Virus record (IMG/VR): IMGVR_UViG_3300031951_000037
Coordinates: 1 to 64,000 of that record
Source: a virus
Length of the DNA: 64,000 bases
Reading direction: 5' to 3' (one strand)
In this document: one piece after another, positions 1-64,000 of the stretch
Position numbering within the stretch: the stretch's first letter is position 1
How the letters are laid out: each line of letters opens with the position of its first letter
Translations under genes and position numbers: made by a program
The notes under the pieces: model-generated
What the model was told of the DNA's origin: nothing
Databases searched by the model: none
What the model saw: the letters and a program-made list of their open reading frames with translations, nothing else

Positions 1-2407
1 CTACACTAACGTTAACATTTCCGTTTGCAGCAGGAATATTGACATTGCTGTTGCCGTTTGCTACTGGACCAATCAAGTTACCAACAGAAGTATTTCCTGA
101 TACAGTCAATGAAGTGAGCGTACCAACGCTAGTAATGTTTGGTTGCGCTGCTGTTGTTACTGTACCTGCTGTAGTTGCTGCGCCACTTAATGCACCAACG
201 AAAGTCGTTGCGGTAATAGAAGCATTGCCTAAGTTAGCACTAATGCCAGTGTTGATTACTGCACTTGAGTTCCCATTAGCACTACTTGTAGTGAATGTGG
301 GATATACTGTTGTTGCTGATGATGTGTTCTGTAAAAGAGCAGAAGCATTAGTTGCTGCTGTAGCACTTGCTACTGCACCGCTGACATTAGCTCCCTGAAT
401 ATTTGCGAGAGTATTTGCATTTAGTCCAGCAGTAAATGTTGAATTCCAAGTACCGCTAGTAATTGTGCCAACGTTTGTAATGTTGTTAGTTACAGCATTT
501 GGAAGAGTTCCGGTAACATTACTTGCTTGCAATGAGCTTAATCCATTACCATTACCAGTAAATACGCCCGTGTTAGCAGTGAAGTTGGGAGCTGTGACAG
601 TTCCACTTACACCTAGTGAAGTTAATGTACCAACACTCGTGATGTTTGGTTGTGCTGCTGTGGTTAATGTACCGGTAAGAAGCGATGCGCCAATAGTACC
701 TGAGTTGGCATAGACGTTGCCTGCGGTTACGTTACCTGTTACTGCAAGAGAAGTTAGAGTACCAACACTTGTAATGTTTGGTTGTGCAGCGGTTGTTACT
801 GTACCAGCAGTGGTTGCGCTAGTAGCTGCACCACTTAATGCACCAACGAAAGTCGTTGCAGTAATAGAGTTGTTTGCTAAGTTTGCACTAATACCTGTAC
901 TAATAACTGCGCTTGAGTTACCATTCGCACTTGAAGTACTGAAAGTGGGGTATACTGTAGTTGCTGCTGAAGTGTTCTGTAAGAGGGCAGCAGCGTTGGT
1001 CGCTGAACCAACAGTACCAGTAACGTTTGCACCAGCAAGTCCAGTCAATGCTTGTCCGTTACCGATAATATTACCGACACGCAAGTTACCATACGTGGTA
1101 AACGTTACGACTTCGTTAGTGAGAGTAGCTACAGATGCAAGACCAAACTCAGCATTACTTACGTCCCAGCCCATAAATGCTATACGAGCAGCAGTATCAA
1201 AATAATTTAAAGCGGTACCAACATCTTTACCTGAGTTGCTTGTCGGTGCAGCACCGTTTGGTCCAGTCTGTAGATTGATGATCGGATCTTCAACAGCCAA
1301 CGTATCAACATTGACATAAGTTAAGTTACCATCAACGGTCAGGTTACCGCTAATAACTGCATTACCGCTTACTGCTAAGTTAGTTAACGTTCCTACTGTA
1401 GTAATGTTTGGCTGCGATGCGGTGGTTAATGTACCGGTAAAGAAATTAGCTGATACTAGATTTGCGCCAGTAATGTTGCCGCCTGTACCCGTACCAACTG
1501 TTAGATTTGCAGCAGTAAGATTGCCCCCGATATTACCGGTACCCGTTACGCTAAGTGAACCAGTAGTAGTAAGATTTCCACCTGACACATTGCCAGTTGC
1601 TGTGATTAACCCAGCAGTACCTAAGTTACCAACGTTAGCGTTGCCAGTAGCATTTAATGTGCCTGCGATATTGACACCGGTACCGGTAACTGTTACAATG
1701 TTTGCATTACCTGATACTGAGACGGTGACGTTGCCGTTTGCAGTTGCAATGTTTAGATTAGAGTTACCATTAGAAACATTAGATACGCTTGTGATAATGC
1801 CAGTTAACTGGCTACCATTACCGATAAAGAAGTTTGCGGAGACATTTCCGTTTGCGTCTCTGACTGCTACCGTATTCGCTGTAGCTGTTTGCGAAGTGTT
1901 GAACCCGTCCAATAAGTCGGCATTCAAGTTAGATACTACTGTATTTGATGAAACTACTAGAGGAGCAGTTCCAGTTGCAATATTACTGATTAATTGAGTA
2001 CCTGAAATATTTCCAGTAGCTATTACTCTACCCGTACCTAAGTTGCCTGTGTTGGCATTACCAGTAGCATTTAATGTACCAGTAATGTTTGCGCCTGTTC
2101 CGGTAATTACAAGAGTTGTATTACCAACTGCGGTAATATTAACATTGCCATTAGCAGCAGGAATGTTGACATTTGAGTTACCGTTTGAAATTCGGTCAGT
2201 GCTAAGTCCAGTTAGCTGACTTCCGTTACCTATAAAAAATGTAGCAGCGACATTACCCGTTGCAGAAATATTTCCAGTTACTGTTAGATCGCCAACCGGT
2301 GACGATGACGTTCTAACCCATGCGGTCTGTGCGCTATCATAGGTATATAGGGTGCCATTGACAGTTGCCTGTTGACCGTTAGTTGGATTTGACGGGAATA
2401 ATGCCAT
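1..2407 (-). CDS. Long repetitive tail fibre protein (3' end outside window)
   Basis: Reads leftward from an ATG at 2407 and is open to the window edge, so at least 802 residues are visible and the C-terminus is missing. The N-terminus (MALFPSNPTNGQQATVNGTL) is of the NPTNGQ-type found at the start of many phage fibre and collar proteins. It is followed by Gly/Asn/Thr/Ala-rich beta modules, including ANGNSNVNIP, NVAGTLNATGNANVGN-like and TTAAQPNITSVGTLTSL units. Around residues 360-430 lies a distinct domain (VDTLAVEDPIINLQTGPNG, then GKDVGTALNYFD and FMGWD) that recurs in structural proteins of T4-like aquatic phages. It lies downstream of the lectin/mini-Cys cassette with its own late-type promoter 26 bases upstream. 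Role inferred: trimeric host-recognition fibre. The exact T4 equivalent is not assignable. Confidence 0.8.
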   Translation of the reverse strand, partial: MALFPSNPTNGQQATVNGTLYTYDSAQTAWVRTSSSPVGDLTVTGNISATGNVAATFFIGNGSQLTGLSTDRISNGNSNVNIPAANGNVNITAVGNTTLVITGTGANITGTLNATGNANTGNLGTGRVIATGNISGTQLISNIATGTAPLVVSSNTVVSNLNADLLDGFNTSQTATANTVAVRDANGNVSANFFIGNGSQLTGIITSVSNVSNGNSNLNIATANGNVTVSVSGNANIVTVTGTGVNIAGTLNATGNANVGNLGTAGLITATGNVSGGNLTTTGSLSVTGTGNIGGNLTAANLTVGTGTGGNITGANLVSANFFTGTLTTASQPNITTVGTLTNLAVSGNAVISGNLTVDGNLTYVNVDTLAVEDPIINLQTGPNGAAPTSNSGKDVGTALNYFDTAARIAFMGWDVSNAEFGLASVATLTNEVVTFTTYGNLRVGNIIGNGQALTGLAGANVTGTVGSATNAAALLQNTSAATTVYPTFSTSSANGNSSAVISTGISANLANNSITATTFVGALSGAATSATTAGTVTTAAQPNITSVGTLTSLAVTGNVTAGNVYANSGTIGASLLTGTLTTAAQPNITSVGTLTSLGVSGTVTAPNFTANTGVFTGNGNGLSSLQASNVTGTLPNAVTNNITNVGTITSGTWNSTFTAGLNANTLANIQGANVSGAVASATAATNASALLQNTSSATTVYPTFTTSSANGNSSAVINTGISANLGNASITATTFVGALSGAATTAGTVTTAAQPNITSVGTLTSLTVSGNTSVGNLIGPVANGNSNVNIPAANGNVNVSV
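399..454. repeat. 56-bp exact repeat, copy 1 (copy 2 at 7937-7992)
   Basis: The 56 bases here are identical to 7937-7992, inside a different fibre gene in the same reading register. They encode the end of one fibre module and the start of the next. The identity at DNA level, rather than only at protein level, suggests recent exchange or duplication between paralogous fibre genes. Confidence 0.85.
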
Positions 2408-2432
2408 TAGTTACTTTTCCTATTATTTTATG

Positions 2433-2439
2433 TATTTAG
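2433..2439 (-). promoter_or_regulatory. T4-late-type promoter (CTAAATA)
   Basis: On the minus strand the sequence reads CTAAATA, 26 bases before the ATG of the fibre gene at 2407. The spacing matches the other late-type motifs in this window (26-28 bases at 11734, 18027, 19880 and 26842). Recognition by the encoded gp55 is inferred. Confidence 0.55.
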
Positions 2440-2448
2440 TCTTAGCTG

Positions 2449-2622
2449 TCACCACTTATTTAATGGGCAAGTTTCTTGTTCCTCTGATGTTAGTATTGAT
2501 ATGGGTATGTTATTTAGAGCGCAATGCGGCCAAGGTTCTTGAATGTTTTCAACGCACATAATACAAATTGATATCCTTTCTTGCTGAGTTGCAGGGTCAA
2601 TATTATTGTGTAAGTCACTCAT
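2449..2622 (-). CDS. 57-aa four-cysteine mini-protein, probable zinc-binding
   Basis: A short gene whose ATG at 2622 overlaps the TGA of the upstream lectin gene (ATGA), a typical translational-coupling arrangement. The 57 residues contain C20-x2-C23, H33-C34 and a terminal C52-P followed by a final Trp. The same layout (CxxC, a third Cys, then C-P and a terminal Trp, with an aliphatic-rich stretch between the last two Cys) occurs in the 77-residue protein at 5026-5259, so the two are paralogues. The spacing suggests a small zinc knuckle. No function is known to me. The position immediately after a lectin-domain gene suggests an assembly factor or accessory subunit, which is inference only. 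Confidence 0.7.
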   Translation of the reverse strand: MSDLHNNIDPATQQERISICIMCVENIQEPWPHCALNNIPISILTSEEQETCPLNKW

Positions 2623-2639
2623 ATACCATACCTTCCTCT
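2616..2639. repeat. 24-bp direct repeat at lectin gene 3' end, copy 1 (copy 2 at 3815-3838)
   Basis: These 24 bases are identical to 3815-3838. Each copy encodes the closing residues of a lectin-domain protein (GRYGI plus stop) and the overlapping ATG of the next gene. The location exactly at gene borders makes it a plausible recombination seam for swapping whole genes. A third, diverged version sits near 5254-5275. Confidence 0.85.
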
Positions 2640-3821
2640 GTAAGCTGCAAAATTTTGAGCTACCTGATCAGCAGTTAGAGCTACATTATAAACTTGTATC
2701 GACCCAATACTTCCTGGAAATTTTGCTGCCCAAGAGCTTCCTATCATGTCAATAGGGTTATTATTTCCTGAAGTAGAGTTTGCAACGTTGCTGTCCAATA
2801 CTCCGTCAACATACATTGCCATTGTACTATTAGAGTTATTGACCCAAGTCAGCATGTGCCAAACGTTATCGTTAACATTGGGTCCTACTCCTAACTTTTG
2901 TGACCAAGCAGAATTTTGATATGTCCAGTATGCAATCTTCCCACTATTTACACACATAGCCGAATAGACCGGACCGCCGCTTTGGTTAGACATGATTGCT
3001 CCTGTCCCTAATGTAGAGGCGTTAGTAGTTGTTTTTACCCAAGCACTAGCAGTCCATGGTAAATTTCCATTTCCTAAACTTATTGTAGGTATAGTTAAGT
3101 TGTCAGTTGTTCCGTTAAAACTAAATGTGTTATTAGATGCATACGTGAGTGCGCCAATTGTAATCGTTCTTCCGCCGGTTAGGTCGGTTAATGCTGTCGT
3201 TGCGCTTCTAGCACCGTATGGTCCAACAAACGGAGCAGTAAAATTACTTGAGGAGGTGACTAATACCTGTGGATTCTTATATAGAATAAATCCGCTAGAT
3301 GCAAGATAAGAAGGATTACATGCGCCGGGGTAAAGCAATAAATTATAACTCTGTGCGCTCGTGACTCCAGACGCTATCGTAGCAGTTTTCCAAACGCCTT
3401 TAATTGTGGGAGTAGGGTCGGCAGCAAATCCACCATTTGGGCCCTCAATATTTGCAAGGTAATTAACCGTAGGGTAATTTGCTGCGTCTGAAGATATAAA
3501 ATAATCAAAGGTAAAAGTTATATACTGTCCCGCTGAAACGGTGATAGCATTTCCATGATAGTAACACCCTTCAGTTGCGGTTAAGTCGTAACGATACACT
3601 ACATCATCATTTGTTATAGTATATCCCCCAAAGGTTCCGGTATATATTCGCTTGAACGTACCGGTTCCTTGTAGTGCGAAGGTAACATCCCCGTTTGCGA
3701 TAGGGGTAGGAATAGCATATTGGTTTGTTACTGCGGCGCCCTTCCAAGACATGATATTATCCATATCATATGCAAAAATCAATCCAGTATTATATAAGTT
3801 AGACCCAGCGACTACACTCAT
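2619..3821 (-). CDS. LamG/ConA-like lectin-domain virion protein (400 aa)
   Basis: The start ATG at 3821 overlaps the TGA of the upstream lectin gene. The first half (residues 1-200) is a beta-rich region (FDYFISSDAANYP and similar). The second half carries a concanavalin A/LamG-like jelly-roll signature: FNGTTDNLTIP, WTASAWVKT, VWHMLTWVNN, MYVDGVLDSN, then GSIGSIQVYNVALTADQV and the ending QNFAAYRGRYGI. The same QNF-x-A-x-RGRYGI ending is shared with the two other lectin proteins in this cluster. Likely a sugar-binding component of the adhesion apparatus. Direct carbohydrate binding is inferred from the fold family. Confidence 0.75.
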   Translation of the reverse strand: MSVVAGSNLYNTGLIFAYDMDNIMSWKGAAVTNQYAIPTPIANGDVTFALQGTGTFKRIYTGTFGGYTITNDDVVYRYDLTATEGCYYHGNAITVSAGQYITFTFDYFISSDAANYPTVNYLANIEGPNGGFAADPTPTIKGVWKTATIASGVTSAQSYNLLLYPGACNPSYLASSGFILYKNPQVLVTSSSNFTAPFVGPYGARSATTALTDLTGGRTITIGALTYASNNTFSFNGTTDNLTIPTISLGNGNLPWTASAWVKTTTNASTLGTGAIMSNQSGGPVYSAMCVNSGKIAYWTYQNSAWSQKLGVGPNVNDNVWHMLTWVNNSNSTMAMYVDGVLDSNVANSTSGNNNPIDMIGSSWAAKFPGSIGSIQVYNVALTADQVAQNFAAYRGRYGI

Positions 3822-3838
3822 ATACCATACCTTCCTCT
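3815..3838. repeat. 24-bp direct repeat at lectin gene 3' end, copy 2
   Basis: Identical to 2616-2639 and in the same place relative to its gene: it spans the last codons of the lectin gene ending at 3818 and the ATG of the next gene. Confidence 0.85.
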
Positions 3839-5026
3839 AGTAGCATTGAAGTTCTGTATTACTTCACTGGCAGAAAGCACCCTGTTATAAACTCTAACTA
3901 TACCGATATTACCATTATAGAAATATCCTCCTGAATTGTAAGACCCTACAGTGATTCCTCCTGAATTAGTTGCTAGTGTTCCGGTAGTAGCAGAATCAGT
4001 TGCTACTTCAACGCCATTAACATAAATTTTCTTTGATCCTGAGGTGTACGTTGCTACAATCTGTGCCCAGCTTGACGTACTAATATTTGACGATGCTGCG
4101 GACAAGGTAGTATATCCTGCACCTACATAAGTTCTCCATTGAATAGCCGTCCCTTCTTGAAATAGTGCGTACTGAGTATTTACCGTACCCTTTTCGAAAA
4201 AGAAACCATTTTGGTTTAGTGAGTTGGTTTTTACCCAAACTTCTACCGTAGGTGTTTGCGTATCTAGTGCAGTATTATTAGGAGATGTAATCACGCTGCT
4301 TGACCCATTGAATCCAAGTGTGCCGTTACTAGCATAGGTTAAGTTGCTAGCGGTGTACGTATTTGTACCTAATGGATCACTAAACACTTGGGTAGAACTT
4401 CTAGTAGTATTAAGGTTAGGCCAAAAGTTTGGACTCAATTGCGTATAGTCTCCGGGCGCCACCATAACTTTGGCTAGATAGAATATATCAGAAACATTGT
4501 ATTGATAGTAGAATGATCTAAACACAATCTGTGCAGTAGTTGCTTGTGTAGTGAACGTGTTCCAAGCCCAAAACCATCCGTCACCCAATGATATTTGTTT
4601 AGCAGTGTCAAATACGCCTGCTTCTGTTACGTAAGTTCCACCAGAAGTATATTCGTACCGATACATAAAGTTAGGGTGTGTATACCCTGATGTACATTTA
4701 TATACGATAGCATAGGTGTAGGTTGTTGATGGACTACATGCAACGTTAGCGTTACCGTTAGTAAAATAAAACTGTTGCATACAACAATAGCTAGTAGAAT
4801 TACTATTATATCCGTTAACGAAGGGCGAAGTTGTTTGTCCTAAGTTAGGAATCATCGTGCTTACGTTACCGGTTGTGTATTCAATATTCACACCGCTAGT
4901 AGCAGTTGGAACAATTGTCTGTGCTAAATTTTGAATTGCAGGGCCATTATAACTGCGTTGGTTACCGGTGTCTATTAAATAAACAAGACCGGCTGATACA
5001 GGTGCAGATCCATTAAACTGTGCCAT
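3818..5026 (-). CDS. LamG/ConA-like lectin-domain virion protein (402 aa)
   Basis: The ATG at 5026 is chosen over an upstream in-frame TTG at 5047. It overlaps the upstream stop as TAATG and has an AAGGA Shine-Dalgarno motif about 8-10 bases before it. It opens with MAQFNGSAPVSAGLVYLIDT. A first beta-domain (residues about 60-190) is followed by a LamG-like domain (LGFNGSSSVI, TVEVWVKTN, AQIVATYTSGSKKIYVNGVE, GNIGIVRVYNRVLSASEV) and the shared QNFNATRGRYGI tail. It sits in a tightly coupled five-gene chain with overlapping start/stop codons, so the products are probably made together. Substrate is unknown. Confidence 0.75.
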   Translation of the reverse strand: MAQFNGSAPVSAGLVYLIDTGNQRSYNGPAIQNLAQTIVPTATSGVNIEYTTGNVSTMIPNLGQTTSPFVNGYNSNSTSYCCMQQFYFTNGNANVACSPSTTYTYAIVYKCTSGYTHPNFMYRYEYTSGGTYVTEAGVFDTAKQISLGDGWFWAWNTFTTQATTAQIVFRSFYYQYNVSDIFYLAKVMVAPGDYTQLSPNFWPNLNTTRSSTQVFSDPLGTNTYTASNLTYASNGTLGFNGSSSVITSPNNTALDTQTPTVEVWVKTNSLNQNGFFFEKGTVNTQYALFQEGTAIQWRTYVGAGYTTLSAASSNISTSSWAQIVATYTSGSKKIYVNGVEVATDSATTGTLATNSGGITVGSYNSGGYFYNGNIGIVRVYNRVLSASEVIQNFNATRGRYGI

Positions 5027-5259
5027 TACCAGTATCCTTCCGGGCAAGCTAATTGAGTAGCAGATATCATTAAATTAATATCAAGCTGTGTTATAGAACA
5101 TTTTGTAATTTCTTCATTAGTTCGGTTCACACAAACGTTACACTTACTGACTCTAAACGCTCTTGTCTGTCTATTGCAAGAGGTATAGTCAGGTGCATCT
5201 GGCTCAGCAATAATTGGCGGGTCATCGCCTTCTGGACGGGGCGGCGTGTCCGGCGTCAT
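5026..5259 (-). CDS. 77-aa cysteine-rich mini-protein, probable zinc-binding
   Basis: The start ATG at 5259 overlaps the stop of the upstream lectin gene, and its TAA overlaps the next ATG. After a Pro/Asp-rich N-terminal 25 residues come C33 (SCNR), then CNVC (C-x2-C), a third conserved Cys (TKCS) and a terminal ACPEGYW. The C-x2-C / C / C-P-x-W layout matches the 57-residue protein at 2449-2622, marking a small paralogous family embedded in the lectin cluster. A zinc-stabilised fold is plausible. The function is not known. Confidence 0.75.
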   Translation of the reverse strand: MTPDTPPRPEGDDPPIIAEPDAPDYTSCNRQTRAFRVSKCNVCVNRTNEEITKCSITQLDINLMISATQLACPEGYW

Positions 5260-5945
5260 ATTCCATAGTTCCTTCTAATTGCATTAAAGTTTTGCTCTAC
5301 TTGTGCCGCAGTCAATACATTATTATATACATGAACGCACCCTAGTTGTGCTAACGTAGCAGTATATGCCGGAAAGAGTTGGATTACTGCACTTCCTCTG
5401 GTTTTTGGTGAGGACACTGTCCCGGTTCCCAGTGAGACGCCATTCACATATGCAGTAGAAGTTGCTCCATTTTTAGTTTGACCAATATAAAACCAAGTAT
5501 TCAGCGCAAACTCTGTTCCAGCAGAACCTAATGAGGTTTGTCCAAAGTCGTTTCCTGAATTAGCAGGATCATATCTCCAATGTATGTAACGTTGTGTAGG
5601 GTATCTCCAAACTCCAGGGGTCCTGTCAGTGCCGCCTGCAGGGTATCCGAAAATTTGATCCCAGCTACCAGACGTACCATTTGGATAAGTTCCAGTTGAG
5701 TTCAGTCTTATAGTAAAGAAAATTGAATGGGTGTCGGTATTTAAAAGAGAAGTGGTGGGAGTATTCCAAGCTACTCCGGAAGCAAGCCCGGTGGCACTTA
5801 AGCCTGACGCACCGGTTGCGTGTAGATTATTTCCACTTACATCAAACCATGTAGTAGTACTTCCAGTGAAGCTTTCAGGGTTGAACACATCCAAGCATAG
5901 ACCCAGATCACTAGCAACTATTCCAGGGTTATACGCAATAGCCAC
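5256..5945 (-). CDS. LamG/ConA-like lectin-domain protein (229 aa)
   Basis: Starts at GTG 5945 (MAIAYNPGIVASDLGLCLDV), with AAGGA about 8 bases upstream and no better ATG nearby. It is essentially a single jelly-roll domain: WFDVSGNNLHATG near residue 40, IFFTIRLNSTG, WFYIGQTKNG, AYVNGVSLGTG, LGCVHVYNNVLTAAQV, and the family ending VEQNFNAIRRNYGI. It lies 10 bases after the giant fibre gene and starts the coupled lectin/mini-Cys chain. It is about half the length of its two paralogues because it lacks their N-terminal beta region. Likely adhesin component. Confidence 0.75.
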   Translation of the reverse strand: MAIAYNPGIVASDLGLCLDVFNPESFTGSTTTWFDVSGNNLHATGASGLSATGLASGVAWNTPTTSLLNTDTHSIFFTIRLNSTGTYPNGTSGSWDQIFGYPAGGTDRTPGVWRYPTQRYIHWRYDPANSGNDFGQTSLGSAGTEFALNTWFYIGQTKNGATSTAYVNGVSLGTGTVSSPKTRGSAVIQLFPAYTATLAQLGCVHVYNNVLTAAQVEQNFNAIRRNYGI

Positions 5946-5955
5946 TTGATATTCC

Positions 5956-8900
5956 TTATCCGTACGTTGCGTTCAAGGTATACCACTGAGTAGATGAAGT
6001 AGAGAAGTACTCTAATCTCGCCCCAGCCGGTTGTGAGTAAGAAGCGTTAGTTGATCCGGAGTTAACTACTGCCCCTGAAGGAGGATATACGTTCAACGCA
6101 TTTGCACTAGTATTTACAATTATAATTCTAGTGCCTGCAGGAACTGTAGGAAGAATTACCCCATTTGCGCCGTTACTAACTGTGCTTACTACGGTAATTG
6201 GTCTAGTTAGTGCAGTTGCAGTACCTTGAGTCGAGCCAGCTCCTGCGGCACCGGTTGTCACACCAAATGAAACAAATCCACCTGATGCTGCTAATTGAAT
6301 ATTACCACCCGAATCAACACTGATCAATGGGACACCAGAAACATCATTTACGGTAAAGATGTTACCGGTCATACTATCTACGATACTGAATAGCTGGCCT
6401 GCGTTTCCATTCCAAGATAGAGTTCCGCCGTTTGCCATTCTTTCAGTAATAGTATTTGAACCATTAGGCGATACATAGGATACATTTGATTGTATAGTTA
6501 CATTTCCGACGAGAGACGTAGTACCGGTTACTGAAAGTCTGTGTGTTGGTGCAGTATTGCCGATACCTACATTACCGTTTGTGTCAACACGCATACGTTC
6601 CGAATTGCCGGCGTAAAAAGTGAGCGGGACAAAACTTCCTGTACCGCGCACTGATGAGATAAATCGTACATCAGTATTGGCAATTACAGCATATTGTCCA
6701 AATTGCCCGTTAGTTATTGCCGGATCGCTTTCCACTGAGAATGCGGCTACTGTACCAGTACCGTTTGGAATCGCATGAACTACCGTATTAGTATTTAAAG
6801 CACTACTTTGGAAAGCGACTCGGCTGTTTACTGTTGCGTTTGAAAAATCTCCAAGTATGCGCTGGCCGGTACTATTAAATGTTAAGTTACCAGATGTTGT
6901 CAGTGAAGTTAATGTACCAGTTGAAGTGATATTAGGTTGGGCTGCGGTTGTTACAGTACCGGCTGTAGTTGCGCTTGCCACTGTACCAGTGACGTTAGAA
7001 CCGGTAACCAACCCGTTCCAAGTTACGTTAGCAGCAGTCTGAGTTATTGAACCTACCGCAGTGTTTGCAGCATTAAAGAACGTCATCATGTTGGTGCCGT
7101 CAGTTGCCGGCTGCATTGCCAAACCGAATAGTGTTCCGCCACCAGTAAACTTAATACCTACTGAACTGCTTGCGCCACCAATCTGAGTATACCCTCCTAT
7201 TTCAAGCGCATTGCTAGTAGAGGTCAAGCTAGCTTTACCCGATACAGTGAGACTTGATAGTGTACCAGTTGAAGTAATATTGGGTTGTGCTGCCGTTGTT
7301 ACAGTACCAGCAGTGGTTGCACTCGTAGCAGCACCACTTAGCGCACCAACGAACGTGGTTGCTGTGATAGAGGCATTGCCTAAGTTAGCACTGATACCTG
7401 TATTGAATACTGCTTGGCTGTTACCATTTGCGCTTGAAGTGGTAAACGTTGGGTATACTGTTGTTGCAGTGCTTGTGTTCTGTAATAAAGCAGCGGCATT
7501 AGTTGCGGCATCTGCGAAACCAGAGTTTGCAACGTTCAAGTTGGCAACACGAGTAGTTGAAGTTACAGTTAGCGGGGCAGTGCCTGTTACAACGTTAGAT
7601 ACTAACGTACTTGCCGTAACTGCTCCAGACACACCTAATGATGTGAGGGTACCTACACTCGTGATGTTTGGTTGTGCTGCTGTTGTTACAGTACCGGCGG
7701 TTGTAGCACTTGTTGCCGCACCTGATAGGGCACCAACAAAAGTTGTAGCCGTAATAGAAGCATTGCCTAAGTTAGCACTGATACCCGTATTGAATACTGC
7801 TGCGCTATTGCCGTTTGCACTAGAAGTGGTGAATGTTGGGTAAACAGTTGTTGCGGTTGATGTGTTCTGTAATAAAGCACTGGCATTCGTTGCAGCAGTA
7901 GCACTTGCTACAGTGCCACTTACATTAGCACCCTGGATATTTGCGAGAGTATTTGCATTTAGTCCAGCAGTAAATGTTGAATTCCAAGTACCAGCAGTAA
8001 TAGTGCCAACATTTGATATCGCATTTGTTACTGAAGTTGGTAATGTTCCGGTGACGTTACTTGCCTGTAATGAAGACAGTCCGTTACCATTACCTGTAAA
8101 TACACCTGTGTTAGCAGTGAATGCTACCGCAGTAACGGTTCCATTAACACCAAGCGAAGTTAATGTGCCGACAGAAGTAATGTTTGGTTGAGCATTGGTT
8201 GTTACTGTACCGGCTGTAGTAGCCGCACCAGATAGAGCACCTACGAAGGTTGTTGCTGTAATAGAGTTATTTGATAGGTTGGCAGTGAGGCCCGTACTTG
8301 TTAGTTCTGATACGTTACCTGTTGCTGCATTTGCAAATACGAGGAAGTTATTTCCTGTTCCAGCAGATGCACTAATAAAATCAGCAACGTTTGCACGGGC
8401 AACATATAAGTTAGGGACTAGTGTGGTACTTGTAACTGTTAAGGGAGCAGTACCTGCCGCGACATTTGAAGTCAGTGTGCTTGCAACTACTGCACCAGCA
8501 GTATTTAAGTTACCTGCGCTCGCATTACCTGTAACAGTAAGTGAGCCAAGCGTACCTACACTAGTAATCTGTGTTTGCGAAGCGTTGACACTAAATGTAG
8601 AACCAGTTAGTGTTAATCCAGTACCAGCATTATATGTACCAGCACCTGAGAACTGAGTAAAGTTAATGTTATTACCAGCAGTACCTATTGCAGTTACAGT
8701 ATCAGTTTGCACCCAACCAGTGTTATCGTACAATGTACCGCCCGTAACGAACACGAAGTCGCCTGCTTCTACTTCAGGTACACTATCATAGTCAGTAGCA
8801 CGAGTAATGACAGTAGCATTACTCCAAGTATAGATACCGTTATGTACTGCGTTTGCTTCGCTTCTAACCAAGATACGAGTACCGGCAGTTTGAACGTTAA

Positions 8901-11706
8901 CGCCATCAATTAAGTTGAATGTTCCAGTAGTAACTAAGTTTGCACCAACTCCACTTGAACCATTGTTGTAGGTGATTGTACCACCGGTGATAGTGGCGAG
9001 TGTCGTAGGTGTTGCTGCTGCAACTGCATCATGAATATTAAGACCTTGTGCAACATCATCAACATATTGCTTAGTGGCTGCATCTGTTGGGTTCGTAGGT
9101 GTAGCAAGATTGATGATCGTATTGCTGGTCATGTCTAAGTTGCCAGCAATACTGCTTACACCTGTGCCTGTTACACTTAGAACACCGGTCGTTGTTAAAT
9201 TACCTGCTGCAACGTTACCTGTAACGCCCAACGAAGTCAATGTGCCGACTGATGTAATGTTTGGTTGTGCCGCTGTTGTTACAGTACCTGCTGTTGTTGC
9301 ACTAGATACAGTACCAGTTACGTTGGCACCTGCAATTGCACTTAGACCACTACCATTACCTGTAATTACGCCAGTGCCAGTATTAAGAGTACCTGCTACG
9401 TTTACGCCAGTACCTGTGACAACAAGAACATTTGCATTTCCTGCTACTGAGATATTGACGTTACCATTAGCAGCAGGCATATTGATGTTTGAGTTACCGT
9501 TTGCATGTGGCCCGATTAAGTTACCAGCTGTAGCATTACCTGATACTGTTAAACTGGTTAGTGTACCAGTTGAAGTAATGTTGGGCTGCGCTGCTGTTGT
9601 TACTGTACCTGCAGTAGTTGCAGCACCACTCAATGCACCCACAAATGTTGTTGCTGTGATACTTGAGTTACCCAAGTTAGCACTGATGCCCGTATTGATG
9701 ACTGCTGAGCTATTGCCGTTTGCACTAGAAGTGGTGAATGTTGGGTAAACAGTTGTAGCAGTGCTTGTGTTCTGTAATAGGGCTGCTGCGTTAGTGGCTG
9801 CTGTAGCACTTGCAACCGTACCTGATACGTTAGCACCCTGAATGTTAGCTAGTGTGTTTGCATTTAGTCCGGCAGTAAATGTTGAATTCCATGTACCGGC
9901 AGTAATAGTACCAACATTTGATATCGCATTTGTTACAGATGTGGGTAACGTTCCGGTGACATTCGCTGCTTGAAGTGAGCTTATACCATTACCATTGCCC
10001 GTAAATACACCTGTGTTAGCGGTGAATGCCACCGCAGTAACAGTTCCGTTTACGCCAAGTGAAGTCAATGTACCTACAGAAGTAATGTTTGGTTGTGCTG
10101 CGGTTGTTACAGTACCAGCAGTAGTTGCGCTCGTTGCGGCGCCGCTTAATGCACCGACAAATGTTGTTGCAGTAATAGAGGCGTTACCTAAGTTAGCACT
10201 GATGCCAGTATTGATAACTGCACTTGAGTTGCCATTAGCACTTGAAGTGGTGAAAGTAGGATATACTGTAGTAGCTGTTGAGGTGTTTTGTAATAGTGCG
10301 GCAGCGTTAGTTGCAGAAGTTGCGCTGGTAGCTGCACCACTCAATGCACCGACAAATGTTGTTGCAGTAATAGAGGCGTTACCTAAGTTAGCACTGATGC
10401 CAGTATTGATAACTGCACTTGAGTTGCCATTAGCACTACTTGTAGTGAATGTAGGATATACTGTTGTCGCAGTGCTTGTATTCTGTAATAAAGCACTAGC
10501 GTTCGTTGCTGCGGTAGCACTTGCTACTGCACCTGAAACATTTCCACCTTGGATATTGCTTAAGTTGCCGCCTTCACCTGATACGTTTGTGAACACCCCG
10601 CGAGTAGCACCAATATTTCCAACGTTAGCGTTGCCGGAAGCGTTTAATGTTCCTGCTACGTTGACACCTGTGCCAGTGACAACAAGGATGTTTGCGTTGC
10701 CAGCTGCGGTGATATTAACATTACCATTAGCAGCAGGTATGTTGACATTACTATTGCCGTTTGCAAATGAACCAGTAATGTTACCGGTTACGTTTGCTAC
10801 AAGATTTCCTGAAATAATCACAGAAGTAGCATTAGCATTGATAGTCTGTGAACCAATATAAATTGTGCTATTTGCTAGATAGATATCTCTGAATCTGTTT
10901 GTATTGTTACCTAAGTCATATGTAATGTTGGCGGTAGGTGTAATATTTCCACTAACTGTCAAACTTGTTAGTGTACCGACGCTTGTAATGTTTGGTTGCG
11001 CTGCTGTTGTTAAAGTTCCACCCAACAATGTAGCTGCAAAGTGTCCGTTTGCGACATTAGCTACGTATGCGGTATTTGAATTTAAAGAATAATATCCGTT
11101 TGCAGTTGATGATATGAAGGTTGGATAATAAGTACCTGTTGTTTGTACATTGTTTAATATTGCGTTGGCGTTTGCAGTAGTAATATTGGGGAAAGCTAAA
11201 GTACTAATATCAACCCACTGTAGCGAAGTTCCGTCATCAATATATTCAAATAGAATACCATTAAATGTGTTGTACCATTGATCACCGGGCTGGGGACTAG
11301 CGGGTGCAGTATTTGCTTGAAATATAGCTCCGGTTAAGCCATACGAACCACGAAAAACTGCATTACTTGTAAAGGTCGCTATGTTTGCGGCGCCATTGAC
11401 ACTTACTACAACATTGCCATTTGCTGTAGGGATTCTAACGTTTGATGTGCCATTTGCGATTGATGTGGCACCAGAGACTGTCTGCCAGCTTAAATTTCCT
11501 GCACCATCAGTTTGTAGATATTGTCCGGCGCTGCCGCCCGTAAGTTTTACGTTACTATTTGAACCTAACGCAACGTTAGCTGCGGCAGTTAGGTTAGCAT
11601 TTCCTGTGACTACGAGATTGGCTGTAGTGGTCGTGTTTGTGGTTGCATCTAATGTGATGTTTCCAGCCGTAAGGCCATTCTTGACGTTAAAGTTTCTAGT
11701 TGCCAC
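5956..11706 (-). CDS. Giant modular tail fibre protein (1916 aa)
   Basis: The start is GTG at 11706. The N-terminus MATRNFNVKNGLT is identical to that of the paralogue starting at 15359 with ATG, which supports this start. The body is built of recurring beta modules: TTAAQPNITSVGTLTSL, LQNTSTATTVYPTFTTSSAN, AVINTGISANLGN and ITATTFVGALSGAATSAT appear many times. A different domain near residues 870-1020 begins with DAATKQYVDDVAQGLNIHDA and includes GTRILVRSEANAVHNGIYTW. It is shared with the 1190-residue paralogue. The C-terminal 120 residues (TRIIIVNTSANALNVYPPSG) are non-repetitive and look like a tip or trimerisation region. Expression is probably late, from the motif at 11734-11744. Probable long fibre for host attachment. 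Confidence 0.8.
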   Translation of the reverse strand: MATRNFNVKNGLTAGNITLDATTNTTTTANLVVTGNANLTAAANVALGSNSNVKLTGGSAGQYLQTDGAGNLSWQTVSGATSIANGTSNVRIPTANGNVVVSVNGAANIATFTSNAVFRGSYGLTGAIFQANTAPASPQPGDQWYNTFNGILFEYIDDGTSLQWVDISTLAFPNITTANANAILNNVQTTGTYYPTFISSTANGYYSLNSNTAYVANVANGHFAATLLGGTLTTAAQPNITSVGTLTSLTVSGNITPTANITYDLGNNTNRFRDIYLANSTIYIGSQTINANATSVIISGNLVANVTGNITGSFANGNSNVNIPAANGNVNITAAGNANILVVTGTGVNVAGTLNASGNANVGNIGATRGVFTNVSGEGGNLSNIQGGNVSGAVASATAATNASALLQNTSTATTVYPTFTTSSANGNSSAVINTGISANLGNASITATTFVGALSGAATSATSATNAAALLQNTSTATTVYPTFTTSSANGNSSAVINTGISANLGNASITATTFVGALSGAATSATTAGTVTTAAQPNITSVGTLTSLGVNGTVTAVAFTANTGVFTGNGNGISSLQAANVTGTLPTSVTNAISNVGTITAGTWNSTFTAGLNANTLANIQGANVSGTVASATAATNAAALLQNTSTATTVYPTFTTSSANGNSSAVINTGISANLGNSSITATTFVGALSGAATTAGTVTTAAQPNITSTGTLTSLTVSGNATAGNLIGPHANGNSNINMPAANGNVNISVAGNANVLVVTGTGVNVAGTLNTGTGVITGNGSGLSAIAGANVTGTVSSATTAGTVTTAAQPNITSVGTLTSLGVTGNVAAGNLTTTGVLSVTGTGVSSIAGNLDMTSNTIINLATPTNPTDAATKQYVDDVAQGLNIHDAVAAATPTTLATITGGTITYNNGSSGVGANLVTTGTFNLIDGVNVQTAGTRILVRSEANAVHNGIYTWSNATVITRATDYDSVPEVEAGDFVFVTGGTLYDNTGWVQTDTVTAIGTAGNNINFTQFSGAGTYNAGTGLTLTGSTFSVNASQTQITSVGTLGSLTVTGNASAGNLNTAGAVVASTLTSNVAAGTAPLTVTSTTLVPNLYVARANVADFISASAGTGNNFLVFANAATGNVSELTSTGLTANLSNNSITATTFVGALSGAATTAGTVTTNAQPNITSVGTLTSLGVNGTVTAVAFTANTGVFTGNGNGLSSLQASNVTGTLPTSVTNAISNVGTITAGTWNSTFTAGLNANTLANIQGANVSGTVASATAATNASALLQNTSTATTVYPTFTTSSANGNSAAVFNTGISANLGNASITATTFVGALSGAATSATTAGTVTTAAQPNITSVGTLTSLGVSGAVTASTLVSNVVTGTAPLTVTSTTRVANLNVANSGFADAATNAAALLQNTSTATTVYPTFTTSSANGNSQAVFNTGISANLGNASITATTFVGALSGAATSATTAGTVTTAAQPNITSTGTLSSLTVSGKASLTSTSNALEIGGYTQIGGASSSVGIKFTGGGTLFGLAMQPATDGTNMMTFFNAANTAVGSITQTAANVTWNGLVTGSNVTGTVASATTAGTVTTAAQPNITSTGTLTSLTTSGNLTFNSTGQRILGDFSNATVNSRVAFQSSALNTNTVVHAIPNGTGTVAAFSVESDPAITNGQFGQYAVIANTDVRFISSVRGTGSFVPLTFYAGNSERMRVDTNGNVGIGNTAPTHRLSVTGTTSLVGNVTIQSNVSYVSPNGSNTITERMANGGTLSWNGNAGQLFSIVDSMTGNIFTVNDVSGVPLISVDSGGNIQLAASGGFVSFGVTTGAAGAGSTQGTATALTRPITVVSTVSNGANGVILPTVPAGTRIIIVNTSANALNVYPPSGAVVNSGSTNASYSQPAGARLEYFSTSSTQWYTLNATYG
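7937..7992. repeat. 56-bp exact repeat, copy 2 (copy 1 at 399-454)
   Basis: Identical over 56 bases to 399-454, which lies in a separate fibre gene. The shared block covers a module boundary. Confidence 0.85.
10148..10437. repeat. In-frame tandem module duplication (two exact 95-bp copies, 195-bp period)
   Basis: The 95 bases at 10148-10242 recur exactly at 10343-10437. The offset of 195 bp is 65 codons, so the duplication preserves frame. The sequence between the copies is similar but diverged from the sequence after the second copy. This is a recent expansion of one fibre module in a gene already made of such modules, consistent with slippage or recombination-driven length change. Confidence 0.85.
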
Positions 11707-11733
11707 AGTTCCATATATCCCTGTTGTTATGTG

Positions 11734-11744
11734 TATTTATTTAT
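11734..11744 (-). promoter_or_regulatory. T4-late-type promoter (double ATAAATA)
   Basis: The minus strand reads ATAAATAAATA, two overlapping copies of the late motif, 28 bases before the GTG of the 1916-residue fibre gene. It directly follows the hairpin at 11746-11779, giving a terminator-then-promoter layout between two fibre genes. Confidence 0.6.
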
Positions 11745-11745
11745 T

Positions 11746-11779
11746 GCCTGCCCAAATCGTATTAAACGGTCGGGCAGGC
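11746..11779 (-). terminator. Hairpin after fibre gene, possible terminator
   Basis: An 8-bp perfect stem, GCCTGCCC with GGGCAGGC, separated by 18 bases, lies just after the stop of the 1190-residue fibre gene on the minus strand. There is no clean T-tract, since the stem is followed by AATAAATAAATA, so intrinsic termination is uncertain. The hairpin could instead stabilise the 3' end of the message. Confidence 0.5.
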
Positions 11780-11786
11780 TGTATTA

Positions 11787-14700
11787 TTAAATCTGTATGT
11801 AACTAGAAACAACATTCACTCTTACGTTTGCACCAATGTTAGATGCATATAGAGAAACGTTTCCTGAGACACCATTGATATTTGCACTCAAGTTAACGAT
11901 TTCACTTGAAACGTTTGAACTGATAGAACCGTAAATAGTAATGTAAGCATCTGAGCCGTCGTGTACTAGCAGTGTTTCAATTGACTGGAATCCAAAATCT
12001 CCAGATGCACTGATAACATATTTGGCTGTTCTAAACGTTGAAGGAGCAAACTGATCAATTACAGTGTTAGTACCTACAGAAACGTTTGCTCTACTGCTAG
12101 TTAATCCGCCACTGACACGAACATTACCGGATGAAACGTTACCAGATACTGTGAGTGAACTCAGTGTACCCAAGCTTGTAATGTTCGGCTGTGCAGCAGT
12201 CGTTAACGTACCAGTTAATAGGCTTGCACCGATCGTACCTGCGTTTGCATAGACATTACCAGCAATTACGTTTGCGGTAACTGATAAATTACTTAATGTA
12301 CCAACACTTGTGATATTTGGCTGTGCTGCTGTTGTTAAAGTACCAGTTAGTAAGCTTGCGCCAATTGTACCTGAGTTAGCATAGACGTTGCCTGCGGTGA
12401 CGTTTGCAGTGAATACACCAGCTGCCGCGCCGAGGTTACCAACATTAGCATTACCTGTAGCATTCAATGTGCCTGCTACGTTAATTCCAGTACCCGTGAT
12501 TACTACTACGTTGGCATTGCCCGCCACATCAAAGTTAATATTTCCGTTTGCAGCAGGAATATTAATATCTGAGTTGCCGTTTGCAAAAGTACCAATAAAG
12601 TTACCAGCGGTGACGTTGCCTGTTACTGCTAGTGAAGTGAGAGTACCAACACTTGTAATATTAGGCTGAGCGTTTGTAGTTACAGTACCAGCAGTTGTAG
12701 CTGAACCAGCTGTACCTGCTGTAGCAACGTTCAAGTTTGCAACTTGAGTAGTTGATGTTACGACAAACGGAGCAGTACCAGTTGCAACGTTACTGATTAA
12801 TTGCGGTGCTGTTACGTTAGCACTTGCAAGGACTTGAGCGGTACCTAAGTTACCAACGTTAGCATTACCAGTAACATTTAGTGTACCAGCTACGTTAACG
12901 CCGGTTGATGTTGCAACCATTCTTGCAGTAGCGTTACCTGTAACAAATAGTGATATGTTACCGTTTGCAGTGAGGGTAATATTTGAGTTACCGTTCTGTA
13001 ACAAACCACTGTTGATCGTAGTGATGTTACCGGTTGTGAATACACCAGTGGTTGCGCCAATTGTACCTGAGTTAGCATAGACGTTGCCTGCCGTTACGTT
13101 ACCAGTAACACCCAATGATGTTAGTGTACCAACACTCGTAATATTTGGCTGTGCAGCAGTTGTTAACGTACCAGTTAATAGTGAAGCGCCAATTGTACCT
13201 GAGTTAGCATAGACATTGCCAGCAGTAGCGTTTCCAGTAACAGATAGCGAGCCAAGTGTACCAACGCTAGTCAAGCTTGATGTTACAATTGACGAGTTAA
13301 GAGTGGTACCGGTCAAGTTAGCTGCGTTTGCTGTAATAGCTACGTTAGCAGCGGCAGTTAGCTGACCTTGACTGTTAACACTAAATGTAGCGACCCTATC
13401 ACCGTTGCCGTATGAGCCAGAAACTACCGTAGTGTTAGAGATACTAAACTCTAGGTTTGGAGATAGCGTTAGTCCGGTGCCAGCAGTATAGTCTTGAGTA
13501 GCACTGAACTGTGAGAATGTGATGTTCGTTGTACCAAACGTAATTGTACCAACAGTAGAAACAATCCAAGAAGTGTTGATATTGTCTGTACCGCCAGTAA
13601 CAAAGAACAAGTCGTTTTGACCTAGTGCGTCTGGATCAGCAGCACCATACGTATCAGCATCAGTTGAACGAGTGATAGTTGTAGTGTTTGAGTAGGTGTA
13701 AATACCGTTATGTGCAGCGTTAGCTTCGTTCTTGACAAGAATACGAGTACCAACTGTTTGTACGTTTGCACCGTCAATTAAATTGAAAGTACCAGTTGTG
13801 GTAAGAGTTGCACCTACACCACCTGTACCGTTGTTATAAGTGATTGTGCCACCAGTTGCTGTAGCCAATGTTGTAGTAGTTGCAGCGGCAACAGCGGGGT
13901 GAACAGAAATACCAGTTGACACCAGTGTATCAACATATCCCTTAGTAGCAGCATCGCTTAAGTTAAACGGAGTCTTTACGTTAGTAATGTATGCACTGTT
14001 GGCATCAATGTTACCTGTACCATTTGGCTTTAGGTTGATATTAGTGTTTGTACCAGCGGAAGTAATAGTTAGTGCACCGGTACGTCCAATAATATTATCA
14101 GAAACTAAGTTAGCACTAGAAGTAACGTTGCCTGTTGCAATTACTTGGCCAGCAGTACCAAAGTTGCTAGCGTTGGCGTTGCCAGTAGCATTTAGTGTAC
14201 CTGCTACGTTAACGCCAGTTGCAGTGACTACAACAACGTTAGCAGTGCCAGCAGCACTAATATTAACATTGCCGTTTGCAGCAGGAATATTGACGTTGCT
14301 ATTGCCGTTTGCTAAAGCACCAATGAAGTTACCTGATGTAGTATTACCAGAAACTGAGAGACTTGTTAGTGTACCGACTGAGGTGATGTTTGGTTGTGCA
14401 GCAGTTGTTACCGTGCCTGCTGTTGTTGCTGATCCGGCAGTTGCAGCATTCAAGTTTGCAACTTGTGTAGTTGAGTTGACGACAAGAGGAGCAGTACCGG
14501 TTGAAACGTTTGAGATTAGCTGAGGTGCTGTTACGTTAGCACTTGCGAGAACTTGTGCGGTACCTAAGTTACCAACGTTTGCGTTACCAGTTACGTTAGC
14601 AGTACCTGCTACGTTCATACCAGTTGAAGTAATAACAACTTCATCAGGTGTACCGGTAGCTGATAGACTGATATTACCGTTAGCAGTAATAGTGATGTTA

Positions 14701-15359
14701 CTATTACCATTCTGCACCAAACCACTATTAATCGTAGTGATATTACCGGTTGTGATTACTGCGGTTGCAGCACCAATGTTACCAACGTTAGCATTACCGG
14801 TTGCATTCAATGTACCTGCTACGTTTGCGCCAGTTCCAGTAACTACGAATACGTTAGCATTGCCACCTACTGAGGTATTTACGTTGCCATTAGTGACAGG
14901 AATAGTAATATTAGAAGTACCATTAGCAATACCATTACCGCTAGGAACAGCAGCCCAAGTTAAGTTTCCTGAGCCGTTGGTCTGTAGATAAAAGCCGCTA
15001 GAACCACCAGTGATAATAACATTACCGACGTTACCTAAATTAGTGACGCCGTTTACAGTTAATCCAGTTAATGTGCCGAGACTGGTGATATTTGGCTGGG
15101 CTGCGGTTGTTACTGTACCGGCTGTGGTTGCTGCGCCGGCAGTAGCAACACTTAAGTTGGCGACTTGAGTAGTTGAAGTGACGATGAACGGTGCAGTGCC
15201 GGTAGTGACATTACTGATTAGCTGTGGAGCAGTGATATTTGCAGTGGCAAGCAACTGTGCAGCAGATAGATTGCCTACATTAGCATTACCGGTTGCTGCA
15301 TCAATAGTCGCGGTACCTACCGTCAAACCATTTTTAACATTAAAATTTCTTGTTGCCAT
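11787..15359 (-). CDS. Modular tail fibre protein (1190 aa)
   Basis: ATG at 15359 is preceded by AGGGTGA. It opens with MATRNFNVKNGLTVGTATID, as in the 1916-residue paralogue. Repeated units include TAPQLISNV-TGTAP, VYANSGTIGASLLTGTLTTA and NVAGTLNATGNANVGN. The DAATKGYVDTLVSTGISVHP domain and following GTRILVKNEANAAHNGIYTY sit around residues 465-610. The last 110 residues (VGTNTVIDQFAPSTFRTAKY, then FQSIETLLVHD and YGSISS) form a non-repetitive C-terminal domain also found at the end of the neighbouring 339-residue protein. The shared C-terminus suggests a common tip or docking function. Probable tail fibre. Confidence 0.8.
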   Translation of the reverse strand: MATRNFNVKNGLTVGTATIDAATGNANVGNLSAAQLLATANITAPQLISNVTTGTAPFIVTSTTQVANLSVATAGAATTAGTVTTAAQPNITSLGTLTGLTVNGVTNLGNVGNVIITGGSSGFYLQTNGSGNLTWAAVPSGNGIANGTSNITIPVTNGNVNTSVGGNANVFVVTGTGANVAGTLNATGNANVGNIGAATAVITTGNITTINSGLVQNGNSNITITANGNISLSATGTPDEVVITSTGMNVAGTANVTGNANVGNLGTAQVLASANVTAPQLISNVSTGTAPLVVNSTTQVANLNAATAGSATTAGTVTTAAQPNITSVGTLTSLSVSGNTTSGNFIGALANGNSNVNIPAANGNVNISAAGTANVVVVTATGVNVAGTLNATGNANASNFGTAGQVIATGNVTSSANLVSDNIIGRTGALTITSAGTNTNINLKPNGTGNIDANSAYITNVKTPFNLSDAATKGYVDTLVSTGISVHPAVAAATTTTLATATGGTITYNNGTGGVGATLTTTGTFNLIDGANVQTVGTRILVKNEANAAHNGIYTYSNTTTITRSTDADTYGAADPDALGQNDLFFVTGGTDNINTSWIVSTVGTITFGTTNITFSQFSATQDYTAGTGLTLSPNLEFSISNTTVVSGSYGNGDRVATFSVNSQGQLTAAANVAITANAANLTGTTLNSSIVTSSLTSVGTLGSLSVTGNATAGNVYANSGTIGASLLTGTLTTAAQPNITSVGTLTSLGVTGNVTAGNVYANSGTIGATTGVFTTGNITTINSGLLQNGNSNITLTANGNISLFVTGNATARMVATSTGVNVAGTLNVTGNANVGNLGTAQVLASANVTAPQLISNVATGTAPFVVTSTTQVANLNVATAGTAGSATTAGTVTTNAQPNITSVGTLTSLAVTGNVTAGNFIGTFANGNSDINIPAANGNINFDVAGNANVVVITGTGINVAGTLNATGNANVGNLGAAAGVFTANVTAGNVYANSGTIGASLLTGTLTTAAQPNITSVGTLSNLSVTANVIAGNVYANAGTIGASLLTGTLTTAAQPNITSLGTLSSLTVSGNVSSGNVRVSGGLTSSRANVSVGTNTVIDQFAPSTFRTAKYVISASGDFGFQSIETLLVHDGSDAYITIYGSISSNVSSEIVNLSANINGVSGNVSLYASNIGANVRVNVVSSYIQI

Positions 15360-15377
15360 TTTATATCACCCTAATTT

Positions 15378-16397
15378 TTAGTCCGGAACATATGTTCCTA
15401 ATAAGTTCACTCTCGTATTCGCACTTAGTCCAGTCGCCCTAAGCTCAACTATACCAGTGTTAACATCTGATTCTAGCACGATGATATCTGATCCTGTTGT
15501 GGATAAGCTACCATAAACCGTAGTAATACTATTTATGTTATCGTGTACTAAAAGTACCTCTAGAGCCTGATAACCCAAATCATTACTTGCTCTAATTGTG
15601 TACTTTGCTGAACGATATTCATTGATTCCAAACGAATCAATAATCGTATCTGTTGTGACAATTACCGGTGCTCTATTACTATAAAGATCACTCACACGTA
15701 TGTTGTTTGCAGTAATCGTACTGTTTGAAACAATGTTTGATGCGTTAAATGTTCCGCGTGCAGTAACATTCCCTGAGGTTGATCCTACAATAACATTAGC
15801 TTCCAAACCAATATTAACATCATCAACCAGTGATGCAAAGATACCGGCGTTATTTCCGTCTACCGCAATAACCCCCTGAGCAATCTTAACGCAACCCAAA
15901 TTAGAAACTAGATAGTTTGCATTAATGATGTTAGCATTAGAAATGTTTCCTGTTACTACTAGATTTCCCTGTAAGGTCGCACTATTATTAGATATCACAA
16001 GAACATTACTAGTGCCCGCTACAGAAACACTTACGTTTCCGTTTGCAGCAACTCTAACATTACTATTACCATTGACAATTGCAGTGCTGTCACCCACATT
16101 AGCAAATACTATATTTCCATTTCCGTCTGAAGATAGTACCTGACCGACACTTCCGTTCGCATTCGGAAAAGTATATTTCTCATAGAAAGTTACAGTGTTT
16201 GAACCTAAATTGACAACGTTAGACCAGCTTCTAATACCATTTGATGTTGAGGTGAACAGACTACCTGTTACAGCGGGTACACCTAAACTAGGTTCTGCAT
16301 CCGAAAGCCCTAAAAATTCATAGCGGCTGCTAGGAAGATTATTATAGGACGTAACCGGTACGCGACCACTTAGTAGTTTAGATGAGTTTGTTCCCAT
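15378..16397 (-). CDS. Short fibre/structural protein with shared C-terminal domain (339 aa)
   Basis: The ATG at 16397 comes one base after the upstream TAA. Residues 1-60 (MGTNSSKLLSGRVPVTSYNN) are unique, followed by a short run of fibre repeats (GNSNVRVAANGNVSVSVAGT). The C-terminal 110 residues (TTDTIIDSFGINEYRSAKYT, YQALEVLLVHD, YGSLSTTG) are clearly homologous to the C-terminus of the 1190-residue fibre. It looks like a minimal version of the neighbouring fibre with most repeats absent. Probable adhesion-complex subunit. Confidence 0.7.
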   Translation of the reverse strand: MGTNSSKLLSGRVPVTSYNNLPSSRYEFLGLSDAEPSLGVPAVTGSLFTSTSNGIRSWSNVVNLGSNTVTFYEKYTFPNANGSVGQVLSSDGNGNIVFANVGDSTAIVNGNSNVRVAANGNVSVSVAGTSNVLVISNNSATLQGNLVVTGNISNANIINANYLVSNLGCVKIAQGVIAVDGNNAGIFASLVDDVNIGLEANVIVGSTSGNVTARGTFNASNIVSNSTITANNIRVSDLYSNRAPVIVTTDTIIDSFGINEYRSAKYTIRASNDLGYQALEVLLVHDNINSITTVYGSLSTTGSDIIVLESDVNTGIVELRATGLSANTRVNLLGTYVPD

Positions 16398-16398
16398 A

Positions 16399-16737
16399 TT
16401 ATGAGCCAGTCACCAGTGTTTCTAGATAGCTTAGTGTTAATTGTGCGCTAGTGTCATCACTGCTAGTGAATTCTAATTGGTCTCCGTAATTCAATATCAA
16501 TCTACCAGTCAATACGGTAATTGCATCGTTAGTCGGCACGTTAGCTTCTTTTATTAAATTAGTGGGTACGCCGCCTCTATTAACAGCGGCTGTTATCTGT
16601 ATTGTTGAATTTCCGTTGTTACTGACTTGAGCCAACAGAACTACAGTAGCGTAGCCTAAAGGAGGTGTATACACAGATTCTGTGGTAGTTGTTATATCAG
16701 CAAATGATGTTTTAAAATTATTTAATGCGGCTGGCAT
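16399..16737 (-). CDS. Small beta-rich virion protein (112 aa)
   Basis: ATG at 16737 with GAAGGA upstream. The 112 residues are beta-rich: FADITTTTESVYTPPLGYAT, VVLLAQVSNNGNSTIQIT, then TGRLILNYGDQLEFTSSDD. Proteins of this size and pattern (T-x-VYTPP near the N-terminus and a DQLEFTSS-type motif near the C-terminus) are common beside fibre genes in T4-like aquatic phages. It is likely a capping or decorating structural protein. The precise role is unknown. Confidence 0.6.
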   Translation of the reverse strand: MPAALNNFKTSFADITTTTESVYTPPLGYATVVLLAQVSNNGNSTIQITAAVNRGGVPTNLIKEANVPTNDAITVLTGRLILNYGDQLEFTSSDDTSAQLTLSYLETLVTGS

Positions 16738-16753
16738 AACGTTTCCTTCTTCA

Positions 16754-18001
16754 TTAATCTGAACCCAAAGCCAGAATAAACGGGGTCATCTGTGCAAACA
16801 AACTTTGATAGTAATAAGTACCTGTAATGGTTCCGGTAGCTTGGTTAATTGTAAAACCCTGACCTACTTTAAAATTACCTTTTTGATCGGTACTTGTAAA
16901 TGTTATAATTCCGCCGCCTGTCTGTATAACTTCGTTAGCTTCAATAGGTATGCCACCATATTGTGGCAACGCTGTTGCTGGATCAATACCGGCTCCCACA
17001 TACTCAAACGTGTGTGCGCTAGCAATGATTGAGCTACGTACATAAAACGAGACTGCTGTTCCCGGTGCCGGTTCACCGTTATATATTTGTTGTATAGCTA
17101 CTGTAGCTTGACCTATTGTCGGTGTGTCCGGGAAAATAGTATCAATCGTATAGAAATTAGGATCACCATCAATCATCATAATCGTGTTTACATTGGGATG
17201 GTCATTTGTTAGATTGTCAATGACAAATACGCCCTGGAAATGCGATACAATTGTTCCAGCAGTCTGTAGTGGACCATATCCGTCAGCAACAAGACCGTAG
17301 TTTCCAATTGAACAATCGCTACCATTTAATGTACAGAATCCACCAGACTCTACTTTAATTCCTATATCACACGCAATAGTGTATATATTAACTAATTGAC
17401 TATAGCCACTGTTAGCAATACGAATTCCTACACCACCTCTATTGATGATTGTAAAGAATCCAACAATCATTGCTTTCGTACTGACTGAACTTACATTATC
17501 ACCGTCAATATATACAGCAGTTCCCGTAGTAGTAGTGCTAGTGATGTTCTGAATATAGGGGCTTACGAATACATTCTGCGAGGGTGTGGTAGGATCGTAA
17601 CTAAATCCGTTTGCTAGATAGTTTCTGATCGTAATGCCCCAAACATATGTTCCGTTACGCATATAGAATAGATCATCTGCTGGAGTCTGCGGAATTACGA
17701 AAACACTTCTAAGGTTATCTCCCATCAATGCTACGTTCGCAGGGATAGTAATAGGATTATCTTCAGTGTATGTTCCGGGAGCTACGTGTACTGAGAATCC
17801 TCCTGCCGCAGCAGCGGTCATTGCTTGTTTAATAGTTAAAAAAGGATTGTTCAGTGTTCCGTCGTTACTATCGTTGCCGTTTTTTGCAACATATAAAATC
17901 TTAGACGGGGCGCCGACGAGGTTTCCATTGGCATCAATAACCGTCTTAGAGTTCTCTCCTACTGAGAAACCACCAACTGAGTTAATAGGTCTTAATGCCA
18001 T
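16754..18001 (-). CDS. Right-handed beta-helix tail spike/fibre protein (415 aa)
   Basis: It begins MALRPINSVGGFSVGENSKT, sharing the S-x-GGFSVG...V-D-x-NGN opening with the neighbouring 604-residue protein, so both probably attach to the same virion site. From residue 36 comes a pectate-lyase-like beta-helix signature: ILYVAKNGNDSNDGTLNNPF, TIKQAMTAAAAGG, VHVAPGTYTEDNPITIPANV, ALMGDNLRSV, then GTAVYIDGD, GVGIRIANSGYSQLVNIYTI and GNYGLVADGYG. This family is frequent in T4-like aquatic phages. Whether it is enzymatic cannot be told, as no catalytic set is obvious. A late-type promoter lies 26 bases upstream. Confidence 0.75.
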   Translation of the reverse strand: MALRPINSVGGFSVGENSKTVIDANGNLVGAPSKILYVAKNGNDSNDGTLNNPFLTIKQAMTAAAAGGFSVHVAPGTYTEDNPITIPANVALMGDNLRSVFVIPQTPADDLFYMRNGTYVWGITIRNYLANGFSYDPTTPSQNVFVSPYIQNITSTTTTGTAVYIDGDNVSSVSTKAMIVGFFTIINRGGVGIRIANSGYSQLVNIYTIACDIGIKVESGGFCTLNGSDCSIGNYGLVADGYGPLQTAGTIVSHFQGVFVIDNLTNDHPNVNTIMMIDGDPNFYTIDTIFPDTPTIGQATVAIQQIYNGEPAPGTAVSFYVRSSIIASAHTFEYVGAGIDPATALPQYGGIPIEANEVIQTGGGIITFTSTDQKGNFKVGQGFTINQATGTITGTYYYQSLFAQMTPFILALGSD

Positions 18002-18026
18002 CTTCTTCTTGTCCCTTTAGTCTCTA

Positions 18027-18033
18027 TATTTAT
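18027..18033 (-). promoter_or_regulatory. T4-late-type promoter (ATAAATA)
   Basis: The minus strand reads GATAAATATAG, with ATAAATA ending 26 bases before the ATG at 18001. It lies in the short gap between two fibre genes. Confidence 0.6.
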
Positions 18034-18038
18034 CAATA

Positions 18039-19853
18039 TCATTCTTCGTAAACCGTCATTTGAATCTTATACGTAGTTACGTTGCTGGTATAAGGTTCAA
18101 CATATAGTGTTACTTGAGGCGGAGCAATAATATTTCCTGGCTGATATCCGACTGTAAAGTTTCCTACCAACCCGTTAATGTTAAGTGTGTTATATTCGTT
18201 ATAATCTAACGTTTCATCATACATAATTGCTGACAATTTACTGACTTGGCGTATGTTGTCAGCCGCTGTAGTGGCGACAATGGTATAATCAACACTAGAT
18301 ACGGTTGCTGCATTCAATGATATTAGCGGCGTTACTGATGTTGTAGATGAGGTTGCGTGTACAACGTTTGACTTAGAAAACTTATAAACACCGGAGCCAA
18401 TCTCAATTGAGTTTGCAGTAAAGTCACCGGCAACATTTAATGTTGTTGTCGCTTTGTTGAATGTAAAGAACGGACTTCCACCGAACAACCCACCATCGTT
18501 GAACTGGACCTGAGTATTTGAGCCACCGGGCACCCCGTTACCGTTAGACGATGACGTTTGCCAAGCTAAGTTACCTGTCCCATCAGTAGTCAGTACTTGA
18601 CCGTTAGTTCCGCCTAGTATGCGAATGTTACCTACAAAGCCTAATGAAACGTTAGGCGAGTTATTAGCTGAGAAGTTTCCTAATACGTTTAATCTGCCTC
18701 CTGCATTCACAGTGAGGTTTGAGCTTACTACTGAACGTATCGTGTTAGTGTTGTCAACAGTTAGTGTGTTTGAGAACTGATTGAATGTAAAGTTTGCAAC
18801 ACCACCAAATACGCCGCCGTCATTGAACTGCACTGTTGTAGAGTTACCGCCGGGTAAGCCTGCGTTAGCATTGTTCTCAATCCAAGACAGGTTTCCTGAA
18901 CCGTCTGTAGCTAGAATATAACCCGGCAGACCGCCACTGATATGAATGTTTGATGGATTACCTAGCGTTACGTTAGGGGAAGAATTGAAGTTGACGTTTC
19001 CTAAACCATTCAGTGTACCAGTGATATTTGCGCGGCCCGAAACAGTGATATTAGCAGCATTAACATTGCCTGATGTATTGAACGTTGCAGCACTGACAAA
19101 CCCAGAAGTAATGATTCCTCCTCCACCGACTGATAGATTAGATAGCACACCTACTTGCGTAATGTTTGCTTGAGTAGGATTGGTTACTGTATTAGCAGTA
19201 GTAGCAACGATCCCTGTCATAAAGAATGCATTACCTAAAACATAAGTACCAGAAACATTTCCGGTAGCAACTACGTTTCCTGCTACACTAACGTTGGTAG
19301 AGGTAATGTTAGCAATAGTAGCGTTAGTAGCAGTTAGATTAGGAGTAGAAACTGTGTTGCCGATAGTTAAAGTGTTAGACGTTTTATTATACATGAATCC
19401 GGCGTCACCGCCAAATACGCCTTGATCGTTGAACTGCACTTGCATATTGGAGCCACCAGGGCTCGTATTGCCTCCGCCATTTCCGCCGCCTGCTACAGAC
19501 CAAGTAAGTCTTCCTTCACCGTCAGTCTGTAAGAAATATCCGTTCTCGCCCCCACTAATAGAGAGTTGAGATACATCACCTAGCGATAGAACATTTCCAT
19601 TCCAAGTTGCATTTGGAATTCCACCAAAGTTACCGTTATTATTGAACTGTAATTGAGTGTTGCTTCCTCCTGGCGGAGTGAGCATTGGTGAACCGTTTGC
19701 AAAATAATATTCGTTTGCGTAAACTTTATTGGCAGATACGTTTCCTGATAGGTTGTTGAAATTAGATATTACATTTCCGTTACTATCAACTACAGCAACC
19801 GCCGGAATACCGACTGAGAAACCACCTAATGAATTAAAATATTCTGCTGCCAT
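18039..19853 (-). CDS. Modular tail fibre protein (604 aa)
   Basis: Starts at ATG 19853 (MAAEYFNSLGGFSVGIPAVA). Four copies of a module of the type PGGSNTQVQFNDGG-x-FGG occur. They are interleaved with three copies of a GYILATDGSGNLSW-type unit (variants YFLQTDGEGRLTW and QVLTTDGTGNLAW). The last 120 residues (VHATSSTTSVTPLISLNAAT ... YKIQMTVYEE) form a non-repetitive C-terminal domain. This repeat class differs from the TTAAQPNITS class of the longer fibres, so it is probably a separate fibre. It has its own late-type promoter and is the first gene of the minus-strand adhesion block. Confidence 0.75.
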   Translation of the reverse strand: MAAEYFNSLGGFSVGIPAVAVVDSNGNVISNFNNLSGNVSANKVYANEYYFANGSPMLTPPGGSNTQLQFNNNGNFGGIPNATWNGNVLSLGDVSQLSISGGENGYFLQTDGEGRLTWSVAGGGNGGGNTSPGGSNMQVQFNDQGVFGGDAGFMYNKTSNTLTIGNTVSTPNLTATNATIANITSTNVSVAGNVVATGNVSGTYVLGNAFFMTGIVATTANTVTNPTQANITQVGVLSNLSVGGGGIITSGFVSAATFNTSGNVNAANITVSGRANITGTLNGLGNVNFNSSPNVTLGNPSNIHISGGLPGYILATDGSGNLSWIENNANAGLPGGNSTTVQFNDGGVFGGVANFTFNQFSNTLTVDNTNTIRSVVSSNLTVNAGGRLNVLGNFSANNSPNVSLGFVGNIRILGGTNGQVLTTDGTGNLAWQTSSSNGNGVPGGSNTQVQFNDGGLFGGSPFFTFNKATTTLNVAGDFTANSIEIGSGVYKFSKSNVVHATSSTTSVTPLISLNAATVSSVDYTIVATTAADNIRQVSKLSAIMYDETLDYNEYNTLNINGLVGNFTVGYQPGNIIAPPQVTLYVEPYTSNVTTYKIQMTVYEE

Positions 19854-19867
19854 GCGAAGGATCCACT

Positions 19868-20314
19868 ATGTTATTAAAGTATTTAGCTGAAAATAATATT
19901 TTGGGAGGTAGAAAAAAGTTTTTAGGTTCGCTTTATAAATACTTCATGCTTACTCAACAACCTCCCAGACCTATATGCAGTCATTGCAAGTTTGCTCTCG
20001 CTAAACCTAACGGGAAGAGTAAACATGGATTTCAAAAGTGGCACAAGTATTGTGAAGACTGTGCTAAGACAATGTATTCAGGTAGATTCAAACATTTACA
20101 GCATAAGAAAAATGATTGTGAAGAATGTGGATTTGTACCAGAAGATCGTATTCAGCTTGATCTTGTTTATAAGGACGGAAACAAAAAGCACAAAGCGAAG
20201 AAAAATCTCTTGACGCTTTGTGCTAATTGTGCTAGATTGCATAATAAGAAATTGCGTACTGGTAAGAAATCAATACTTAATGCAACAGTTGATGGTGATA
20301 CTAGAATCGCTTAA
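19868..20314 (+). CDS. HNH-endonuclease-like zinc protein (148 aa)
   Basis: A single plus-strand gene between two minus-strand blocks. The ATG at 19868 has AAGGA 7 bases upstream. An alternative internal ATG at 19946 would give 122 residues. Four CxxC pairs are present: CSHC, CEDC, CEEC and CANC. The C-terminal part (LDLVYKDGNKKHK, NLLTLCANCARLHNKK) resembles the beta-beta-alpha HNH core (D-x-x-H-x-DGN...N..LC..C...H). The first catalytic His position appears to be Tyr (VYKDGN), so activity is doubtful. It may be a free-standing homing-type nuclease or a DNA-binding derivative. Its last four bases overlap the stop of the convergent nuclease gene. Confidence 0.65.
   Translation: MLLKYLAENNILGGRKKFLGSLYKYFMLTQQPPRPICSHCKFALAKPNGKSKHGFQKWHKYCEDCAKTMYSGRFKHLQHKKNDCEECGFVPEDRIQLDLVYKDGNKKHKAKKNLLTLCANCARLHNKKLRTGKKSILNATVDGDTRIA
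19880..19886 (-). promoter_or_regulatory. T4-late-type promoter (CTAAATA)
   Basis: Minus-strand CTAAATA, 27 bases before the ATG at 19853. It lies inside the 5' end of the divergent plus-strand gene, so the two transcription units overlap here. Confidence 0.5.
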
Positions 20315-20751
20315 TTGCACCAACTCTGCTTAGCATCACCATAGTATTCTCTTGCATAACCATTTTGTATTAGTAATGCACGAAGGCTATAGCCATCTAA
20401 TATAACGTCACCTAATACACGACCGCCATACTTGTCCCAATCGTATAATACGATTTGACGTTTTTTTGCATTTAATATTAGATTTTTAGTAAAAGCTGTT
20501 GCTGCCTGACCTTTTTGATCTTCCTGAGAACACTTTGATCTAAATCCTTTTTCAGGAGTATCAACTCCATATACCCTAATGCTTAGTTCTTGCTTCAACG
20601 GAGCCGGTAAAAATGTTGCTTTGAAAGCAACAGTATCACCGTCAATCACTCTTATTATTTCAACATCGTAGGTTACGCCAGCTGGTTGCTTTTGTGCGTT
20701 AGCTGCTGTAGCAAAAAATAAAGCAAAAAATATCATCATTATGTTTTTCAT
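20311..20751 (-). CDS. Secreted SNase-type (thermonuclease) nuclease (146 aa)
   Basis: A clear signal peptide (residues 1-19, hydrophobic MMIFFALFFATAANA, likely cut before Q20) precedes a staphylococcal-nuclease domain. VIDGDT (D37, D39) provides metal ligands, IRVYGVDTPEKG provides R59, D64 and E67, and GGRVLGDV provides R111. All key positions of the family are present. ATG at 20751 has AAAGGG upstream. It follows the capsid gene terminator and is convergent with the HNH-like gene. A Ca-dependent non-specific nuclease exported to the periplasm or outside is the likely activity. A secreted nuclease beside head genes is unusual, and its benefit to the phage is unknown. Confidence 0.8.
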   Translation of the reverse strand: MKNIMMIFFALFFATAANAQKQPAGVTYDVEIIRVIDGDTVAFKATFLPAPLKQELSIRVYGVDTPEKGFRSKCSQEDQKGQAATAFTKNLILNAKKRQIVLYDWDKYGGRVLGDVILDGYSLRALLIQNGYAREYYGDAKQSWCN

Positions 20752-20775
20752 TGTCTTTCCCTTTTTAGATAAAAG

Positions 20776-20799
20776 AAAAGGGGACCGAAATCCCCTTTT
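20776..20799 (-). terminator. Rho-independent terminator after major capsid gene
   Basis: A 9-bp perfect stem (AAAAGGGGA with TCCCCTTTT, 6-base loop) is followed on the minus strand by CTTTTATC. It lies about 30 bases after the capsid gene stop and before the SNase gene, so it probably ends the head-gene transcript. Confidence 0.85.
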
Positions 20800-20829
20800 C
20801 CCGGTAGTCGTTGTATAAACGTAACTTTC

Positions 20830-22026
20830 TTATTGGAAAGTCAAGTTCTGAACAGCAATCTCACCAACGTAGTCTGCTGCGTTACCGAATGATGACGCAG
20901 TGTTGGTCAATTCAATGTAACCATAACGTGTCATGAATGATACGACTGGCTCGAAAGTAGTCGGATCAAGGACAACGCCTGAAGACATTAGAGGGATGTA
21001 TGGGCAATAGAACGCTGCTGCGTCTGTTTCGCTTGAACCCTTGTAGCCAACTAGAACTGGCTGAGTGTCTGGAGCGTAGCTGTTTACGAACACTCTCATT
21101 GCACCATTCAAAGTACCAACGAACTTGGTGTTTGTTGGAGCTTCAAATGTACCTTCTGTGGTACGTGCGAATGCTGAGGTTGTTGCTGACTGAAGAACAG
21201 TAAGTGAAGCTGGTGAAACAACAGCCCAGTTACCTGCACCACGACGAGTACGCTGTGCGATCAAGTTTGCAACGCGGTTGATGAGAACTGCAAGAGCAGC
21301 GTGTTCGTCACCAACGTAAGTAGCAGTACCTGAAACAGTTGCCTGGTTGTAGGTGAATTCAGTTGAAGCAAGAGTTGCCAAGCTGAGCAAGATTTCCTGG
21401 TCAATTTCAGCAGTGATTTCTTGTGCGAGAGCAGCCATAATTTCTGCTTCAACGTCAATACCATGCTGTGACTGTGCGTCCTGAGCAGCTTCGAAGGTCC
21501 AGCGAGCCTGGAGCTTACGTGACTTGGCTTCAACAGCCTGACGTAGAATCTGCACAGAAATCTGCTTACCACCGTTACCTTCTAGAGCAGCAGTGTTAGC
21601 ACCGGTGTAGAAATCGGTGTCAGTTGCGTCTGAAGGAACTCGTGAGTATGCCTGTGCGATCTTGAATGGGCTGAGTGCTTCTTCACCAGCAGTTACAGAA
21701 GTTGCTGCTGCTGAGTTGTCGGTCAAGCTATTTGCATAGCGAACACGTAGAGTGTGAATCTGACCAACTGGGCCGGTCATTGGCTGCACACCAACTAGTT
21801 CGTTAGCGATAACAGTTGGCATAACACGACGGATTACTGGAAGAATAACGCGGTTTAGAGTTGCGATATTACCAGCAGTTGTTGTACCGGCTGAGCTTTC
21901 AGCAAGTAGCTGCTTCTTGGTGTTCTCAAGAAGAACACCCATTGTTGAGCGACGATTGCCCTTTAAGCCTTCAAGCAGGGCGTCCTTGGTTTCGTCCCAA
22001 CGGCTTTCTAAAAGTACTTTTGACAT
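20830..22026 (-). CDS. 23: Major capsid protein, gp23-like (398 aa)
   Basis: The ATG at 22026 (MSKVLLESRW) is chosen because TTAGGAGAA lies just upstream. An in-frame TTG 60 bases earlier is unlikely. The position after protease and scaffold matches T4 gene 23. The conserved N-terminal half includes PVIRRVMPTVIANELVGVQP and GQIHTLRVRY, as in T4-like capsid proteins. An L-x-E site for the prohead protease is visible at L41-A42-E43, so the first about 43 residues are probably removed during maturation. At 398 residues it is shorter than T4 gp23 (521), suggesting loss of an insertion domain. Followed by a strong terminator. Confidence 0.9.
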   Translation of the reverse strand: MSKVLLESRWDETKDALLEGLKGNRRSTMGVLLENTKKQLLAESSAGTTTAGNIATLNRVILPVIRRVMPTVIANELVGVQPMTGPVGQIHTLRVRYANSLTDNSAAATSVTAGEEALSPFKIAQAYSRVPSDATDTDFYTGANTAALEGNGGKQISVQILRQAVEAKSRKLQARWTFEAAQDAQSQHGIDVEAEIMAALAQEITAEIDQEILLSLATLASTEFTYNQATVSGTATYVGDEHAALAVLINRVANLIAQRTRRGAGNWAVVSPASLTVLQSATTSAFARTTEGTFEAPTNTKFVGTLNGAMRVFVNSYAPDTQPVLVGYKGSSETDAAAFYCPYIPLMSSGVVLDPTTFEPVVSFMTRYGYIELTNTASSFGNAADYVGEIAVQNLTFQ

Positions 22027-22057
22027 GTATAATTCTCCTAATATGTCTTTTTTTAAA

Positions 22058-23167
22058 TTAAAGCCCTGCCAGACGCTTAATGTCAATTACGTTGTCGTCA
22101 ACTTCATCAACTTCAATTGTCTTTGTAGTGGCAGTTTTATCACCAGTTGCTTCTACAATAACAGACTTAGTGGGAGTCTTCTTTTCAGCAATTGCTTCCA
22201 CTGAACCTGTATTGAGAACGGCTGGTAGATACTTATCGAAAGCGTGCTGTAGACGAGGTGTCTGTACGCTTTCTAGTAAAGTCTTCATTACTTGCTTCTT
22301 CTCCTCATTGAGTGGTGCAAGAAGTTCATTCATGACCTTAGCTCTCTGAGTTGATTCTTTAATAATTCTGACTTCACGATCCTTTGATTCTACAAGCTTT
22401 GCTGCATTTTGTAGCTTAGCTGTAGCCTCTGCTAGCTGTCTGTCCTTTGCTTCAAGCTGTTGCATAATCTTGCGAGTTTCAGCCTTATCATTTAGATAAG
22501 TTACTGAGAATTCGCTAGCAAAAGCTTCAAACAACCTACGTCCAAAGTTATTTTCTCTAGCAGACTGGATATCTTCTTTAAGCTGTGATAGTTCACTCTT
22601 GAGGTGAGTTCCGACCATACCGCTAACCTTCTTAGCACTTTCAGCAACAAACTTTGCCTTGAGTGCTTCCAATTGCTTGCGGCCTTCAGCAACGAGTTGA
22701 ACCTTAGCTTCAACAACAGCCTGTCTATCCTGAGCGAATTCTTTGATTTCGCGGGCTAGAGCATGTACGATGAACTTCTCAAGTTTTTCTTGACCTTCCA
22801 TCTGAGCCTTGCGATCTGCACGTAGTTCACGGATTTCTTCGGCTAACTTTGTAACCATAAAGTCATTGAACTTTGTTGCATTTTCACGAAGCTTAAACTG
22901 TGCTTTAACTCTTTCTTCATTCATTGCCTGTCTTTCAGCACGAAATTCTTGAATTTCTTCTGAAAGATTTTCGGTCATCATCTTGTCAAGAGCTTCAACC
23001 ATCACGCTACGATCATGTTCATAACGTTGTGCAAATTCCTCACGGAGTTCTGCACGAACTTGTTCACGAGCTTCATTCAACTTAATTTCCCAGGCTTCGT
23101 TTAACTGCTGCCCGATATCTTCGTTGATGAGACCGCTTTCAAGTAATGGCTTAATAGCATCTAACAT
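22058..23167 (-). CDS. 22: Prohead scaffold (core) protein, gp22-like (369 aa)
   Basis: An almost entirely charged alpha-helical coiled-coil protein, with repeated REEFAQRYEHDR and EEIQEFRAERQAMNEERVK type heptads. It has the conserved NNFGRRLFEAFASEFSVTYL motif around residues 205-225 seen in T4-like scaffolds. ATG at 23167 with AAGGA upstream. It lies between the protease and the capsid gene, as in T4 (21-22-23). It would form the internal core around which the capsid assembles and would be degraded by the gp21 protease. Confidence 0.88.
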   Translation of the reverse strand: MLDAIKPLLESGLINEDIGQQLNEAWEIKLNEAREQVRAELREEFAQRYEHDRSVMVEALDKMMTENLSEEIQEFRAERQAMNEERVKAQFKLRENATKFNDFMVTKLAEEIRELRADRKAQMEGQEKLEKFIVHALAREIKEFAQDRQAVVEAKVQLVAEGRKQLEALKAKFVAESAKKVSGMVGTHLKSELSQLKEDIQSARENNFGRRLFEAFASEFSVTYLNDKAETRKIMQQLEAKDRQLAEATAKLQNAAKLVESKDREVRIIKESTQRAKVMNELLAPLNEEKKQVMKTLLESVQTPRLQHAFDKYLPAVLNTGSVEAIAEKKTPTKSVIVEATGDKTATTKTIEVDEVDDNVIDIKRLAGL

Positions 23168-23182
23168 TTGTTTGATTCCTTT

Positions 23183-23821
23183 TTATATCTTAAGTTCATT
23201 GATGAGACGCTTTACTTCCTCACCAAGGAATCGTTGTACTCTTTTGTCGCCCTGAGCTTCCTTAGCAATTTCAAGCATTTTATGTCCATGCTTCATATTC
23301 ATGAGACTTTCATAAATTGCTTTGGGGTATGCATTTGGTGCACTAGGTTGGGCGACGATATCAACAGTGATGATTTCAAAATCACTGACTCTACCATCCA
23401 TATCGTTGACGTTTCCGCTTCCTCTACTGGATACACCTAGTTTTACACCTGACTCCAACATCGTTCTTACTAATTGACCCATTGGAGTAGGAAGAATCTT
23501 TAGTTTACCATAACCATTGGCGCCGTCCATCCACATGCTTGTAATCATGTGTGATACACGGTCTAGGTTAATTTTTAGATCATCTGGGTGATCAACTTCA
23601 CCCAAAACTGAATAGCCTTCTGAGATTTGCTTGTTTAGAGTATCTACGGCATTTTCAATTTCATTGACGGGGTAAATACGCTCGTTTGCGTTTTTTACCC
23701 CGCCCTGAATGAAAATCCCCTTCATGTAGAGGGTCTTAAAATCAGTGCCCTCTTCACGAATTGATTCAACCACCATTCCTGCGCGGTCAAACGTTAGATT
23801 TTCTCTGAGATACAAAGCCAT
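23183..23821 (-). CDS. 21: Prohead protease, gp21-like serine protease (212 aa)
   Basis: Matches the T4 gp21 (peptidase S80) pattern: a catalytic His in LGEVDHPDDL (about residue 77) and Ser in KLGVSSRGSG (about residue 130), followed by DFEIITVDIVAQPSAPNAYP. Length matches the family. It would be activated inside the prohead to cleave the scaffold, core proteins and the capsid N-terminus at L/I-x-E sites. Genes flank it in T4 order. Confidence 0.9.
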   Translation of the reverse strand: MALYLRENLTFDRAGMVVESIREEGTDFKTLYMKGIFIQGGVKNANERIYPVNEIENAVDTLNKQISEGYSVLGEVDHPDDLKINLDRVSHMITSMWMDGANGYGKLKILPTPMGQLVRTMLESGVKLGVSSRGSGNVNDMDGRVSDFEIITVDIVAQPSAPNAYPKAIYESLMNMKHGHKMLEIAKEAQGDKRVQRFLGEEVKRLINELKI

Positions 23822-23836
23822 TCTCTCAGTTTCCTA

Positions 23837-24673
23837 TTAGCGAATTGGTCTACGTGCTGAACTACGTGATTCAGCTACTGGGCTCTTAGTGTTCTGACCA
23901 TCATCACCGTGCTTTGGCTTTGGTGCTGAGTCAAGATCCTGTGACTTGTGACCTGGAGCGTTCTTGAACTTTCCTGCGTGAGGAACTTCCTTTTCGCCCT
24001 TAGCATAGAAGTTGTTTGGAGCCTTAGGAGCAGTTGGAACTGATTCATGTGCGCCAGCAAACTTCACTGGGTGACTGTCCATTCCAGCTTGACCTGAGTT
24101 CTGTAGGCCTGGGCTCTTGGTCTGTGCACCGTTATCGCCGTGAGTTACAGAAACCTTCTGTAGCTGAACAGCTTCCATCACTGACTCGTCCATGTCTTCT
24201 TCGTCTTCAGCTTCGGTTACTTCTTCTTCAGCGTCAAAGTCCATTTCTTCTTCGCCTTCGTCGCCCATGTCATCATCGGCGCCGCCGCCCATAATGTCTT
24301 CAAACTCTGCCATCAACTGGTCAAGCTTGTCTTCAATACGAATTACAGCGTCTTCAACTTCTTCGCCGCCTTCGTCACCGAAGTCTTCTTCACCTTCGTC
24401 GCCGCCGAATTCAAATTCTTCTTCGTCATCTGCGAAGTCTAGTTCTTCTTCTTCCTCAGTAACGCCAGCTTCTTCTGCATTGATTTCGTCAAGTAGATCA
24501 CCTACTTGTCCGCCCATGCCTTCGTCCATATCGTCTTCCATTTCTTCGGCCATGATTGACTCAAAGATTTCTCTTGACTTTTCTACAACGATTTCGTGAA
24601 ATAGTTCGCGGGCTTGTTCTTCATTTTCATTGATCACTAGATTGATCAATTCTTCATACTTTTTAATATCCAT
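23837..24673 (-). CDS. Acidic prohead core protein, gp68-like (278 aa)
   Basis: Start taken as ATG 24673 (MDIKKYEELINLVINE), which has CAGGAG upstream. The in-frame TTG at 24739 lacks this. Residues 1-40 (INLVINENEEQARELFHEIV, then EKSREIFESIM) resemble the N-terminus of prohead core proteins of T4-like phages. Residues 45-165 are extraordinarily acidic (long runs of D and E, such as EEEEELDFADDEEEFEF). The C-terminal third is basic or neutral and Gly/Lys/Ser-rich. T4 gp68 is about 141 residues, so this is a long version. Probably packed inside the prohead and cleaved by gp21. Confidence 0.65.
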   Translation of the reverse strand: MDIKKYEELINLVINENEEQARELFHEIVVEKSREIFESIMAEEMEDDMDEGMGGQVGDLLDEINAEEAGVTEEEEELDFADDEEEFEFGGDEGEEDFGDEGGEEVEDAVIRIEDKLDQLMAEFEDIMGGGADDDMGDEGEEEMDFDAEEEVTEAEDEEDMDESVMEAVQLQKVSVTHGDNGAQTKSPGLQNSGQAGMDSHPVKFAGAHESVPTAPKAPNNFYAKGEKEVPHAGKFKNAPGHKSQDLDSAPKPKHGDDGQNTKSPVAESRSSARRPIR

Positions 24674-24777
24674 TGAAATTTCTCCTGATACAAATGGCTT
24701 TGTAGAATTACTTATGCCATAGTCAGAAAAAGTACTCAATAACTATGTATTTTTTGAGTTTTTAGTATAGATATATG

Positions 24778-25011
24778 TTAGAGCGAAGGTCCGCCAGCCT
24801 GTTGTTCTGGTTTTGCACCATATTGTTTGCGGACATTTTCTAAATATTTTTTCTTTTCGTAATTTCTTACGTCTAACATTCTACGTAATTTACGAATTTG
24901 TTTTAGTGTTAATTTTGTTTTTCTTGATGTTCTATACACAGGCTTACTATTGTCAGAATTGACATCCTGTAAACCATTAACGGGAGCATCGAACATTTCT
25001 AATAGTTGCAT
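24778..25011 (-). CDS. Small basic prohead core protein (gp67/gp68 position, 77 aa)
   Basis: Seventy-seven residues between portal and acidic core gene, where T4 has gp67/gp68. It begins MQLLEMFDAPVNGLQDVNSD and has a strongly basic middle (YRTSRKTKLTLKQIRKLRRM). The end is QQAGGPSL. A second ATG at 24996 is also possible. Annotation rests mainly on position and size. Confidence 0.6.
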   Translation of the reverse strand: MQLLEMFDAPVNGLQDVNSDNSKPVYRTSRKTKLTLKQIRKLRRMLDVRNYEKKKYLENVRKQYGAKPEQQAGGPSL

Positions 25012-25016
25012 AAAAC

Positions 25017-25023
25017 TATTTAT
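25017..25023 (-). promoter_or_regulatory. Possible late-type promoter (ATAAATA) before small core gene
   Basis: Minus-strand GATAAATAG lies only 5 bases before the ATG at 25011. If used, transcription would begin at or inside the start codon, so either translation starts at 24996 or the motif serves the downstream acidic-core, protease, scaffold and capsid genes. Confidence 0.4.
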
Positions 25024-25026
25024 CTT

Positions 25027-26814
25027 TTAGATTTGCATTCCGCCGCCACCAACGGGTCCTGCTGCTCCACCTGGAACTGCTTCTCCGCCAGCGCCGCCGA
25101 CAGGACCAGCTACTTCTGGACCCATGTCACCCATTTCTTCACTTGATTCAATTTCATCGGCTGTTTCTAAATCTGTAGTGAAGTCGCCGGTTGATACACC
25201 GATATTGCGAAGGTCACTTCCTGATGGCTCATTAACAACTTCTTCTTTGTTTTCTTCTTCCCAAAGCTTTTCGTTGCGCTTAATTTCTTCTTCGGTTAGA
25301 CCTAAGAAACGCTCCATTGCAAATCTCTTTGAAATGTAAGGTAATGCTTCCATGCTAGAAAATGTACCAACTCGTGCGTTGTCTAGTTCGCTTTGACGAT
25401 ATGCAGCAAAGTTTTGCGGAGGATTGAATACTAATTGGAACAGACTTGTATCAATGTTGAAGCCTCTCCAGCGCAAGAATAGTTTGAATTCTTCGTCAAA
25501 CTTCAATGCCATGTAGTTCTGTAGACGTTCGCAATACTGGTTGAATCTAAATTCTTGAATCATAGCAGTACCAACACGACCATCACTCAATGGTGTAGTA
25601 TTGTCATCGGGGCCAGTTGGCAAGTATGATGACGGAACACGTAGACCACGAGCAAGACGATTGTTGAAGTAACGCAAGTCATCAATCTCGCCTAAGTTTT
25701 GCCCACCTGGAAGAACTTCAACGCTTGAACCACGACCTTCTGCTGTTACTGGGAAGAAGTAGTCTTCGTTCATTGATAATGGGTTGTACGTAGCGTCAAC
25801 AATACTTGCGCCACCATACAATGAAGGGATTCTGCGCTGGTGAATTTCGTTCTTAACACGTTCTACGAATGCCATTGCTAAGTGACTTGGCATGTTACCA
25901 ACGTCAATCTTGAACATTCTACGTTCAGGAGCACGTTGTACACGATAGATTAGAACAGCGTCTTCTAATAGTTCTTTCTGCTTGTAGACCTTAAAGATGT
26001 TCTCTAGCACTGACTGACCAAAGGGCCAAAATCTGTCAAGCCCCTCTGTCAAACTCAAGTGAACTATATGCTTACCGTCTACCGCAGACTCACTCTGTCC
26101 TAATGTAAAACGTGAACCCGTAGTGTTATATGGCATTGCAGGAACAGTATAAGGAGTGTTGGTGCCACCACCTGTACCTCCTAACCCTGTAGCAGGATTA
26201 GCAGCGAAGTCGGTATTCGTCTTTTGTGCAACGCTCAAGTTTTGTAGGTTAATATTGATATCTTTGATGACATACTGTTCAGGTAACTTACCTTCACTTT
26301 CGTTAACGATTACCTTAATAACCTTAACCATGTCAACCCAATAAAGTTTAAAGTTTTCGGGATCACGTACAAATACTTGATCCCCATACTTAATAACGTT
26401 ACGGAAAATCTTGAACATACGAACATCAAACTCATTGAGCTTGCACCATTGCTGCAATTGCTTAGTCAACAGTTCTACTTCGTGAGGAGTAGGGTCTTCT
26501 TTGAATTCAAAGCTGAATGGAGTCTTGTTATGTTCATTTCTTTGAGTTGAGAATTCTGCAATGATATCTAAACATGCATTGATTTCAGCGTCAACATCCA
26601 TCATTTCATATTGGTTGTAACGCTCAATTCTGTTTGGGTGACCTGTATAGACTTCTGGAAGTCTAGACATATAGTTCTTATAACCGAATTCAGTATTGTT
26701 GTACCCACCAGTAGGCATTCCATTCTGACCATTCCAAGCACCGCTATTACTGTTAATGCCAGAAATAGGGCTTGAAACACCGCTCTTGTTTAAAAACTTT
26801 TTCTTATATGCCAT
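25027..26814 (-). CDS. 20: Portal protein, gp20-like (595 aa)
   Basis: ATG at 26814. The T4 gp20 pattern is clear: FSFEFKEDPTPHEVELL near residue 100, VIKYGDQVFVRDPENFKLYW, then LLEDAVLIYRVQRAPERRMF and KIDVGNMPSHLAMAFVERVK around residues 280-320. The family-typical VEVLPGGQNLGEIDDLRYFN and RVPSSYL follow. The C-terminus is Gly/Pro/Glu-rich and probably disordered. It would form the dodecameric ring for DNA passage and tail attachment and begins the head block. A late-type promoter lies 28 bases upstream. Confidence 0.9.
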   Translation of the reverse strand: MAYKKKFLNKSGVSSPISGINSNSGAWNGQNGMPTGGYNNTEFGYKNYMSRLPEVYTGHPNRIERYNQYEMMDVDAEINACLDIIAEFSTQRNEHNKTPFSFEFKEDPTPHEVELLTKQLQQWCKLNEFDVRMFKIFRNVIKYGDQVFVRDPENFKLYWVDMVKVIKVIVNESEGKLPEQYVIKDININLQNLSVAQKTNTDFAANPATGLGGTGGGTNTPYTVPAMPYNTTGSRFTLGQSESAVDGKHIVHLSLTEGLDRFWPFGQSVLENIFKVYKQKELLEDAVLIYRVQRAPERRMFKIDVGNMPSHLAMAFVERVKNEIHQRRIPSLYGGASIVDATYNPLSMNEDYFFPVTAEGRGSSVEVLPGGQNLGEIDDLRYFNNRLARGLRVPSSYLPTGPDDNTTPLSDGRVGTAMIQEFRFNQYCERLQNYMALKFDEEFKLFLRWRGFNIDTSLFQLVFNPPQNFAAYRQSELDNARVGTFSSMEALPYISKRFAMERFLGLTEEEIKRNEKLWEEENKEEVVNEPSGSDLRNIGVSTGDFTTDLETADEIESSEEMGDMGPEVAGPVGGAGGEAVPGGAAGPVGGGGMQI

Positions 26815-26841
26815 AGGTAGAATTCTTCACTTTTCAATCAG

Positions 26842-26848
26842 TATTTAT
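26842..26848 (-). promoter_or_regulatory. T4-late-type promoter (ATAAATA) for portal gene
   Basis: Minus-strand CATAAATACTG in the gap between tape-measure and portal genes, 28 bases before the ATG at 26814. Confidence 0.6.
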
Positions 26849-26852
26849 GTTA

Positions 26853-30509
<3,657 letters not shown>

Positions 30510-30550
30510 ACTTGTACTTCCAAAGTTTTAAAATTGGGCGTTTTTTACCA

Positions 30551-30557
30551 ATAAATA
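30551..30557 (+). promoter_or_regulatory. T4-late-type promoter (ATAAATA) for gp26-like gene
   Basis: Plus-strand CAATAAATATA, 47 bases before the ATG at 30605. It faces the minus-strand CTAAATA at 30564-30570. Confidence 0.5.
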
Positions 30558-30563
30558 TATTAT

Positions 30564-30570
30564 TATTTAG
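30564..30570 (-). promoter_or_regulatory. T4-late-type promoter (CTAAATA) for tape-measure gene
   Basis: Minus-strand CTAAATAATA, 54 bases before the ATG at 30509. It faces the plus-strand motif at 30551-30557, so the two transcripts would start head-on and overlap. Confidence 0.45.
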
Positions 30571-30604
30571 TACTAAAATTTATCCAAACTAGTAAGGAAA
30601 AAAC

Positions 30605-31429
30605 ATGGACAACAATCCACTAAAGCAGTATTTTAGAAGACCAGCAGTTTATATTAGGTTACCGTCTGGCGGAAAATACTATTCATCTGACGTAATAGAA
30701 ACTTCTGAGACGGGGGAATACCCCGTATACCCAATGACCGCAATTGATGAAATTTCGGCAAGAACACCTGATGCGTTGTTTAATGGCACCGCAGTGGCCG
30801 ATCTTATCAAAAGTTGCATTCCCGCTGTCAAAGACCCGTGGTCAATCAACAGCATAGATATGGATGCAGTATTAATTGGTATTAGGGCTGCTAGCGGAGG
30901 CGACACATTAGATGTTGACTCTAAGTGCCCTGAATGCGACACTGAATCTACATATGGTATAAATTTGGTCGGGGTTCTATCTACCCTAAAGCCCGGCGAC
31001 TACAGTAAGCTGTTAGAGATTGGTGAATTAAAAATCAAATTCAGACCGTTGATGTACAGAGAAATGAATCAAGCATCAATGGCGCAATTTGAAGTTCAAA
31101 AGCATTTTGATCAACTATACAAGATTGAAGACGATGCCCTAAGAAATGATTCAGTTAAGGAAGCATTAGAAAAAATCACTTTCTTAACAATGGATATCCT
31201 CTCTCAGACAATTGAATTTGTTGAAACCCCAAATGGCATAGTTGATGACAAATCATACATTTTAGACTTCTTAAAGAATTGTGACAAAGAAGCATATATT
31301 AAAATAAGAGACTATAGTTCTGTGTTAAAAGAAGATACTGAAATTAAGCCAGCAGATATCACATGTTCAAATTGCGGGCACCAATATAAGCAGGCTTATG
31401 CTATCAACCCAACGGATTTTTTCGGTTAA
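30605..31429 (+). CDS. 26: Baseplate hub assembly protein, gp26-like (274 aa)
   Basis: Matches the T4_baseplate (gp26) pattern: YIRLPSGGKYY near the start, EYPVYPMTAIDEISARTPDA, LFNGTAVADLIKSCIPAVKD, PWSINSIDMDAVLIGIRAAS. Two CxxC pairs (C108/C111 and C254/C257) probably bind zinc. The middle (KFRPLMYREMNQASMAQFEV) is helical. The gene ends on GAT TTT TTC GGT TAA: a T-TTT-TTC heptamer lies two codons before the stop, and a long open frame continues in -1 (see 31423-31653). In phages with contractile or long tails, a gene pair with such a slip usually encodes tail assembly chaperones, which may be the real role here. Confidence 0.8.
   Translation: MDNNPLKQYFRRPAVYIRLPSGGKYYSSDVIETSETGEYPVYPMTAIDEISARTPDALFNGTAVADLIKSCIPAVKDPWSINSIDMDAVLIGIRAASGGDTLDVDSKCPECDTESTYGINLVGVLSTLKPGDYSKLLEIGELKIKFRPLMYREMNQASMAQFEVQKHFDQLYKIEDDALRNDSVKEALEKITFLTMDILSQTIEFVETPNGIVDDKSYILDFLKNCDKEAYIKIRDYSSVLKEDTEIKPADITCSNCGHQYKQAYAINPTDFFG
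31417..31423 (+). promoter_or_regulatory. Candidate -1 ribosomal frameshift slippery site (T TTT TTC)
   Basis: The heptamer is in the correct register (T, TTT, TTC) with respect to the gp26-like frame, six bases before its TAA. A one-base backward slip joins Phe273 directly to the -1 frame at CGG 31423, giving a fused protein of 349 residues. Confidence 0.7.
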
Positions 31430-31653
31430 GGCTTCTACATTCGCCACCTGAAGAAATCAAGAAGCTGCTAGATAGATACGATAAAGAAATTCAGGAAACC
31501 AAAGCATCCGCGCTCTCAATGGCATGGCACATGAGAGGCGGTGCTTCCTATGAGGATATATTGAATATGTCCTCAGCAGAACGGATAGAAATTTCCAAAC
31601 TCATAGAAAACAATCTTGAGATAACTAAGAAGTCTCAGCTTCCTTACTTCTAA
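31423..31653 (+). CDS. -1 frame extension of gp26-like protein (76 aa, no own start near its beginning)
   Basis: In the -1 frame the sequence is open from before the slippery site to TAA at 31651. It codes for a compact helical, charged protein: HSPPEEIKKLLDRYDKEIQE, SALSMAWHMRGGASYEDILN, SSAERIEISKLIENNLEITK, ending SQLPYF. The first in-frame ATG is 34 codons in, inside the coding-like region, so independent initiation would lose half of it. The arrangement parallels the lambda G/GT frameshift in tail assembly chaperones. The SYEDILNMSSAERIEISKLI pattern looks like a genuine conserved helix pair. If not frameshifted, the alternative is a 42-residue protein from the ATG at 31525. Confidence 0.7.
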   Translation, partial: RLRLLHSPPEEIKKLLDRYDKEIQETKASALSMAWHMRGGASYEDILNMSSAERIEISKLIENNLEITKKSQLPYF

Positions 31654-31658
31654 TTAAG

Positions 31659-31708
31659 AGTTGTTCTACGAACAACTTAGACCGCACTACGTTCGGTCTA
31701 TTCTTTTT
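31659..31708 (+). terminator. Tandem hairpins ending in a rho-independent terminator
   Basis: The first hairpin (31659-31677) is AGTTGTTC-TAC-GAACAACT, an 8-bp perfect stem. It is directly followed by a second (31678-31700), TAGACCG with CGGTCTA and a 9-base loop, and then TTCTTTTT. It lies six bases after the -1 frame stop, so the transcript end fits the frameshifted gene rather than the earlier gp26 stop. Confidence 0.85.
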
Positions 31709-31740
31709 AACAATAAAAACACAATATCATTTAAGGAATA

Positions 31741-32110
31741 TACATTGCCGGTTCAGAAGCCATGGTAGTGCTATTCAGCACTACCAAAGGTTTAGGTCAT
31801 TGCCATGGCCCGTCATCCCTTGCCGTCTATCCCCCGTCACACTAGCTTTACGTGCTGTGTAACGCTACCGGTTGCCCTGTAAAGTTTAATGGGGCTGTAG
31901 TGAAGCTATAAAGTGGAACTCACTTTACTCTTCGGCAACGCATGTTCTACGAATTCAAGACAGAATAGTTCGCAGACTCATTCAAGGTTCGCCTACCGTG
32001 CGAGAGCCTTGTCGGTATTCCTTGACCTCACGATCAAGCATACTCCAGAATCTGGCCGCAGTCAGCAAAGGTGCGACCTCAAGGAGGACTGAGTAACAGT
32101 CATATCAATG
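31741..32110. ncRNA. Candidate structured non-coding RNA, strand unresolved
   Basis: About 370 bases without a credible reading frame between two convergent genes. GC is higher (45-58% per 60 bases by hand count) than in the flanking AT-rich genes. Many strong helices are visible. GGTAGTGC with GCACTACC (31764-31785) is nested inside GCCATGG (31759) with CCATGGC (31803). TAAAGTG pairs with CACTTTA (31909-31927). CAAGG with CCTTG plus TCGC with GCGA form a long stem at 31983-32012. CTTGA pairs with TCAAG (32021-32038), and AGGT with ACCT (32069-32079). I do not recognise a known family: no tRNA, tmRNA, RNase P or group I core was found by eye. Alternatively it could be a DNA element such as an origin. 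Confidence 0.45.
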
Positions 32111-32125
32111 TAAGAGGGTTCTGTG

Positions 32126-32683
32126 TTAAGTAGCCGAGGTATTGATAGTCAAGATTTCATCTGACTTGGTGTCGGTTGAGCCTGAGTAAAGTTTAAGAAG
32201 GTCTTTGTTGAGCCTAAAAAAGTGATCAAATTCCATAATAATCCACTCGCCTGTTGTATCAGAACGATAGTGAACAAAGTTGTCTGCAATCCAAGTAAAC
32301 TTAGATTCTACAGCTACAAACTTTCCTTTTCTATTGAACTTCATGAAAAGAATAGAGCAATCGTCTGTTTCAGCAACATCCATTAGTTGCTTGATCCAAC
32401 CATCAATAACTTTACATTCACCCGTCATCAACAAGTGAAATGGGAAGTCTTGATACGATTTGCATTCTGCATTGAACTTAGTGAAACTTTGTCCCGGAAC
32501 AATGTCGCCCTTAAAAGAACGAACTTGTCCTTCATGAAGAAATTCTTTACGAGACTGATTCTTACCGCCCACATACGCACCACTTCCAGGCGCTCTAATA
32601 AAACTTTCGTTATACGTCTTTGTTAAGAAGGTTGCAATCTCTCTTTCGAAAGAAGAACCCTTAGCTTTCTGTGGACTCGGCAT
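32126..32683 (-). CDS. PD-(D/E)xK nuclease, possibly resolvase-like (185 aa)
   Basis: ATG at 32683. The N-terminus KGSSFEREIATFLTKTY with a following RAPGSGAYVGG resembles archaeal Hjc-type Holliday junction resolvases. The nuclease core residues are E13, D60 (KGDIVPG) and E73-x-K75 (NAECKSY), a complete PD-(D/E)xK set. The C-terminal half (FTWIADNFVHYRSDTTGEWI) is unfamiliar. It follows gp46 in the same direction, which fits a role in processing recombination or replication intermediates. A restriction-like or packaging-related role cannot be excluded. Confidence 0.6.
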   Translation of the reverse strand: MPSPQKAKGSSFEREIATFLTKTYNESFIRAPGSGAYVGGKNQSRKEFLHEGQVRSFKGDIVPGQSFTKFNAECKSYQDFPFHLLMTGECKVIDGWIKQLMDVAETDDCSILFMKFNRKGKFVAVESKFTWIADNFVHYRSDTTGEWIIMEFDHFFRLNKDLLKLYSGSTDTKSDEILTINTSAT

Positions 32684-32720
32684 ACTCTAATTTATATCTT
32701 TCATTCAGTCTTGTAATATT

Positions 32721-34808
32721 TTATTCTACGTCATCTGTAGCTGTGCTGTAGGTCGTGAACCCATTTTCTTTCAGCACTTTAAGAACACTTGGGACACGCC
32801 CTGCCAGTTCTTCTCTGTGACTTACTAACCAAATAGACTTGTTGCGTCTACGTGACATATCCTTAAGAATAGCCATTGAGTTCTCAACACCAATAGTATC
32901 CATACCGCTGTCTATAAGTTCGTCAATGAATAGTGTATTGATTGGGAAGTATAGATTTTCCCACACATCACGAAACGCAAAACTTAATCCAAGAATAAGT
33001 CGGTTCCGCTCACCGCGAGATAGATTGTCAAAGTCAAGCTCACGCCCGAGTTCGGTAATTTCAACCGATAGATCGTTCTTGAAGACAACGGTATGGGGCA
33101 ACCCGATCTTATCAAGATAATGAGTCAAGCGGGCATTTAGATAACTCAAGTTCTGATCAATAATCTTCTTACGAACAAAGCTATCCTTGCTCGTGAGAAT
33201 ATCAAGTAAGAACTTCAAGTGATCGCCATACTTACTTAGCTCGTTAATCTTGTCAAATGTAATTGTTTGCAGCGCACGACTTTCCATATCAATAATCTGT
33301 TCGTGATATGGGTCAGTTTCGCCTGCTTTAATTGCAATAGCCTTCTCTAGGTTATCAACGACTGTGCGATGCTCAACTGCTTCTGCCTCAGTGTCGTAAT
33401 GTGTAACTGGACGAGTGCCTACGCTCACACAAGCATTCTCAATCAACTGGTCAGCATAAGGATCGTCTTCGTTCTTCTTTGCTTCAATCTGCTGTTGCAA
33501 TCTTTCAAGTTCTGAGCTATGCTTGATTGCTTCTGCCTCAGTCTTGTAATGCGTTGTTGGTTTCTCGCCCAAAACGAAAACAGAATTTTTATTTTTTTCT
33601 AGAGAGTTTTGGGTTTGGGCAAGTTCTTCAACTGCACTTGCAAGAAGTTCACGTTTGCTGTTGATTACCTGCGTATGATTCTCATCATGGAAGTCTTGAC
33701 CACAAGCATAGCACTTGTTTTCTTCAAGGGTCTTGATTTCTTGTTCAAGCTTATCAACAAGTGCCTGATCCTTCTTCAAAGAAGACTCAAGCGTTGTAAT
33801 GGTCTTGTTTATATTTGCAAGCTCTAGTTTGTTAGCCTCATAGACCTTAAGATCATAGTGTGATTGCAATTCGGCTGTGATATCAATATGGCTTAATGTG
33901 TCATACTGAACCTGCAACGCGGCAACATCACTATCAAGCTTTTGCTTCCAAGCAGTCTGGCGAGCTAAGATAGCTTCATAGCGTTCCTGCTTTTGCTTCA
34001 ATTCAAGATAGATTGCTAAATCTTTGTGCGCTTGAAGTTCGGCTTCAATGTCAATCTTACTAAGCTCATCGTAATCAAGTACAAGCTTGTTCAATGATTC
34101 GTCGTGCTGCTTCTGCCACAATCTCTGACGGCGCTTGAGACCATCAATCTGTTCTTGAACACGACTATTAGCTTCTTCAACTGCTCTGTTTCTGAATTCT
34201 TCTTGCTGAATAGCGTCCTTGTTCAACCTAATCTTTTCTTTGATCAAGTCTGCCTTTTCAGATAGCAATGTGATACCAAGCAACTGTTCAATGACATTGC
34301 GCTGATCATTGGCTCTCATTGACAAGAATGGTTCACTATAGGTATTGAGAGCAACGATATGTTTAAACATATCACTACTCATACCAATAGCATGTTCAAT
34401 TGCTAACTGAGTTTCTTTGTTTTCGCCTTGAGCTTCGTTTTTATCTTCTTTATTATTTTGTAAACTGTTGTTTACGTAGAAGCGAAGAACATTGGGCTTT
34501 CTGCCGCGCTCAATCTTATATTCAGTACCGTTCACGCTAAACTCTAGCGTGACCATCATACCCTTAGCGTTAGTACGATTGATCAAATTGTCCTTACGAA
34601 TCTGATTGATAGGGTTACCAAACAATACATAGCTCAAGCCTTGAATTAGTGTAGTCTTACCAGTACCATTTCTAGCACCGTCACCACCTAAGTCAAGGTT
34701 CTCACCTAGAATAAGTGTAAGTTCTTTACTGTCAAAGTTTACTGCTTGTGTTACTGCACCAATACTAAGAAAGTTTCGTAGGGTAATGTTCTTTAATGCA
34801 ACGCTCAT
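32721..34808 (-). CDS. 46: Recombination endonuclease subunit gp46, SbcC/Rad50-like ATPase (695 aa)
   Basis: SMC-type ATPase with Walker A in residues 43-53 (GDGARNGTGKTT), long coiled-coil arms, a zinc-hook CYACGQ near residue 366, the ABC signature LSRGERNRLIL near 593 and Walker B LFIDELIDSG near 627. It overlaps the gp47 gene by four bases (ATGA). The two form the Mre11/Rad50-type complex that resects DNA ends for recombination-dependent replication in T4. It is longer than T4 gp46 (560 residues) mainly in the arms. Confidence 0.93.
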   Translation of the reverse strand: MSVALKNITLRNFLSIGAVTQAVNFDSKELTLILGENLDLGGDGARNGTGKTTLIQGLSYVLFGNPINQIRKDNLINRTNAKGMMVTLEFSVNGTEYKIERGRKPNVLRFYVNNSLQNNKEDKNEAQGENKETQLAIEHAIGMSSDMFKHIVALNTYSEPFLSMRANDQRNVIEQLLGITLLSEKADLIKEKIRLNKDAIQQEEFRNRAVEEANSRVQEQIDGLKRRQRLWQKQHDESLNKLVLDYDELSKIDIEAELQAHKDLAIYLELKQKQERYEAILARQTAWKQKLDSDVAALQVQYDTLSHIDITAELQSHYDLKVYEANKLELANINKTITTLESSLKKDQALVDKLEQEIKTLEENKCYACGQDFHDENHTQVINSKRELLASAVEELAQTQNSLEKNKNSVFVLGEKPTTHYKTEAEAIKHSSELERLQQQIEAKKNEDDPYADQLIENACVSVGTRPVTHYDTEAEAVEHRTVVDNLEKAIAIKAGETDPYHEQIIDMESRALQTITFDKINELSKYGDHLKFLLDILTSKDSFVRKKIIDQNLSYLNARLTHYLDKIGLPHTVVFKNDLSVEITELGRELDFDNLSRGERNRLILGLSFAFRDVWENLYFPINTLFIDELIDSGMDTIGVENSMAILKDMSRRRNKSIWLVSHREELAGRVPSVLKVLKENGFTTYSTATDDVE

Positions 34809-35821
34809 AGGTTTCTATAAATCTCTAACAATACTTTTGGATCAAAGAAGTCGCTCTCAATAGCAGAAATTTGATCAATAATAATCTGGTCAACACTTTC
34901 AAAGTTTACTTCACCTGGGGCTAAGTCTTGACTGTGTTGGTCTAGCTTCATCGGGATAAGTGACATTTCTCGTATGTTGTGCTTTGGAATCAATGTCTCA
35001 CGAATGAAGTTAGCTTCTTCGTATGAGATATCAATATCAAGATGCACTCTAACACTACTCTTAGGAAGAAGCAAGCCCTCTGGGTTATCTAGTATGTCGC
35101 TAAGCTTATAGACACGAAACAACGGTTGCCCAGGCCATGCGTGAAACTCAGGGTCTTCACCCCATTCAAGAATCATCATGCCTCTTTGATCGTCACCTGC
35201 GTCTGCATAATTATGAGGGAAAGCGTTTCCGATGTACCAAATGTTGTTACGTGCTTGACGCTTGTGGAAGTGACCGCTGAATACTTTCTCAAAGCCAACT
35301 AAGTCATTGTCGCTCACATCACCGTGATCGGGCATCTGAACCATAGCATTCATGTAGAATGCAGGAAGCTCAAAGTGACCAAACAAATACTTACCTGATA
35401 GCTTAGCCAGCTTCTTATGATCTTCACCGACTAACCAAGGAGCAATGACTACCTCATCTTGAATGAACCAGTCATTCACGATTGTTACATTAGGTAGATG
35501 CTTTGCCCATTCAACGCTATGAACATCACGCTTGTCTCTATAATAGAGGTCGTGATTGCCCGGAATGAAGTAGACATGATCAAAGCTGTTGTTTAGTTTT
35601 TCTAAAGCACGAAGACCAAACTGCATAGTTTGAATATTGATACTTGCTCTGTGGTGATTGTAATCACCTAAGAAAAAGCAAGTTTCGCAATTTTCTTCTT
35701 TTGCCTTCTGAATAAACCAATCAACAAAGTCTGAACAATCTTGGTTATGTTGTACACTGTTAGACTTAAGCCCAAAGTGAATGTCAGTGAAGACTGCCGC
35801 CTTCTTAAATAAATTAGCCAT
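34805..35821 (-). CDS. 47: Recombination endonuclease subunit gp47, SbcD/Mre11-like (338 aa)
   Basis: Calcineurin-type phosphoesterase with all metal motifs: FTDIHFG (D13, H15), FFLGDYNHH, FIPGNHDLYY and FSGHFHKRQ. ATG at 35821, with the stop overlapping the gp46 start. Partner of gp46 in double-strand end processing. The length equals that of T4 gp47 (339). Confidence 0.93.
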   Translation of the reverse strand: MANLFKKAAVFTDIHFGLKSNSVQHNQDCSDFVDWFIQKAKEENCETCFFLGDYNHHRASINIQTMQFGLRALEKLNNSFDHVYFIPGNHDLYYRDKRDVHSVEWAKHLPNVTIVNDWFIQDEVVIAPWLVGEDHKKLAKLSGKYLFGHFELPAFYMNAMVQMPDHGDVSDNDLVGFEKVFSGHFHKRQARNNIWYIGNAFPHNYADAGDDQRGMMILEWGEDPEFHAWPGQPLFRVYKLSDILDNPEGLLLPKSSVRVHLDIDISYEEANFIRETLIPKHNIREMSLIPMKLDQHSQDLAPGEVNFESVDQIIIDQISAIESDFFDPKVLLEIYRNL

Positions 35822-35870
35822 AGTTACGTTATAGTTCCACTAATAGAAAAAAGCAACGAATTAGGTTACC

Positions 35871-36761
35871 TTAATCAGGTAACTGCATTTTCATGTCTTT
35901 CATCTGTCTGCTAAAGCTTGGGTTGAATCCATTCATTTCTAAAATATCGTCACGAATGTTTTGATTGCGCTTTTCGGTATTCAATACACGACAGAAGCTA
36001 TTAGTAATAGCGGCGGTGTAGTATGCGAATGGGTTAGCACTCTTTGCTTCGTTGAACCTAAGCCCAACATATGTTAGTTGCAACACAGCACTAGCCTTCA
36101 TTTCATCATTATACGTATAGCCGCGCCAGTTAAACTTCATGGCATACTTCTCACAAAGCATCATGTACATTCTAGCAAGCTTGTTAGTAATCTGTCCATG
36201 CTCTTTGCTAAAATGCCCGTTCTCCATACCACCTACCCAGTGGCTTTTGCCAACACAGTTGAAGGTATTGGTCTCGTCAAGCTTGTAATGCTGGAAGGGA
36301 GGGAAGTTGACCTTTACGTGAACCATATCGTCAACTGCTTTCTTGGTTGACTTGTCTTCTAGGTCTGAAAAGTCTTCGTCATCATCGTCATCAAAGATGA
36401 AGATTTCTTTGGCCGACTTCTTCTTTACTGTTTTTCTGGGCTGCTTTTGTGCAACTGGTACATGCTCCCATGTCATGACTCTAAAGATTAGGTCAGTAAC
36501 ACTAATGTCTTCTGCTAGAACCTTTTCGCCTGTTTCTTGAGTCAGTCTGGTTGCTCTAGTTTCTTTGGCTTGTTGAATCTGTTCAGGCTTCAATGCATAT
36601 TCTAAACTAGTTGTTAATTCGCTCTCAGGCATATCAATGATAATGTCATATCTGTGATATTCTGGTTCTATGAAAGAACAATATGAATTTTTACTTGTAT
36701 GGATTTCTTTTAAAATGTCTTTGTTATTTAGGTAGTTGATTTTTTTTGGTTTGACTGCCAT
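35871..36761 (-). CDS. 55: Late-transcription sigma factor gp55 with long N-terminal extension (296 aa)
   Basis: The ATG at 36761 (MAVKPKKINYLNNKD) with AGGA upstream is preferred to an in-frame non-ATG start at 36836. The C-terminal 110 residues carry the gp55 core: GQITNKLARMYMMLCEKYAM, FNWRGYTYNDEMKASAVLQL, NPFAYYTAAITNSFCRVLNT and EKRNQNIRDDILEMNGFNPS. This is the region homologous to sigma region 2, which reads the TATAAATA late promoter. T4 gp55 is 185 residues. Here about 100 extra residues include a basic patch (QPRKTVKKKSAKE) followed by an acidic run D124-D136. It is encoded with gp47/gp46, as in T4. Confidence 0.88.
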   Translation of the reverse strand: MAVKPKKINYLNNKDILKEIHTSKNSYCSFIEPEYHRYDIIIDMPESELTTSLEYALKPEQIQQAKETRATRLTQETGEKVLAEDISVTDLIFRVMTWEHVPVAQKQPRKTVKKKSAKEIFIFDDDDDEDFSDLEDKSTKKAVDDMVHVKVNFPPFQHYKLDETNTFNCVGKSHWVGGMENGHFSKEHGQITNKLARMYMMLCEKYAMKFNWRGYTYNDEMKASAVLQLTYVGLRFNEAKSANPFAYYTAAITNSFCRVLNTEKRNQNIRDDILEMNGFNPSFSRQMKDMKMQLPD

Positions 36762-36794
36762 AGTTATTCCTATTCGTAGAGATGAGTATACTAC

Positions 36795-36816
36795 ACTGTT
36801 GTAAAAATGCAACAGT
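36795..36816. promoter_or_regulatory. Inverted repeat in divergent intergenic region
   Basis: ACTGTTG and CAACAGT form a 7-bp perfect inverted repeat with an 8-base spacer, 34 bases upstream of the gp55 start. With no T-tract it is unlikely to be a terminator. It could be an operator or a hairpin in the gp55 leader. Confidence 0.35.
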
Positions 36817-36846
36817 TTAGGGTAAAAAATCACCAAATTTTGAGCG

Positions 36847-36853
36847 ATAAATA
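36847..36853 (+). promoter_or_regulatory. T4-late-type promoter (ATAAATA) for baseplate operon
   Basis: Plus-strand GATAAATACATG, 33 bases before the ATG at 36887, the first gene of the long plus-strand baseplate block. It forms one half of a 9-bp inverted repeat with 36867-36875. Confidence 0.6.
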
Positions 36854-36867
36854 CATGTAGAGTAGTG

Positions 36868-36874
36868 TATTTAT
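36868..36874 (-). promoter_or_regulatory. T4-late-type promoter (ATAAATA) directed at gp55 operon
   Basis: Minus-strand GATAAATACAC, about 106 bases before the gp55 ATG and face-to-face with the plus-strand copy. If active, gp55 would feed its own expression late in infection. Confidence 0.45.
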
Positions 36875-36886
36875 CAAGGGAAATTT

Positions 36887-38470
36887 ATGGCTAACACAGT
36901 TTCATTATCCGGTCCTATAGGAAGCAGCATGACGCTGCGATTTGGTTCAACCGGTCGTTATACCGTTACTGTTACTGATCCTGAATACCCTACCGGCGGA
37001 TATAGCGGACCATTAGAGCCTGCCCAACTACAAGAAAGTATTCTTGAAACTCGTAGATTTATTGCGAGTTCGAATAGACTCATCCAATCATTCAATGAGG
37101 AAATTCGTCAGGTACAACAAGATACCCGTTATTCTCCTGAAGTAATAGAAAAAACGGTCAGACAACTGCAGGCATCAATAGCGCAAGAAGAAGATAAAAA
37201 AAACAACTTTGCTCGCTCAATAACTATCGCTCAATATTTATTGAGTAATAGTACCGCACTGAGAGCTAGATTAGATGCTGCACAAGCTTCTACTACCCCG
37301 AATACTAGTCAGCCGAACGCAGGCAACACAGCACCAGCGACGATAGCTGCAAATACTACCCCTACGACTACCGCAACCGGCACTACTCGCCCAGCAACTA
37401 CAACGGCACCAACCACTGCTGCAACAGCACCAACGGCACCTAACCCAGTCACTGCGCCACCTACGACAACTAACCCTAGTAATTCACTGCCTTTAGGAGA
37501 CGAGATTGATGACATTTATGATCCTAATCTAACACCTGAACAAATTGCTTCGCTGAGTCCCGGTGACCGTCGTGCAAGAGAAAACTTCCTCACTGAGGAG
37601 GCAGGAGGAACGCCCGACACAAGAGGGTTAGGAGAAGTTGAAGCAGATGGTACTATCGTTGTTACTGCTTCTCGCCCAATCACTGATTGGAGAGTTAAAC
37701 TCTCGCTTGCCCCCGAATCCAAATATCTTTATAATGCCATTCCCGATACTGGCCCGGGCAGCGACCCCAATGATACTAGTGCAGCAGGAATACTAGCGCC
37801 ATTAAAAGCAACTGATGGGGTAATTTTCCCCTATACTCCACAAATCTCAGTTAACTACGCTGCTAACTATGAACAGTCTACTATTATTCACAGTAATTAC
37901 AAAGTATACCAATATTCAAATAGTTCGGTAGACAACATAACAATCACATGCGACTTCACCGCACAGGACACTAGAGAAGCAAATTATCTTCTAGCAGTAA
38001 TTCACTTTTTTAGAACAGTCACAAAAATGTTTTTTGGACAGGACACCAATCCAAGAGCCGGAACTCCGCCCCCCTTGTGTTATTTGAAAGGTATGGGCAA
38101 CTACCAATTTTCAAATCATCCGCTAGCGGTGACTGGATTTAACTATAATTTGCCCAATGATGTAGACTATATTAAAACTGTAGGGCCAACGATAACTGGT
38201 CTACCGCTTCCCTCACCGCCACTTAGTGCTAGTAGACTGCCGGACAATATTACACCGGGCGGACGCCCTGCCCCACCCAATTTTACGCAACAGGCACTGT
38301 CCCCGCAAGAAAATAACACAGTGACATGGGTTCCTACGAGAATACAGCTTTCAATCACTGCTATACCGATCATTAGTAGAAATCAAATGTCTAAGGTGTT
38401 TAGTCTTAAAAATTATGCAACTGGATCATTGCTGGATGGAAGAAATAATTCAAATGGAGGATTTTGGTAA
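36887..38470 (+). CDS. Probable baseplate/tail-tube initiator-type protein with disordered N-terminal extension (527 aa)
   Basis: Residues 35-140 form a helical coiled-coil segment (SNRLIQSFNEEIRQVQQDTR). Residues 140-205 are a Thr/Pro/Ala-rich linker. The conserved part starts near 265 (DWRVKLSLAPESKYLYN), with FPYTPQISVNYAANYEQSTI, VDNITITCDFTAQDTREANY, LLAVIHFFRTVTKMFFGQD and PPLCYLKGMGNY, ending RNQMSKVFSLKNYATGSLL. I recognise this as a structural family of T4-like aquatic phages next to gp53, possibly a gp48/gp54-like tube cap or initiator, but the assignment is uncertain. The stop overlaps the gp53 ATG (TAATG). Confidence 0.55.
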   Translation: MANTVSLSGPIGSSMTLRFGSTGRYTVTVTDPEYPTGGYSGPLEPAQLQESILETRRFIASSNRLIQSFNEEIRQVQQDTRYSPEVIEKTVRQLQASIAQEEDKKNNFARSITIAQYLLSNSTALRARLDAAQASTTPNTSQPNAGNTAPATIAANTTPTTTATGTTRPATTTAPTTAATAPTAPNPVTAPPTTTNPSNSLPLGDEIDDIYDPNLTPEQIASLSPGDRRARENFLTEEAGGTPDTRGLGEVEADGTIVVTASRPITDWRVKLSLAPESKYLYNAIPDTGPGSDPNDTSAAGILAPLKATDGVIFPYTPQISVNYAANYEQSTIIHSNYKVYQYSNSSVDNITITCDFTAQDTREANYLLAVIHFFRTVTKMFFGQDTNPRAGTPPPLCYLKGMGNYQFSNHPLAVTGFNYNLPNDVDYIKTVGPTITGLPLPSPPLSASRLPDNITPGGRPAPPNFTQQALSPQENNTVTWVPTRIQLSITAIPIISRNQMSKVFSLKNYATGSLLDGRNNSNGGFW

Positions 38471-38790
38471 TGGCTACAACAAACCAAACAATTTATGGAA
38501 GATCAAGTCCATACTTTAATACTCCTATTGTAAAAACCAAATTTTTAGATGTATTACAGTATAGACCTATACCTTTTAACCCTACTGATGTATTCATGAC
38601 TATTACACAAGTTTATGAATACAGGCCTGACTTATTGGCATTTGACTTGTACAATAACAGTAAGTTATGGTGGGTATTCGCTGCAAGAAATCCTAATCTA
38701 CTAGGACCCGATCCGTACTTTAATTTTAAAGCGGGACTAGGTATATATATACCTACGCAAGATACGTTACAGGCGGTATTAGGAATTTAA
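38470..38790 (+). CDS. 53: Baseplate wedge protein, gp53-like (106 aa)
   Basis: Starts at ATG 38470, overlapping the upstream TAA and preceded by GGAGG. An earlier in-frame TTG is ignored. The pattern YRPDLLAFDLYNNSKLWWVF, AARNPNLLGPDPYFNFKAG and LGIYIPTQDTLQAVL is typical of the gp53 LysM-like wedge family, in which a short N-terminus is followed by the W-W-V-F core. T4 gp53 is about 196 residues, so this is a compact form. It would join neighbouring wedges in the baseplate. Confidence 0.8.
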   Translation: MATTNQTIYGRSSPYFNTPIVKTKFLDVLQYRPIPFNPTDVFMTITQVYEYRPDLLAFDLYNNSKLWWVFAARNPNLLGPDPYFNFKAGLGIYIPTQDTLQAVLGI

Positions 38791-38793
38791 TTT

Positions 38794-41703
38794 ATGGCAA
38801 CTTTATCGGAAGCACTTAACACCGAACGGGAAATTTTAAATGTCTATAGAACATTTTTACCTAGACTGAGAGCATTAATTGATCAGGTTAAGGCGATTGA
38901 CCCTTCTGCATCTGATGCATCTCAAAGATTAGATGCTTTGGATGCTCAATACCTTGCTTTTAATAGAGAGATACGAGCCGCGTTGGATCCGTTAGACGCA
39001 TTAGCAAGATCACAATTTGATACCCTAAGCGAAGCAGATAAAATTGCAGTAAATCAATCGCAGGTGCGTAGAGACACAGTTCAAGGCTCAATCCAATATT
39101 CGGAATTGCGTGAAGAATTCTTAGCACAGTCTGATATTAAATTTAACCAAATAGAACGCGCCGCATCGCCGCCGGCAACTCCTACAATTGATAATACCGC
39201 TGCACCAGCTAATGCTGCCCCCACCAGTACTAATACTTTAGCAGGCCCGGCAAGCGATGACAGCGGCGCACAAGAAACGGTAACTACTGGCAGTGAAACT
39301 CCTGTTACTACCGACACAACTTTACCAACCGTCGATGGTAATAATGCTGAAGAAGTAGATACTAACGCTCCTGACAATTCTGAACGAGAAGGAGAAGAAT
39401 CTACTAATGATTTAGGCGCACCTGGCGAACCCCCGTATGAAAATGAAGGGTTCAAATCAGTTGAGAATGAACAGAATTCTAGACCAGGCAAGAGATTAAA
39501 CAATCCACTATCTTACTTGTCAAGTTACACTTATCAGCTTAGTTTGTATATGATTTCTCCTGATGGTTATGAAGCTTTTATTGCCTCAGGTAGAAAAAAT
39601 ATATTTGCCTTTAGCGATCTTGATCCTATTCAAGCCGCAACCGCAGCAGCAGATAATCGTCTAGACGGCGTATATCTAGTAGCACAAAGCGCAGGTATGG
39701 GAAAGCCAGAATACAGAGCTAACGGATTTGATTTAGATTATTATATAGATAATCTCAGTTTTGAAGCAATTATTGCTCAAAAAGAAAATGATGGTCCGGT
39801 TGCTAATACCGCATATAGATTTAAGATTGTAGAACCATATGGATTTTCGTTCGTCACTAAACTTCGCCGAGCGCAAGAAGAAATAATCAACAAAAATAAC
39901 GGTAGAGAAACAGTAAGCTATCTATCGGGAAGTAATAATAACCCTACCAAAATGTTTTATATATTGGGTATACGTTTTTACGGCTATGATGAAGAAGGTA
40001 ATCAAGTGTCCGGCGACAGTGTATTTGACGGTACTTCAATTGATCCCAACGCCGGGCCAGGTGGAGCATTGTTTGAGACATTTTATGATATCGTTATTAC
40101 TGAATTTAAATTCAAAATTGATGGCAATGCAACCACTTACGACATTCGGGCCGAGACAGCTAGTATATCGTCATCAATTAACCAAACAAAAGGCATAGTT
40201 CCTGACAATAAAAATGTGTATGGTACAACTGTTAGGGATATGTTTTCAGGGCCAAACGGTTTGCTAACTCAATTAAACAAGGATCAAAAAGCTTTGTTGG
40301 ATAATGAGACAATAGAACATCCCATTACATATAGAATTCAGTGGTTAGGTTCTGGCGGAAGAAATATTGCATTGTCTAGAATGAATACTCCTAACAAAAC
40401 GAGTAAGAGTAATCAGGCAGGGGCAGGGGCAGAGAATACTGCACAATCAAATGAAGCCACTGCTGCTAGAGCAGCACCTAATAAGAATCGGATAGAACAC
40501 AAAGTATCTGGCGGTAGCCCTATAGTTCAAGAACTAGAGCAAATAATAGTTCAAAGCACCTACTTAACAGATGCTATGTCTGTAAATTACACAGACGCAC
40601 CAGAATCTGATTCGGAATCATCAACTCCGGAATCCGTAGAAGGTGCCGGCCGACAAATTGCTTGGTTCAGCGTGAGTCCACAAATTAGTAATATTAGGTG
40701 GGATAGAAAAAGAAAAGACTGGGCATACGATATTACCTATGTTATTCAACAATATCTTATTCCGCAAATTGAAAATCCGTATGTAGTAAACAACACCTCA
40801 TACTATGGCCCGCATAAAAGATATGAATACTGGTATACTGGTAAAAATACAGAAATACTTGGCTATGAACAAGTAATTAATAATCAATATTTCGTGTCAT
40901 TACTAACTAACCCAGAAAATAGTGGCAATTCTGGTGGTAATAGTTCTAATAACGATGGACAAGGCGCCAAAAATGCAGTAAATACTCAATCAAATGGTAA
41001 TAAGTCAGGAGGACAAGGTACTCCTAGTCTAGAAGCAGGAAATAGTTTTAGAACAAGCTTATATGATCCAGAAAGTTTTGCTAAAGCTAAAATTCAAATA
41101 TTAGGAGATCCGGACTTTTTAATACACGATACTGTTTCTGGTACTTTAGGAGGAGGAAGAAACTTACAGCAGGCCTATAGTAAATTTTATGAGGCAAACG
41201 GGACCACTGTTAATCCTACGTCTGGACAAGTATTCGTTGAAATTGACTTTAAGGAAGCAGTTGACTATTCTCGTAACGGGTTGTTTATAGATGATTTAAG
41301 TGAGTTGGGTATTCCTCCTGTTGAAGGAGCCCCGGGAACTTTGGCGATTAATGATAGCATTGAGTTTTGGAGATATCCGGAGGGCTGGGCAGAAAGAATC
41401 AGAGGAGTAAGTTATCAAGTTCTTACAGTAACAAGTACTTTCCAAAACGGAGCCTTCAAGCAAACTATTAACGCAGTCATTAACCCACTCGCAGCAAAGG
41501 ATGCAGCAGACAAACAAACTCAAGAAGAAGAGGGTCTTACCAATTCCAACGATAATCAAACTGGAAATGCAAGTCCAACAACTGCGAATACCACAACACC
41601 TACAGGAACCCCGACGGATCGGGAAGCATTAGATATCGCTGCTGCATCACTTTTCACGCGTGGACCATTTGCTGATGGTTACCGACTTGGTCCAACATCA
41701 TAA
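38794..41703 (+). CDS. Probable baseplate hub protein with disordered N-terminal region (969 aa)
   Basis: Residues 1-125 are helical (TEREILNVYRTFLPRLRALI). Residues 125-245 are a Pro/Thr/Asp/Glu-rich linker. The ordered part begins near 245 (PLSYLSSYTYQLSLYMISPD). Later segments include DLDYYIDNLSFEAIIAQ, MFYILGIRFYGYDEEGNQVS, YDIVITEFKFKIDGNATTYD, GSPIVQELEQIIVQSTYLTD, KDWAYDITYVIQQYLIPQIE and RYEYWYTGKNTEILGYEQVI. The last two resemble hub (gp27/gpD-type) beta domains, and the gene lies directly before the spike gene, where the hub gene usually is. A gp27-like hub is my best guess. Sequence recognition is weak. Confidence 0.5.
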   Translation: MATLSEALNTEREILNVYRTFLPRLRALIDQVKAIDPSASDASQRLDALDAQYLAFNREIRAALDPLDALARSQFDTLSEADKIAVNQSQVRRDTVQGSIQYSELREEFLAQSDIKFNQIERAASPPATPTIDNTAAPANAAPTSTNTLAGPASDDSGAQETVTTGSETPVTTDTTLPTVDGNNAEEVDTNAPDNSEREGEESTNDLGAPGEPPYENEGFKSVENEQNSRPGKRLNNPLSYLSSYTYQLSLYMISPDGYEAFIASGRKNIFAFSDLDPIQAATAAADNRLDGVYLVAQSAGMGKPEYRANGFDLDYYIDNLSFEAIIAQKENDGPVANTAYRFKIVEPYGFSFVTKLRRAQEEIINKNNGRETVSYLSGSNNNPTKMFYILGIRFYGYDEEGNQVSGDSVFDGTSIDPNAGPGGALFETFYDIVITEFKFKIDGNATTYDIRAETASISSSINQTKGIVPDNKNVYGTTVRDMFSGPNGLLTQLNKDQKALLDNETIEHPITYRIQWLGSGGRNIALSRMNTPNKTSKSNQAGAGAENTAQSNEATAARAAPNKNRIEHKVSGGSPIVQELEQIIVQSTYLTDAMSVNYTDAPESDSESSTPESVEGAGRQIAWFSVSPQISNIRWDRKRKDWAYDITYVIQQYLIPQIENPYVVNNTSYYGPHKRYEYWYTGKNTEILGYEQVINNQYFVSLLTNPENSGNSGGNSSNNDGQGAKNAVNTQSNGNKSGGQGTPSLEAGNSFRTSLYDPESFAKAKIQILGDPDFLIHDTVSGTLGGGRNLQQAYSKFYEANGTTVNPTSGQVFVEIDFKEAVDYSRNGLFIDDLSELGIPPVEGAPGTLAINDSIEFWRYPEGWAERIRGVSYQVLTVTSTFQNGAFKQTINAVINPLAAKDAADKQTQEEEGLTNSNDNQTGNASPTTANTTTPTGTPTDREALDIAAASLFTRGPFADGYRLGPTS

Positions 41704-41716
41704 AGAGATATGAAAT

Positions 41717-44700
41717 ATGCCTATTGACACAACCAAACAAAAAGGTCCTGTTAAAAGCTCTAGACCAGAATCTGGCGGAGCTAATGTAAAGAACTATCCA
41801 ATTATTGGTGTTGTTAAGGACAATATTGATCCTACTAGAGCAGGAAGAATCAAGGTAGCACTACAAGATGGTAAGGGTGCTGTTGATCCTGACTCTGCTG
41901 GCAACTGGGTAACTGTTCAATATTTGTCTACGTTCTTTGGAACGATCGGTTCCAGCTCAGGAGAAGGTGCTGAGGATTATGGATCATATAAAAACAATCC
42001 TACCTCATATGGTCAATGGCAAGCTCCGCCTGATATCGGGACTAAAGTAGTCTGTATATTTGTCAACGGTGATCTTAACGCCGGGTATTATATTGGTGCT
42101 ATTCCAGAGCCTGAAGCGTTACAGATGGTTCCTGCAATTGGCGCCAGCGACAAAGTAACATTAAATCAAGGTGAAGCTGACGGGTTTGGTGGTGCAACTA
42201 GATTACCGGTTACTAACCTAAATACGAATAACAAAGATAAAGCAGACAGTAATCAATTCTTAGATACTCCTCGCCCGGTTCACAGCTATTCAGCTAGTGT
42301 AATGAGCCAACAAGGTATCATTCGTGATCCTGTAAGAGGGCCAATCTCATCCAGCGCAAGCAGAGAGACGGTAAGTAGAGTAGGCTGGGGTGTAGCTACA
42401 CCGGGAAGACCCATATATCAAGGAGGATATGATGACTCAACTCTTCCTGAAAACTTATCAGGAGAAAAAGCGCAAGAGTTAAAAGTAATTTCTAGACGAG
42501 GCGGACACAGCATCGTTATGGATGACGGTGACGTTATTGGCCGCGATCAACTCGTTCGCATTCGCACAGCTTTAGGCCATCAAATCTTAATGAGTGATGA
42601 TGGACAAACATTGATGATTCTTCATAGCAATGGTCAGAGCTATGTTGAATTAGGCAAAGAAGGTACAGTTGATATCTATTCAACTAACAGTATTAACATG
42701 CGTACTCAGGGTGATTTTAATATTCACGCTGATCGCCATGTTAATATTCACGCAATGGAAAACTTGAATATTCAAGCTAAGAATATTCATACAAACAGTG
42801 AAGAAGAAACTAAATCACGAGCAGGAAAAGATTATAGAATTGAGGCATTAAACAACTTTACTGTTAAGGCTGGTGCAGCATTTGCAGCTAGCAGTGGCGG
42901 CGAAGCTAGCATGGTTGCCGGTGGACAAGCATTCGTTAATGGTAGCAAAGTAAATCTCAATTCAGGAAGTCCAGGATTGACCCCAGCAACAGTACCCATC
43001 ATATCTCTCGTTGCACAAACAGATACCCTGTTTGATGAAGGGAAGGGCTGGGCTGCCGCCCCAGGCAAACTATTAAGTATCGCATCAAGAGCTCCTGCAC
43101 ACTTCCCGTGGGCAAATGCAGGTATGGGAGTTGATGTTAAAACTTCAGGTAACGCTAGTGATAACTTACCCAAAGCTCCATCTAACGCCGTTCAGAATGT
43201 GAATGCCGCTGCTGCCGCTAGCGGAGCAACACCACCAAACACCGCAACTGTTGCTTCAGTCCCTGCAACAAATTCAGTATCTCCTGCAATGGATAAAAAT
43301 ACAACAGGTGCAGTATTGGGAGCTGTTGCAACAACTGCGGCTACTGGGGTAACTGCACCTGCTGTAGCTGGCGGCGCAGCAATTATTCCAACAAGTGCAG
43401 GCGCAAAAGCCTCAGGATTAATTGGAGCAATTAATCAGGTAGCGGGCAATATTAATACTGCTATCGGACAGGTAAATCAAGTTGTATCCACTGCAAGCTC
43501 GGTAGTAAATCAAGTCTCTACTTCTGTAACGCAGTCTGCGGTTGCGGTTGGCTCTTTTGCTCAAACACCTCAACAGCTAACTCAGTCAGGAATATTAAAG
43601 CCCGGTTCATCCAATCTTATTAATGGTTTGGCTAGCGCAGGAAAGAGCATTATCAATAGTGTTCCTGACTCACTGTTTACTGGAAAAGCAGGAGCCGAAA
43701 ATGTTACTGCACTAGCAACAAATGTTGTAGCACAGGCTCAATCTGCGGTAACTGTAATGCAGTCTGCACAAAAAGCATTAGGTGATGCAGGAATATTAAC
43801 TGGTAAGGAATCATCCACCCAAACAGCTGGACTTGTCACCGCTACAGCTACCGCTGGAATAGAACAAACTATTAGTGTAGTTAAGCAAGCTGCAAGCACA
43901 ACCACATCGCTAGTAAATAATGTAACTAACATATCAAGTAGTTTAACTCAGACCACAAACTCAGTCACCGGCGCAGTGAACAGTGCAATCAGCACCGCAA
44001 CATCACTTACAGGATCAATCACCGGGGGAATAAATTCTGCAACTAATGCAGTAGGTCAATTACAAAATACTGCAAATCAAGTTTCCGGTGCGTTAGACAA
44101 AGCTAGCTCAGTGTTGAATTCAATTGGTGCAGGTAATGAAGCAGCTAATTTGGCTAATAGCTTAGGTGGATTGGGCGGAATCGCAAATGCACTTAAGGGA
44201 ATGGGTGAAGGCGGCCCATCGGTATCGCTAACCGGATTACTCGATTCCGTTAAGGGCATAGCAGGATCAGCATATAGTGCTATATTAGACAGCTTCCCTA
44301 AATTAGAGCCAAACGTTCCGCAATATCTTTCTGATTTTGCTAAGCAGGCAGCAACTAAAGCAGCAGTTACCGAAAGTACTGTCCCCGGTTCACCAGCACC
44401 TGGCGCGACAAATCTTGAAAACAGATTATCCACTATTGCTCAAAACTTGACCGGTGATTTGGCACCAATTGGCGAAGGGTTGGCAAGTACAGTAAACAAC
44501 ACTGTAGCAGGAATAACCGGCTCACTACAAAATACTATTAATCAAGTGACTGAAGGAGCAACCAATATATTATCAGGCAACACGCCATCTACTGTAACAT
44601 TGACTTCTCTAACCGACACATTATCGCAAGCATCCACATTTGTTAATAATGTATCTGGAGTCACCAATACTACTACCAACTTGATTAATCAGGTAACGGG

Positions 44701-45637
44701 CGTTGCCGGCGATGCTTCTAGGGTACTCGCTAATGTAAATAATGCAGTAAATGAAGTAAATGGTTTGTCAGGTGCTGCACAAACATTGCAGAGTGGATTG
44801 ACCAGTCTTGCAAATGCGGCTAAGTCAGTACAAGCAGGTGGCGGTTCTGCTAAGGCATCTACTCTTGCTAGTGGAATAAACAATCTACCGGGCGGAATTA
44901 AATCGGTATCATCATTGTTGGATAAAGCGTCCGGCGCAGTCAACATGGTTCCGGGCACTGGTCAGTTGTCTGGACTATTGCAAAATGCACAGACGCAAGT
45001 GTTGAACGGATTATCTACTGTTAATAATGTATTGAACGACATTAACAATATTACTAATAAAGCTGGCGGACTAAGCTCACTAATAGCATCAAAGCTTCCT
45101 CTAGGCGAAGCTTCGCAGATGTTGTCAGCATTGTCAGCATTAGGGTCAGGCGGTCCAAGTCCTATTAGACTTCCTGAGTTGGGTGTGAATACTCTTAACA
45201 GAGCTTCGCTCACTGCACAGATCAATAACATTATCGGTGACTTAGGCATACCAAAACCCAACTTGTTGGGTGAGGTATTATCAACTGTTGTTATGGCTAT
45301 TGAGAAAAGAGAATTGGAACTCAGAAAAGAGAGACAGCGAATTCAAGAACAACTTGATATTGCTGAAGCTGAAGAAATTAAGGCAGGAAATGAATTTGTT
45401 GACGCATTTAATACCCTTCCGGAAGGCGATCCAACCATTGCTGCACTAGAAAAGAAATATAACGAAGCTAGAGCTAAAACTGAAAAACTAGTCAGAGAAT
45501 TAGCCAATGTGGGTAAAAGAGTCAAAGAAACTACCGAGGCTAAAACAGCACCTCCGGACCCTGCAACAGCTCCTGCTCCACAACCCACATTAGCATTGAA
45601 CACAACACAAGTCAACAATAACATTGGGTTTGGATGA
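41717..45637 (+). CDS. 5: gp5-like baseplate spike/hub protein lacking lysozyme domain (1306 aa)
   Basis: An OB-fold of the gp5/VgrG type is at residues 25-130 (NYPIIGVVKDNIDPTRAGRI ... GTKVVCIFVNGDLNAGYYIG). After a linker comes a beta-helix spike: VISRRGGHSIVMDDGD (from 257), HQILMSDDGQTLMILHSNGQ, then NINMRTQGDFNIHADRHVNI and NLNIQAKNIH (from 324). No glutamic-acid lysozyme domain is inserted between them, unlike T4 gp5. Residues about 490-1190 are a huge low-complexity Ala/Ser/Thr/Asn/Val region. From 1192 a charged coiled coil (KRELELRKERQRIQEQLDIA) follows, with a Pro-rich end. It would form the membrane-puncturing tip. The long C-terminal half is unexplained. Confidence 0.8.
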   Translation: MPIDTTKQKGPVKSSRPESGGANVKNYPIIGVVKDNIDPTRAGRIKVALQDGKGAVDPDSAGNWVTVQYLSTFFGTIGSSSGEGAEDYGSYKNNPTSYGQWQAPPDIGTKVVCIFVNGDLNAGYYIGAIPEPEALQMVPAIGASDKVTLNQGEADGFGGATRLPVTNLNTNNKDKADSNQFLDTPRPVHSYSASVMSQQGIIRDPVRGPISSSASRETVSRVGWGVATPGRPIYQGGYDDSTLPENLSGEKAQELKVISRRGGHSIVMDDGDVIGRDQLVRIRTALGHQILMSDDGQTLMILHSNGQSYVELGKEGTVDIYSTNSINMRTQGDFNIHADRHVNIHAMENLNIQAKNIHTNSEEETKSRAGKDYRIEALNNFTVKAGAAFAASSGGEASMVAGGQAFVNGSKVNLNSGSPGLTPATVPIISLVAQTDTLFDEGKGWAAAPGKLLSIASRAPAHFPWANAGMGVDVKTSGNASDNLPKAPSNAVQNVNAAAAASGATPPNTATVASVPATNSVSPAMDKNTTGAVLGAVATTAATGVTAPAVAGGAAIIPTSAGAKASGLIGAINQVAGNINTAIGQVNQVVSTASSVVNQVSTSVTQSAVAVGSFAQTPQQLTQSGILKPGSSNLINGLASAGKSIINSVPDSLFTGKAGAENVTALATNVVAQAQSAVTVMQSAQKALGDAGILTGKESSTQTAGLVTATATAGIEQTISVVKQAASTTTSLVNNVTNISSSLTQTTNSVTGAVNSAISTATSLTGSITGGINSATNAVGQLQNTANQVSGALDKASSVLNSIGAGNEAANLANSLGGLGGIANALKGMGEGGPSVSLTGLLDSVKGIAGSAYSAILDSFPKLEPNVPQYLSDFAKQAATKAAVTESTVPGSPAPGATNLENRLSTIAQNLTGDLAPIGEGLASTVNNTVAGITGSLQNTINQVTEGATNILSGNTPSTVTLTSLTDTLSQASTFVNNVSGVTNTTTNLINQVTGVAGDASRVLANVNNAVNEVNGLSGAAQTLQSGLTSLANAAKSVQAGGGSAKASTLASGINNLPGGIKSVSSLLDKASGAVNMVPGTGQLSGLLQNAQTQVLNGLSTVNNVLNDINNITNKAGGLSSLIASKLPLGEASQMLSALSALGSGGPSPIRLPELGVNTLNRASLTAQINNIIGDLGIPKPNLLGEVLSTVVMAIEKRELELRKERQRIQEQLDIAEAEEIKAGNEFVDAFNTLPEGDPTIAALEKKYNEARAKTEKLVRELANVGKRVKETTEAKTAPPDPATAPAPQPTLALNTTQVNNNIGFG

Positions 45638-45638
45638 G

Positions 45639-45645
45639 CTAAATA
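45639..45645 (+). promoter_or_regulatory. Possible late-type promoter (CTAAATA) before gp25-like gene
   Basis: Plus-strand CTAAATATTG right after the spike gene stop, 17 bases before the ATG at 45663. The spacing is shorter than at the other sites, so this is weaker. Confidence 0.35.
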
Positions 45646-45662
45646 TTGATAGAGGATAACAC

Positions 45663-46112
45663 ATGGCAACTTACTTGGGATTCAGCACGCAAAATGCATG
45701 TCAACCAAAAACGACGAACGCTACATCAGGCAGTGCAGGCGGCCCGGGCGGAATTCGCACAGGTATTAATTGGGGTAAAAAATACAGTTTAGTAGACAAT
45801 GATCTAGTAATACAAGATTTTATTAACGCTCTCAACATACGAAGAGGGACTAAAGTAGGTCAGCCTGGCTATGGAACTATATTGTGGGACTTATTGTTTG
45901 AACAAAACGTAGCACAAGTTCAAGATGACATTGAAAATGAAGTAAGAAGAATCGCTAGACAAGATCCTAGAATGGTGTTCAACATGGTTAGGTCTTATCC
46001 ATATGAAAACGGAATTCTGATAGAAATTCAGATGGCTGTACAACCCATAAACCAGCCTGTAGTTATTAAAGTAAACGTGAATATTCAAGAGAGTACAGCC
46101 ACTTTAGTATAA
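45663..46112 (+). CDS. 25: Baseplate wedge protein, gp25-like (149 aa)
   Basis: GPW/gp25 lysozyme-fold family: DNDLVIQDFINALNIRRGTK, VGQPGYGTILWDLLFEQNVA, DDIENEVRRIARQDPRM, then IEIQMAVQPINQPVVIKVNV. The conserved RxGxxPxxPxxGxxxW-like pattern appears as RRGTKVGQPGYGTILWD. It nucleates the sheath on the baseplate. An N-terminal Gly-rich stretch (SGSAGGPGGIRTG) is extra. Location before gp6 fits T4-like order. Confidence 0.88.
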   Translation: MATYLGFSTQNACQPKTTNATSGSAGGPGGIRTGINWGKKYSLVDNDLVIQDFINALNIRRGTKVGQPGYGTILWDLLFEQNVAQVQDDIENEVRRIARQDPRMVFNMVRSYPYENGILIEIQMAVQPINQPVVIKVNVNIQESTATLV

Positions 46113-46131
46113 AACACGGTTTTTTTCTATG

Positions 46132-46138
46132 ATAAATA
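46132..46138 (+). promoter_or_regulatory. T4-late-type promoter (ATAAATA) for gp6-like gene
   Basis: Plus-strand GATAAATATAT, 21 bases before the ATG at 46160, in the 47-base gap after gp25. Confidence 0.55.
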
Positions 46139-46159
46139 TATTATCAATAGAGAGAAACT

Positions 46160-49100
46160 ATGGCAACAAGTTCAAGACAATCAGCACTATTTGGCCTTAA
46201 CGACTGGAAGACTATTTACCAGACGTTCAACCAAGCAGACTTTCGTAGTTATGACTATGAAACACTACGCAAAGCGTTTATAGATTACCTTCAGGTATAT
46301 TATCCTGAAACTTTCAATGATTATGTTGAATCTAGTGAATTTGTTGCCTTACTAGATGTAATCGCCTTTATGGGACAGGGTCTTGCATTCCGTAATGACC
46401 TAAACGCTCGTGAAAACTTTATTGATACTGCTGAACGTAGAGATAGTGTTGTTAAGCTTGCTAATCTTGTGAGCTACACCCCAAAAAGAAATATTGCTGG
46501 TCAAGGCTATCTCAAAGTAACTAGCATTAGCACTACCCAAAACATTACTGACATTAATGGTTTAAATCTAAGCAATGTTCCTGTATTATGGAACGACCCT
46601 GCTAATCCTAATTGGCTAGAGCAGTTCAACACAATTATTAACGCTGCATTGATCAATACACAAAGAATTGGGCGCCCCGGTAACGTTAGTGAAATCTCTG
46701 GCATAACAACCAATGAATATAGCATACAGATTGCTCCCAATGCACTACCTATCGTCCCATTCAATGCAACAGTCAACAACACCAACATGAACTTTGAATT
46801 GTGCAGTGTCACTAGCATAGACGAAGATTATGTTTATGAAATTCCACCTGCGCCATCTGGCCGTTTCAACATGTTATATCGTAACGACAAGTTAGGGTTC
46901 GGAAGTCCTGACACTGGATTCTTTTTCTACTTCAAGCAGGGAAGCCTACAGACATTTGACTTTGCATTACAACAACAAATTGCAAACCAAACCATTAACA
47001 TTGATATTCAGGGAATTAACAATACTGACACTTGGCTGTACAAAATCAATCAAGATCGTTCTAGAGATTTGTGGAGAAAAGTTGAAAACGTATACGCTGA
47101 TGCCTACCTACAAAACGAAAGTTCAGCTAGACAAATCTTTTCTGTAAGCTCACGTTTCAACGACCAAGTAACTTATGTGTTCGGTGATGGAGTATTTTCT
47201 GAAATACCTGTAGGAAACTTTAGAGCATATGTTCGTGCAGGTAACGCACTCACTTACACAATTTATCCTACAGACATGAACGGTTTATCTGTGGCGTTTA
47301 CTTACATATCACGATTGGGTAGAGCAGAAACTTTGACATTAGGATTGTCACTAACTCAAACTGTGACTACTGCACAAGCTAGAGAATCAATCGCTGAAAT
47401 TAAGCAACGTGCCCCTACTCGCTACTATACACAGAATCGTATGGTAAATGGCGAAGATTATAATAACTTCCCATATACACTGTATAGTTCAATTATTAAG
47501 AGTAAGGCAATCAATCGTTCAAGCATTGGCGTGAGTAAGAACTTAGACTTACTTGACCCAACTGGTAAGTATAGCAGCACAAACAGTTTCGGTTCTGACG
47601 GCGCATTATATCAAGATGACACTGATGGATTCTTGAATCTTACGATCAATAACACCAGCGATATTATTGCATTCTTTACAAATACATTAGCAAGTGTATT
47701 GTCGTTGAATCGTGCAAGCCAATATTATATTCAAAATTATCCTCGCTATGATGTTAATACTAGTACTGGCGATGGAGTAGTATATTGGAAGACTAGCTCA
47801 GTAGATACTAGCAGTGAATCAGGGTATGTATATAATGTTTCTGGTAGTTTAGAAACTCCGATTAATGTTGGTACATTCAATACTAATAATTTAAAGTATC
47901 TAACGACTGGCGCTATTGTAAAGTTCAATGCCCCTGCAGGTTTTTACTTTGACAGTGATAACAGATTGAAAGCGGGAATCCCGGGACCTAGTGATAGCAC
48001 ATTTATTTGGACTACTATTCTCAATGTCGTGGGCGATGGATCAAACAATGGCGAAGGTAGCTTTGCAAATGGTTCAGGGCCTATTGTAGTCAGTGGGTAT
48101 GTTCCCGATGGAGTTGTTCTTACTCAAATTATTCCAGTGTTTGGCAACAACATCCCCGCTAGCGTAATTCAAGAATGCTTGATCAGAATGGAATTGAATC
48201 AAGATTTCACATTAGTATTTGACAATTCATTAATGATCAACCAGAATAGATGGAGCATCAAGAAATTCACTGATCCAAATTGGTTCGTGAAATTCACTAG
48301 CGTTGGACTTAACAGATATTCTATTACATACAGGTCACTAACATATTATTTTGCCAGTGTTGCTGATACTCGTTTTACTTTTGCTAAAAACGAATTAGTC
48401 TATGATCCATTTAGCGGTAAAATTATTCAAGACTTTATTAATGTATTAGGAATTAACGCACTTCCTAATAATACTACACCGTTGGGTAAAGATACTAAAG
48501 TTAACATCTTAGGACAGACTGTTGAAAGCGACGGCTACGTAAATGACTTCCAAGTAGAAGTTGCAGCCACAGACGTAAACAACCGTCAATTGATTTTGAA
48601 TCCAGACTTCTTTAATGAAATTACTGGATATGTCAGTGGAGGTTCCAATATTGGAATCTATACATTCTTTGAGACTGTACAAGACCCTATCAATTTAACA
48701 CGCCAGTATTTGATACCCACAAGTAGTGTTATGTCACAGTATCCAACACAGACTCAAATTGAGCTTGTGAAGTATGATTATCCTCTTGGACAATTATTCT
48801 ATGCATACGGTGAAAATAAATTCTACAAAACTGTACAGGATCAAACTGTAACAGTTCCATTCTACTATTTGGTTGAGCAATTGCAGTATAGTGTTAAGCC
48901 CGGTCGTCAAGGATTAAGTTATCAGTATCGCCATAACTCAAACAATACAAATAGAATTGATCCAGTTACAACTAATATTATTGATTTGTATGTGGTTACT
49001 CAGAGCTATTATACTGCATATCAAAACTATATTGTTGACAGTACTAATACTATTCCTGAGCCAAATAGACCTACTTTAACTGAACTTACACAAGAATACA

Positions 49101-49528
49101 ATCAAGTGCAAAACTATAAAATGTTGTCGGATTCCGTAATATTAAATAGTGTTGAGTTCAAGCCATTGTTTGGACCTAAAGCTGACCCAGCGTTGCAAGC
49201 AACGATCAAAGTAGTAAAGGTAAGTAAAGTTAATGCTAGTGACAGTGAAATTAGAAGTGCAGTGTTGGCTGCAATGAACAATTATTTCAACATTAATAAT
49301 TGGGACTTTGGTGACACATTCTATTTCTCAGAGCTTAGCGCATATCTACATGCTGAATGCGGAGACCTGATCAGTTCCGCAGTGTTAGTACCAAATGATC
49401 CTACCATGAGTTTTGGAGACTTATATGAAATAAAGTGCAGACCATATGAAATCTTTGTCAACGCTGCTACAGCAAATGATGTATTAGTTGTACCGGCACT
49501 CACTCCCGATGAATTACAAATAAGATAA
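46160..49528 (+). CDS. 6: Baseplate wedge protein, gp6-like (1122 aa)
   Basis: The N-terminus is the gp6 signature of T4-like phages: LNDWKTIYQTFNQADFRSYD, YETLRKAFIDYLQVYYPETF, NDYVESSEFVALLDVIAFMG, then QGLAFRNDLNARENFIDTAE and VVKLANLVSYTPKRN. A baseplate-J-type core follows (AQARESIAEIKQRAPTRYYT, VNGEDYNNFPYTLYSSIIKS). T4 gp6 is 660 residues, so this version is about 1.7 times longer, with extra beta-rich stretches after residue 500. It would form the heterodimeric iris core of the wedge. Followed after 8 bases by the giant gene, so probably cotranscribed. Confidence 0.88.
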   Translation: MATSSRQSALFGLNDWKTIYQTFNQADFRSYDYETLRKAFIDYLQVYYPETFNDYVESSEFVALLDVIAFMGQGLAFRNDLNARENFIDTAERRDSVVKLANLVSYTPKRNIAGQGYLKVTSISTTQNITDINGLNLSNVPVLWNDPANPNWLEQFNTIINAALINTQRIGRPGNVSEISGITTNEYSIQIAPNALPIVPFNATVNNTNMNFELCSVTSIDEDYVYEIPPAPSGRFNMLYRNDKLGFGSPDTGFFFYFKQGSLQTFDFALQQQIANQTINIDIQGINNTDTWLYKINQDRSRDLWRKVENVYADAYLQNESSARQIFSVSSRFNDQVTYVFGDGVFSEIPVGNFRAYVRAGNALTYTIYPTDMNGLSVAFTYISRLGRAETLTLGLSLTQTVTTAQARESIAEIKQRAPTRYYTQNRMVNGEDYNNFPYTLYSSIIKSKAINRSSIGVSKNLDLLDPTGKYSSTNSFGSDGALYQDDTDGFLNLTINNTSDIIAFFTNTLASVLSLNRASQYYIQNYPRYDVNTSTGDGVVYWKTSSVDTSSESGYVYNVSGSLETPINVGTFNTNNLKYLTTGAIVKFNAPAGFYFDSDNRLKAGIPGPSDSTFIWTTILNVVGDGSNNGEGSFANGSGPIVVSGYVPDGVVLTQIIPVFGNNIPASVIQECLIRMELNQDFTLVFDNSLMINQNRWSIKKFTDPNWFVKFTSVGLNRYSITYRSLTYYFASVADTRFTFAKNELVYDPFSGKIIQDFINVLGINALPNNTTPLGKDTKVNILGQTVESDGYVNDFQVEVAATDVNNRQLILNPDFFNEITGYVSGGSNIGIYTFFETVQDPINLTRQYLIPTSSVMSQYPTQTQIELVKYDYPLGQLFYAYGENKFYKTVQDQTVTVPFYYLVEQLQYSVKPGRQGLSYQYRHNSNNTNRIDPVTTNIIDLYVVTQSYYTAYQNYIVDSTNTIPEPNRPTLTELTQEYNQVQNYKMLSDSVILNSVEFKPLFGPKADPALQATIKVVKVSKVNASDSEIRSAVLAAMNNYFNINNWDFGDTFYFSELSAYLHAECGDLISSAVLVPNDPTMSFGDLYEIKCRPYEIFVNAATANDVLVVPALTPDELQIR

Positions 49529-49536
49529 GTAGATAC

Positions 49537-52500
49537 ATGGCTAGAGTAAGAACATTAAATTTCCTTCCGGAAATATTTCAGACCCCCACTAACGCTGAAT
49601 TTTTAGCAGCGACCCTGGACCAAATTGTTAGTAATCCAGTAACAGCTAAAGTTCAAGGCTATGTTGGTAGTAGATTTGGACCGGGTATAAATGCGCTTGA
49701 TTATTATGTCACCGAGCCTACCAAAGTTCGCACAGACTATCAATTAGAACCCGGGGTAGTATTCACTAAGCCTGGTGAAAGCGTTGCACGAGACTTCATT
49801 ACATACCCTGGCATTGTTGACTCACTAAAAATCAGCGGTGCAGTAACTAATAATAATGATCGTTTGTTCCAAAGCCAGTTCTATTCATGGGATAGCTTTA
49901 CGAATCTAGACAAGCTTGTGAACTATCACGAGTACTACTGGATTCCAGCCGGTCCTCCTGCTGTTACAGTTTCTAACTCAGTAGTCTTTACAAACGAAGA
50001 TTATCTAGTAACTGATTTTGCTAATAATTACGAAATCTCAGAAGTAGGTTCTCAGATTGATTTAGGATCAAACCCAACACTATCTCTATTGCGTGGCGGC
50101 ACGTACACGTTTACGGTAAATCAAGATAGTCAGTTTTGGATTCAGACTGAACCTGGCACTAGCGGCTTTGAAGCAACTCAGCCCAATATTCCTACTAGAG
50201 AAGTGTTTGGTGTTTCAAACAACGGCGAGAATAATGGCACAGTAACGTTTGTTGTACCACAAAAGAATGCACAAGATCAATATATTTTCCCCGGCAACAA
50301 TGTTGTTGACGTAGTTTCTACATTACCATTCAGTCAGGTAAATGGTCAAAGACTCTATACTATCACTGATCCTGCAACCGGAATCACCTATCCCGGATTA
50401 CAAGAAATTGATGGTGTATCTGGGTTAAATGGATTGCGTGTAATGTTTTACGACACTGGCGCAGTCGATGAAATTGGATATATCTCATCTTACTATGATG
50501 AAACATTCTATGACGTAAACGATCCATTCTTTACTAACCCTGCAACAGTAGTTGTTGCTAGCACTAGCGCAGTCAATAATGCATTGACCGTAGATACAGG
50601 ATATTCAACTGGACCATTAATATTAAATCAGACTATTACAATTTCTGGGACTCCGATGGGAGGTCTTGTACCGGGTCAGGTATATTTTGTTAAAGAAATC
50701 TTGAGTTCAACAGAGTTTACTGTTTCAGAAAGCATTGAGGGTGCGACTGTAACATTGTCCACTCAGAGTGGCGTAGACATGGTCGTGAATATCAATCAGG
50801 GTCAGTTTGAGCAGGGCTTCTATTCTACAGTAAACGAGAACTTCTATAGAATTCAATTAGTAGGAGATCCTAACAATCCTGTACTAAGATTAATTCCAGA
50901 TGGATCTATCCCTAACAATCAAAACATCGTTCCTCAGTTTGGTGTTCAGTGGATTAATCGTCCATTCTATCGCAATACACTGGGAGTAATCTCACTAGTA
51001 CCTCAGATTACAGCGCCGAAAGATATTCTATACTATCAAGATGGTTCTAACCCCAACAAAGTTGGCATCTTGAAAATTATTGAAAATAATGGTAAAGATT
51101 ATCTAGATGTTGATACGGAAATTTTAGGTAAGATTAACTATACTTCTCCAAATGGTGTTGCATTTACAAATGGCTTAAAAGTTAGCTTTGACGGAAACGT
51201 GTTTCCTGTTAGCTATCGCCGCGGCGAATACTACGTAGAAGGTGTTGGCACCGGAATTGAATTAATTTCCGTAGAAGATTTAATTTGCCCTGAAGGATTT
51301 ACTATTGGTGACTATATACCTTGGGATTCTTTGGGCTTTGATATCGGTAACTATGACATTAATTTATTCTTGCCTATTGAACAAGATTATATCACTATTG
51401 CTAGAAACAGCATAAGCAGAAATGCATGGTCTAGAAGCAATCGTTGGTTCCATATTGATGTTATTAACGCTACTGCAAGCTATAATAAAAATCCTGCAAT
51501 ATTAACAGAGTTTGCAACACAGGAAAATAAAGCTAAAAGACCTATCATTGAGTTTTATCCAAACCTAAGATTGTATAACGGTGGCTCAGTAGGTAAAAGA
51601 GCAGTAGATTTCTTTGACACTAGAGAACCAGATGCACTCACTAACGTTGCTGGACTATACAATTATTATCCCGACGTTGAGACGTATACTACAAACACTG
51701 CGGTAGTTGCTCCTACCCCGACAACAATTGTTGCAGTAAGTGCAATGCTTGCCGGCGAGACTTATGTAGTTGACACTGCATTTGGCACTTTGCAGCCTGT
51801 TTGGAATACGCTTGCTGGCACTGAGGGCGTTACCTATGTTGACGGTGACGTAATTACTTGCCAGGTAGACGGCAGCACAATTGCTGTTCCTGGCACCGGT
51901 CTAGCAAGACTGTTGTATGATCAAACAACGATTGTTGTGCCACTAGACGAAGTTACCGGAACGTTCCAAATCGGGATGTACACTGGCGACACACTAAATC
52001 TAGTTCCCGTAAATTCACAAATTATTAACCTTTCAGATGACGGTACGGATCTAACAATAACAGTTAACTGGCCATATCCTCAGGATCTAGTAGGCGGAAC
52101 AACTAGCATCGTTGGCACTGATACTACAGCTAGCAACTACGCAGTATTCCCTGGTGCAAGAATCATTTTTGCAAATGATACGGATGCCGAAACAAGCACT
52201 ACCATTTATGTAGTAGATATCGTAGAATTAGCACCTGGTCAAGAACCGGAAATCGTATTAACTAGAGCAGAAGACGCTACCATTGAGATTGATGAGCAAA
52301 CTGCAATTTCTAGAGGATATAATTATCAGGGCAAGACATTCTATTATGATGGAATTGAATGGCTAGAAGCTCAGCAAAAAGTTACGGTAAATCAAGCTCC
52401 GTTATTTGATGTGTTTGATGACAACGGCATTTCTTTTGGCAACCCAGAAATCTATAACAGTACAACATTTAAGGGAAGCACAATATTTTCATACGGTATT

Positions 52501-55500
52501 AATCCATTAACCGTTGACGATCCTATTTTAGGCTTCCCAGTGCGCTTTAGCGACATTGGCAATATCGGTGACATTAGCTTTGACGTAACTCTTAACTCAG
52601 ATACATTTGACTATGTGCGTGGTTTTGAGTCTATCACTCAAAAAGTAAACACCGGTTATGTTCACAACACTACTACACGTACAGAATATCAGAGAGAGTT
52701 GGGTTGGCAAACAGCAGTTGCTCCTAGCACGCAGTATCAGATATTCAATTTCAATTATCAAATTGAAAACCCTACATTAGTTTATACGTGCGATGTTCAA
52801 GCATTGCCTGACTTATTACCAGACGAGCAGGGCTGGACTAGTGTTCAGGTATACTACAACAATGTTTATCAAGAGCCTAGCAATTATACAATAACCCGCT
52901 ACGACAATGCAACTAGTATTACATTGATCAATCCGCCCGAAGAAACTACGGTAGTACAAGTTTTGGTATTGAGTGATCAAGTAAGCAACAATGCTTACTA
53001 CATGACACCTATCAATCTAAACAACAACCCATTCAATGAAGACTTGACAGTTGCAGATTTAGGTGATATCAGAAATCAATACCAAGACATATTTGTAAAC
53101 GCACCCGGCACGACCGGCAATATCTTTGGTGTAAACAACTTTAGAGATTTAGGCAATCTAGTTCCATATGGAACTAAGATCATTCAAAACAGTGCAAGTC
53201 TTGCAATACCCGGTGCATTCCTGCGTAAGTCTAATCACGACTTGTTAAACGCATTGTTGTTCAACAGCCGCGAATACGTAAAGTATAAGCAATTGCTTGT
53301 AGATACTGTGCAAAATACTGATTATGTACAACGTTATACTCCTGCTGACATTCTAGACGATGCAATTGAGCAAATTTCTGCTAGCAGAAGTGAAACCAGC
53401 GCATTCTTCTGGTCAGACATGTTGCCTAACAAGAGTCCATTCAGAGTCAACACTTACAAGTTTAACAGTAACAATGATGTAACTAGATATCCATTGAGTC
53501 AAGTTTATAACTTTGAATCAGCAAATTATAATGGCGTACTAGTTTATCTTAACCGCACCGTTGACAACAACTTAGTGCAGAAGCAATTACTAAGAAATGT
53601 TGACTATACAATTAGCACTGATAGTCCCACATTAACTATCACATTAGATTTGGTACCTGGTGACAGCGTTGTAATTAAAGAATACAATCAGACGTACGGT
53701 TCATATGTTCCTTATACTCCAAGTAAGTTGGGGCTATATGCACTACACCAGCCTCAGGTAGTATTGGACAGCGACTATACTGTTCCAACATACTTCATTA
53801 AAGGTCACGATGGATCATATACGAAGTTGTATGGTGACTATATTCCTGAGCTAGATGTTCTTATTGACTTCAGAGACCAAGCATTGCTTGAGTTTGAAAA
53901 GAGAATCTACAATAACGTAAAACTAAGCACCGAAGTTCCTATCAAGTTCTATGATGTACTTCCCGGCTTCTTTAGAAATAGTGACTATAGCTACGATGAA
54001 TGGCTACAGATGTATTCTGTAAACTTCTTGAATTGGATTGGTCAGAACAGATTAGACTACAAGACTCAGTTCTATAACAGAAACAACGAATTCACATACA
54101 ACTATACCAACGCACAAAACAAGTTGGATGGCTCCCCTATTAAGCAGGGATATTGGAGAGGTCTATACGAATATCTATATGATACTACTACTCCTAACTT
54201 GACCCCTTGGGAAATGCTAGGGTTTGCTGATAAGCCTACGTGGTGGGAAGATCGTTATGGGCCGGCCCCATACACAAGCGACAACCTAGTATTGTGGGGA
54301 GACGTTGAAGCAGGTATCGTGTATTCAGAAGATGGCACGTTCACTGTTGTTCCTGAATTAGCAAGACCGGGAATCACTAATATCATTCCTGTTGACACAG
54401 CAGGTAATTTGCTCAGCCCATTATTCTCTGTTGTCGGTACTTATAATCCTAGCACTTTCCAGAAAGATTGGAGAGTTGGTGATGATGGTCCCGTTGAATT
54501 AAGCTATCGTCGTAGCTCAACATATCCGTTTGACGTAATAAAATTATTCGCATTAACCCGCCCGGCGGAGTTTTACAACTTAGCAGTTGACCTAGACAAC
54601 TACAAATTTAATGCCGAATTCAATCAGTATTTGGTAAACAATAGAACCCATTTGATTCCTAGCGACATTGAAGTGTATGGTAACGGCACTGCTAAAACTT
54701 CCTACATCAACTGGATTGTTGACTATGAAAAGCAATTAGGCATTGACTCAACCGCTAACATCACTAGCTTGCTTGATAACCTAGACGTTAGATTGATCTA
54801 TCGTTTGGCAGGATACAGTGACAAGACAATGCTTAAGTTCTATGTTGAGAAGGGTTCTCCCAATAGCAACAATGCAGCGTTATTAATTCCTGACGAGAGC
54901 TATTCAGTATTACTATATGACAACCAGCCATTTGACAAAATAACATTTTCTAGTGTTATTGTTCAACAAGATGTTGACGGCTATAAAGTATTTGGTAACT
55001 CTCAGAACATTGCTTACTTTACGACATACGCCCCGCTTAATAATGGCAATTACGAAGATATTACTGTAATCAACCAAAGAGTTAAAGTAAACAAAGATCA
55101 TTCAACTCAAGAAGTATTAGTTCCATATGGAACTAAGTTCTATAGCGCCCAAGAAGTAGCTCAGTTTATTATGAGCTATGCTGCATACCTAAATGATAAG
55201 GGTATGATTTTTGATAAGATTGAATCTGGCGTAGAGATTAACTGGAATCTTATGGTACAAGAGTTCTTGTACTGGACGCAAACTGGCTGGGATGTAGGTA
55301 GCATCATTACATTGAACCCATCCGCAACAGATTTAAATGTCAATAGAGACGGATACATTGTACAGCCACTGACATTGCAGCAGCAAAACTTCATTCTTAA
55401 TCAGGATCTATATCCGATTCAGCTTAACAACCTATGCGTAAATCGTGATGGGACTTCATTCAGAGTACACACATTGAACGAAGGTGATTCAATGTCTTAT

Positions 55501-58500
55501 GCTCAGTTCAATGTCAGCAACTTTGAGCATGGTATTGTGTTTGATAACACTACCTTGTTCAATGACGTTATCTACAACCTAACAACTGGTCTAAGACAGA
55601 ATAGAATTACTTTGCGCGGTATGAAGACCGCAGAGTGGAACGGTACAGTAGATACTTGGGGCTTTATTCTAAATCAAGACAACGTTCAAGAATGGGCCCG
55701 TGATATCAAGTATCCTAAGGGAATCATTGTAAAGTATAAGAACAAGTATTGGACTGCATTGAGACTCGTAGAACCATCAGCAGTATTCAATGAGCTTGAT
55801 TGGAAATTGGTAGACTACCAAGATATTCAAAAGGGACTGTTGCCAAATAGTGCAACCCGTTCATATGAAAGCACACTGTACTATAACTGCAACGAAACTA
55901 ATCTTGAACAAGATGCAGACTTGTTGTCCTTCTCATTGATTGGTTATCGTCCCCGTGATTACCTTGCTCTTGCAGACTTGACAGATGTAACGCAGATCAA
56001 CGTCTACAAGAACATGATTAAGAACAAGGGTACACGCAATGCTACTCAGGCATTTGATGGTGTAAATCTGCCGCAGGGCGGAATCCAGTACAACGTTTAT
56101 GAAAACTGGGCTATCAAGAACGGCGAATATGGCGGAGTACTAAATGATAACTTTGTTGAGTTCAGACTTGATCAAAGCGTATTGACCGGCAACCCGAGCA
56201 TTGTGTCACTTAATAACGGTGTGTATACTCCAGGGGCAATGCAGGAAGTTTCATTGTACGACCTATTCAATTATGGCGATAATGTTACCGATCCTAACAT
56301 ACTAGCCACTGTCAATACCGAAGCAACTGACATTACATATCCTAGCGCAGGTTATGCAAACTTTGATGACGTAAAAATGTCATCATTCTACTATGCAGGA
56401 TTGCCAAACGCCGTTGATAAGTCAGGTAAGGTAATCCCAATACAGAATTTCTATGTAAGAGACTACTTCTGGTTAGCAAACTTTAAAGAAAAGTGGGGCA
56501 TCTATACTTGGAATCCAATCGGACAGGTGGTTGCTGCAATCGGTAATGTAAACGGAACCACCACAATCCGATTCTCACAACCGCACAATTTAAAGAAATT
56601 AGATCCTATTGCGATTGTTAATTTCTCAACAACCGTTGATGGTTACTATTTGGTTTCCGATATCATTAACCTCAATGAAGTAATAATCAATTTAAATCTG
56701 CCAAATCTCAACAGCGGCAATGTATTGCAGGGACTTGGTGTAGGTTTGTTAGTAACTAATCAAAGAGTGAACAAGCCATCTGACATTGAATCTTTATCAC
56801 TGTTAGAAGCAGAGTTTACTAAGAATACAGTTTGGGTAGACGAGAACACTGATGGTAGCTGGGCAGTATATCGCAAGAATATCAACTATCAAAATACTGG
56901 CGAAATTTATGTTGACAATTCAACAACGTTTGGTTCAAGCGTAGCCTATACTGATATTGTGGGATACTTGATCGGTGATCCTGGCGCAGGCAAAGTACAC
57001 AGATTCTATTACAACGAGTCTACAAACGAGTATGATTTGGCCCAAGTAATTACCAAAACAAGTTCGTTTGGCTCTGCTATTGCACACGCAGGTAACACAT
57101 TTGTAATATCTCAACCCACCGGAACTCCAAAAGTCTTTGTGTATATTTGGAACGACACTACTGCAACTAACAACCTAATTCAGTATCAAGAAATTGCAGC
57201 GCCTGGCGGAGTAACTGATTGGGGAAGTAAGATTGCTATCTCAGGTGATCAGAATTGGATTTATATCTCTGATTATCTTAATACCAATGTATACGTATAC
57301 CGAAAAGATAACACAGAATTTACTGCTGGATATTTCACTGTAGGACAAACTTACACAATTACTAGTGTGGGAACAACTGACTTCACAACAATCGGTGCCC
57401 CGCAGAATAGTGTAGGCATTACATTCGTTGCTACGGGAATTGGTACCGGAACAGGTACTGCAACACGAGTGACATACCAAGAAGCAGCAGTGATTGATGG
57501 AAGTTTGCTAGGATTAACCAATAGTGATGGATTTGGCAAGTCAATCTCAACCAGCTACTATGGGGACAGAATATTCATCGGTGCACCAAACAAAGATCAC
57601 GCAAATGGCACGACCGATAATGGCGAACTATATTTCTATCAACGTTCTGTGCAGAACTTTGAAGCGCAGTATACTACAGTTCCTTACTTACCGCACACAT
57701 TCAATTTAGCATGGACACCCGATACCGCATCCGCAAATGTAACTGCAACAAACGGTACTACTGACAAGATTACCCTTTCTACTGTAAGTGGAATGAGTGT
57801 GAATGATGCCATTGTTTTTGTTGGCAGTGGTCTATCTGGTACAGGAATTGAAGAAAACAAAACCTATTACATTGAATCTATCGTGGGCAGCGATATCACC
57901 ATTAAAACTTCAAGATCATCAACTACTGTATTTGGTATTACTACAGTTGCTTCAGTAACCGGAGCTACTGCTTCAGCACAAACCACTCCGTTGTATGTTA
58001 CTGTCAATGGAACACTAGTCGCTGATAATAACTATGCAGTAAATGGCAGCAATCTAATTTACAGTGGATTCTTAAGAGCCGGCGATATTGTAAATGTCAG
58101 CGGTAATGAGTTCTTCATGGCGCAAGAATTCAATCCAGAAACTAACGATAGAATCAATATTCAGTTTGGCTATGCAGTAGATACTACGCAATCTTCTGGC
58201 GAGTTGTTAATTGGTAGCCCATTTGAAATCAATGAAGAAATCAAAGAAGGCAAGGTATATAGATATACTGATGCAGGCGCAAGATTTGGCATAGTATTTG
58301 GTACAGAAGAATGCAACGTTTTGGGTTCACGTACTATTTTGATTAACGGATTCGCAGTTAATTTAGCAGCGGGCAATGCCGAAGATACAGCTTCAGTAAT
58401 TAATGCGACTCAAGTGCCGAACGTTATTGCTTCTTCAACTAGTGATAACAAGTTAATCATTCAGGTGGCAGACCAGTCATTAGCTCAAATCAACAACAAA

Positions 58501-61500
58501 CTAGTAGTAACTGCGTTTGATGATACGACATTGGCAGAGTTGGGCATACAGTCATATAGCTTTACTCAGATTGTTACTTGCCCGCATCGTGAGGGTCCAA
58601 CTGAATTCGGTAAGTCAATCAAGTTTAACGAATTTGATTCTGTTGTTATCGGTGCCCCGGTTGGTGCTAATTTTGTAGGAACTACCTTTGACTTTACCGA
58701 TGACGAAAATCTAGATAATGACACTGTGTTTGATAATAATGCTACTAGATTTGTAGAGAGCTATGCAAACTCTGGTGCAGTATATATGTTTGATTTACTA
58801 TCAAACTACGAAGGAAATGCATTAAATCCTGGCGCATTTGTATATGCCCAGTCTGTGAACACTTCTACCTTAAACTTTGACTTCAATCCATATTATGGCT
58901 ATGCAGTTGACTTCAATAACAATACTGTTGTTGCAGGTGCGCCCAACATGCAAGGCACATTGATCACCGGCGGTCAAGCAACTGGATTTACTAATGCAAC
59001 TGGTGTCAGAGACTGGACTGAATATAGACAGTCAGCACCCATCGTTGACATTGAAAAAATTGAAAATACACAGATTTTCAGTGCATTGACAAACGATACT
59101 CTTGTAAACCTAGACTACATGGATCCATTACAGGGTAAGTTGTTAGGTGCAGTAAGACAGAACATTGATTATGTTTCTGGATCAGACCCGGCAAAATATA
59201 ATAGCAATAATTCAACCAACGGGTATGTTTGGGGAGCAGAGCAAGTAGGACAGATTTGGTTCAATACTAAATCAGTGCGTTTTGTAAACTATCACCAAAA
59301 CGATGTAGTATACAATAGCGAATATTGGGGCACTTTATTCCCTGGATCAGATGTTGCAGTTTACACTTGGGTAGCTAGCAACAATACTCCTGCTCAATAT
59401 TCTGGTCCGGGTGTTCCTTTTGACGTTACTCAATATTGTGTTGGAAGTACTCTTAATTCTTCTAACATTGTTACGCCGATATATTATTTCTGGGTCAGAA
59501 ACACCAACATCATTGACAAACATCGTGGGAAAACACTATCTGACAATATTATTGCTAGATACATCGCTAACCCAAGAAATTCTGGGATAGCTTATGTTGC
59601 ACCGTTGCTACCTAATACTTTTGCACTGTATAACTCAGAAGAATATTTTGACGGCAACAACTCTATCTTCCATATAGGATATGCAAACGGAACTGGATCA
59701 GATGTTTCACACTCTGAATACACATTAATTCGTGAAAACTATCCAGATGACTTCTTGCCTGGATTGCCTGCTGTAGCCGACGCTCCTACTACACTGCCAT
59801 TCCGAGTACTATACCCAGCAGCAGGCGTAGACGAGCCTAATTCACTATATGCTAGAATGCTAGACAGCTTAAGTGGCACTACAGCGCCCATAACAACACC
59901 CGACGGCACTATTGAAACCGGACAGGTTGTTCCTAATCCGTTCTTACCGAAAGCAGTTCAGTCAGGGGTTCTTGCAAGACCTAGACAGAGCTTCTTCTTT
60001 AATAGATTTACGGCTCTACAGAATTATCTTACCTATGCCAACGAAGTATTAATCCAGTATCCGATAGTAGAATTGAGACCTAACCTGTCATTCATTTTTG
60101 CGCAGGGTGAATTCTTTGATACTGCTAATTATTGGACTTATGTCAACTGGTGGCTACCAGGGTATAACAATAGCACTAGAGCGGCGTTGCAGGTTCCGAT
60201 TTATGCTGATTTGGCAGAATTGCGTGTAGCTCCGGGGACTATTGTTAAAGTAGAACAGAACGGTCAGGGTCTTTTTGAATTTTATAGATATGATGACAAT
60301 GGTGTTTGGTCTAGAATTGGTCTAGAAAACGGAACGATCCAATTCAATAGCTATCTTTGGGATTACGAAGCTGCTAAGCTAGGATACGGTGGTGACTTCT
60401 TTGACACTACGCCGTTTGATATCTATCCAAGTGAAGAAACCAGAAACATTGTTCGTGCATTGAACGAGCAAATTTACACCGGTGATTTACTAGAGCATAG
60501 AAATAAGAGCTTGGTATTACTATTTGAATATATCCAAAGCGAAACCATTGAATCGCAAAATTACTTACCATGGATTAACAAAACTTCATTGATGGATGTG
60601 TTCCACACTGTACGTGAACTAAAACCATACGAAGTGTTCAAGAGTGACAATGTTGCTTTCCTAGAAGGATACATCAATGAAGTCAAGCCTTATCACGTAG
60701 TCATTAAAGAATTCTTAGTAAAGTACACTGGAATTGAAGAATTTACCGGTGATATTACAGACTTTGATGTTCCGGCAACGTATAGCCCAACATATCAAGA
60801 GTATATTAGTCCGCAACTAGTTTATAGTGATCCTAATAATCGCTATGAATATGAATACGGTAATGATATTTGGGCCACTGCACCATACACACAGTGGTAT
60901 CAGAATTATGGATTGTCAATCACTGGCGAACCCAACTACAACATAACTACCCTAAAAACATATATGGATTTGGGAACTAGAACTATGATTGTAGACAACG
61001 CTAGTGGCTTCCCAGTTAACGGTGTAATCAGAATCGGAGACGAATCTATTGCATATAGTTATGTTGACCGCGACTTGAATTTGTTAGGTGGATTGTCAAG
61101 AGGGTTCAATCAAACTGTAGTTGCTCAACATATTCCCGGTGCAAATATCTTTATTGATCTTCCTGCTGTGGTAGTGTTAAACGAGGGTAGCGGCTATACA
61201 GATGTTCCTCAAGTAACAGCGTATATTGATACTGCGATTTATCCGGCACCCAGAAAAGAAGCTATTCTACAGGCAGTAATGAGTGGCGACCGCGTCTCTG
61301 CTGTTAACGTAATTGATCCGGGCGAGGGGTATGCAGTTCTTCCCGAAATCAGAATTTCTACTGCGTATAGCGTACTCTTTAGTGATGCTGATATTAACCC
61401 TGCATTGCACACCATAAATCTATATGCGCCTTCTTTCGTGACCGGCGACTTAGTAAAATTCACTCAGGGTTCAAACGGCGGCAAACCAAACTTCTTAGTT

Positions 61501-64000
61501 AATGATCAGTGGTACTATGTTGGAGTTCTAGAGTCATTGCCATCCGTCATTGTTGCATTATATAACAGCTATAGCGATGCAGTGAAGGATCAGAATAGAA
61601 TTCAGATCACACCTGGCTTAGCATCTAGCGACATGGTACTGTCTCCGGGTGCAAGAGCATCTATTGTAACGTCATCTTCACCAATTCGTGAAAACAATAT
61701 CACTTTGCGCTTTGACAGAACAACATATGGTTCTCAGGTACTTGATTGGGAATCAGGGGCGTTCTATGGTGCATTCTTTGCAGGAACATATTACAACAGT
61801 GACAAGATTTCAAGCTCTGCTATCACGCTTGAAAGCACCGAGCCTGATATCAATAATATTCTTGCAAGTGCCCAAGGTGTAGCCCTACAAATCTCTGACG
61901 TAGAAAATGATAGACAGCTTACATGGTCTTCTACTATAAGATATGTTGAGAAAACAAATAGCTCAAATGATTCTATCAACTTAGTTCCTGCCGCAAAAAC
62001 ATTTGTTGGTACAGCTACAATTGCAGGCACAACAATGAATGTAACTGCAATTAGTGAGGGAACTGTAGTAATTGGTACATATGTGTATGGTCCAATTATT
62101 GATCCTGATACTCGCATTGTTTCGCAGATAAGCGGGACACCGGGCGGAACAGGCGTGTACGAGGTTTCAATCAGTCAACCTGAGACTATTGTAGTTAACG
62201 AAACAGTATCCTCATCTGGTTATATTGTAATGGAATCAACAAGTGGGTTCAGTATAAATGATGTAATAATCTTTGATGATATTGTTACCACAACCGGCAC
62301 AACTAATATCGTTCCTGGAACAGTGTATTATGTAAAACAAATCATCAGTGGTACGGAACTTACATTATCAACTGCAATTAATGGATCACTATTCAATCCC
62401 GGCAATTGGACAGGAAGTATGTCAGTCGTCGGCTCTGCTGTAAATGGATATGAATTGAATGCTGCTGGAACCACTGTTGGTTTCTATGTAGACATGCCGA
62501 TTAAGTTTGTAGGAGCTGTAGTAGGTAACCTTGCTGAAAACGAAACTTATTATGTTTCTGCAATTCATAACCCTATTCAATTCTCAGTTTCTACAACTCA
62601 GGGCGGCCCAACCGAAATCTTGATTAGTGAAACTGTGAGTGCGCAGGGACTAGAATGCTACACTGGTCAACTTGTAGACACTGCTATATTAACTTTAGAA
62701 TATCCTGGAATTCTAGAAGTAACTACAACACAGGCTACTGTTAACACATTGACTGTTCCAATGTCACCCGTAGGCACTGGTGGAACAACAGGTTTCTATA
62801 CTAATCTTCCAGTCTTCTTTACTGGGCAGGTGTTTGGTGGAATCATTGAAAATTTGGATTATTATATAACAACTGTTGTTGATAACGAAACTTTCACTAT
62901 CAGTGAATTCAAAGATCCGGTTATCACAGAAATCTCTGAAACAGTTGCATCAACAGACACTATCGTAGTAGAATCCACAACCGGCTTTGACTTGAATGAT
63001 CCTATCATTATTACATCGCTAACCGGAACGTTAGCATCAAGTAATATTGAGTCTGGAAGAACTTACTACGTAAGTGAAATCGTCAGCAACACCGAAATGA
63101 CTATTTCAGAATTGGTTAACGGAACAGTATTGTCGCTCAATAACGGTACTGGAACTGCAATTCTAACCAATCAAAAGAATACAGTTCAGTTGACTAGCGA
63201 AACTGGTTCAATGACCATGAACGTTTCACTGCCTGTAAGTCCAGGACAAATCAATGGTCAGCTATTCACGCTATATCAGACTGCTGGACAGTATCCTGAT
63301 ATCGTTTCTGAAAACTATTCGGACTTGATTGAAAGAACAATTCGTGCTACAATCGGAACGAACTATACTGTTCCAGTTAATAGAATTGCAATCCCAGAAT
63401 CAGAAGGTGGAACATTTAATTTCTACGTTAACATGCCATTGCGAGTAAACAGTGCAGTGGGTGGATTGAGTACCGGTGTTACCTATTATGTAACTGAATA
63501 TTCGGGAGAAGAAATACCTGATCCTGAAAATCCTGGGGAGACAATAGCACGACCAAACATTCAGGTAGAAGTTAACACTACTTCTTCAGTAGGAAACGTA
63601 TTAACCTGTGCATACGATGTAGGAAGAAATCTATTAGGAACTACATCACTATACATCGGTATGCCAATCGTATTCTCTGGAATTGGATTGGGCGGAATTG
63701 TTATTGGACAAGAATATTTTGTTGAAAGCATCGTTAGTTCCACTGAGTTCACTATCTCTGAAACTGATGGCGGCACAGCAAAGACATTATCCACCGCAAA
63801 CGGTATTATGATGGGTGATGGTAACCCATACATCATCATATCTACTAGTAAGGGCGGAAGTGCAGTAGCTTTAACTAATGATACTTCAGCTTCTTCTAGC
63901 TTCACTCAGTTTATAACTGGGACTCCCGAATTCAGTTTGTCATATGTGTTGGGTGGATACACTGCGATAATTACTAATCCCGGTGAAGGCTTTGCAATCA
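49537..64000 (+). CDS. Giant baseplate structural protein, at least 4,821 aa (3' end outside window)
   Basis: From ATG 49537 (MARVRTLNFLPEIFQTPTNA), 8 bases after the gp6 stop, one frame stays open to the last base of the window. The position corresponds to T4 gp7 (1032 residues), but the size is several-fold larger. The N-terminus has FYSWDSFTNLDKLVNYHEYY followed by WIPAGPP, a pattern of large baseplate proteins in aquatic T4-like phages. Residues about 1380-1800 are the most gp7-like by position. FG-GAP-like propeller repeats lie at about 2460-3150, with a VGQTYTITSVGTTDFTTIGA unit near 2595. GSGYTDVPQV-type units occur near 3890. A recurring FxGxxxGG...YYV...FTIS module occurs at about 365, 2750 and repeatedly from 4170 to the edge. 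Likely a baseplate wedge component with adhesive surface domains. Confidence 0.75.
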   Translation, partial: MARVRTLNFLPEIFQTPTNAEFLAATLDQIVSNPVTAKVQGYVGSRFGPGINALDYYVTEPTKVRTDYQLEPGVVFTKPGESVARDFITYPGIVDSLKISGAVTNNNDRLFQSQFYSWDSFTNLDKLVNYHEYYWIPAGPPAVTVSNSVVFTNEDYLVTDFANNYEISEVGSQIDLGSNPTLSLLRGGTYTFTVNQDSQFWIQTEPGTSGFEATQPNIPTREVFGVSNNGENNGTVTFVVPQKNAQDQYIFPGNNVVDVVSTLPFSQVNGQRLYTITDPATGITYPGLQEIDGVSGLNGLRVMFYDTGAVDEIGYISSYYDETFYDVNDPFFTNPATVVVASTSAVNNALTVDTGYSTGPLILNQTITISGTPMGGLVPGQVYFVKEILSSTEFTVSESIEGATVTLSTQSGVDMVVNINQGQFEQGFYSTVNENFYRIQLVGDPNNPVLRLIPDGSIPNNQNIVPQFGVQWINRPFYRNTLGVISLVPQITAPKDILYYQDGSNPNKVGILKIIENNGKDYLDVDTEILGKINYTSPNGVAFTNGLKVSFDGNVFPVSYRRGEYYVEGVGTGIELISVEDLICPEGFTIGDYIPWDSLGFDIGNYDINLFLPIEQDYITIARNSISRNAWSRSNRWFHIDVINATASYNKNPAILTEFATQENKAKRPIIEFYPNLRLYNGGSVGKRAVDFFDTREPDALTNVAGLYNYYPDVETYTTNTAVVAPTPTTIVAVSAMLAGETYVVDTAFGTLQPVWNTLAGTEGVTYVDGDVITCQVDGSTIAVPGTGLARLLYDQTTIVVPLDEVTGTFQIGMYTGDTLNLVPVNSQIINLSDDGTDLTITVNWPYPQDLVGGTTSIVGTDTTASNYAVFPGARIIFANDTDAETSTTIYVVDIVELAPGQEPEIVLTRAEDATIEIDEQTAISRGYNYQGKTFYYDGIEWLEAQQKVTVNQAPLFDVFDDNGISFGNPEIYNSTTFKGSTIFSYGINPLTVDDPILGFPVRFSDIGNIGDISFDVTLNSDTFDYVRGFESITQKVNTGYVHNTTTRTEYQRELGWQTAVAPSTQYQIFNFNYQIENPTLVYTCDVQALPDLLPDEQGWTSVQVYYNNVYQEPSNYTITRYDNATSITLINPPEETTVVQVLVLSDQVSNNAYYMTPINLNNNPFNEDLTVADLGDIRNQYQDIFVNAPGTTGNIFGVNNFRDLGNLVPYGTKIIQNSASLAIPGAFLRKSNHDLLNALLFNSREYVKYKQLLVDTVQNTDYVQRYTPADILDDAIEQISASRSETSAFFWSDMLPNKSPFRVNTYKFNSNNDVTRYPLSQVYNFESANYNGVLVYLNRTVDNNLVQKQLLRNVDYTISTDSPTLTITLDLVPGDSVVIKEYNQTYGSYVPYTPSKLGLYALHQPQVVLDSDYTVPTYFIKGHDGSYTKLYGDYIPELDVLIDFRDQALLEFEKRIYNNVKLSTEVPIKFYDVLPGFFRNSDYSYDEWLQMYSVNFLNWIGQNRLDYKTQFYNRNNEFTYNYTNAQNKLDGSPIKQGYWRGLYEYLYDTTTPNLTPWEMLGFADKPTWWEDRYGPAPYTSDNLVLWGDVEAGIVYSEDGTFTVVPELARPGITNIIPVDTAGNLLSPLFSVVGTYNPSTFQKDWRVGDDGPVELSYRRSSTYPFDVIKLFALTRPAEFYNLAVDLDNYKFNAEFNQYLVNNRTHLIPSDIEVYGNGTAKTSYINWIVDYEKQLGIDSTANITSLLDNLDVRLIYRLAGYSDKTMLKFYVEKGSPNSNNAALLIPDESYSVLLYDNQPFDKITFSSVIVQQDVDGYKVFGNSQNIAYFTTYAPLNNGNYEDITVINQRVKVNKDHSTQEVLVPYGTKFYSAQEVAQFIMSYAAYLNDKGMIFDKIESGVEINWNLMVQEFLYWTQTGWDVGSIITLNPSATDLNVNRDGYIVQPLTLQQQNFILNQDLYPIQLNNLCVNRDGTSFRVHTLNEGDSMSYAQFNVSNFEHGIVFDNTTLFNDVIYNLTTGLRQNRITLRGMKTAEWNGTVDTWGFILNQDNVQEWARDIKYPKGIIVKYKNKYWTALRLVEPSAVFNELDWKLVDYQDIQKGLLPNSATRSYESTLYYNCNETNLEQDADLLSFSLIGYRPRDYLALADLTDVTQINVYKNMIKNKGTRNATQAFDGVNLPQGGIQYNVYENWAIKNGEYGGVLNDNFVEFRLDQSVLTGNPSIVSLNNGVYTPGAMQEVSLYDLFNYGDNVTDPNILATVNTEATDITYPSAGYANFDDVKMSSFYYAGLPNAVDKSGKVIPIQNFYVRDYFWLANFKEKWGIYTWNPIGQVVAAIGNVNGTTTIRFSQPHNLKKLDPIAIVNFSTTVDGYYLVSDIINLNEVIINLNLPNLNSGNVLQGLGVGLLVTNQRVNKPSDIESLSLLEAEFTKNTVWVDENTDGSWAVYRKNINYQNTGEIYVDNSTTFGSSVAYTDIVGYLIGDPGAGKVHRFYYNESTNEYDLAQVITKTSSFGSAIAHAGNTFVISQPTGTPKVFVYIWNDTTATNNLIQYQEIAAPGGVTDWGSKIAISGDQNWIYISDYLNTNVYVYRKDNTEFTAGYFTVGQTYTITSVGTTDFTTIGAPQNSVGITFVATGIGTGTGTATRVTYQEAAVIDGSLLGLTNSDGFGKSISTSYYGDRIFIGAPNKDHANGTTDNGELYFYQRSVQNFEAQYTTVPYLPHTFNLAWTPDTASANVTATNGTTDKITLSTVSGMSVNDAIVFVGSGLSGTGIEENKTYYIESIVGSDITIKTSRSSTTVFGITTVASVTGATASAQTTPLYVTVNGTLVADNNYAVNGSNLIYSGFLRAGDIVNVSGNEFFMAQEFNPETNDRINIQFGYAVDTTQSSGELLIGSPFEINEEIKEGKVYRYTDAGARFGIVFGTEECNVLGSRTILINGFAVNLAAGNAEDTASVINATQVPNVIASSTSDNKLIIQVADQSLAQINNKLVVTAFDDTTLAELGIQSYSFTQIVTCPHREGPTEFGKSIKFNEFDSVVIGAPVGANFVGTTFDFTDDENLDNDTVFDNNATRFVESYANSGAVYMFDLLSNYEGNALNPGAFVYAQSVNTSTLNFDFNPYYGYAVDFNNNTVVAGAPNMQGTLITGGQATGFTNATGVRDWTEYRQSAPIVDIEKIENTQIFSALTNDTLVNLDYMDPLQGKLLGAVRQNIDYVSGSDPAKYNSNNSTNGYVWGAEQVGQIWFNTKSVRFVNYHQNDVVYNSEYWGTLFPGSDVAVYTWVASNNTPAQYSGPGVPFDVTQYCVGSTLNSSNIVTPIYYFWVRNTNIIDKHRGKTLSDNIIARYIANPRNSGIAYVAPLLPNTFALYNSEEYFDGNNSIFHIGYANGTGSDVSHSEYTLIRENYPDDFLPGLPAVADAPTTLPFRVLYPAAGVDEPNSLYARMLDSLSGTTAPITTPDGTIETGQVVPNPFLPKAVQSGVLARPRQSFFFNRFTALQNYLTYANEVLIQYPIVELRPNLSFIFAQGEFFDTANYWTYVNWWLPGYNNSTRAALQVPIYADLAELRVAPGTIVKVEQNGQGLFEFYRYDDNGVWSRIGLENGTIQFNSYLWDYEAAKLGYGGDFFDTTPFDIYPSEETRNIVRALNEQIYTGDLLEHRNKSLVLLFEYIQSETIESQNYLPWINKTSLMDVFHTVRELKPYEVFKSDNVAFLEGYINEVKPYHVVIKEFLVKYTGIEEFTGDITDFDVPATYSPTYQEYISPQLVYSDPNNRYEYEYGNDIWATAPYTQWYQNYGLSITGEPNYNITTLKTYMDLGTRTMIVDNASGFPVNGVIRIGDESIAYSYVDRDLNLLGGLSRGFNQTVVAQHIPGANIFIDLPAVVVLNEGSGYTDVPQVTAYIDTAIYPAPRKEAILQAVMSGDRVSAVNVIDPGEGYAVLPEIRISTAYSVLFSDADINPALHTINLYAPSFVTGDLVKFTQGSNGGKPNFLVNDQWYYVGVLESLPSVIVALYNSYSDAVKDQNRIQITPGLASSDMVLSPGARASIVTSSSPIRENNITLRFDRTTYGSQVLDWESGAFYGAFFAGTYYNSDKISSSAITLESTEPDINNILASAQGVALQISDVENDRQLTWSSTIRYVEKTNSSNDSINLVPAAKTFVGTATIAGTTMNVTAISEGTVVIGTYVYGPIIDPDTRIVSQISGTPGGTGVYEVSISQPETIVVNETVSSSGYIVMESTSGFSINDVIIFDDIVTTTGTTNIVPGTVYYVKQIISGTELTLSTAINGSLFNPGNWTGSMSVVGSAVNGYELNAAGTTVGFYVDMPIKFVGAVVGNLAENETYYVSAIHNPIQFSVSTTQGGPTEILISETVSAQGLECYTGQLVDTAILTLEYPGILEVTTTQATVNTLTVPMSPVGTGGTTGFYTNLPVFFTGQVFGGIIENLDYYITTVVDNETFTISEFKDPVITEISETVASTDTIVVESTTGFDLNDPIIITSLTGTLASSNIESGRTYYVSEIVSNTEMTISELVNGTVLSLNNGTGTAILTNQKNTVQLTSETGSMTMNVSLPVSPGQINGQLFTLYQTAGQYPDIVSENYSDLIERTIRATIGTNYTVPVNRIAIPESEGGTFNFYVNMPLRVNSAVGGLSTGVTYYVTEYSGEEIPDPENPGETIARPNIQVEVNTTSSVGNVLTCAYDVGRNLLGTTSLYIGMPIVFSGIGLGGIVIGQEYFVESIVSSTEFTISETDGGTAKTLSTANGIMMGDGNPYIIISTSKGGSAVALTNDTSASSSFTQFITGTPEFSLSYVLGGYTAIITNPGEGFAI

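Follow-up and report, generated by a model that had tools for sequence, protein, structure and literature searches.

A five-gene cassette of a T4-like phage, encoded in the opening 64 kb of a viral record of 126,519 bp (this whole stretch of analysed DNA is referred to as the window), combines three LamG/ConA-like lectins with two small cysteine proteins, here called minis. Profile comparisons place the minis as divergent, reduced four-Cys members of the PHROG 13558/DUF6171-like family. Their association with lectins across viruses is real but loose, and it is not obligate. Tentatively, and with not quite even confidence, we propose that the minis are small metal-binding, non-virion accessory factors for adhesin maturation or assembly, a reading that is favoured over those in which they are functionally unlinked passengers, virion subunits, or accessories of modifying enzymes.

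The lectin array and its gene joints

The virus is a T4-like myovirus, as shown by matches to PHROGs 138, 213, 77, and 100 among its major head, portal, and SbcCD-type proteins. The cassette lies on the minus strand between positions 5945 and 2449 and comprises, in order, lectin 1 (5256–5945, 229 aa, GTG start), mini 2 (5026–5259, 77 aa), lectin 2 (3818–5026, 402 aa), lectin 3 (2619–3821, 400 aa), and mini 1 (2449–2622, 57 aa). Successive genes are joined by ATGA, TAATG, ATGA, and ATGA overlaps; all of the open reading frames are present, and their order and joints are as the initial annotation described. For lectin 2, the ATG at 5026 is preferred over the TTG at 5047 given in the list of open reading frames, which is an unlikely start. 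Repeat-rich probable fibre genes occur on both sides of the cassette. The one directly upstream (5956–11706, minus strand, 1916 aa) has weak matches to tail-fibre PHROGs, and the one downstream (1–2408, minus strand) extends past the start of the window.

The cassette lectins are LamG/ConA-like phage adhesins filed under Laminin_G_3, and their glycan binding is putative. Lectins 2 and 3 match this domain well above the 27.6-bit cut-off (E 4.4e-24, 85.8 bits and E 1.6e-18, 67.7 bits, respectively), and lectin 1 falls marginally under it (E 9.5e-6, 26.3 bits). Matches to PHROG families of virion structural proteins were also found for the cassette lectins, including one between lectin 1 and phrog_8510 (E 2e-9). 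The AF2 model of lectin 2 (pLDDT 85.6) is a ConA-like beta-sandwich with a second beta-rich region inserted after the first strand of the sandwich, and it ends in a helix (residues 386–400) that holds the motif QNFNATRGRYG. Fold matches in the PDB include sialidase lectin domains, domain 4 of the arabinanase AbnA, laminin LG domains, and clostridial neurotoxin binding domains, the last of which have only the generic lectin fold in common with lectin 2.

All three lectins end in the shared C-terminal motif that had been pointed out before (QNFNAIRRNYGI, QNFNATRGRYGI, and QNFAAYRGRYGI in lectins 1, 2, and 3). At the end of lectin 3 (2619–2642, minus strand), the codons AGA GGA AGG TAT GGT ATA TGA precede the ATG of mini 1 and form an embedded ribosome-binding site while also encoding RGRYGI. 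We examined such ends in 120 lectin loci, collected by scanning IMG/VR for a DNA pattern of lectin C-termini that took no account of minis. Together with the ends from the window and from its close relatives, the sample holds 225 distinct lectin ends, of which 126 are followed by a gene that begins at ATGA or TAATG. The Shine–Dalgarno sequence GGRAGR occurs within RGR[YF]G ends at 92 of 99 overlapped joints versus 25 of 74 non-overlapped ones (p=4e-17), whereas no bias is seen for another glycine codon of that tail, which served as a control (p=0.2). The conserved C-terminal codons of the lectins thus also provide a ribosome-binding site for the following gene, irrespective of what that gene is.

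These overlaps and the shared lectin C-terminus are array-wide features rather than lectin/mini-specific ones. Each mini does start where a lectin gene stops, which had been taken as a sign of pairing, but the same holds for most genes that follow lectins; because the Shine–Dalgarno sequence is embedded regardless of the next gene, a start at the lectin stop is no signature of a lectin/mini pair. A function of the shared C-terminus as a mini-docking signal was also considered and rejected, since the same motif ends lectins that precede lectins, other genes, or nothing, and the codons used for it vary with whether the following gene overlaps. The cassette can be described as a modular adhesin array in which the end of each LamG-type lectin gene encodes the C-terminal helix and tail (QNFNAxRGRYG) and at the same time supplies the Shine–Dalgarno sequence of the following gene. 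Given self-contained sites of this kind, array genes can be gained, lost, and reordered without loss of translation, and the embedded ribosome-binding site is a simple account of how arrays could be rearranged while expression is retained.

The small cysteine proteins

A profile whose sole input was minis from other viruses, none of them in the near clade of this virus, matches exactly two of the 1290 six-frame segments in the 126.5-kb record. These are mini 1 (E 2.2e-9) and mini 2 (E 7.7e-8), and the next best segment has an E value of 0.3. The C-x2-C, lone C, and CP..W that the two proteins were originally reported to share are present in both, and the profile scores exclude chance as the explanation. 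Mini 1 also matches phrog_13558 directly (E 5.7e-4), a profile match that makes it a member of this family. Mini 2 has no direct PHROG match, and neither a tblastn search against phages nor a scan of viral contigs returned a match to it; it is placed only by profile methods, through the profile whose members match phrog_13558. Among 39 collected relatives of the minis, 37 match phrog_13558 and 29 match DUF6171 (E<=0.01); neither mini of the window reaches the Pfam cut-off for DUF6171 (PF19668).

The full form of the family is R...C-x2-C...C-x2-C-x-C...CPxxxW. C1, C2, C3, and C6 occur in all 39 sequences, and C4 and C5 in 30–31 of them. The minis of the window do not have the complete six-Cys pattern (C-x2-C...C-x2-C-x-C...CP): both are without C4 and C5, and both keep the other four cysteines, along with the R before C1, the CP, and the terminal W or F in alignments. 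A single metal site composed of C1, C2, C3, and C6 is plausible. The AF2 model of mini 1 is confident (pLDDT 88.6) and has an N-terminal helix and short strands. Most of the proteins in BFVD that resemble it in fold, with TM scores up to 0.84, are uncharacterised proteins of phages. The fold search matched no solved structure in the PDB, and a sequence search against the PDB returned only zinc ribbons at chance level. Among relatives, mini 1 has a dN/dS of about 0.06–0.17, and this purifying selection indicates that it is a real gene.

A scan for the mini family found at least 600 viral stretches versus one match in 84,980 species genomes, so this form of mini is essentially viral. The system had been proposed as a possibly undescribed one. 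That applies to the function and does not apply to the family, which is already in databases as PHROG 13558 and DUF6171; our literature search found no paper mentioning DUF6171. Unannotated minis also occur in the deposited genomes of cyanophages S-B64, syn9, and S-MbCM6 (L018:3998-4183, L019:4019-4180, and L022:3992-4180). Two other members carry labels that we consider unsupported, namely 'DNA-directed RNAP' for P-SS2 gp085 and 'RNA polymerase-like protein' for S-CBS2 gp034 (GU936714 28283-28702). Each consists of an N-terminal extension and a mini domain, and the labels look like misannotation spread via the Cys motif.

Association of the minis with adhesins

The survey of co-occurrence called for by the initial annotation found lectin–mini neighbourhoods in numerous viral contigs that are unrelated to one another, with minis enriched directly after lectins. 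Of 15 distinct minis in the 120 lectin loci, 10 are directly downstream of a lectin, a position held by 252 of 1036 genes (24%) in the background (binomial p=6e-4) and, among other small genes, by 42 of 366 (p=7e-7), in tests that ignore kinship among loci. Because the greedy gene caller missed several minis, these motif-based counts are given alongside the count from the gene caller only, by which five of nine minis follow a lectin versus the same 42 of 366 other small genes (Fisher p=0.002). One contig (L132) carries three different minis (1752-1955, 2475-2720, and 11679-11891, plus strand), two of them directly after lectins, which suggests repeated acquisition or duplication.

The stronger claim, that the mini is a required partner of the lectin, did not survive the survey, because the observation named in the initial annotation as refuting it, minis found independently of lectin genes, was made. 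Many phages have minis with no such lectin adjoining, and 21 of 27 sizeable lectin-array contigs, which are incomplete, are without a mini, which indicates that the mini is not generally required for LamG lectins. The number of minis per contig is usually one to three, and lectins are more numerous. What stands of the proposed small zinc-binding partner is the recurring neighbourhood, the enrichment after lectins, and the plausible metal site; the minis are neither required by the lectins nor matched to them one to one. When L004:1409-2593(+) is compared with its relatives at window:2619-3821(-) and L005:4802-6004(+), the lectin appears to have had its LamG half alone exchanged, whereas its N-terminal half and the mini that follows were kept. 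The LamG half of this L004 lectin is 33–35% identical to those of its relatives, versus 70–76% for the N-terminal half, and the L004 mini is 93% identical to that of L008. The mini is thus not tied to any one receptor-binding domain.

The survey also bears on the main rival to an accessory role, which we regard as possible but doubtful: that minis are autonomous small phage proteins, functionally unlinked to lectins, and are host-takeover, regulatory, or enzyme-accessory metal-knuckle proteins that land in insertion-tolerant joints with a Shine–Dalgarno sequence and an overlap. The many contexts without lectins, the commonness of mini-less lectin arrays, and the tolerance of array joints to insertion all agree with such hitch-hiking, as does the presence in lectin arrays of a second, unrelated family of small proteins. 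Against it, minis are by either count found after a lectin at a higher frequency than other small genes, and they are coupled to other types of adhesin as well. The second family (~78–117 aa, motif ETSADTVRxSVDGTKTFVKW...EGPYT..EIL) was found in no fewer than 15 lectin-array loci, and in several of these it immediately follows a lectin gene (L010:457-726(+); L041, L043, L049, L053, L060, L062, L065, L066, L080, L083, L092, L104, L115, and L123). It has no Pfam match and only a weak match to phrog_35320.

In Roseobacter phage CRP-143, a mini follows a glycine-rich (Gly_rich_2) adhesin, to which it is coupled by a 4-nt overlap, and in two other loci (L196 and L230) coupled minis follow proteins with weak similarity to GP38 adhesins. 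S-CBS2, S-SCSM2R, and P-SS2 have other members of the family close to tail-fibre genes. Contexts without adhesins include clusters of small genes in Rhizobium and Stenotrophomonas phages, as well as the oxygenase neighbours and the glycosyltransferase fusion described below.

The P-SS2 member bears on whether minis are part of the virion. This protein, ORF085 (gp085, NC_013021 72530-73087), carries the mini domain in a longer polypeptide of 186 aa. In the virion proteome of this phage, ORF085 yielded 0 peptides (PMC2784084), whereas the flanking ORF084 (2613 aa) and ORF086 (1846 aa) yielded 43 and 45, respectively (PMC2784084), and smaller neighbours of 66 and 89 aa were detected (PMC2784084). 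This disfavours the suggestion that minis attach lectin subunits in the virion, although a single undetected protein is weak as negative evidence, and the absence of this longer relative need not extend to the minis of the window. A mini that is a virion subunit, for example a metal-stabilised clip or tip fixing lectins to the fibre, would fit its position among structural genes, the strictness with which R, the four Cys, and W/F are conserved, and the fact that small metal-knuckle proteins can be structural. The P-SS2 result, the excess of lectins over minis within contigs, and the existence of lectin arrays without minis weigh against such a subunit, and we judge it decidedly unlikely.

In several cyanophages, 2OG-Fe(II) oxygenases adjoin minis. 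A 475-aa GlcNAc-type glycosyltransferase (PF11397, E 7e-26; L158:2407-3834(+)) is fused to a C-terminal DUF6171-like mini domain. Both arrangements are as expected if the mini were a targeting or cofactor domain for fibre- or glycan-modifying enzymes such as these. We nevertheless consider this very unlikely, as most minis stand alone and the proteins scanned near the cassette of the window include no recognisable enzyme of this kind.

A possible accessory role and comparison with known systems

The accessory role in adhesin maturation or assembly is supported by homology, by the recurrence of minis after lectins, by their coupling to other adhesin types, by the absence of the P-SS2 member from virions, by the embedded Shine–Dalgarno sequence, by the four-Cys core common to all relatives, and by the retention of the mini in L004 despite the exchanged LamG domain. 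We would count against it the non-adhesin contexts, the array contigs without a mini, which are the majority, and the fact that gene position is no proof of function. Under this model, a mini would be made by coupled translation beside its client, would fold around its single metal site, and would act during infection as a non-virion helper in the maturation or assembly of receptor-binding adhesins. It might act less on the exchangeable LamG domain of the adhesin than on the conserved N-terminal half. A broader and somewhat unlikely extension is that PHROG 13558/DUF6171-like minis constitute an unrecognised, phage-wide class of metal-dependent, non-virion adhesin maturation factors, whose clients have unrelated folds (LamG lectins, glycine-rich, and GP38-like proteins) and whose four-Cys form is specialised for LamG arrays. 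The family, which is functionally uncharacterised, occurs at least several hundred times in viral contigs. The reproducible link to adhesins, together with one virion proteome that lacks a member, makes it a testable candidate for adhesin biogenesis, a process that decides host recognition by phages.

Both components of the cassette have relatives among known phage proteins. The minis share a fold and the motif R, C-x2-C, C, CP..W with the uncharacterised small phage proteins of PHROG 13558 and DUF6171, and differ from them in the absence of the second knuckle (C4 and C5). The lectins resemble phage virion proteins with Laminin_G_3 domains (PF13385; phrog_8510 and phrog_24074), in which a LamG domain likewise occurs with a conserved C-terminal QNFNAxRGRYG helix, and LamG proteins of this type are annotated as virion structural proteins in cyanophages. 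In the cassette, the lectins are separate tandem genes of 229–402 aa with coupled translation, in contrast to C-terminal domains of large baseplate proteins.

In gene arrangement, the closest likeness is to tail-fibre chaperones, such as T4 gp38 and gp57A, Mu Tfa, Alteromonas phage V22 gp27, and cyanophage Pam3 gp25 (PMC9608196), in which a small gene is directly downstream of that for the receptor-binding protein. The minis occupy a chaperone-like position, with ATGA overlaps with lectins and enrichment after them. They have no match to known chaperone families in Pfam, PHROG, or NCBIfam, and they are Cys-rich proteins of 57–77 aa with LamG lectins as putative clients, whereas the chaperones are about 20 kDa. 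The receptor-binding protein of V22 needs gp27 in order to function, but gp27 does not stay with the mature fibre (PMC7289586). If the proposed model holds, the minis would work like fibre chaperones such as V22 gp27 and Pam3 gp25.
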